Virus record (IMG/VR): IMGVR_UViG_3300024496_000093
Coordinates: 1 to 27,485 of that record
Length of the DNA stretch: 27,485 nt
Reading direction: 5' to 3' (one strand)
Source: a virus
Below the pieces are notes generated by a model. The model did not search any database, was not told the origin of the DNA, and was given only the letters and a program-made list of their open reading frames with translations. Below, piece after piece: positions 1 to 27,485 of the stretch. Made by a program: the position numbers and the translations under genes. Numbering within the stretch: the stretch's first letter is position 1; each line of letters begins with the position of its first letter.

Positions 1-233
1 TCTTCTGTTGCGGTACGCAGGTTGGCGAGCAGGGCGGCGTACTCGGGATGAGCTCGTGCCTCACGGTCTTGGGCGGTGACTTGCGAGAACCCTCGGGTCT
101 CCGCCTCCTTCATCAGCATCGCCAGCTTCGCCTCCCGGAACTTCTCCAAGTACGTGCGCTCGGCGAACGCCTTGGCAAACGCATCGCTCATCGAACGGAG
201 CTCGGCAAGTCGGGCTTCAATCTTCTCGTTCAT
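1..233 (-). CDS. Small phage protein, 3' end cut by window edge
   Basis: This reading frame starts at an ATG at 233 and runs off the left edge without a stop, so only the first 77 residues are visible. It begins MNEKIEARLAELRSMSDAFA and is rich in Ala, Glu, Arg and Lys, so it is probably helical or a coiled coil. It resembles small uncharacterised proteins that follow replication genes in proteobacterial phages, but I cannot give it a function. Its ATG overlaps the stop of the preceding gene as ATGA (230-233), so it is the last visible member of the leftward replication operon and is probably translationally coupled. Confidence 0.75.
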   Translation of the reverse strand, partial: MNEKIEARLAELRSMSDAFAKAFAERTYLEKFREAKLAMLMKEAETRGFSQVTAQDREARAHPEYAALLANLRTATE

Positions 234-463
234 TTCTTCTTTCCTTTCGTCTCGATCTGTTGGGATGGGTGGTAGTTGCGGGGGATCTGGAACACCTTGT
301 CGGGATCGAGCTCCTCTCGCTTGCCCACCTCATGCCCCGTCACCTTGTCCACGCCCCAGACCACCTTGGCGTCTGGGAAAACAGACCGGAACTCATCGAC
401 CAACTCAGCCAGGTTGGGCATGAGCTCTCTGTTCCGGCGTCTCTGTTCTTCACGGTTGTCCAC
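230..463 (-). CDS. Hypothetical 77-aa phage protein
   Basis: This 77-residue basic protein has a charged N-terminus and a Lys-rich C-terminus (ends KGKKK). I do not recognise the family. I chose the GTG start at 463 because a GGGAGG ribosome binding site lies about 7 nt upstream, inside the end of the preceding small zinc-ribbon gene. The stop overlaps the next start as ATGA. Size, basic character and position in a leftward replication operon suggest a small accessory nucleic-acid protein, but that is inference from context only. Confidence 0.65.
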   Translation of the reverse strand: MDNREEQRRRNRELMPNLAELVDEFRSVFPDAKVVWGVDKVTGHEVGKREELDPDKVFQIPRNYHPSQQIETKGKKK

Positions 464-578
464 TGGCGACCCTCCCGAACTCTTCCTTGCCGCAGTAGAT
501 GCACCGGAACCAGTAGCCCTTGTCGGAGTCCCTGCCGGGGATGCTCACGAACTTGTGCTTGCAATACCGCTGGCTCAT
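450..578 (-). CDS. 42-aa putative zinc-ribbon protein
   Basis: This short gene reads MSQRYCKHKFVSIPG and continues to a Cys-x-x-Cys (CIYCGKEEF) before ending at a TGA at 450-452. The CKHKF motif (Cys6, His8) plus CxxC at about residues 30-33 looks like a minimal zinc-ribbon or knuckle. The ATG at 576-578 overlaps the stop of the upstream gene (ATGA), and its 3' end overlaps the GTG-started gene downstream by 14 nt. This chain of overlaps supports it as a real operon member although it is very short. No function can be assigned; a nucleic-acid-binding or protein-binding zinc module is the simplest guess. Confidence 0.6.
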   Translation of the reverse strand: MSQRYCKHKFVSIPGRDSDKGYWFRCIYCGKEEFGRVASGQP

Positions 579-814
579 TGGAAGTCCCACTCAGGATTGC
601 GACGGCTGGACAGACTCTTGATCTGTTCGCAGACATTGACCAACTCGTCTCCGTTGCGGATCAGTCCGTGATCCATGACGAACTCGGATGCCTCCTCGTA
701 AGCCGTGTTCCTCTCGCGCTTGAGGTGCTTGATCTCCAAGCGCAGGGTGGCGATCTCGAGCTCGAGTCTGCCGATCTTGTGAACGAGGTGTGTGTAGCTT
801 TGCTTCTCAGACAT
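575..814 (-). CDS. Coiled-coil hypothetical protein, 79 aa
   Basis: This is a 79-residue protein starting MSEKQSYTHLVHKIGRLELE. Residues about 10-45 have a heptad-like pattern of Leu/Ile with charged residues, predicting a coiled coil. It overlaps the end of the helicase gene by 8 nt and passes an ATGA overlap to the zinc-ribbon gene, so it is co-translated within the replication operon. I do not recognise a family. A small helicase or primase accessory role fits its position but is not shown by the sequence. Confidence 0.65.
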   Translation of the reverse strand: MSEKQSYTHLVHKIGRLELEIATLRLEIKHLKRERNTAYEEASEFVMDHGLIRNGDELVNVCEQIKSLSSRRNPEWDFQ

Positions 815-1748
815 AGTGCCTCCGTGAATCGCGAACGCTCTCCTTGAACTGCAAGCTCATGTCGTCGAACCACAGAGCGACCAGTCCTTCCCATTCCCCA
901 TGCCGTTGCTTGTCCACGTACAGGCCATGCGTCGGCTTGTCCTCGTCGTCCCCGTCCTTCTTCGGGAACTTGTAGACCGTGATGAAGTTGTCGCACTGGT
1001 CTACGATTGCGCCCGTGCCCTTGGCGTCCTGCTTTCCGGGGCGACGGCTCTCGTCATCACGCTTGCGCGAGTGATGCACGAGGTGGATGTGGATGTTCAG
1101 ATCCTTGGCGGCGGCGCACAGTTGACCGATGAACCGCTTCTGTCCGTTGTAGTCGTCCTCGTTGGCGACCACCTTCATCAGGCTGTCCACCACGAACTGC
1201 GTCACGCCCAGTTGCTCGGCGCAGTAGTAGATGACCCCGAGGATTCGCTCGGGTGAGGTCTCGCCCTGCTGGTCGTAAAGGAAGACCTTGCCCTCGGCGA
1301 AGTTGAGGAATCTGTTGACGTACTCCTCGGTCGGGTTCTTTGTGCCGATGGCTTGGGTTGCCATCCGACGCAGGGTCTTGCGCGGCTTCATTTCGAACGA
1401 CGCGATGCAGACCTTCTGGTCTTGGGTCAACAGATGGAGCATCACGAACCCGGTACACATCGACTTCATGTGCCCGTTGAAACCTGTCCAGACCGTGACC
1501 TCGCCGGGGCGGATCAGGAAGTTCTCGCGGGTCTTAATCCACGGGAGGTCGAGCCCGTGCTGGCGGGGGTCGCCAAAGAACTCGTCGATCAACTCCTCGC
1601 CGAAAGACTTGGGTGTCTTGATGCGGCCAATGTCCTCCTCCCGTGCCTGGAGGTAGGCGTCGAAGTCCACGCTCTGTTCCTTCAGGCGGCTGGCTCGAGC
1701 GTTGTCGAGCTCGCCAGCGATGCGTTCGATGTAGGTGAGACTGCTCAT
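807..1748 (-). CDS. DnaB/Twinkle-type replicative helicase (RecA-like ATPase)
   Basis: This 313-residue protein is a RecA-fold ATPase of the phage replicative-helicase type. Walker A is TGFNGHMKS at residues 88-96. Walker B is FVVDSLMK at about 185-192, ending in Asp after a hydrophobic run. The HLVHHSRK segment near 222-229 fits the H4/sensor position, and KQRHGEWEG near 280-288 fits the arginine-finger region of DnaB-like enzymes. The N-terminal 70 residues are too short for a DnaG-type primase, so this looks like a helicase-only protein. It would unwind DNA at the phage fork together with the adjacent zinc-finger primase fragment and the DUF1376 initiator-like protein. The start overlaps the previous stop (ATGA, 1745-1748). 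The Walker A loop has Met where Gly is common. Assignment to the RecA/DnaB superfamily is firm; the exact subfamily is less so. Confidence 0.85.
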   Translation of the reverse strand: MSSLTYIERIAGELDNARASRLKEQSVDFDAYLQAREEDIGRIKTPKSFGEELIDEFFGDPRQHGLDLPWIKTRENFLIRPGEVTVWTGFNGHMKSMCTGFVMLHLLTQDQKVCIASFEMKPRKTLRRMATQAIGTKNPTEEYVNRFLNFAEGKVFLYDQQGETSPERILGVIYYCAEQLGVTQFVVDSLMKVVANEDDYNGQKRFIGQLCAAAKDLNIHIHLVHHSRKRDDESRRPGKQDAKGTGAIVDQCDNFITVYKFPKKDGDDEDKPTHGLYVDKQRHGEWEGLVALWFDDMSLQFKESVRDSRRHYV

Positions 1749-2173
1749 CGTGCGTACTCCATAGCCTCGTTAATGCGTGAGGTCGCGAGACGCAGACGCT
1801 GGTGATCTTCGGGTGAAAGCACACGCCCGTTGGCGATGGTGCTGGCGCAGACGGCGACGATGGTCGCCTCGTGCTGGATGACCTTGAGCAAGTCGGTCGC
1901 CATGAAGCGAGCCTTGCGAGCTCGAGCTCCGTTCAGGTCGTAGCCCTCCTGCTTCGGCGGGAACAGGTCGGACAGATCCATGCCGACGGCTCCGGCGATC
2001 TCGGCCACAGAACAGCCCGCGAAGCAGTGCATGAGGATCTTCCCGTCCTCGGTCTCGCGGATGGTCATGCTGGGGTTGCGGTCGCCGTGGGCAGGACAGC
2101 ACGCGACGTAGTTGCCGTTGCGCCCCTTGACCTTGGAGAGACGCGACAACAGGGTTTCGAAGTTCGGGTTCAT
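1745..2173 (-). CDS. CHC2-type zinc-finger DNA primase fragment
   Basis: This 142-residue protein carries the zinc-binding module of DnaG-like primases. Cys25/Cys26 and His29 lie in CCPAHGDRNPSM, followed by Cys50 and Cys54 in HCFAGCSVAEI. This is the CHC2 pattern that recognises the priming template. No TOPRIM or archaeo-eukaryotic primase catalytic core follows; the rest is a short helical tail. Stand-alone proteins of this size are common in betaproteobacterial phages, next to a separate helicase. Here the helicase follows with a 4-nt overlap, and the upstream initiator-like gene also ends in an ATGA overlap. It may work with the host primase, with the helicase, or with a catalytic subunit outside this window. 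Confidence 0.8.
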   Translation of the reverse strand: MNPNFETLLSRLSKVKGRNGNYVACCPAHGDRNPSMTIRETEDGKILMHCFAGCSVAEIAGAVGMDLSDLFPPKQEGYDLNGARARKARFMATDLLKVIQHEATIVAVCASTIANGRVLSPEDHQRLRLATSRINEAMEYAR

Positions 2174-2862
2174 CAGATGGCTCCTTTCAACTCAGCGTCC
2201 CAATCGAAGTCTTGGGTGGGCTTGTCCTTCACCCATTCCGCCTTGAAGCCACGCCAGCTACGCTCGACGCACATGGTGAGTGCCTCTTCGAGCGAGAGCC
2301 CTGCCTTCTTAGCCTCGCGCTTGATGCCCTCGACAGCGATCTCCGTGATCGGAGCGCGAAGGGCACGACGCAACTTGAGGAAGTCAGCCACGACCTTCTC
2401 GCTGACCTCGGGGAACATAACCGCCGCTTGCGGCGTATTCTTTTCTTGGTTCTTGGTTATCGGTTTACGGTTAGCTTTCGAGTTGGTTTCTTCTGGGTAC
2501 CCCGCTGGGTTCCCGCTGGGTACCGACTCGGTATCCGACTGGGTTTTCTTAGGGCGTCCACCACGCGCACCATTCGACCGAGCAATCTCGGCTCGCTGGT
2601 GGTAGGCGGCGATCTCGAGGTCGGCACGGGCGTTGTGCCAGCCGTCCTGCTCGAGTGTGAAGAATTCCTTGAGAACCGCCTCGACCTCGGCGGTGCTTTC
2701 CCGCATGGCGATCAGGCGAGCGCACTGTGCAGGGTCTGCGGGGAGCGGTTGCTCTTCGGTGTAGTAGGTGTCGAGGAGTCTGCGATAGGCCAGGTCTTCG
2801 GTTTGGCTCAGATGCCTGGTCTTCGTGAGGTAGTCCCGGATGTGGAACTGGTAGTGAAACAT
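2173..2862 (-). CDS. DUF1376 replication initiator / helicase-loader-like protein
   Basis: This 229-residue protein has an N-terminal DUF1376-type domain (residues 1-95, starting MFHYQFHIRDYLTKTRHLSQ, with the YRRLLDTYYTEEQPL signature). A low-complexity linker follows at about 100-150. The C-terminal segment, around 155-215, contains ERSWRGFKAEWV, a motif I associate with phage replication/helicase-loader proteins. I chose the ATG at 2862 because AAAGGA lies 7 nt upstream; an upstream in-frame extension to 3015 would run through the promoter and operator region. It is the first gene of the leftward operon. Its linker DNA contains iteron-like repeats and an AT-rich stretch, so the gene probably carries the origin to which its product binds, as in the lambda O gene. 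The initiator role is inference from this arrangement. Confidence 0.75.
   Translation of the reverse strand: MFHYQFHIRDYLTKTRHLSQTEDLAYRRLLDTYYTEEQPLPADPAQCARLIAMRESTAEVEAVLKEFFTLEQDGWHNARADLEIAAYHQRAEIARSNGARGGRPKKTQSDTESVPSGNPAGYPEETNSKANRKPITKNQEKNTPQAAVMFPEVSEKVVADFLKLRRALRAPITEIAVEGIKREAKKAGLSLEEALTMCVERSWRGFKAEWVKDKPTQDFDWDAELKGAI
2436..2492 (-). other. AT-rich stretch beside iterons (candidate unwinding element)
   Basis: Within the DUF1376 gene the composition drops sharply, with many TTCTTGG, GGTTAT and GGTTTA words in a genome of about 60% GC. It directly abuts the iteron-like repeats at 2493-2548. A GC-rich 5-6 bp hairpin (CGCCGC/GCGGCG, 2422-2435) lies on its other side. This layout matches origins in which bound iterons melt a neighbouring AT-rich segment. 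The function is inferred from position only. Confidence 0.4.
2493..2548 (+). repeat. Five iteron-like direct repeats (candidate phage origin)
   Basis: Five copies of CTGGGTACC-like units start at 2493, 2505, 2516, 2527 and 2539: CTGGGTACC, CTGGGTTCC, CTGGGTACC, CTCGGTATC and CTGGGTTTT. The spacing of 12, 11, 11 and 12 bp is about one helical turn. The spacing is not a multiple of three, so successive copies fall in different codon phases of the DUF1376 gene. The similarity is therefore conserved as DNA, not as a protein repeat. Together with the AT-rich neighbour and the initiator-like host gene, this resembles the lambda ori inside gene O. Confidence 0.6.
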
Positions 2863-2895
2863 CGTGTCGTCCTTTGCCCTTCCCTTTTGTACAAG

Positions 2896-2907
2896 CCCCC
2901 TAGGGGG
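2896..2907. promoter_or_regulatory. Perfect 12-bp palindrome in leader of replication operon
   Basis: CCCCCTAGGGGG is a perfect inverted repeat located 34 nt upstream of the DUF1376 start codon, within the presumed leader of the leftward transcript. A shorter palindrome, TTGTACAA (2887-2894), lies beside it and resembles the TTGT/ACAA half-sites of the repressor operators. The CCCCTAG word recurs near 3054-3060. It could bind a dimeric regulator or form a stem in the leader RNA; nothing in the sequence decides between these. Confidence 0.3.
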
Positions 2908-2979
2908 GTGGAAGGCCGGGGCGAAAGGAACGAAACTCCCCGGCTTTTCGACCGCAGGAGCGACCCGCGATCTATCCAC

Positions 2980-3038
2980 GGACACAAGTGTCCTTGTTTC
3001 ACGTGGAGCAGTCAACAGGGAAGTTGTAGGAAAACAAC
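2980..3038. promoter_or_regulatory. Left operator region of the lysogeny switch
   Basis: Two inverted repeats lie between the divergent repressor and replication genes. One is GGACACAAGTGTCC (2980-2993), which overlaps ACAAG-N4-CTTGT (2984-2997). The other is GTTGT-N6-ACAAC (3023-3038). They flank and overlap the candidate leftward promoter at 2987-3015. The words TTGTAGGAA and ACAAGTGT seen here both recur on the other side of the repressor gene, at 3863-3871 (reverse complement) and 3808-3815. That sharing is what I would expect of one repressor acting on two promoters. Confidence 0.5.
2987..3015 (-). promoter_or_regulatory. Candidate leftward early promoter
   Basis: On the minus strand a TTGACT -35 box (3010-3015) is followed after 17 nt by GACACT (2987-2992), a weak -10. 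It would drive the DUF1376-primase-helicase operon with a leader of about 115 nt. An inverted repeat covers the -10 box and another lies just upstream of the -35 box, as expected for a repressor-controlled promoter. The poor -10 match keeps confidence low. Confidence 0.35.
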
Positions 3039-3082
3039 GGGTTAGGTGATTTCCCCTAGTTTCGGCGCGTCACCCGTCGCAG

Positions 3083-3112
3083 TTGACAGGAGTAACAAGC
3101 GGCCTTTAGTAT
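3083..3112 (+). promoter_or_regulatory. Candidate repressor promoter
   Basis: A perfect TTGACA -35 box (3083-3088) is followed after 18 nt by TAGTAT (3107-3112). Transcription would start near 3119, upstream of the ATG at 3153. An alternative ATG at 3111 lies inside the -10 box, which argues against it as the start codon. Confidence 0.5.
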
Positions 3113-3152
3113 GCGTTTGTGTTTTCGACGAACGGCTATTGACGAGGCCACC

Positions 3153-3794
3153 ATGAATCAACAAGGAAACCGGCTTGGCAAGCGCATCAAGGATCTTCTC
3201 CGTGAGCGCGGCATGACCCAGGCAGAACTGGCCCGACTGGTCGGAACCAAGCAACAGACGATCAGCTACATCGTGGCCGAGGCAACACCCGCCCAGTCGT
3301 CGCGCTATACCCACAAGATCGCCGAGGTGTTGGGCGTCAATCCAAACTGGCTACAGTCCGGCGAAGGGGATCGCCACACGGCGATTGTTCCCATTTCCGT
3401 TCATGGACAACAGATCAGAGTCCATCAGGTGCCTGTACTGACGTACGATTCCGTGTCAATATTCCTTGCTGGAAGAGAAATAGATCCAAAAGGAATGTTG
3501 ATGACCGACCGTGCAGATGGAGACCGCACGTTCGCGCTGGAAATCGAGGGCGACAGCATGGCCCCAGTCTTCAAGGCTGGAGATAGAGTGGTCATCAACA
3601 CCACTGTGCGTCCCGAGCCGGGTGATTACGTAGCGGCACAAGCTGATGGCATTGTCCTATTCAGACGATACCGAGCTCGCCACCCAGGCTTTGAGCTCGT
3701 GCCGGAAAACGAGGATTGGGAGGTCGTTTCCTCCCAAGACGGCGTAGACATCCTCGGCGTGATGGTCGAGCACCGTAAGTACCGGAATCGGTAG
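3153..3794 (+). CDS. CI-like phage repressor, HTH plus S24 (LexA-type) domain
   Basis: This 213-residue protein has an N-terminal Xre-type helix-turn-helix (about residues 8-62, with MTQAELARLVGTKQQTISYI) and a C-terminal LexA/CI peptidase-fold domain. The catalytic serine motif is EIEGDSMAP with Ser135. An Ala-Gly pair at 106-107, in the hinge region, could be the cleavage site. Where CI and LexA proteins have the catalytic lysine (FKKL or VKRL) this protein has FRRY, Arg171, so self-cleavage may be impaired. I chose the ATG at 3153 because GAGG lies 5 nt upstream and the earlier ATG at 3111 is inside the promoter. It sits between two operator regions and should repress both early operons to maintain lysogeny. 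Repressor identity is strong; inducibility by DNA damage is uncertain. Confidence 0.88.
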   Translation: MNQQGNRLGKRIKDLLRERGMTQAELARLVGTKQQTISYIVAEATPAQSSRYTHKIAEVLGVNPNWLQSGEGDRHTAIVPISVHGQQIRVHQVPVLTYDSVSIFLAGREIDPKGMLMTDRADGDRTFALEIEGDSMAPVFKAGDRVVINTTVRPEPGDYVAAQADGIVLFRRYRARHPGFELVPENEDWEVVSSQDGVDILGVMVEHRKYRNR

Positions 3795-3807
3795 GGGTAT
3801 ATTTCCG

Positions 3808-3885
3808 ACAAGTGTTGCGAAAACAAGACGCTTTGTACGCTACGACAAAAGAATCCTTGTAATTCCTACAAACTGCCTTGATAAT
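3808..3885 (+). promoter_or_regulatory. Right operator and rightward early promoter
   Basis: A perfect inverted repeat TTGTA-N5-TACAA (3857-3871) overlaps a promoter with -35 TTGTAA (3857-3862), a 17-nt spacer and -10 GATAAT (3880-3885). Upstream lie TTGT-N8-ACAA (3833-3848) and the word ACAAGTGT (3808-3815), which is shared with the left operator. Binding of the repressor to the 15-bp repeat would block RNA polymerase directly. The promoter would drive the recombination/integration operon starting at 3930. Confidence 0.6.
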
Positions 3886-3896
3886 CGGTCTCCGGA

Positions 3897-3917
3897 GCGG
3901 CGGGATGGTCTCGCCGC
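3897..3917 (+). promoter_or_regulatory. GC-rich hairpin in leader of recombination operon
   Basis: GCGGCG (3897-3902) pairs with CGCCGC (3912-3917) across a 9-nt loop. It begins a few nucleotides after the predicted transcription start and ends 1 nt before the GGAG ribosome binding site at 3919-3922. It could stabilise the leader or modulate translation of the annealing protein. There is no U-run, so it is not a terminator. Confidence 0.35.
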
Positions 3918-3929
3918 AGGAGACACGAT

Positions 3930-4529
3930 ATGCAGGAACAGGAACACAAGGAACCTGTTGACAGCTTCGCCACCCTACGGGCTGTCAACGTCAACGACTA
4001 CATCGAGAAGAAGAACGGCCTCAGCTACCTAAGCTGGGCTTTCGCCGTCGATCAGCTTCTCCAGCGCGACCCCAGCGCAACGTGGGAATACCGCTTCGGC
4101 GTTGACCCCACGACCAAGGAGCAAGTCCCCTACGTCTACATCGGGCAGACCGCAATGGTCTTCTGCACGGTGCGGGCGTTCGGCGTAGAGCGCACCGCTC
4201 AGTTGCCGGTGATGAACCACCGCAACCAGCCAATCCCCGACCCCGACGCATTCCAAGTCAACACCGCCATGCAACGGTGCTTGGCGAAAGCTATCGCCCT
4301 GCACGGCCTCGGCCTCTACATCTACGCGGGTGAGGATCTGCCCGAGGAAGAGAAGAAGCCCGAGCCTCCGAAGCCGGTTGCCACCGCCGAGGAGATCACT
4401 CAGGCGAAGGAACTGTTAGCGGATGCCGAGACTGCGGACGAGCTCCGCAAAGTCTTCTCCGCCCTCGCCGAGCACCTCAAGCCCGTCGTCAAGGAGTACG
4501 CGCAAGCGCTGGCGAAGGGTCTGAAGTGA
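3930..4529 (+). CDS. DUF1071 / Sak3-type single-strand annealing protein
   Basis: This 199-residue protein matches my recollection of the DUF1071 family, phage single-strand annealing recombinases of the Sak3 type. The conserved N-terminal part runs from about residue 15 to 135 and includes NGLSYLSWAFAVDQL and MQRCLAKAIALHGLGLYIYAGEDLP, both typical of the family. A charged Lys/Glu/Pro linker and a helical tail follow. It would pair with the YqaJ exonuclease encoded next, overlapping by 4 nt, as a two-component recombination system for repair, replication or genome circularisation. Translation starts at ATG 3930, 7 nt after a GGAG. It is the first gene of the rightward early operon under the right operator. 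Confidence 0.8.
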   Translation: MQEQEHKEPVDSFATLRAVNVNDYIEKKNGLSYLSWAFAVDQLLQRDPSATWEYRFGVDPTTKEQVPYVYIGQTAMVFCTVRAFGVERTAQLPVMNHRNQPIPDPDAFQVNTAMQRCLAKAIALHGLGLYIYAGEDLPEEEKKPEPPKPVATAEEITQAKELLADAETADELRKVFSALAEHLKPVVKEYAQALAKGLK

Positions 4530-5137
4530 ACGCACCGCAACGCACCCCGGAATGGTTCAAGGAACGCGAAGGCAAGCTCACGGGCTCTGCCTTCGGTCAG
4601 GCGGCTGGCCTTGCTCCCGGCTCGCGCCAGCAACTGTGGCGTCGACTGATGGGGCTCGAGGTGTTCGAGGGCAACGAAGCGACCGAGTGGGGTAACGACC
4701 ACGAGGAAGTGGCGCACGAGCAGTACAAGCTCGTGACCGGCGTCGAGACCGAGCTCACCGGCTTCGTCGTCCACCCCAACTTCGAATGGCTGGGCTGTTC
4801 CCCCGATCTGTTGGTGGGCGACCAGGGGCTTGGCGAGATCAAGTGCCCCTTCAACCAGAAGATCTACGAACAGATTCCGCCCTACTACATGGCCCAGATG
4901 CAGGGCCAACTCGAGATCACCAACCGCGAGTGGTGTGACTTCATCGTGTGGACTCCACAACAGATGAGCATCCAGCGCGTGTGGCGTAGCACCCAGTACT
5001 GGGACTGGTTGCACATCCGGCTTGCCGACTTCTGGTGCTGGGTGCAAGCGAAGGTCGAACCTCCTCGCGAGAAGAAGCCGACGCTTCCCAAATTCGATGT
5101 GCGTATTGAAGAGCCCACTCTCATCGCGCTTACCTAA
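4526..5137 (+). CDS. YqaJ / lambda-Exo-type 5'-3' exonuclease
   Basis: This 203-residue protein is a PD-(D/E)xK nuclease of the YqaJ/lambda exonuclease family. The N-terminal TPEWFKEREGKLTGSAFGQAAG is the usual substrate-binding start. The active site is visible as Asp94 (GCSPDLLVG), then Glu104 and Lys106 (GLGEIKCP), with a later Gln-rich helix (YMAQMQGQLE) typical of the fold. It would resect double-stranded ends to give 3' overhangs for the annealing protein encoded just upstream. The start is a GTG whose last bases overlap the previous stop (GTGA), so the two products are likely made in step. Length is normal for the family. Confidence 0.88.
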   Translation: MNAPQRTPEWFKEREGKLTGSAFGQAAGLAPGSRQQLWRRLMGLEVFEGNEATEWGNDHEEVAHEQYKLVTGVETELTGFVVHPNFEWLGCSPDLLVGDQGLGEIKCPFNQKIYEQIPPYYMAQMQGQLEITNREWCDFIVWTPQQMSIQRVWRSTQYWDWLHIRLADFWCWVQAKVEPPREKKPTLPKFDVRIEEPTLIALT

Positions 5138-5165
5138 CTGCCATAACTTCGGAAGGACTTCACAC

Positions 5166-5474
5166 ATGGCATACGACAACACCAACACCGGACTCCTCAA
5201 GCGCAACGACCGCAAGGAAAAGGACAGCCACCCCGACTATCGCGGGACGATCAACATCGAAGGCGTTGACTACTGGCTCTCGGGCTGGCTCAAGGTCGGA
5301 CGCGAGGGCACCAAGCTGGCAGGACAGAAGTTCTTCAGCCTGTCCGTCACCCCGATGGAGGATCAGCAACCCCGTGGCGGCAACAGACCCGCCGCTCCGT
5401 CTCGCCAGCAAGCACGCAACCAGCCCGCGCCCCGTCAGGCCGACCCGCTGGACGACGACGACATCCCATTCTGA
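5166..5474 (+). CDS. SSB-like protein with acidic DDDDIPF tail
   Basis: This 102-residue protein has a compact N-terminal region (about residues 1-65; motifs KRNDRKEKDSHPDYRGTINI and GVDYWLSGWLKVGREGTKL), then a Pro/Gln/Arg-rich linker. It ends in DPLDDDDIPF. That tail is the classic SSB C-terminal interaction peptide (acidic run followed by Ile-Pro-Phe). The N-terminal part belongs to a common family of uncharacterised phage proteins whose pattern of short beta segments could be an OB fold. In the cell it may coat single strands or recruit SSB partners at the exonuclease/annealing step. It directly follows those two genes. Its DNA-binding role is inference; the tail is directly visible. Confidence 0.7.
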   Translation: MAYDNTNTGLLKRNDRKEKDSHPDYRGTINIEGVDYWLSGWLKVGREGTKLAGQKFFSLSVTPMEDQQPRGGNRPAAPSRQQARNQPAPRQADPLDDDDIPF

Positions 5475-5482
5475 GGTGACGC

Positions 5483-5686
5483 ATGACTGATCCTTGGAAA
5501 CATCGTCACGAGAACATGAGTTGCAAGACTTGTATGTGGTTCGTCGAGAAAGTCTCCGCCCATCGCGAGGAAGGCAAGCAACCCCTCGGGCGTTGCCGCC
5601 GCCACGCACCCACCATGAACGGCTACCCCGTGGTCTTCATGTCGGACTGGTGCGGAGATCACAAGCTCGACGAGAACAGGCTGTGA
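5483..5686 (+). CDS. Cys-rich small protein, putative zinc-binding
   Basis: This 67-residue protein begins MTDPWKHRHENMSCKTCMWF and has CxxC at residues 14-17, then single Cys residues in GRCRRHAP and DWCGDHK. Together with His residues these could make one zinc site. Similar small proteins (CKTCMWFV..GRCRRHAP..PVVFMSDWCGDH) are widespread in phages without assigned function. A GAGGTG element 4 nt before the ATG at 5483 supports the start; an internal ATG at residue 12 is a weaker alternative. It sits 8 nt after the SSB-tailed gene in the rightward operon. Confidence 0.7.
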   Translation: MTDPWKHRHENMSCKTCMWFVEKVSAHREEGKQPLGRCRRHAPTMNGYPVVFMSDWCGDHKLDENRL

Positions 5687-5782
5687 GTTGCGGGCCGAAA
5701 GCGGATGCCGGTGTTAGCTCACGCAAGTCGGTCGAGCCGGTGTAGCGAGTAGGCCCACCTTTTTTTAACTAGGAGGAAATCC
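5687..5782 (+). other. Intergenic leader with imperfect repeat and U-run
   Basis: This 96-nt gap holds an imperfect direct repeat (GCCGGTGTTAGC at 5707, GCCGGTGTAGCG at 5736) and a run of seven T at 5760-5766. Only a 4-bp stem (GGTG/CACC) precedes the T-run, too weak to call a terminator with confidence. A strong AGGAGG follows for the next gene. Confidence 0.25.
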
Positions 5783-5968
5783 ATGAACTTTCAAATCACG
5801 CTCTCGATGGAGCACGTCAACGTCATACTGCGGGCGCTGGACAGCCAGCCGCACGGATCTGTTCGCCAGGTCATCGACTACCTGATCGCCGAAGTGAACT
5901 CGCAACAGAGCGCCATGCAACGCGCCACCGCCGAAGCCGCATCCGTGAAACCGGAGGCCGTGCAGTGA
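5783..5968 (+). CDS. Conserved small phage protein, 61 aa
   Basis: This 61-residue protein (MNFQITLSMEHVNVILRALD...) resembles short proteins found in many tailed phages that begin with a beta strand followed by a helix around VNVILRALDSQPHGSVRQVIDYL. No function is known to me. The start is secure: AGGAGG lies 6 nt before the ATG. Its stop overlaps the GTG start of the next gene (GTGA), so it is probably translated together with the MazG-like protein. Confidence 0.7.
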   Translation: MNFQITLSMEHVNVILRALDSQPHGSVRQVIDYLIAEVNSQQSAMQRATAEAASVKPEAVQ

Positions 5969-6411
5969 CGAATTACGAGCGCACTGCGGCATGGTTGATG
6001 GCGTGCGGCAAGGAGCCGACCACCGCCAACCTGTCCGTGCAAATCGGTTGCCACATCGAGGAGTTCATTGAGCTCCTCGGCACGCTCGACTTCGCCAGCC
6101 CCAACGACCAGAAGATCGTCTCGGCGGTGATGGCGGAACTGAACTACGTGTCGAAGAACCTCAAGACCCGTACCTCGCTTGCTCGCATCCGCATCGACCA
6201 GCGCGAGCAAGCTCTCGACGCCCTGTGCGACGGCGAAGTGACCGGCAACGGCATCGCCTTCCTTGCGGCCTTCGACAAGATCAGCGCCGACGAAGCGGTG
6301 CTGAACGCCAACGACGCCAAGCTCGTGGACGGCAAGCCCGTCATCCTCGAGGGCGGCAAGATCGGTAAGCCCGAGGGCTGGACGCCCCCGGATCTGTCTG
6401 CATTTGTTTAA
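5965..6411 (+). CDS. MazG-like / PRA-PH-type nucleotide pyrophosphohydrolase
   Basis: This 148-residue protein looks like the all-alpha NTP pyrophosphatase superfamily (MazG, PRA-PH). The expected acidic metal-binding cluster is present: Glu32, Glu33 and Glu36 in CHIEEFIELLG, and Asp86/Asp89 in LDALCDGE. NGIAFLAAFD and then NDAKLVDGKPVILEGGKIGKPEGW match the C-terminal signature of phage PRA-PH-like proteins. It would hydrolyse nucleoside triphosphates to monophosphates, cleaning or shifting the nucleotide pool during phage replication; the substrate is unknown. The GTG start overlaps the stop of the preceding gene. Confidence 0.65.
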   Translation: MTNYERTAAWLMACGKEPTTANLSVQIGCHIEEFIELLGTLDFASPNDQKIVSAVMAELNYVSKNLKTRTSLARIRIDQREQALDALCDGEVTGNGIAFLAAFDKISADEAVLNANDAKLVDGKPVILEGGKIGKPEGWTPPDLSAFV

Positions 6412-6425
6412 GAAAGACCCCGCCC

Positions 6426-6644
6426 ATGAAAGCCTCTCGTATCTACCTCATCGGCTACGGCCAGACCATGCGTCTCGTCCGTGCCAACCACCGCTCGCAA
6501 GCCCTGGCGCACGTCGCCAAGTCTGTCATCAACGTCAAGGTCGCCAACCAGGACGAGCTCGTCGAGGCCCTGGGCCGGGGCATCAAGGTCGAACAGTCTG
6601 TTGAGCCGGACACCGAATCCATGTTCGAGGAGAAAGCCGCATGA
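6426..6644 (+). CDS. Conserved hypothetical phage protein, 72 aa
   Basis: This protein begins MKASRIYLIGYGQTMRLVRA and has a conserved central NHRSQALAHVA motif, then an acidic tail (residues about 58-72). I recall similar short proteins in proteobacterial phages, with strand-helix motifs like VANQDELVEALGRGIKVEQ, but none with an established role. Its ATG comes 14 nt after the MazG-like gene, and its stop overlaps the next start (ATGA, 6641-6644). Confidence 0.65.
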   Translation: MKASRIYLIGYGQTMRLVRANHRSQALAHVAKSVINVKVANQDELVEALGRGIKVEQSVEPDTESMFEEKAA

Positions 6645-6775
6645 GCTACGAGCGATTCGTTGCCGCCGTGGGTTACACCCTGTTCTTCACCGTTCTGTTG
6701 ACGGCGGGATGGGCGGCAGTTGGTCTGTTCATTGGCGTGGCAATCCGCGCCGCAAATTGGGTGATTGGCCTATGA
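6641..6775 (+). CDS. 44-aa single-pass membrane protein
   Basis: This gene encodes 44 residues, starting MSYERFVAAVGYTLFFTVLL and ending in IRAANWVIGL. One long hydrophobic segment, about residues 7-36, forms a transmembrane helix. It is joined by ATGA overlaps to the genes on both sides, which supports translation although it is short. It lies in an early operon directly before the excisionase-like gene. Small early membrane proteins of temperate phages often modify the host envelope or block superinfection, but nothing here proves that. Confidence 0.55.
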   Translation: MSYERFVAAVGYTLFFTVLLTAGWAAVGLFIGVAIRAANWVIGL

Positions 6776-6990
6776 GTGAAGTCGTGATCGAAGAGAAGAA
6801 GACGCTCAACCTCCGCGAGATCGCGAAGCGTTTGGGTGTGAACTACGAGACCGCTCGTCGGTGGGCGAACATGAAGCGCCTCCCGGTGTTCAAGTTCAAC
6901 GGCGTCGGTCGCTGGCGTGCGTACGAGGAGGACATTGACGCCTACCTCGAAAAGCACAAGAATGAAGCCGCGACTTGGGCGGGTAGCTAA
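6772..6990 (+). CDS. Excisionase-like MerR/HTH_17 DNA-binding protein
   Basis: This 72-residue protein has a winged helix-turn-helix of the excisionase/MerR type: LNLREIAKRLGVNYETARRW (residues 12-31), followed by KRLPVFKFNGVGRWRAYEEDIDAYLEKH, the wing plus the conserved R-x-x-x-xD-I-xxYL segment. This is the usual Xis/HTH_17 pattern. It lies 24 nt upstream of the integrase gene, so it most likely acts as the recombination directionality factor that bends attachment-site DNA and favours excision. It could also be a small regulator. The start overlaps the preceding stop (ATGA). Confidence 0.7.
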   Translation: MSEVVIEEKKTLNLREIAKRLGVNYETARRWANMKRLPVFKFNGVGRWRAYEEDIDAYLEKHKNEAATWAGS

Positions 6991-7014
6991 CGCGCCATCG
7001 GAAAGGAACGAACG

Positions 7015-8163
7015 ATGGAACAGAAGCTACCCCGTGGCCTGATCTTGCGTGGCGAGATCTACTGGATCGACATCAAGGGGGTGGGCGGTAAGCGCCTCCG
7101 CGAATCGACCGGGACGTCGAACCTCAAGCTGGCCGAGAAGTACCTCAGCAAGAAGCGCAACGAAGTGACGGAGTGCGAGAAGCTCGACATCCTGCCCGAC
7201 CGTCCGTTGAAGGAAGCGGTGGAGTTCTTCATCAAGCAGAAGCGCCGCGAAGGTCTGCGTACGGTCGATCAGTATGAACAGCAACTCGAGTGGTGGCTGG
7301 AGCAACTCGAAGGCGTGACCTTGCAACAGGTCAGCGAGGCGAAGATCGTGAGCGCGATCTTGAAGATGCAGGAGACGGTGACGCACCTGGGTACCCCGCC
7401 CACGAACGCCACCCTCAACCGCTATCTCGCCGCCTTGCGGGCGTGCCTCAACGTGGCGCTGGCGCACAAGCAGATCCTCGCGGTTCCCCGGTTCGTCCGG
7501 TACAAGGAGCCGAAGGAGCGGGTGCGCTGGCTCTCGACCGAGGAGCGCCTCCTGTTGCTGGACGCCTGTCCCGACCACTGGCGCGGGATGGTGCGCCTGT
7601 CGTTAGCTACAGGGCTACGGCAGTCCAACGTCCGCGAGTTGCGGTGGGAGTGGGTGGATCTGGAGTCGAAGGTGTTGACGATCCCCGGCGAGGAGTTCAA
7701 GAACGGCGACGAGTTCTGCATCCCCCTCAGCGAGGAGGCGATGTCAGCCATCGTGGCCGAGGCCGGGAAGCACGAGGAGTTCGTCTTCACCTATCAGGGT
7801 CGCCCCATGAGCCAGATCAGCCACACGGCGTGGAAGACGGTGCTGGAGAAGGCGGGCATCGAGGACTTCCGCTGGCACGATCTGCGGCACACCTGGGCCA
7901 CGGACAAGGCACGCGATGGAGTCCCGACCCAAGCGTTGCAGAAGCTCGGCGGATGGAAGACGCTGGCGATGGTGAACAAGTACGCTCACCACGACGTCGA
8001 GTCCCTGCGCCAGTGGGTGAATCCGGTTCGTCCAACCCAACAGCCGGAACCGTCCACGACATCCAACCAGCCACTGCCGGAAACTACGCCACAACTACGT
8101 CACAATGAGGCTAGTTTTGCCGGAAAGCCGCAACTCAAACTGGTGGTGAATGGACGTAACTGA
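7015..8163 (+). CDS. int: Tyrosine-recombinase phage integrase
   Basis: This 382-residue protein has the full tyrosine recombinase layout. The N-terminal arm-binding part is residues 1-60. A SAM-like core-binding domain covers about 65-155, and the catalytic domain about 170-330. The catalytic residues can be read as Arg202 (ATGLRQSN), a likely Lys229 (EEFKNGDEF), His288 and Arg291 (WHDLRHTW), Trp314 in the His/Trp position (LGGWKT) and the nucleophile Tyr323 (VNKYAHHD). The start has AGGAA 7-8 nt upstream. It integrates the phage at a host tRNA-Ser(CGA) gene through the attP core 10 nt past its stop. Its last codons overlap two arm-type repeats, so its C-terminal coding DNA is also part of attP. 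Confidence 0.95.
   Translation: MEQKLPRGLILRGEIYWIDIKGVGGKRLRESTGTSNLKLAEKYLSKKRNEVTECEKLDILPDRPLKEAVEFFIKQKRREGLRTVDQYEQQLEWWLEQLEGVTLQQVSEAKIVSAILKMQETVTHLGTPPTNATLNRYLAALRACLNVALAHKQILAVPRFVRYKEPKERVRWLSTEERLLLLDACPDHWRGMVRLSLATGLRQSNVRELRWEWVDLESKVLTIPGEEFKNGDEFCIPLSEEAMSAIVAEAGKHEEFVFTYQGRPMSQISHTAWKTVLEKAGIEDFRWHDLRHTWATDKARDGVPTQALQKLGGWKTLAMVNKYAHHDVESLRQWVNPVRPTQQPEPSTTSNQPLPETTPQLRHNEASFAGKPQLKLVVNGRN
8082..8103 (+). promoter_or_regulatory. attP left arm: tandem integrase arm-type sites
   Basis: Two tandem 11-bp units, AACTACGCCAC (8082-8092) and AACTACGTCAC (8093-8103), lie in the 3' end of int. The second unit recurs exactly at 8347-8357 on the far side of the att core. The 15-bp word CACAACTACGTCACA is identical at 8090-8104 and 8344-8358. 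Paired short direct repeats flanking a core are the signature of arm-type integrase sites. Confidence 0.55.
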
Positions 8164-8173
8164 TTGAAAAGAT

Positions 8174-8229
8174 TGGCGGAGAGAGAGGGATTCGAACCCC
8201 CGTTGGGTTGCCCCAAACCTGATTTCGAG
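8174..8229 (-). other. attP core: 3' half of tRNA-Ser(CGA)
   Basis: Read on the minus strand, this segment folds as the 3' part of a tRNA-Ser. It has anticodon loop CTCGAAA (8223-8229), the 3' anticodon strand TCAGG, and a long variable arm with stem TTGGG/CCCAA and loop GCAA. The T-arm is GGGGG-TTCGAAT-CCCTC, followed by acceptor strand TCTCTCC, discriminator G and CCA at 8174-8176. The 5' anticodon strand does not pair, so no complete tRNA is present. Phages that integrate in tRNA genes carry exactly this 3' portion so that the gene is restored on insertion. Crossover should lie in or near the anticodon loop. Confidence 0.85.
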
Positions 8230-8335
8230 TCTCTCTCAAACCCGGCACATTCTCCAACAGATTCATACTCTTAGCGCCAAACTACCCGCCCATTCGCACT
8301 CGTTCTCCGATCAATTTCCACTAGGGACAACAACA

Positions 8336-8357
8336 CCCCACGTCACAACTACGTCAC
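8336..8357 (+). promoter_or_regulatory. attP right arm: arm-type site
   Basis: AACTACGTCAC (8347-8357) is identical to the unit at 8093-8103. A degraded tandem copy sharing ACGTCAC lies at 8340-8346. The site ends exactly at the ATG of the next gene (8358), so arm binding by integrase could cover that start codon. Confidence 0.5.
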
Positions 8358-8849
8358 ATGGCACGATCAGCAAAACCCCGGAAGAAGTACCGCCCGAAGC
8401 CGGTCATTCAGAACCCCATCGAGTACGCGATCTCGGGTATGCGCCCGCTTGGTGGGGCGGGCACGAACATCCGCATCGGCTACCACCTCGCCATGCAGAA
8501 CTTGACCAAGGGGAGCGGCACACTGCGGGACTGGCAGGACATCGCCGACGCCCTGAACGTGGGAATCGTGCTGGCCGAGCGGGGTCTGGGGAAGGAGTAT
8601 CTGCCCGAGCTCAAGAAGGCGACCTACGCCCACCTCGAGCTCCGCGACAGGTTCAAGAAGACCGGCAGGATGATCTACCGCGCCGAGGAAATGACCGCCA
8701 TCAACGAGGCGCTCGAGATCCACGACGCGCAGATGGAGGCGTCAGTGGTCAAGGACGTCGAACTGGCGGTGGCTGAAGTCAACAAACGACTCAAGCACCG
8801 CCACTTCCTCACGAAGCCTTCCGAACCTTCGCCGCCTTCTCCGCAATAG
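8358..8849 (+). CDS. Conserved phage hypothetical protein, 163 aa
   Basis: This 163-residue protein begins MARSAKPRKKYRPKPVIQNP, a basic N-terminus, then a helical region with LRDWQDIADALNVGIVLAERGLGKEYLPEL and MIYRAEEMTAINEALEIHDAQME. I recall this pattern in many proteobacterial phages, without known function. It is the only plus-strand gene to the right of attP and converges on the late operon, overlapping the end of the DUF5872-like gene by 41 nt. No ribosome binding site precedes the ATG, because the arm-type repeat fills that space, so the start or its expression is uncertain. Confidence 0.7.
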   Translation: MARSAKPRKKYRPKPVIQNPIEYAISGMRPLGGAGTNIRIGYHLAMQNLTKGSGTLRDWQDIADALNVGIVLAERGLGKEYLPELKKATYAHLELRDRFKKTGRMIYRAEEMTAINEALEIHDAQMEASVVKDVELAVAEVNKRLKHRHFLTKPSEPSPPSPQ

Positions 8850-9198
8850 CCTTGGGCTGGGGAACGAACTGCTTCCCCTTGGCGTTGCCCTCCGCCTTCG
8901 CCCGGTTGGTCGCCGCCTTCTCCGCCGGAGTCAGTTTCTCCCACGCCTTCTCGGGTAGGTAACGCTTCTTGCCCTCAGACGGCGAGCCGTCCGAGGTCTT
9001 CCACTTCTGGTCTGTCCACTTGGACAAGGACTTCTGGGCCCCGGTCTTGGCACCCGTGTAGCCCCCGCCCTTCTTCTCGTACTCGGACGCCAGCAGTTGC
9101 GCCTTGCGGGCAGACCACTCGCCGGGGTCTCCCCCCTTGCTCCCGGCCATGATCTGTTGCTTGATGCGTTCCCGCAGTCCAGGCTTGGTGTATCCCAT
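8809..9198 (-). CDS. DUF5872-like phage protein, 129 aa
   Basis: This 129-residue basic protein starts MGYTKPGLRERIKQQIMAGS and contains GEWSARKAQLLASEYEKKGGGYTG, QKSLSKWTDQKW and RYLPEKAWEKLTPAEKAA. I recognise the pattern as DUF5872, a small Lys-rich protein found in many phages and some large DNA viruses. Its function is unknown to me; its charge suggests nucleic-acid contact or a virion role. The start is well fixed: GAAGGAG lies just upstream, and the ATG overlaps the stop of the giant gene (TGATG), so it is probably translated by coupling. A longer open frame upstream to 10095 is a shadow of the giant gene. Confidence 0.75.
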   Translation of the reverse strand: MGYTKPGLRERIKQQIMAGSKGGDPGEWSARKAQLLASEYEKKGGGYTGAKTGAQKSLSKWTDQKWKTSDGSPSEGKKRYLPEKAWEKLTPAEKAATNRAKAEGNAKGKQFVPQPKAIAEKAAKVRKAS

Positions 9199-12100
9199 CA
9201 CTTCTCCTTCTTGCGGGCGACCCGCAGTTCTTCGATCCGCTGGGCGACGTCGATCTTCAGTTGGGTCATCCGGTCGATGTGCATCCGCTTCTCTTCGGCG
9301 CTCATGTTCTTGTCGGTCTGGATGAACTTGATGTTGCGGTCGATCATGTTCAGTCTGTCGAGCCCGCTCTGGTAGAGCTTGGCCAGGGCGATCTTGTCTC
9401 GGTTGGCCTCCAACAGATCCGCCGCCTTGTCGATCTCCCGAGCCTGGATGTAGGACTTCAGGTCGGACTGCACCATCGCCACATCCTTGGCGTTCTCGTA
9501 GAACGAGGACAGGAAGCGCGACTGGTTGGAGGGGAGCTCTCGCACGAAGTTGCCGACGATGAAGTAGTCGTCGATCCGCTTGGCAGGGGTCTCGCCCTCC
9601 TTGAACGGACGCACCGCCTCGGCAGACGCCGCTTGCACCATCGTGCCCACCCACCCGAGGTAGCCGCGCAGGAGGTGGTCGTACTGCACCGGGGAAATCT
9701 TGAAGTTGTTGGCGTTGAACGACTCGCCGGTCGCCTTGGACGCGAAGTCCATGAATGCGCCGTTGATGTTGGCGAGCGCAATCGCGGCGGGCGATGTGGA
9801 CGGGTTGATCCGCATTTCGGGCGACAGCTTCTGTTGAGCCATCGACTCGATGGGACGGTCGGTGAACGAGTTCTTGTTGGCGGCGAGCTCGTAGATCGGC
9901 TTGACGATCTGGGGGATCGGGTTCATCGCCAGGTTGTCGCCCAGGATGGACAACAGACGCTTGCCGAACACCTTGCCCTCGACGCTCGAGTCCACCATCT
10001 GCTCGGTCAGGCGCTCGATGATCGAGGAGATCGCGCCCAGTTCGAACGGCTTGCGGATGCGGACGGCGGTCTCCGTGCCCGGAATCTTGTACCACCAGTA
10101 GGTGTCACGATCCCAGTCCTCACGCTTGCGCCAGTCCTCGTCGTCCATCTGGCCGAGGTACAGCGCCAGCGAGGCGGCAGTGACGCCCAACAGAACCAGA
10201 CCGAAGCGGCGGGGATCTTCCGAACCGCCACGACCCAGCTTGTAAAGACCCTGCATCCGGGCGTTGAAGTACGGCACCACCTGAGACAGCCACTGGATCG
10301 CGGCGAACGAGCCATGCAGGGAGTAGTCCTGCAAGTCCTTCGCCAGGAACGTGGCTTCCATGTGGGACAGACCTTTCTCGCGCATCTGGGTGTAGAGCGA
10401 CAGGCGGCTGGAGTTTTCCAGCGCCTCGGACGCACGCTCGTACTTGTCATAGACCTTGAGCAAGGCGTCCTTCAGACCATGCTTGTCGGCGACGAAGACG
10501 TTGGTGGTCTGCGCCTCGCGAGCCAGACGGCGGATGTTGGCCGACTGCTCCCCGTCGTTGGCGGCACCGGCCACGAACAGACCGCCACCAGCCAGAGCCT
10601 CGGCACGCTTGTCCTTGTAGAGGCGGATGCCCTCGAAGACGTTGGTCAGGGGGTTGCGCTTGATGTCGGAAACGGCGAGCGACTGGATTGCGTCGGCCAC
10701 CAGCACGTTGATCTTGAACGTCGGGTTCAGCGCCACGCCCTGCGTGAAGATGGTCTTGAGCTTCGCGGCGGCTCGGGTGAACAGGCCGCTGTGTTGCATG
10801 GTCGAGACCATCGTCAGGGTGTCGAGCAAGAGCGGGTCGCTCACCGTGTAGTGAACCTCCTGCCCCTTCTCCATGACCTTGACCGCACCCTTCGGCACGG
10901 GCTGTCCGGGCTTGATGCGCTCGGCGATCTGCATCTTCTCGGCCTCGGCCAGGATCTCGGTGGCCGCGCCGTTCTTCATGGACGCCGACAGGATGTGCGA
11001 CCAGTTCAGGAGCACGTTGTCCAGCAGATCGTTGAGCGGACGGCTCGAGCCCTTGAGCTTGTTGCTGAACTGTTGGCCGGTCATCTTGGCGGAGATCTGT
11101 GCCGCCGCCATGCCGTCGCGGACGTTGTCCTCCATGTTCCGGTAGAACGGGACGTACCAGATGTCCTGGGTGAATCTGTTGTAGGCGTCCTGGCTGATGA
11201 GCCCCTTCTGCAAGGCGATGTCGAGCACCGACTTGTTGATGGCGTTCATGTCCTGTTGCACCTTGAGGTAGGTGGCAACACGGGACTTGCCATTTTCCAT
11301 CGTGCCGAGGTTCATCCGCTTGAGCTCTCTGATCTCCTCGTCGGTGAAGAACCGCTCACGATCCTGCGCCTTGAGCTTCTCGGCGCGGTTCGCCGCCATC
11401 CACAGGAGGAAGCGGTCAACCTCCTTGCCCAGCGGTTGCATGACCTCGATCAGACCCTTGGTGTTCTTCTTGAGGTTGAGCGCACCGCCGTCGTCGAAGA
11501 CCTGGCCGAAGTGCAACAGAACAGACAGAGCGCCGTCCTGTTTGCCGTTGGAGAGGCGAGCCTTCATGTAGAGCTCGTCGCCCAGCTTCTTGATCGACTG
11601 GTACTTGTCGAACAATCCCTGCACGAGGTAGCCACGGTAGATCGGGCGCAGTGCATCGAGTCGATCCTTGATACCGGGCGGCGAGTAGTGGCCCTTGGCA
11701 AGAGCAATGGCCTTGGCCTTAGGCGACAGATCGTCGTACTGGGACTCGAAGTCCTTGCGGCGGAACAGGGGGAGCCCGTCCTCGGCAACCTTTTGCTGGA
11801 GAGACTCGGGGATCACGAAGCCCAGTTGCTTGCCTGTGCCCTCGATCTCCATCACCTCGACCTTGCCGTCCTTGCCAATGACCTCCTTAGCAACAGACGG
11901 AACCTTGCTGTTGTAGTAAGGGCCAAGGTTGGCGGTGAACAGTTGCAGGTTCTCGCCCTCGATGACGCCAGAAGTCCCGAGCTCATTCTCGACAAGGGTG
12001 TTCTTCTCGTCGGTGATGTACTCGGCGGCTTTGTCGCCAACGTACTCCGCCAAGTCGCCACTCTTGATGTCATCGACCGTGCGGACGTTGCGGCCATCGC

Positions 12101-15100
12101 GCATGACGGTGATGGTGTACAGGCCAGTCTTCTTGTCCAGCGTGTAGGCAAGCTGGTCGCCAGCGAATCCATACCGCTCGTTCTGTTGCTCGCCGGTCGT
12201 CCAGGCAATGCGGTCAATCCCGCGCTCTACGGCGTAGGCAATCGCACGCTTCAGCAACAGAGCCGTCCATGCTTCCGTCTTCTTGACGAACGGAGCATCC
12301 GGCACATTGTCGTAGGCGTCTGTGTCCTTGGACTTCAGCTTCTGGTGCTCACGCTTGAGGTCTTCCATCTTCTCAAGCATGGCGGGACGCTCAGACTCGG
12401 CGACGTCCATGTACTGACTCAGCAAGGAGTTGTACTCCTGCATGAGCTTTTCGGCCTTCTCACGGTTGGCCTGAACGACTTTGCCTTTGCGGAGGTCTTG
12501 GCCTCGCTGGCTCTGGAGCTCCTCGATGAACAGAACGGAATTGCCGTCGGCATCACTCCGCTCGTTGACTCGCAACCAGCCAATGGCTCGACCTTGCGTG
12601 ACGTCCCCGAAGTGGATGTCGTCGTGTTGCTTGTACGAGGGCGTAGAGGGATCGAATAGGACGATCTCCGAATAGTTCTTGCCACCGGGCAGGACAAGGC
12701 TTCCGTCGCCGTGCTTGGGCTTGTTGAGCTTGGCAACGCGCCCGCGCTGGAAACGCTCCATGAGTCGGCGGTGCTGGTGCAGGTAGTTCTGCCAGCCGAT
12801 GTTCTCGGCAATCCAGGCGCGCAACTCGGCGATGTCCATTTCATCGACGAACGGAGCCTCTTCTCCAAGTTCTTGGTAGACGCCATCCCAATCCATTTGC
12901 TCGACGCGCTCACGAACGAACTCGCGCACGTCGTCCTCGGATGGCTCGAGCACCATGTCCGAGGGAAGCAGATCCTTCACGTCTTGCTTGTAGCTGGTCA
13001 ACAGAACGTCGTTGATGTGAACCCTGTTGCCAGCGATGAACGTCAGCAATTCCTCCTTGCTGACCTTTTCCTTGCCCTTGAGGTCGAGCCATTCGTTGAC
13101 GCCAGTCCATGCAATCTCGTCAGGCTTGACGTTCGGAAGACTCTTGATGATCGACTTCCAGTCTGTGGCTGGCGCGGAGTTCTGCTTTGCGCCACGCACC
13201 GCACGCTCCATCGCGGAGTAGAACGTGGAAGCACCGGCCTTCATGCGTGGAGCGTCGAGCGCCGCCTCGCCGATGCCAGCCTCGAGGTCGCCCTCGATGA
13301 CGTAGCGGCGGGCATTGGCAACAATCTGTCGAACGTCGCTGTCGGTGACGAAGCTGATGCCGATCTTGCGGAGCATCTTGCGAACCAGGGCGAAGATGCG
13401 TTGCAGGGCGTTGCGGTTTTCCGCAGTAACGCCCTCTTCCGCCATGTCTGCCAGCACCTCTTCGACGGCGTGCTCTTTGGACAGACCCTCCTTGACCATC
13501 ATGTCATCGGCACGAGCGCGAACGCTCTTGTTGCCGTTGTAGATGTCGAACATCGTCTGCTCGTAGGCTTTGCCCAACAGACGGCGCAGACCGAAGTGAC
13601 CTGTTACCTCGTGAGCGACGGTAAGGATCACCTCCTTGGCATTGGGAAGGTTGTCGGCAACGAGGTAGACCTTGCCGCCGTTGTAGACACCTGGGACTTT
13701 GCCGCTGATGTCCTGCTTGCGGATCTCTTCCTGAATGGACTCGGGCAGACCGCTCTCTGACTGGACGATTACAACGTCCGGAATCTTTGCCCAGTTCTCG
13801 ACCAGCTTGTCGAAGATCTTGGTGACGGCGTCAACCGTCATTCCCTTGCCAGCGGGAACGACACGGAACACCTGATCCTGCTCGGCCTTCTTGCGGTTCT
13901 CTGCCGCCTTGGCGTTGGCGCGTTCCTTACGGGCGTTGTTCAGCACCCGCTGGACGATCTGGTCGTGGAGCTCGGCAGTGGCGTAGGGCTTGTCACCGTT
14001 TTCGGGTGCGGTGGCCTCGATCCACTCGTTCTGCACGTCCTTCGGTAGCTTGAAGAACGGGATGTGGGCGACCTTGCCGTCGTCGTTGTCTTCCCATGTG
14101 AAGACAGCGTCTTCCTCGATCTGCGCTTCAGAGCGACCGTCGGTGCGCTTGGGCTCCGGCTTCTCGGCCTTGGGCTTCTCCGGCTTGGGCTCCTTCTTGG
14201 CCTTCTGCTTGGCCTTGAGCTTCTGCTCTACGGTTTGCTTCGGAGCTTCTTCGCCTTTGCCTTCGTCAGGGCGATTGCCACGGCTTGCTTCACCGCCAGC
14301 TTCTTGCTCTTTGGCTTGCTGTTTCCGATTGTCCCGTCCTTCTTCCAGTCGTCCACCAGTTCCTTGACGTTCTGGCTGATTACCTTGCGGCTGTTCCCCG
14401 GCTTGAGTGGCATCGGCTTCTCCTTCTGCGCGTTGCGCTTTGGCATCCTCGACAGTCGTCACCTTGGTGGTGGTGTCGGGGACAGGCGTGACGTTGGCGA
14501 CGTTCTCGGGAGAGACAGCCTCTTCCTTGATGATTTCGCCGGTCTTGTTGTCGGTCTGTTGGACGACGACCTCGTCGCCCTTGGCCTCGGTGGTGACGGT
14601 CGGCTCGGCGTACTCGAGCACCTCACCCATCGCTTGCTTGAGGCCAACCTTCTTGGCGCGTGTACGGGTCTTGTTGACCAGCTTCTTGTCCTTGACCACG
14701 ACGACGGCGGTCTTGCCGTCCTCGCCCTTCACCTCGAAGGTGGTCAGGCCATCGGTCTTGACCTTGGAAAGATCCTCAGTGCCCAGCACTGCGGCCTTCT
14801 TGCGACCGTCGCGCACGGCGTCGATCTGCGCTTGCAACTGCGGTGCGGGCTCGGACACGAACCCAGCGGAGTTCTGCTTCTCGCGGCCTTCGATGAAGAA
14901 GAACGTGCCGCCACCCGCCGACTTGGCTCGCTTGCCACGACGGATCTGGAACTCCATCCCCTCAACAGAACTTGCGTAACCGCCCTCGCGCTTACCAGTT
15001 TCCTTGTTGACGGGGCCAAATAAAAAGGTCTCGGCAGACTTCTCGGAGACAAACGAGTTGCCCACCTTGCGACCATCGACCGTGAAGGCGGGCAGAACTT

Positions 15101-16697
15101 CGAAGCCCTCTTGGCGAGCGACGATGTCTTCGGGTGCGATGGCTGTCGTCCGGGCCTGGTTGCCCGTCTGGGACTCCGGCAGGACAACAGGTTCGAATCT
15201 GTCGCCGACTGGCTCAAGCCCCTGGTCTGTGACCCGAACAGATTCACGCTTGATGACGCCCTGTCCCTCAGCGTTGGTGTCTGTGCCGACGCCCACCCCT
15301 GTGCTGGCGGTGTCGCCGAATGCGGCTTGCACATCTTCGCCGCGCTCTTTGGTGCGCTGGGCACGCTCTTCATCCGAGATCGGCTGGACTGCCGCGATCT
15401 CCTCCGCCTTGCGACGAGCTCCAAGGAACGACGCAACAGCACCGTCAAATGCAGGATCGTCGGGCCCGGTGATGCCAGCCTTGTTCATGGCCTCGGCCAC
15501 GCGCTCATCCGCCACGAGGGCTTGGTAGATCTCCTCGCGTTCGGTGGGCTTCTCCATCTTCTTCTCGATGGTCTTGTCGATGTCCTGGCCCTTGGCACCG
15601 AACTTCTCGACCATGATGTCCACCGGGGCGGAGAACGCTTCGCCCAAGAACTCGAGGATCATTTCGCCACGGCTGGCTTCCTCGCCCACTGCGGTTGCGG
15701 CTTGGTACGCGCCAGCGGCACCGCCAGCGCCTTGGATCACAGCCTGAGTGCCGACATTCGCCAGCTTGGATGCAAACGGGTTGAGGCCAAGGAACGCGCC
15801 AGCGATAGCGTTGGCCGGGACTTCGGCGGCGGTCTTGGTGACGGCGTACTCGGAGGCCGCTTCTGTGTCTCCTTTGTACTTGCTCAGACCCTCGACGTAG
15901 TTGGAGCCCAGCGACTGGAACACCACCGCACCAGTGTTGATGCCAGCGCCGGTAGCGCCAGCACCCACCGCTGTCTGCACTCCCGCGCTTGCGCCGAGAC
16001 GTGTGGCCGCACCAACTGCCGCCGCCTTCACGGGTGCAGTAGCCACCGCGCCAATACCGCCACCAACCGTCATGCCCGGAACCTGTTCGGCCAGGAAGTT
16101 GGCGATCATGGTCGGGTTACGAACGGCGTAGCCCAACATATCCGTGACCGCAGACATCGTGTCAGGGGCGGCATCGCCCTTCCTCACGAGCTCGGCGATT
16201 CGGGGATCGGACTCCAGGCGACGGTACTCGTCGGCGCTCTTGGCCAGAATCTGTCCGGTGTCTTCGTCGCTTCCGGTGACAGCCTTCTCGAGCTTGTTGG
16301 CGAGGAAGTCCCAAGTGACCGCCAGTCCCTTGAAGCCCTTCTTCAAACCTCCGCTGATGTCGAGACCCGGCTCCTTGGGTGCGGGCGCTTCGGCTTCTGG
16401 CTTGGGTTCGTTTCCGTACAGGTCGAACTGGAACTTGCCAGCACGAGGCTCGGCTTTGGGTGCGGGCTGTGCGCGGGGCTGATCCATCCCGCCGTACAGG
16501 TCGAACGAGAACTTGCCGCCCTTGGGAGCGGCAGACGGTTGAACAGACTCAGCCGATGCAACCTGTTCCCCTCGGGACAGGGGAACGACGTCTTGTCGAT
16601 ACGCTTCGCCACTGGACTTGAACAGACCAGCGGGATCGTCTTCGATGTCATTATCCAGTGGGTCTGGGACTCGGCCCAGTCGAAGCGTGGGTTGCAT
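9198..16697 (-). CDS. Giant polyvalent / internal virion protein (2499 aa)
   Basis: This 2499-residue protein has several modules. The N-terminus repeats KFxFDLYG twice (about 62-69 and 88-95). Residues 190-340 form a Gly/Ala-rich hydrophobic stretch. Residues 690-900 are a charged low-complexity linker. A zincin-like HEVTGH motif (His1029, Glu1030, His1034) is followed by an acidic helix, as in the metallopeptidase domain of phage polyvalent proteins. A segment with FIEELQSQRGQ lies near 1390. The C-terminal 850 residues (from about 1650) match my recollection of the LPD38-type polyvalent domain. The gene closes a block of 354-, 432- and 2499-residue products, the size order of T7 gp14-gp15-gp16, so it is probably packaged and ejected into the host. 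Effector activities are inferred. An AGGA precedes the ATG. Its linker overlaps a nested gene at 14228-14413. Confidence 0.8.
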   Translation of the reverse strand: MQPTLRLGRVPDPLDNDIEDDPAGLFKSSGEAYRQDVVPLSRGEQVASAESVQPSAAPKGGKFSFDLYGGMDQPRAQPAPKAEPRAGKFQFDLYGNEPKPEAEAPAPKEPGLDISGGLKKGFKGLAVTWDFLANKLEKAVTGSDEDTGQILAKSADEYRRLESDPRIAELVRKGDAAPDTMSAVTDMLGYAVRNPTMIANFLAEQVPGMTVGGGIGAVATAPVKAAAVGAATRLGASAGVQTAVGAGATGAGINTGAVVFQSLGSNYVEGLSKYKGDTEAASEYAVTKTAAEVPANAIAGAFLGLNPFASKLANVGTQAVIQGAGGAAGAYQAATAVGEEASRGEMILEFLGEAFSAPVDIMVEKFGAKGQDIDKTIEKKMEKPTEREEIYQALVADERVAEAMNKAGITGPDDPAFDGAVASFLGARRKAEEIAAVQPISDEERAQRTKERGEDVQAAFGDTASTGVGVGTDTNAEGQGVIKRESVRVTDQGLEPVGDRFEPVVLPESQTGNQARTTAIAPEDIVARQEGFEVLPAFTVDGRKVGNSFVSEKSAETFLFGPVNKETGKREGGYASSVEGMEFQIRRGKRAKSAGGGTFFFIEGREKQNSAGFVSEPAPQLQAQIDAVRDGRKKAAVLGTEDLSKVKTDGLTTFEVKGEDGKTAVVVVKDKKLVNKTRTRAKKVGLKQAMGEVLEYAEPTVTTEAKGDEVVVQQTDNKTGEIIKEEAVSPENVANVTPVPDTTTKVTTVEDAKAQRAEGEADATQAGEQPQGNQPERQGTGGRLEEGRDNRKQQAKEQEAGGEASRGNRPDEGKGEEAPKQTVEQKLKAKQKAKKEPKPEKPKAEKPEPKRTDGRSEAQIEEDAVFTWEDNDDGKVAHIPFFKLPKDVQNEWIEATAPENGDKPYATAELHDQIVQRVLNNARKERANAKAAENRKKAEQDQVFRVVPAGKGMTVDAVTKIFDKLVENWAKIPDVVIVQSESGLPESIQEEIRKQDISGKVPGVYNGGKVYLVADNLPNAKEVILTVAHEVTGHFGLRRLLGKAYEQTMFDIYNGNKSVRARADDMMVKEGLSKEHAVEEVLADMAEEGVTAENRNALQRIFALVRKMLRKIGISFVTDSDVRQIVANARRYVIEGDLEAGIGEAALDAPRMKAGASTFYSAMERAVRGAKQNSAPATDWKSIIKSLPNVKPDEIAWTGVNEWLDLKGKEKVSKEELLTFIAGNRVHINDVLLTSYKQDVKDLLPSDMVLEPSEDDVREFVRERVEQMDWDGVYQELGEEAPFVDEMDIAELRAWIAENIGWQNYLHQHRRLMERFQRGRVAKLNKPKHGDGSLVLPGGKNYSEIVLFDPSTPSYKQHDDIHFGDVTQGRAIGWLRVNERSDADGNSVLFIEELQSQRGQDLRKGKVVQANREKAEKLMQEYNSLLSQYMDVAESERPAMLEKMEDLKREHQKLKSKDTDAYDNVPDAPFVKKTEAWTALLLKRAIAYAVERGIDRIAWTTGEQQNERYGFAGDQLAYTLDKKTGLYTITVMRDGRNVRTVDDIKSGDLAEYVGDKAAEYITDEKNTLVENELGTSGVIEGENLQLFTANLGPYYNSKVPSVAKEVIGKDGKVEVMEIEGTGKQLGFVIPESLQQKVAEDGLPLFRRKDFESQYDDLSPKAKAIALAKGHYSPPGIKDRLDALRPIYRGYLVQGLFDKYQSIKKLGDELYMKARLSNGKQDGALSVLLHFGQVFDDGGALNLKKNTKGLIEVMQPLGKEVDRFLLWMAANRAEKLKAQDRERFFTDEEIRELKRMNLGTMENGKSRVATYLKVQQDMNAINKSVLDIALQKGLISQDAYNRFTQDIWYVPFYRNMEDNVRDGMAAAQISAKMTGQQFSNKLKGSSRPLNDLLDNVLLNWSHILSASMKNGAATEILAEAEKMQIAERIKPGQPVPKGAVKVMEKGQEVHYTVSDPLLLDTLTMVSTMQHSGLFTRAAAKLKTIFTQGVALNPTFKINVLVADAIQSLAVSDIKRNPLTNVFEGIRLYKDKRAEALAGGGLFVAGAANDGEQSANIRRLAREAQTTNVFVADKHGLKDALLKVYDKYERASEALENSSRLSLYTQMREKGLSHMEATFLAKDLQDYSLHGSFAAIQWLSQVVPYFNARMQGLYKLGRGGSEDPRRFGLVLLGVTAASLALYLGQMDDEDWRKREDWDRDTYWWYKIPGTETAVRIRKPFELGAISSIIERLTEQMVDSSVEGKVFGKRLLSILGDNLAMNPIPQIVKPIYELAANKNSFTDRPIESMAQQKLSPEMRINPSTSPAAIALANINGAFMDFASKATGESFNANNFKISPVQYDHLLRGYLGWVGTMVQAASAEAVRPFKEGETPAKRIDDYFIVGNFVRELPSNQSRFLSSFYENAKDVAMVQSDLKSYIQAREIDKAADLLEANRDKIALAKLYQSGLDRLNMIDRNIKFIQTDKNMSAEEKRMHIDRMTQLKIDVAQRIEELRVARKKEK
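14228..14413 (-). CDS. Nested DUF6496-like small protein, out of frame in giant gene
   Basis: This 61-residue protein starts MPLKPGNSRKVISQNVKELV and ends with a basic segment containing KQAVAIALTKAKAKK. Both ends match my recollection of DUF6496, a short Lys-rich phage protein (MPLKxGxSxKxISxN...KQAVAIALxKA). The gene lies wholly inside the giant gene in another frame on the same strand. A full AAGGAG ribosome binding site (14420-14425) sits 6 nt before the ATG. The giant protein is low-complexity there (about residues 762-823), as expected if its linker is constrained by the nested gene. An in-frame ATG at 14446 lacks such a site. Function unknown. Confidence 0.7.
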   Translation of the reverse strand: MPLKPGNSRKVISQNVKELVDDWKKDGTIGNSKPKSKKLAVKQAVAIALTKAKAKKLRSKP

Positions 16698-16709
16698 GGC
16701 TTGTCCTGC

Positions 16710-18008
16710 TTAATTCAGAAATACCTTCGTCTTGCCGACCATCGTGAAGACACGACCGTCCGCATCCTCCTGTGCGTCAACCTTCCCTTGACGGGCAAGT
16801 TGCGCCAGCGTTCGGATGTCCACCTTGGGGTTGAGTCCGGCGAGATCGAGCGTCTTGTTGTACATCCGCTCGTCTGCCGCTTTCTTCTCAAGCCGAGCCT
16901 TGCCGCGATCCTGATCGAGCATTAGCTCCTCGGGCTTGAACTCCTTGTTCGCAAGCGGGAACATCCGGGCGGCGGCTTCGACGCTGGCACGCTGTTGCTG
17001 GGCGTTGGCCTCGTCCCGGCCACGGCGCTCCAATGCCCCGGCGTAGGCTTGGTAGTAAGGACGCTTGATCTCGACTTCTGCGGCGGCGGCTTTGGCGCGG
17101 GTAGTGTCGTTCTCGACCTTGGTGTCCTCGCGCTTCTCTTGGCGAGCCTTGTCGCCACGATCCAGTAGGAACTTGATGACCTCGTCGGGCTTCTTGTACT
17201 TCGAGGCAAGCATCATGGCTTGCTCGGGAGACAGGTTAAACGTCTCGCGCTTGCCATCTGCGCTGACGCGCTCAAGACCAACCCAGCCCTTGCCCTCTTC
17301 GAACTTGCCCTTCGTGGGGTCGAGCTCGTATCCGTCGGCGAACATACCGTAGACGCGGCCAAAAGCATCGCGTGCTCCAGGTGCGTTACCAGCCATTGCG
17401 GCGAGCGATGCACCTACCTTCTGCGTCCACTTGTTCTCTTTGAGTTGGCGCATCATTTCGGGCACTTGCTCGGCCTTGTCGTACTCGCCACGAGCGCGGA
17501 ACAGCTTTGTGAGCGCCGCCTCCTTCATGTCGTAGTACTTGTCGATAGCCATGTTCGGGTCTTTGTACTTACCCTCTGCGCCAGTCAGGAACGGATTCTG
17601 TTGCGGCTGTTGAGCCGGAGCGGGAGTTGCACCTGGAGGCGTAATCGCGGCACGAGGCGTGGGCGCAGGAGCCGGGGTCGGGATAGCACCGGACTCCACC
17701 ATCGGCTGTGGCTCAACAGGAGGAGCGGCAATCGCGGTTGTTGGTGCGGCTGGTTGCTGTTCCAGCGGAATCTGTCCGCTGGTCAAAAGACCGTCGATCT
17801 TGTCGAGCTCGTCTTCTGCCGCTTTCACTTTCTTACGGCGAGACGACTTGTCCTCGGCCTCTTCCTTCTCGAACTCGAAGCGAGTCTTGTCTCGCTCCGC
17901 TTGCTCGAGCGCGAGCTTGCGGCGCTGTTCCGACTCATTCAATTCCTGGCCCAGCTTGAGCCCGCCAGCGAGTCCAGCGGCAAATCCGCCGATTGCGCTT
18001 GTTGCCAT
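16710..18008 (-). CDS. Putative internal virion / ejection protein, 432 aa
   Basis: This 432-residue protein starts MATSAIGGFAAGLAGGLKLG, a short Gly/Ala helix. A strongly charged coiled coil follows (residues 20-70), then a Pro/Ala/Gln linker (about 75-130) and a helical C-terminal part. It has no catalytic motif I can recognise. Its place between the 354-residue and the giant 2499-residue proteins, all on one transcript with almost no gaps, fits a T7 gp15-like internal core protein. I chose the ATG at 18008; an upstream extension of the frame overlaps the preceding gene and looks non-coding. The ejection role is inference from order and composition. Confidence 0.65.
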   Translation of the reverse strand: MATSAIGGFAAGLAGGLKLGQELNESEQRRKLALEQAERDKTRFEFEKEEAEDKSSRRKKVKAAEDELDKIDGLLTSGQIPLEQQPAAPTTAIAAPPVEPQPMVESGAIPTPAPAPTPRAAITPPGATPAPAQQPQQNPFLTGAEGKYKDPNMAIDKYYDMKEAALTKLFRARGEYDKAEQVPEMMRQLKENKWTQKVGASLAAMAGNAPGARDAFGRVYGMFADGYELDPTKGKFEEGKGWVGLERVSADGKRETFNLSPEQAMMLASKYKKPDEVIKFLLDRGDKARQEKREDTKVENDTTRAKAAAAEVEIKRPYYQAYAGALERRGRDEANAQQQRASVEAAARMFPLANKEFKPEELMLDQDRGKARLEKKAADERMYNKTLDLAGLNPKVDIRTLAQLARQGKVDAQEDADGRVFTMVGKTKVFLN

Positions 18009-18010
18009 GA

Positions 18011-19075
18011 TTAACCTCTCTGAATCGCTTGACGACGCTGGATAGCCGCCGGGGTGTGGTACTTGTCTTTGAGCTTCTCGAAGAACTCGAGTCCCTTGGC
18101 ACGCACCACATCGGCGGGAACCACGTACTCGCCGTTGGAGAGCATTGCCGGGATCTTGTCGTCGACCGGGCCACCTGGGCCGCGCACCGCGCCGTGCCCC
18201 TCGTGGACTGTGCCGCCATCCGCCAGACCGGCGAAGGCCGCAGGGTTGCTGGCGTAGGCTTTGATGCCCAAGCCAGCGAGTGTCCCGACGCCGCCCCACA
18301 TACCAGCATTGGCTTGCTGGTCTGCTTGGTAGCCCTGCATCCGAGCGTTATACTCGCCGAGCATGAGGTTGCCAGCGGAGTTGTTGCCCTGAATTGCGGT
18401 GTTGAATCCTTGCCCAGCAAAGTTACCGGCTTGAATCGCCGAGTTCATGTTGGTCGCGGAAGCGTTGGTAGCGTTGGCTCCAGACGCATTCGCGTTGCTG
18501 TAGAAGTTGGATGCCGTGTTCGGCATATTGCGACCGAAGTTGGCGGCACCGGCACGCAGGGCGATGCCCCTGTCCATCGTGTCGAATGCGGCACCCGTTG
18601 CCGCACCAGCACGACCAAGCGCCGACTCGCGCATCAGCCGCTCGTTGGTGGCGGCGAAGGCTGAACTGTTGGGGTTCAGGCCGTAGCGCGACAGATTGCG
18701 TGCGGTCTCTTGCTGGGCGTTGGAGAACTGTTGTGCGACGTTGGCGGAGGCGATACCGGAGCGGCGCTGAATGTTGCCCTCGGAGTCGTACTCCATCGCG
18801 TCCTTCGCCATGCGCTCTTCGATGGGCTTGAACGTCTTCTCGTAGTAAGCGTTCTGCTCCTCAGCGAACTGCTGTTGCTTCTCCATGTTGGCGAGGTACC
18901 GATCCACCAACGTGCGAGTCATGTCCTGTTGCTCGCGTTGCATCGGCAACAGTTCGTTGGTGTAAACGTCCTTGTACCAAGTCAGAGCTTGGGCGGCAGT
19001 CTCAGCGTTCAGCTTTGCCGCTTGTCCGATCAACGGATCTGGAGCCGGAGCTCCACCACCACCTTTGCCACACAT
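18011..19075 (-). CDS. Putative virion/ejection protein, 354 aa
   Basis: This 354-residue protein starts MCGKGGGGAPAPDPLIGQAA. A long helical region follows, rich in Gln, Glu and Arg (to about 130), and then an Asn/Ala/Gly-rich middle (about 165-250). The C-terminal module carries LADGGTVHEGHGAVRGPGGP and DDKIPAMLSNGEYVVPADVV, followed by FFEKLKD. That C-terminal signature recurs in virion proteins of many podovirus-like and related phages. It precedes the other two putative ejection proteins with a 2-nt gap, so it may be the T7 gp14-like member. The N-terminal MCG could be read as a lipoprotein start, but no signal peptide is present. Confidence 0.7.
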   Translation of the reverse strand: MCGKGGGGAPAPDPLIGQAAKLNAETAAQALTWYKDVYTNELLPMQREQQDMTRTLVDRYLANMEKQQQFAEEQNAYYEKTFKPIEERMAKDAMEYDSEGNIQRRSGIASANVAQQFSNAQQETARNLSRYGLNPNSSAFAATNERLMRESALGRAGAATGAAFDTMDRGIALRAGAANFGRNMPNTASNFYSNANASGANATNASATNMNSAIQAGNFAGQGFNTAIQGNNSAGNLMLGEYNARMQGYQADQQANAGMWGGVGTLAGLGIKAYASNPAAFAGLADGGTVHEGHGAVRGPGGPVDDKIPAMLSNGEYVVPADVVRAKGLEFFEKLKDKYHTPAAIQRRQAIQRG

Positions 19076-19086
19076 AAGCTACTCCT

Positions 19087-19536
19087 TCAAAAATGGGCGA
19101 CGAAGTTGCCACCCATGTAGGTCATTCCAAAATGCCGGTACAGTCGTTCCGCACCCTGGCCTGAACCTGTCGAAACACCTGTCTGTACGTGCTTGATGCC
19201 AGCACCCTTTACCGCTTCCATGAAGGAGCGAACGAGGATGTAGGCAGTGCGTCCACCACGGTGATCCGGGCGAACAAAGAGAAGATCTTCTCGAGCGACA
19301 AGATCGTCGCTGAACCAAGTCGGCATGATCGTTCCGAACATCATGCCAACCAGCGTGTTGTCTTTGATTGCCACGAGGCAGATCCCGCTCTCGTGGTGAA
19401 TCCAGTTGCCGATGCTATTGAACAGCTTCTCTGGATTTAGAGTGAAATGCTGAAAGTCGGTCTCACGGTGCATCTGCACCGCGAGCTTGAAGAGATCGAG
19501 GTGATCGTCTTCTGTTGCGCGTCGTACTTTCAGCAT
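19087..19536 (-). CDS. GNAT-family N-acetyltransferase
   Basis: This 149-residue protein has the GNAT fold. The acetyl-CoA-binding motif A is visible as LLFVRPDHRGGRTAYILVRSFMEA (residues about 85-108), with the R-x-x-G-x-A loop HRGGRTA; the preceding strand is GICLVAIKDNTLVGMMFG. It would acetylate an amine on a protein or small molecule; the target is unknown. Single GNAT genes often sit among podovirus virion genes, where they may modify a structural or host protein. I chose the ATG at 19536 because it starts the usual LKVRRATEDD strand and has AAGG about 6 nt upstream; an in-frame start at 19584 is less likely. Confidence 0.8.
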   Translation of the reverse strand: MLKVRRATEDDHLDLFKLAVQMHRETDFQHFTLNPEKLFNSIGNWIHHESGICLVAIKDNTLVGMMFGTIMPTWFSDDLVAREDLLFVRPDHRGGRTAYILVRSFMEAVKGAGIKHVQTGVSTGSGQGAERLYRHFGMTYMGGNFVAHF

Positions 19537-19562
19537 CGTTGCCCTTCGTTTCGATGTCGCCG

Positions 19563-19590
19563 ATTTTATCGACGAACAGTGCAAAACAAG
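19563..19590 (-). promoter_or_regulatory. Possible internal promoter before GNAT and ejection genes
   Basis: In the 76-nt gap upstream of the GNAT gene, minus-strand TAAAAT (19563-19568) is a good -10. CTTGTT (19585-19590) lies 16 nt upstream as a poor -35. It would allow separate transcription of the acetyltransferase and ejection genes. The weak -35 makes this tentative. Confidence 0.3.
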
Positions 19591-19612
19591 GGCAAATTGG
19601 ATGCAGTTGTGG

Positions 19613-20140
19613 TTAGGCGGAAGGCTTCACAGGCCACACGATCTGGTCGGGATCTGTTGTCTGTTGCGTGATGTCGCGCAACGCCTGACGGTAATCCTTC
19701 CACGCCTTCGGAACTGGCGTTCCCTGGTCTGCGGCACGGATCGCAACCCAGTCGCTTTCGGCCAGCAACTTGTCGCGCTTGGCGCGGACTGCCGCCCACT
19801 TCTTGCGGAGCGCCTCTGCCGGGGTGATGACCGGGGTCTGACCAGGTTGCCACCACGTCCAGCCTTGCGGCGGGACATCGTCAAACTTCTTGGCCTCGAA
19901 CACCTCGTCGGTGTTGTCCGGGTTGTACCAGGAGTGGCCGCGATGGTCTGTTGCCGCCGTCCACTGGTTGTTTTGCCAGCGCCAGCTTTGCAGAGGCTGG
20001 AGCAATACCTCGGGGAGCTCGGCCTCTACGACAAGGTGCTGGTTGTGCTCGTTGACCGCCGCTTTCGCGATATAGCCATCGAAGAATCCATTAGGGTCAA
20101 TCTTTGCATACATCGGGTTTACAGCTTGTAAAGCGTCCAT
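19613..20140 (-). CDS. Tail fibre assembly protein-like
   Basis: This 175-residue protein has an N-terminal part that may bind the fibre tip (residues 1-100, Trp-rich) and a C-terminal helical chaperone-like segment. The segment WAAVRAKRDKLLAESDWVAI followed by WKDYRQALRDIT and DQIVWPVKP is the hallmark of phage tail-fibre assembly/chaperone proteins. It should assist folding or attachment of the fibre encoded immediately upstream, which it overlaps by 22 nt. Neither the ATG at 20140 nor the in-frame ATG at 20113, just past the fibre stop, has a clear ribosome binding site, so the exact start is open. Confidence 0.75.
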   Translation of the reverse strand: MDALQAVNPMYAKIDPNGFFDGYIAKAAVNEHNQHLVVEAELPEVLLQPLQSWRWQNNQWTAATDHRGHSWYNPDNTDEVFEAKKFDDVPPQGWTWWQPGQTPVITPAEALRKKWAAVRAKRDKLLAESDWVAIRAADQGTPVPKAWKDYRQALRDITQQTTDPDQIVWPVKPSA

Positions 20141-21900
20141 GAAGCAGTCGGGAGTCGGAACGAGTTAAAGGTGCCGGATACCAACTTGATTTCGTACTTG
20201 AAGGTGAGCGCCAAGCGATAGTCGTTTCCACCAGACCCCGTGTTGGAGTAGGTGCGAACAGGCTCAACGCTGGCGGTGAGCTTGAGGTTAAATTCTGTTG
20301 TGCCACCGCTGTAGTTGCGGAACTGACTGCCGGTGAAATACGCCGAAACGTAATACGGCTGGTTGGCGTAGGTGTTCTGGGTGTTTGAGTCGTAGATGTT
20401 GGTGAAGACGATCTGATAGATCTCTCCAATGAACACCGTTCCGGCTCCGTAGTAGTTCCCGTTGCCGTCTGTCCCAATCACAAATTCCGCCGGGTCAAGA
20501 GCTCCAGTCTCCAGCACCAAGCGGCGACGAATGTCGACCAAGTCCGCAACCACAGAGCCGTCGGCGTACGCAGTGAATCGACCGGAGTTTGTCGACAGCG
20601 TGTTGGCGCTGACATTCCCGCTGAAAGTCGCCGAGCCGTTGACAATCTGGAACCCAGGCGCATACACGTTCCCGCTTCCGTCGATACTGAAGTAGCGACC
20701 AGCAAAAGCGTTGCCCATCAAGAACCCGGATGGGCCGATGTACAGACCCCACTGCCCGTTTGGGTTGTAGGCGTACCCCGTGCTTGCGCCAGCGGTCAGT
20801 TGACCTCGAAGGTAGACGTCGTTGAACTCAGCGGAACCGCTGTTCTGGAGTCTCCAGCCAGCCGAGTTCGCCGCGAAGTTGCTCGAGCGAAGCCCGTTTG
20901 CGTCCAGGATGTTCGTGCCGATGGCTCCGGCGTTGGCGTAGATGATCCCCTTGACCTGGAGGTCGGTGCCGTTCCACAACAGATTGTTGGTCGACGATCC
21001 GATGTAGAACTGTTGCGTACCGTTGTAGTTGCCCAGGAAGAAGCCAGTCCCGAAGAACTGGTGTCCAGGGGGGTAGATGCCGGGGGTGATGCCGCCAGCG
21101 ATGTAGCCAGTGCTGATCCCGATGGACGCGCTCAGGGTTCCGGTCGTGATCTTGTCGGCCACCAGACTTTGGATCTTGGCGCTCGAGATCGTGGCGTTGG
21201 CAATGAAGCTGTCCTTGATCCACGTACCAGCGGGGTACGTGATCCCGCCAATCGTCAGCGGCGAGCTCAGGTAGATGAACGGGACGCCAGAGTTGTAGTT
21301 CCCGTTCGCGACCGTGGCGTTGAAGATTGCGTCGTAGGCCGAGCTCACATCCACCGCTGTCGTGGCGGCAGTGCCCGTCGTGTTGTTCCACGGGCCGGTG
21401 ACGTTGGCTACCGAGACGAACCGAATCCAGTAGTAGTAGGTCGTGTTGATGACGGCGGCGTCGGCGTAGACGTTGGAGACCGTCGTGCCCACCCGGACTG
21501 CCGTGTTGACGTTGTTGGTCTGCGAGCGCCAGATCTCGGTGTAGGCGTGGTTGCGGTAATTCGCCCCAGTCCAGGACAGATAACAGTTCGAGAAGCCGCC
21601 TGTTGCCACGAATCCCGTCGGCGCGGGCGGAGTCGTGAAGTCCTTCTCCGGGATGTAGCCGTCGCTTGGGAGCGGGACGATGGGGCCCACCGGTAGCTGG
21701 TTCCCGGCGTTGTTGGTCGTGACCGTGTCCGGGTCTGCCACATTCAGGGCGACCAGATCCCGAAGCGTTGCCGCCTGATCCAGAGGGTCGCCAATGTTGC
21801 CCTCGCGCACCTGGAGGGTCGCCTTGATGGCAGACAACACCTCCTTGATGTTGTCGTCCCGGATCTCGGGAATGGCGGGGACTAGGGTTTCGCGGGTCAT
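20119..21900 (-). CDS. Tail fibre / receptor-binding protein with Fn3 and J-like region
   Basis: This 593-residue protein begins with a helical segment (residues 1-60). A fibronectin type III-like domain follows at about 91-182 (PPAPTGFVA...YLSWTGA...YYYWIRFVS). Next comes a central region with SFIANATISSAKIQSLVADK and ITTGTL, the repeat style seen after the Fn3 domains of lambda J-like proteins (DUF1983-type). The rest is Gly/Asn/Ser/Tyr-rich beta structure (residues 270-500), ending in a distinct C-terminal domain of about 90 residues that probably contacts the receptor. A tail-fibre assembly protein gene follows, as expected for a host-recognition protein. The start overlaps the previous stop (ATGA, 21897-21900). 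Confidence 0.78.
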   Translation of the reverse strand: MTRETLVPAIPEIRDDNIKEVLSAIKATLQVREGNIGDPLDQAATLRDLVALNVADPDTVTTNNAGNQLPVGPIVPLPSDGYIPEKDFTTPPAPTGFVATGGFSNCYLSWTGANYRNHAYTEIWRSQTNNVNTAVRVGTTVSNVYADAAVINTTYYYWIRFVSVANVTGPWNNTTGTAATTAVDVSSAYDAIFNATVANGNYNSGVPFIYLSSPLTIGGITYPAGTWIKDSFIANATISSAKIQSLVADKITTGTLSASIGISTGYIAGGITPGIYPPGHQFFGTGFFLGNYNGTQQFYIGSSTNNLLWNGTDLQVKGIIYANAGAIGTNILDANGLRSSNFAANSAGWRLQNSGSAEFNDVYLRGQLTAGASTGYAYNPNGQWGLYIGPSGFLMGNAFAGRYFSIDGSGNVYAPGFQIVNGSATFSGNVSANTLSTNSGRFTAYADGSVVADLVDIRRRLVLETGALDPAEFVIGTDGNGNYYGAGTVFIGEIYQIVFTNIYDSNTQNTYANQPYYVSAYFTGSQFRNYSGGTTEFNLKLTASVEPVRTYSNTGSGGNDYRLALTFKYEIKLVSGTFNSFRLPTASWTLYKL

Positions 21901-23525
21901 ACTGCCTTCAATTCGTCAGAGCTCTGGGCCACAACAACTTCAGACACCTCATTCGTGCCCTCGATCTGAAACTCCCAGTTAATGTCGCGATAGCCGGACG
22001 GCAGTCGAAATTGCGAGTTGCTCGTGACCGTCTGCGTGTGACGCAGTTGCCCACCGGAGTACAACTTGAACGTGACCGGGTATGCCGCCGCCCTGACCTG
22101 GGCGACCGAGAAGTTCATGGGGTAGCCGACCCGGAACTGCTTGCTCTTCCAGGTCATGGACAGGTTGTCGCCGCTGTCGAACCGCTTGATGGCTTGGCCT
22201 TGCGCCAGATACAGCGTGTCGCTTCTGGGGTCGTAGTACCCACAAGACATGGCGGCGGCGGTGTTGACGTTGCTGGTCGTCAGGGTCGCGCCCTGCCCGC
22301 TGATGTCCAGCACCAGGATGCCGTTCACGTTGCCGGTGGTCGTGTAGAGGATCACGACGCGACCGTTGTAGACGTAGCACTTCATCGAGCTCGGGTTGTA
22401 GGCTTGCCACTGATCCCGGCTAAACAGGTTCTGGGTGATGACCCCGGTCGTCGAGCCAATCGAGGTCAGCCCGTCCGGCGAAGCGAAGATCGCCCCGTCA
22501 CCGGTCTCGACGATGGATGTCTTGCTCGAGCAGGACTGCGGGATCAACAGCTTCGTCGAAGCCATTGCCGCCGGGTCGATGCCCTGGAACAGATAGGGGT
22601 AGCCAGTCGTTAGGACTGCAACAGTCTGTCCGTAGGTTGCGATGCCGACGATCTCCTCGTCCACCGGGTACTGGTGAGGCCATGCGTGCGGGAGGTTCGG
22701 CTCGGAGAAGTACAGGGTTTTCCCTACAAAGCCGACAGCCGCGCCGTTTGCCATGAGGCGCAGACCCTTGAGCCCCACCGGAGGAGCGATCCAGGTGTCC
22801 GTCTGAAGCGTCTCGCCGAGGTTGGCTTGGGTGATGCTGTCCACGTAGCTGGTGGTCGCCACCGGGATCTCGGCCACGAACTGGAACTGGGCGCGGGAGC
22901 CGACCGTGCTCGAGCGGTAGATCCGCTTGAGGGTGATGTTGTAGGAGCCCGCAGGAGCGCCGCCAGGAACCGTGATCGTCACCGGCTGGGCGGGGTCAAC
23001 AGACTGCAAGGCGGAGGCCGCAGAAGGCGGGCCCTCCTCGCCGTAGGCCGACACGAACGTGAAGACGTATGTGCGGGTCTCGGGAGTGCTACCAGACGGC
23101 GCAGGACTGAAGTTGGTGATCGTCGGAGCGGCGCCCGGATTGGGAATCCCGAGCTCGTACGAATTGGTGGGGTACGGTAGGGTATTCCCTAGGATCATGT
23201 CGCTTGTGGCGTAGCGCGGGCGAGCGTTAGGCGCAGTCCAGTACAAGCGGTTCCACTGATCCTGGGCGATGGGCGACCGCATGATGTCCGTGTCGGTCGA
23301 GAACTCCAGCCAGTAGTCGGTCTCGGTGTTGCTGGTGCCGTAGCGGAAGATCGTCGTCGGCGGGTTCAGCGTGGTGGCCTTGAGCGTGGTGAGCCCCTTG
23401 AGCGGCGTCAGGGAGCCAGAGACTAGGCGCACGTTGTCCGCGACCTGGGCATCGCCCTGATCCAACAGACGTGGGGCGGTAATCGGCTTGAGCCCATTGA
23501 ATGCTTTGACGACGATTGCGGTCAT
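21897..23525 (-). CDS. Beta-rich virion/tail protein, 542 aa
   Basis: This 542-residue protein starts MTAIVVKAFNGLKPITAPRL, then DNVRLVSGSLTPLKG, a start seen in virion-associated proteins of many podovirus-like phages. Residues about 145-245 resemble an Fn3-like insert (TYVFTFVSAYGEEGPPS). The region from about 255 to 480 has repeated short beta motifs such as VGFVGKTLYFSE, TVAVLTTGYPYLFQG and DGAIFASPDGLTS, consistent with a beta-propeller. It probably forms part of the tail or a collar next to the receptor-binding protein encoded downstream with an ATGA overlap. No enzyme motif is visible. The structural role is inferred from composition and neighbours. Confidence 0.68.
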   Translation of the reverse strand: MTAIVVKAFNGLKPITAPRLLDQGDAQVADNVRLVSGSLTPLKGLTTLKATTLNPPTTIFRYGTSNTETDYWLEFSTDTDIMRSPIAQDQWNRLYWTAPNARPRYATSDMILGNTLPYPTNSYELGIPNPGAAPTITNFSPAPSGSTPETRTYVFTFVSAYGEEGPPSAASALQSVDPAQPVTITVPGGAPAGSYNITLKRIYRSSTVGSRAQFQFVAEIPVATTSYVDSITQANLGETLQTDTWIAPPVGLKGLRLMANGAAVGFVGKTLYFSEPNLPHAWPHQYPVDEEIVGIATYGQTVAVLTTGYPYLFQGIDPAAMASTKLLIPQSCSSKTSIVETGDGAIFASPDGLTSIGSTTGVITQNLFSRDQWQAYNPSSMKCYVYNGRVVILYTTTGNVNGILVLDISGQGATLTTSNVNTAAAMSCGYYDPRSDTLYLAQGQAIKRFDSGDNLSMTWKSKQFRVGYPMNFSVAQVRAAAYPVTFKLYSGGQLRHTQTVTSNSQFRLPSGYRDINWEFQIEGTNEVSEVVVAQSSDELKAV

Positions 23526-23543
23526 TTCAGTCCTGCCAGTAGT

Positions 23544-24143
23544 TCAGCTTCGCAAAGCGGCCAGAGCCGCCTCGCCTTCTTTCTTGCGCTCTTCGAGCCC
23601 GATGGTTCCGCCGTTGATTATCTTCGTACAGCGCAGAAAATCCCACGAATCTGCTGGCGCATTAAGTTTGTGGGTTTCCCAGAACCAGCCAGCCGTGAGT
23701 GCGGCGTACCTGGGTGTCGCCACCAGATCCGGGTTCATCACGAAGTCTTCGCCGAGCGCCTTCGAGGCGTGGAAGTAGTTCGCATGGCCGGTCAACTGGA
23801 CGGCACCCCTGCCGCGAAAACGAAAACCATCGCCTGACGCCTCGTCTCGGTTTCCCATACGATTGGCGTACACCATGTTGGCGATCTTCTTCGGATTCTT
23901 GGCGTACTGGTCGGCGATCTCGCGGGTGGGGAATCGCTTCGGCCAGATCCGCATGAGCGTCTCGGCGCGGTAGTTCAGGTTCTCCTCGAGGACTCGGAAC
24001 TTCGCTGACTCGTGACCGCATTGCCCAATGAACATGGCCTGTTGGTTGAGGGTGCGGATGTTGAACCGTTCGAATGTTTCGTTGAGGGGATCAACCCATT
24101 CCGGCCCGATGTGTAGCTGTGCCAGTTGACTAGCGTTGACCAT
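23544..24143 (-). CDS. Endolysin, GH19 chitinase-like lysozyme
   Basis: This 199-residue protein matches GH19-type phage endolysins. The first catalytic glutamate is in CGHESAKFR (Glu45). The second acidic residue is probably Glu102 in NRDEASGDGFRF, followed by the FRGRGAVQLTGHANY signature of the family (residues 109-123). It cuts glycan strands of the cell wall at the end of infection. There is no signal peptide or signal-anchor, so release should need a holin, for which membrane-protein candidates lie upstream in the same operon. Its start overlaps the end of the Rz-like gene by 14 nt. Confidence 0.88.
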   Translation of the reverse strand: MVNASQLAQLHIGPEWVDPLNETFERFNIRTLNQQAMFIGQCGHESAKFRVLEENLNYRAETLMRIWPKRFPTREIADQYAKNPKKIANMVYANRMGNRDEASGDGFRFRGRGAVQLTGHANYFHASKALGEDFVMNPDLVATPRYAALTAGWFWETHKLNAPADSWDFLRCTKIINGGTIGLEERKKEGEAALAALRS

Positions 24144-24645
24144 TGATCTGTTCCCTTACTGCGTTGTAGGCGTCGATGCACGCATTCAGTTGCGCGGTGT
24201 TTCTGTCCCCTTGGGCGACGATTTCTGCGATTGCGGCGAGGGTTGCTCGCTCGGCATCAGAAGGTTGGTCAGCCGCTCGGTCAGATTGACTTCCCGTTTC
24301 GTACCGATGTCCGCTGGGAGCGGCGGCACCTTGGGCGGTTGATACACAACTGCTGGTTGGGAGGCGCACCCTGCCAGCACGGATAGCCCGATCAAGAGCA
24401 GACTGCTTTTCAGTGACTGCATCGTTTGCCTCCTTCAGTTTGTTGGACTGTTCGCCGATCTGTTCGGTGAGTTTCTGTTCTGTTGCCCTGGCCTTCTCGT
24501 TGGCCTCGGCAATCGCGGCTTGCATTTCTGCGTCTCGGGCTGTCCATCCCTTGTGGTGGCCGTAGCCGTACAAGCCGATCACGGCAACCACAACCACCAC
24601 GATCCGGATGACCCAAGGGTTGGAAATCAGACTGAGCCAGATCAT
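24130..24645 (-). CDS. Rz: Rz-like inner-membrane spanin
   Basis: This 171-residue protein has an N-terminal transmembrane helix (about residues 11-29, VIRIVVVVVAVIGLYGYG) with a short cytoplasmic start. A periplasmic coiled coil follows, rich in Ala/Glu/Lys/Gln (about 37-95), and then a looser C-terminal part with Cys and Arg. This is the i-spanin layout. The outer-membrane partner is encoded entirely inside it in another frame (24186-24422), the classic Rz/Rz1 nested pair. Together they fuse inner and outer membranes after the endolysin has acted. The ATG overlaps the stop of the upstream membrane protein (ATGA, 24642-24645). Confidence 0.82.
   Translation of the reverse strand: MIWLSLISNPWVIRIVVVVVAVIGLYGYGHHKGWTARDAEMQAAIAEANEKARATEQKLTEQIGEQSNKLKEANDAVTEKQSALDRAIRAGRVRLPTSSCVSTAQGAAAPSGHRYETGSQSDRAADQPSDAERATLAAIAEIVAQGDRNTAQLNACIDAYNAVREQINGQR
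24186..24422 (-). CDS. Rz1: Rz1-like outer-membrane spanin lipoprotein, nested in Rz
   Basis: This 78-residue lipoprotein starts MQSLKSSLLLIGLSVLAGCA. It has a basic residue, a hydrophobic core and a lipobox LAGC with Cys19. A Pro-rich stretch (YQPPKVPPLP) follows, as in Rz1 proteins. It lies fully inside the Rz-like gene in a different frame on the same strand. It should be anchored in the outer membrane and bind the periplasmic end of the Rz coiled coil. Confidence 0.85.
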   Translation of the reverse strand: MQSLKSSLLLIGLSVLAGCASQPAVVYQPPKVPPLPADIGTKREVNLTERLTNLLMPSEQPSPQSQKSSPKGTETPRN

Positions 24646-25163
24646 GTCGATGCCTTCAGTAGCGCCCGCTCCATCGCGATCTCATCGCGCTCGGGCGGGA
24701 TGTGATCCGGGGGAGTCGACGGCGGGGGTGGCGGTCTCCAGTTCTCGTCGAGATCCGGATTGGTGATGCCCATCCAGTTGAAGTTGGGCATGGAGTTCTG
24801 CGTGACCGACGGTGATGCGGTCTGCGTCGGGGCGCACACCACCGGAGGCGGCGGAGGCGGCGGCTGGTTGGCCGCGATCTTCTCGGACAGGTTGGTGACG
24901 CCCTTCTTGGACATGACGCCCCCGATGCCGCCGACGATCAACAGAACAATGTCGTTCAGCATCTTCGTGTAAGCCTGGTCGATGGGAGCCATCGACTTGA
25001 TCGGCTGGGTCACGAAGGTCACGCTGTAGAGCATGAAGAACACGATGCCGGACAGGATCAGCGTCACCACAATGACGACTGTGGCCCAGACGCGAACCTC
25101 AATTTCCTCGGCTGTCAGAAGCCTTTGGCTCTGGCTGTGCTGGTTGGGACTGCTGTTGAACAA
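24642..25163 (-). CDS. Two-TM membrane protein, holin candidate (TTG start)
   Basis: This 173-residue protein has hydrophobic segments at about residues 26-51 (VWATVVIVVTLILSGIVFFM) and 68-84 (MLNDIVLLIVGGIGGVM). A soluble C-terminal half follows with runs of seven and five prolines. The start is a TTG at 25163, supported by a GGAG 7 nt upstream; no ATG lies near the N-terminus. It sits directly before the spanins and endolysin, so it is the best holin candidate. The long Pro-rich tail is unusual for a holin, and a pinholin, antiholin or unrelated membrane role is possible. Confidence 0.65.
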   Translation of the reverse strand: MFNSSPNQHSQSQRLLTAEEIEVRVWATVVIVVTLILSGIVFFMLYSVTFVTQPIKSMAPIDQAYTKMLNDIVLLIVGGIGGVMSKKGVTNLSEKIAANQPPPPPPPVVCAPTQTASPSVTQNSMPNFNWMGITNPDLDENWRPPPPPSTPPDHIPPERDEIAMERALLKAST

Positions 25164-25344
25164 CTGGCTTCTCCAATATCGGGGCGACTAGGTAGTCGGA
25201 GCATTGCTGGGTGAATAGGCACTTAGGACGCTGACACTCTTCTTTCTTGAAGTTGTCCGGGTTCTGGCACGGGTATCGGTAGCGATCCTCACAAGCCACG
25301 AGGGCAAGCAGGACGCTACTCAGAATCAGCAGTTTTCTTCGCAT
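25099..25344 (-). CDS. Small Cys-rich lipoprotein
   Basis: This 81-residue protein starts MRRKLLILSSVLLALVACED. It has two arginines, a hydrophobic core and a lipobox LVAC with Cys18. The mature part has DRYRYPCQNPDNFKKEEC and then CLFTQQC, a pattern I recall from small lipoproteins of marine and freshwater phages. A Gln/Pro-rich tail follows. It overlaps the next gene by 65 nt in another frame and the preceding 67-residue membrane protein by 29 nt. It is likely periplasmic-membrane bound; a lysis or envelope role is inferred from the cassette only. The longer in-frame start at 25482 is less likely. Confidence 0.72.
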   Translation of the reverse strand: MRRKLLILSSVLLALVACEDRYRYPCQNPDNFKKEECQRPKCLFTQQCSDYLVAPILEKPVVQQQSQPAQPEPKASDSRGN

Positions 25345-25519
25345 TGGCTTCCTTGATTTCCTTCTTGAGACTCCGAAGCTCCCTGAGCTCGGAACGGACT
25401 TCTGCTTGCGTCTTGCGAGCCTCAATGGCAACCAGCGCGGCGAGGGGTAACGCGAGGAACAGAACGAGGGAGAGAATGACAACGGCTACTGCGAACCAGC
25501 GAGTGTCTTCACGAGCCAT
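25316..25519 (-). CDS. 67-aa membrane protein with coiled-coil tail
   Basis: This product (MAREDTRWFAVAVVILSLVL...) has one transmembrane helix (about residues 8-32) followed by a charged coiled coil (RKTQAEVRSELRELRSLKKE) to the end. It overlaps the upstream gene by 34 nt and the lipoprotein gene by 29 nt. No clear ribosome binding site precedes the ATG at 25519; a GTG at 25624 in the same frame has GGGA upstream and would add 35 residues. The TM-plus-coiled-coil layout next to an overlapping lipoprotein resembles a compact inner-membrane spanin, but a full spanin pair already lies downstream. Confidence 0.55.
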   Translation of the reverse strand: MAREDTRWFAVAVVILSLVLFLALPLAALVAIEARKTQAEVRSELRELRSLKKEIKEANAKKTADSE

Positions 25520-26202
25520 GCGAACAACAGCATCAGATTCCACGTCCACGCCAGAACGAGAACCACCCAAAGAACTGCCAGTGTTCGGTCGATACGATGA
25601 TTGCGGATTTGCTCTCGTTGCCACTTCCTGTCCCTTTCCAGCTTCCGCTTCACCTGTCTGGCGAATTCCTGCTCCTCAAGGATCTGGTCGTACATCTTGA
25701 GGAAACGTGAGTAGATGTCGCGGAGCTCCTTGGGCGCGTAGACCATCGCCTCCCGAATCTGGGTGGTCATGTTCTCCAGTTGCATTTCGATCTGGACTCG
25801 GTCGATGGCGCTGTCCTCGACCTTGTCTGTCGTCTTGGAGATCTCCTCGAGGTCGTGGCAGTGCTCTTTCAGCTTCCTGCGGATCTCGAAGAACTTCTTG
25901 AGTTGCTCGCAGACCTCGTGGATGGCGCGGGTCTGGTATTCCTCGTAGCTCAGTTCAGGCTCGGGCTCGGCTTTCTTCTTGGCGACGGGCTTGGCTGTCG
26001 CTGGCTCGGGGGCCGCGACGGGTGAAACGGCGGGAGGCTTGGGCTTGCGGAAGAACCCCAGCACCATCTGCCAGATGCCCTTGGCCTCGCTGACAATGGC
26101 TTGAGCGTCGGCAACAGCCTTCTTGATCTTGCCAATCTCTGCCTTGCCCTCGTTAAGGAGCTCGCACCCTTTGCGGATAGCCGCGACGGTGCTCTGCGCC
26201 AT
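25486..26202 (-). CDS. Helical membrane-anchored protein, 238 aa
   Basis: This protein starts MAQSTVAAIRKGCELLNEGK. It has a small amphipathic N-terminal region (1-52), a Pro/Ala/Lys linker (53-85) and a long charged helical domain (86-205). One C-terminal transmembrane region lies at about 207-232 (TLAVLWVVLVLAWTWNLMLL). I recall similar proteins in marine and freshwater phages but no function. I chose the ATG at 26202; a TTG two codons earlier (26208) is possible, and neither has a good ribosome binding site. It lies in the membrane/lysis block, 32 nt after the preceding gene. Confidence 0.62.
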   Translation of the reverse strand: MAQSTVAAIRKGCELLNEGKAEIGKIKKAVADAQAIVSEAKGIWQMVLGFFRKPKPPAVSPVAAPEPATAKPVAKKKAEPEPELSYEEYQTRAIHEVCEQLKKFFEIRRKLKEHCHDLEEISKTTDKVEDSAIDRVQIEMQLENMTTQIREAMVYAPKELRDIYSRFLKMYDQILEEQEFARQVKRKLERDRKWQREQIRNHRIDRTLAVLWVVLVLAWTWNLMLLFAWLVKTLAGSQ

Positions 26203-26234
26203 GAGCAAGAGACTGATCGGATCAATGGCTCACC

Positions 26235-26540
26235 TCACTTGATGGTGGCGAGACCCAGCTTGGCCGAGATCCCGACGACCACTAGGCCGGAAACAATCAC
26301 AAGGAGCGACCAGATGCCCTTCTTTGCAATCTCCATCTTGAGCTCCGCCCAGAACTCCGCCTCAGCTTTGGCGGCGCGTAGCTTTTCCTCGTGGAAGCGT
26401 CGATGCCCATCGAAGTCAGTGCTACCGTCGGGGTTGGTCGCAAACGCACCATTGATCTTCTTGAGCTCCGAAATCACCTCGTCGAATCGACGGTCAAGAT
26501 GCTCGTTGTCGCTTTTGGCAAGGTGTACTTCCTCTGTCAT
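26235..26540 (-). CDS. 101-aa protein with C-terminal transmembrane helix
   Basis: This protein has a charged N-terminal helical part (residues 5-30 and 47-73) and one hydrophobic segment at about 76-93 (IWSLLVIVSGLVVVGISA) near the C-terminus. The layout, a soluble helical domain with a tail anchor, is common among small phage membrane proteins annotated as holin-like or hypothetical. GGAGTAGGAA lies directly before the ATG at 26540. It is the first gene after the terminator at 26555-26580, so it begins the lysis block unless read-through occurs. Confidence 0.62.
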   Translation of the reverse strand: MTEEVHLAKSDNEHLDRRFDEVISELKKINGAFATNPDGSTDFDGHRRFHEEKLRAAKAEAEFWAELKMEIAKKGIWSLLVIVSGLVVVGISAKLGLATIK

Positions 26541-26554
26541 TTCCTACTCCTGAA

Positions 26555-26580
26555 AACAAAAAACCCGCCAAAGCGGGTCT
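26555..26580 (-). terminator. Rho-independent terminator in late operon
   Basis: On the minus strand ACCCGC (26573-26578) pairs with GCGGGT (26563-26568) across a TTTG loop, followed by TTTTTTGTTTT (26552-26562). It lies between the small fibre-associated genes on its right and the membrane/lysis genes on its left. It may attenuate rather than fully stop late transcription, since no clear promoter follows before 26540. Confidence 0.82.
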
Positions 26581-26600
26581 TGTCGTCACTTCCAATACTG

Positions 26601-26930
26601 CTATATCCAGGGCGGCGCTAAGTGCTCCACGGTCGGTGCAATCTGTTCCGCAATCTGTTGGTCGAGGGTGGCGGTCAGTTCCGCCAGACCAGCGACCCCA
26701 ATCCGTTCCTCAACCCACCCTTCGACTTGCGCCTCGGTTAGGTTTGGAAACGGCGTGAAGTTGTTCACATCCGGGCTCCCCAGTCCGGTTCGACCGGCGA
26801 CCACGCCAGCATGGCCGTTGCTGTCGTCGGCTACTCGCCTCCAGTCCACTGCATAGACAACATCTTGAAGCTCGCCTACTTGGCAGTAGACGTCCAGATT
26901 CAACACTTGCCACGCATAGGTGGTAGGCAT
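26601..26930 (-). CDS. Small fibre-associated hypothetical protein, 109 aa
   Basis: This 109-residue protein starts MPTTYAWQVLNLDVYCQVGE. Its second half has FTPFPNLTEAQVEGWVEERI and QQIAEQIAPTVEHLAPPW. I recall closely similar proteins in cyanophages and other aquatic phages (pattern FTPF.dLTEe.V.GWi...eQIa.....P..PW), where they accompany tail-fibre genes. Function is unknown; a virion decoration or fibre-accessory role is possible. GAGGGAG lies just before the ATG. It is the last gene before the terminator. Confidence 0.68.
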   Translation of the reverse strand: MPTTYAWQVLNLDVYCQVGELQDVVYAVDWRRVADDSNGHAGVVAGRTGLGSPDVNNFTPFPNLTEAQVEGWVEERIGVAGLAELTATLDQQIAEQIAPTVEHLAPPWI

Positions 26931-26944
26931 TTCTCCCTCACAGG

Positions 26945-27316
26945 TTAGGCAGGAACTACTTCAGTCCAAGAAGTTTTTGCTTCGTCCCACTGATACAGCT
27001 TGCCGTCATTCGGCATGGGCGTCGGCGGTTGCCATTGACAGGTTGCTTCATCCAACGTCCAGCTTGGGAATGGCTGTGGCGGAACAAACGCATCCAGCGT
27101 TGAGTTGTAGGTGAATCCGACCCCGGCGTAGTGCTTGCGGATGTTGCCGTTGTAGCTGGTCTTTGCCCAGCGTGTGTTTGCACCAAACAGTCGCTGGCAA
27201 AAAGCAACTCCAATGCTTTCAATCTCGTTGCCGTCAACATCAGATGTGTCTGCGTCAGCAACCACAATGACTCGCAATACATTGTCGTGCTCGTCAAGTT
27301 CAGCAAAGTGAGCCAT
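26945..27316 (-). CDS. Conserved aquatic-phage fibre-associated protein, 123 aa
   Basis: This 123-residue protein starts MAHFAELDEHDNVLRVIVVA. It contains WAKTSYNGNIRKHYAGVGFTYN, then DAFVPPQPFPSWTLDEATCQ and DGKLYQWDEAKTSWTEV. This pattern is common in cyanophages and other aquatic phages next to fibre genes, but I know of no proven function. It looks like a small beta protein. A strong AAGGAG 6 nt before the ATG overlaps the end of the fibre gene, and the next gene starts 14 nt downstream. Confidence 0.75.
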   Translation of the reverse strand: MAHFAELDEHDNVLRVIVVADADTSDVDGNEIESIGVAFCQRLFGANTRWAKTSYNGNIRKHYAGVGFTYNSTLDAFVPPQPFPSWTLDEATCQWQPPTPMPNDGKLYQWDEAKTSWTEVVPA

Positions 27317-27326
27317 TCAAATCTCC

Positions 27327-27485
27327 TTAAGGGATGTACTTGATGATGACAATGCCAGACCCTCCAGCACCGGATGTGTTCCATCCGCCACCACCGCCAC
27401 CACCTCGGTTTGCCGTTCCAGCGGTTCCAAATGTGCCCGAACCAAATGAACCGCCGTTGCCGCCACCACCATTGCCACCAGTGCT
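27327..27485 (-). CDS. Glycine-rich tail-fibre-like protein, C-terminal end only
   Basis: Only the last 52 residues are in the window; the 5' end lies beyond the right edge. They are strongly glycine-rich (NGGGGNGGSFGSGTFG, then a run of seven Gly) and end GAGGSGIVIIKYIP. Glycine-rich domains with this GxGIVxIxY ending are typical of phage tail fibres and appendages, where Gly-rich sheets form the tip. The stop at 27327-27329 overlaps the ribosome binding region of the next gene. Confidence 0.72.
   Translation of the reverse strand, partial: STGGNGGGGNGGSFGSGTFGTAGTANRGGGGGGGWNTSGAGGSGIVIIKYIP

Follow-up and report, generated by a model that had tools for sequence, protein, structure and literature searches.

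A probable lambda-like replication origin within the DUF1376 gene of a temperate phage

A bipartite array of short DNA repeats inside a DUF1376 gene is very probably the theta-type replication origin of the phage that carries it, embedded in the gene of its own initiator in a manner resembling lambda (probability of about 0.87). The DUF1376 protein itself is likely to be the replication initiator. The gene lies in a 27,485-base virus record from IMG/VR, which was analysed as a whole and is referred to here as the window. Sequence comparisons across the family establish a bipartite DNA array under strong synonymous constraint, an almost exclusive link of this array to DUF1376, co-variation of a protein tail with the iterons and a context of replication genes. 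From these features we infer that the iterons are bound, that the adjacent DNA is melted, that replication proteins are recruited, that the site is used as an origin and that these tasks are divided between the parts of the protein.

Results

The DUF1376 gene and its neighbourhood

The gene that we propose to encode the initiator and to contain the origin occupies positions 2173..2862 on the minus strand and encodes 229 amino acids. Its product belongs to Pfam family PF07120 (DUF1376 / YdaU; E=1.3e-24), with 86.8 bits against a curated cut-off of 30.1. In PHROGs the product matches a family labelled 'primosomal protein' (1.5e-37), and phrog_678, 'replication initiation O-like' (4.2e-18), is matched by residues 103-214. 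The term lambda-O-like, applied to the origin in the original prediction, fits the C-terminal half of the protein as judged by PHROGs, whereas a Pfam scan of the window protein returned PF07120 alone, with no lambda O family and no RepA/TrfA/RepE-type domain. Matches in the viral library are to members of DUF1376, to Lin1244/Lin1753-like proteins and to entries that bear the label replication protein.

In an AlphaFold2 model computed from an input alignment of 51 sequences, residues 1-99 (codons 2566..2862, minus strand) form an N-terminal winged-helix-like domain with the secondary-structure order H-H-H-H-E-E-H and pLDDT values of 92-98 from residue 11. A basic tail, HQRAEIARSNGARGGRPKK (residues 88-106; 2545..2601, minus strand), adjoins iteron 1 and is proposed to be the element of iteron specificity, based on the association of tail and iteron classes described below. 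The linker, residues about 108-143, is disordered in the model, and residues 145-213 (2224..2430, minus strand) form a helical C-terminal domain, with pLDDT values of 91-95 over most of its length, which may recruit helicase and primase. PDB sequence and fold searches with the protein and its domain gave no significant match, which counts against the origin reading; the weak, non-significant fold matches of the DUF1376 domain include winged-helix regulators.

The next gene in the operon encodes a CHC2 zinc-ribbon primase-like protein (1745..2173, minus strand; PF01807, 5.4e-7; phrog_6088 DNA primase, 2e-16) and the third a DnaB/RecA-like helicase (807..1748, minus strand; PF03796 DnaB_C, 1.1e-7; phrog_239 primase/helicase, 1.3e-49). 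Divergent from these is an S24/HTH repressor gene (3111..3794, plus strand, with a start at 3153 also possible; PF00717, 2e-16; PF01381, 3.6e-9; phrog_4 transcriptional repressor), beyond which lie genes for a Sak annealing protein, a YqaJ exonuclease, an SSB and an integrase. Such a gene set marks the early region of a temperate phage, in which the DUF1376 gene comes first after the intergenic stretch that it shares with the divergent repressor. Promoter calling on the minus strand gave no sigma-70-like site between the repressor and the DUF1376 gene. Short inverted repeats and ACAAG/CTTGT motifs flank the repressor gene (2977-3010, 3813-3892) and are possible operators.

The gene following DUF1376 encodes DnaB in two relatives (L065, L105), a replicative helicase according to annotation in three (L012, L013, L018), a DnaC/IstB-type loader in three (L035, L125, L017), a P-like loader in two (L103, L015) and a primase-like protein in the window and two further loci (L009, L045); several neighbouring genes in relatives gave no informative match. 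An inversion of GC skew, which had been expected near 2.5 kb, was not seen. This counts against an origin, and the profile is not diagnostic in a 27-kb fragment whose coding strand switches at ~3 kb, since both features confound it.

Iterons and AT-rich heptamers within the gene

The five repeats at 11-12 bp spacing that had been noticed at the outset are present at 2490-2545 as direct repeats on the strand of the DUF1376 gene (minus), with the consensus WACCCAGYSGG. They comprise iteron 1, AACCCAGTCGG (2535..2545), iteron 2, ATACCGAGTCGG (2523..2534), iteron 3, TACCCAGCGGG (2512..2522), iteron 4, AACCCAGCGGG (2501..2511), and iteron 5, GTACCCAGAAG (2490..2500), whose 3' half has diverged; all are given on the minus strand. 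The array is placed between the codons of the N-domain and those of the C-domain, the tail codons stop exactly at the start of iteron 1, and the arrays are situated ~320 bp into the gene, 3' of whatever promoter it may have.

The ACC[C/G]A core of the window iterons occurs in all three codon phases, in agreement with the original claim that the repeats run across phases; the mixture of 11 and 12 bp spacings, however, leaves copies 1-2 and copies 4-5 in a common phase. In the window linker we found 8 cross-frame 7-mer pairs where synonymous-codon permutation predicts 0.58 (p = 0.0033, the lower limit for 300 permutations). Within the window, only positions 2493 and 14178 show at least four 9-mers chained at 10-13 bp spacing, and among 200 first-order (dinucleotide) random sequences 2 contain such a chain. 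The chain at 14178-14240 falls in a K/E/P-rich stretch of a 2499-aa ORF (9198-16697, minus strand) and is probably an in-frame peptide repeat. Single matches to ACCCAGYSGG with 2 mismatches number 122 across the window against 108 expected; single sites are thus uninformative and only the array is informative.

The AT-rich segment reported to adjoin the repeats is real, with 39% GC at 2439-2489 in a window of 60% GC. By GC content it ranks lowest among the 51-bp stretches of the DUF1376 gene and is one of 8 such places in 27.5 kb. A feature missed by the original prediction is that this segment is a tandem array of five 7-bp units (NAACCRA-like), TAACCGT AAACCGA TAACCAA GAACCAA GAAAAGA, at 2439..2473 on the minus strand (37% GC), which shows a period-7 signal and which we propose as the unwinding element. 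The window heptamers are degenerate relative to the family consensus, and this counts against the origin reading.

Retention of the repeats in close relatives is borne out: they are identical in L002-L004, and only 2 of the 37 nucleotide differences between the window and L005 fall within the 125-bp linker. Three further loci (L006-L008) share the N-domain, tail and repeats of the window despite an unrelated C-terminal half. The layout of two arrays recurs throughout the family with other iteron sequences.

Selection at the DNA level across the DUF1376 family

At least 128 DUF1376 genes were gathered from viral contigs, bacterial genomes and named phages, a collection biased to Gram-negative phages, and were thinned to 63 at <60% identity for the repeat tests. 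In the linkers of these 63 diverged genes, 405 cross-frame repeats were observed compared to 58 expected by synonymous-codon permutation. The excess was significant at 0.05 in 37/63 linkers, as against 4/63 N-domains and 3/63 C parts. When all periods from 5 to 14 were tested, only 7 (44/63 linkers), 14 (37/63) and 11 (29/63) stood out, with 1-11/63 for the others.

In four lineages (marine, freshwater, Polynucleobacter and Pseudomonas), synonymous identity reaches ~0.8-1.0 over iterons and heptamers and ~0.5-0.8 outside them, while amino-acid conservation over both arrays in the same lineages is often below that of the domain. As judged from these alignments, such synonymous constraint is what characterises a DNA element that overlaps a gene. 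The peptide NQEPITN, found in DUF1376 proteins, is simply the 7-bp unit translated through three frames.

Further evidence comes from a reciprocal search, in which viral contigs were scanned with DNA alone for three heptamers in succession (AACCAAK AACCAAK AACCAA). Among the matches listed, 76 of 79 ORFs carry DUF1376. A further match, L184, is apparently a contig-end fragment of a DUF1376 gene and has GCAATGC-type iterons. At 78 loci, again among the matches listed, period 11 scores 18.1/30 matches in the 75 bp upstream of the heptamers, where other periods score 8.6-12.7, and 10.6/30 in the 75 bp downstream. The presence of period 11 upstream and not downstream indicates that the order of iterons followed by heptamers is general. 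A perfect DnaA box, TTATNCACA, was found in 1/128 DUF1376 genes when the search was made within the genes; this near absence, unlike the situation at many theta origins, counts against the origin reading.

Several variants of the arrays were noted. Units of 6 bp (GATACA, CCAACA, AATACC, AACCAG) replace those of 7 bp in the AT-rich part of L017, L020, L104, L108 and L019. Polynucleobacter loci and their relatives (L114-L124) have ACACCAG-like heptamers together with GCAATGC/GCATTGC iterons in both orientations. In Vibrio phage 1.183.O (L015) an annotated 'CRISPR spacer' at 6361-6390 lies inside the DUF1376 linker repeats and may be a mis-called iteron array. Long runs of the heptamer GAACCAA also occur outside DUF1376 in two apparently spurious ORFs (L146, L175) and may be unrelated minisatellites.

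Co-variation of the protein tail and the iterons

Iteron types differ by lineage and include ACC[C/G]A, GCAATGC, ATCAGAT, TTCAA, ACGAACG and C-runs, classes that were defined after inspection of the data. ACC[C/G]A iterons are found in 53/54 genes that encode a GGRP/GGRK tail (at about residues 100-106), compared to 2/31 genes lacking this tail. The association of tail class with iteron class (Fisher 3e-19) is phylogenetically clustered. On the tree the two underwent 13 and 14 changes, and only 4 independent pairs are available on well-supported branches (sign test p = 0.125); averaged over random pairings, the iteron class changed in the same direction in 3.8 of 4, and no pairing gave the opposite direction.

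Individual comparisons illustrate this exchange. L022 matches the window at 74% in the N-domain and 73% in the C-domain, yet has a different tail and different iterons. Overall k-mer similarity between linkers tracks the N-domain weakly (Spearman 0.32), since tail and iterons are exchanged between closely related loci. These sequence patterns fit a scenario in which tail and iterons travel together as one element; the tail may contact the iterons.

Discussion

Explanations other than an origin have to be weighed against these data. The array might be bound by the DUF1376 protein, or by some other protein of the phage, and act as an autoregulatory operator or in a different DNA transaction. Winged-helix proteins are often regulators, and the binding postulated here, by a protein whose gene heads an operon opposite a repressor, would be compatible with such a role. 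We nevertheless consider an operator unlikely: the arrays lie well inside the gene, past any promoter that could drive it, AT-rich heptamers 3' of phased iterons across the sampled loci correspond to the layout of an origin, the adjacent genes encode a helicase, loader or primase, and a functional origin is known from Rac, a related element.

Two further explanations dispense with a function of the DNA altogether. If the repeats reflected a low-complexity peptide linker under selection at the protein level, the disorder of the linker in the model and the recurrence of peptide motifs such as NQEPITN would be accounted for. This is already contradicted by repeats that cross codon phases and exceed synonymous permutations, by synonymous conservation that peaks where amino acids often vary, and by the origin of NQEPITN itself in a DNA unit read in three frames, so that we regard it as highly improbable. 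Even less credible is a minisatellite that arose by neutral replication slippage in an unconstrained linker. The units are indeed short and in tandem, and similar heptamer runs exist in the two unrelated ORFs mentioned above; the same two periods, however, appear in independent lineages despite different iteron sequences, iterons precede heptamers in 78 loci among the matches listed, and the arrays are better conserved than their surroundings, which already speaks against neutrality.

For the preferred reading, a phage origin within the initiator gene, a mechanism can be drawn by analogy with lambda and the iteron plasmids (PMC7466680, PMC5043065). The DUF1376 protein, made from the early operon, would bind the five helically phased direct iterons through its winged-helix domain and the basic tail directly after it, so that initiator copies would sit on one face of the helix along the array. 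The resulting wrapped or bent complex would melt the AT-rich heptamer array and one of the separated strands would be held by the initiator, while the C-terminal domain would recruit the products of the two following genes, primase and helicase.

The exchange of tails and iterons raises a broader idea, which we put forward tentatively and with somewhat less than even confidence. DUF1376 genes may be self-contained, swappable replicon cassettes, in which the tail and its cognate iterons are encoded within ~100 bp, such that a single recombination would switch both protein specificity and origin. The constant heptamers would be read, probably as single strands, by the winged-helix core, which is likewise constant, so that many phages would share an origin code of two parts. 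Since the heptamers are constant while the iterons, the C-domain and the type of helicase or loader vary, the constant N-domain is the most economical candidate for their reader; this assignment is speculative.

That an origin may lie inside an initiator gene is known from lambda. As far as the literature searched shows, the placement of DUF1376 in this class, the combination of direct 11-bp iterons with 7-bp unwinding units and the joint change of iterons and tail are new; that literature, which included few subscription papers, yielded no description of a function for DUF1376 or YdaU. Our analysis thus proposes a testable function for a widespread phage family that is listed as 'unknown function' in Pfam and merely as 'primosomal protein' in PHROGs. 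The sequence rule of 11-bp iterons followed by 7-bp units within a DUF1376 linker may locate origins in many phages and prophages, possibly including E. coli Rac, and the coupling of tail and iterons suggests a route by which origin specificity could evolve without breaking the initiator.

In Rac of E. coli K-12, ydaU is a DUF1376 gene and adjoins ydaV; the ydaV-type protein is DnaC-like in the Rac-like phage L017. Rac carries the active origin oriJ (PMC3945230), and plasmids based on oriJ have been studied (cited in PMC11014345). The ydaU linker contains six TGTTCAA-like copies at about 33, 33, 12, 11 and 13 bp; it differs from the window in its iteron sequence and in having no AACCAA heptamers. 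The literature searched gave no position of oriJ with respect to ydaU; we predict that oriJ lies in ydaU. Among plasmid records, NZ_CP124656.1 (L130), circular and 52.7 kb long, from P. aeruginosa, has no typed replicon; it carries phage genes together with ydaU and primase/helicase and may be a phage-plasmid or an excised prophage. An Acinetobacter plasmid considered as having DUF1376 as its sole replicon also has RepM and is uninformative.

The closest precedent for the arrangement in the window was taken from the outset to be lambda, where the origin is located within the initiator gene O, iterons are followed by an AT-rich tract in mid-gene and a helicase-loading gene is adjacent, as is likewise the case for the origins of Stx phages (PMC7466680, PMC5043065). 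In lambda, O dimers bind iterons that are inverted repeats of 19 bp and lie beside a 40-bp AT tract (PMC5043065). The lambda-like plan stands insofar as origin-like arrays are found inside the coding sequence of the probable initiator, with AT-rich DNA next to the iterons and helicase and primase genes adjoining the gene (in several relatives DnaB or a DnaC/IstB or P-like loader). It does not extend to the repeats themselves, which are direct and of 11-12 bp and not inverted and of 19 bp, to the AT segment, which is built of 7-bp tandem units, or to the protein, which has a DUF1376 N-domain in place of that of O.

A second comparison is offered by plasmids. In iteron plasmids the origin is placed outside the rep gene, the initiators are of the RepA/TrfA type and DnaA boxes are usually present; the AT-rich element of P1 consists of heptamers. 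The proposed DUF1376 origin differs in being coding, in almost always having no DnaA box within the gene and, in the window, in an initiator for which a Pfam scan gave no RepA/TrfA/RepE-type domain. In RK2, F and P1, direct iterons phased with the helix are found beside AT-rich short repeats, which are 13-mers in RK2 (PMC5043065). Direct iterons in phase with the helix are equally a feature of the window, and period 11 is enriched across the DUF1376 family. Based on their 11-12 bp direct repeats, the window iterons are thus closer at the DNA level to those of plasmids than to those of lambda.
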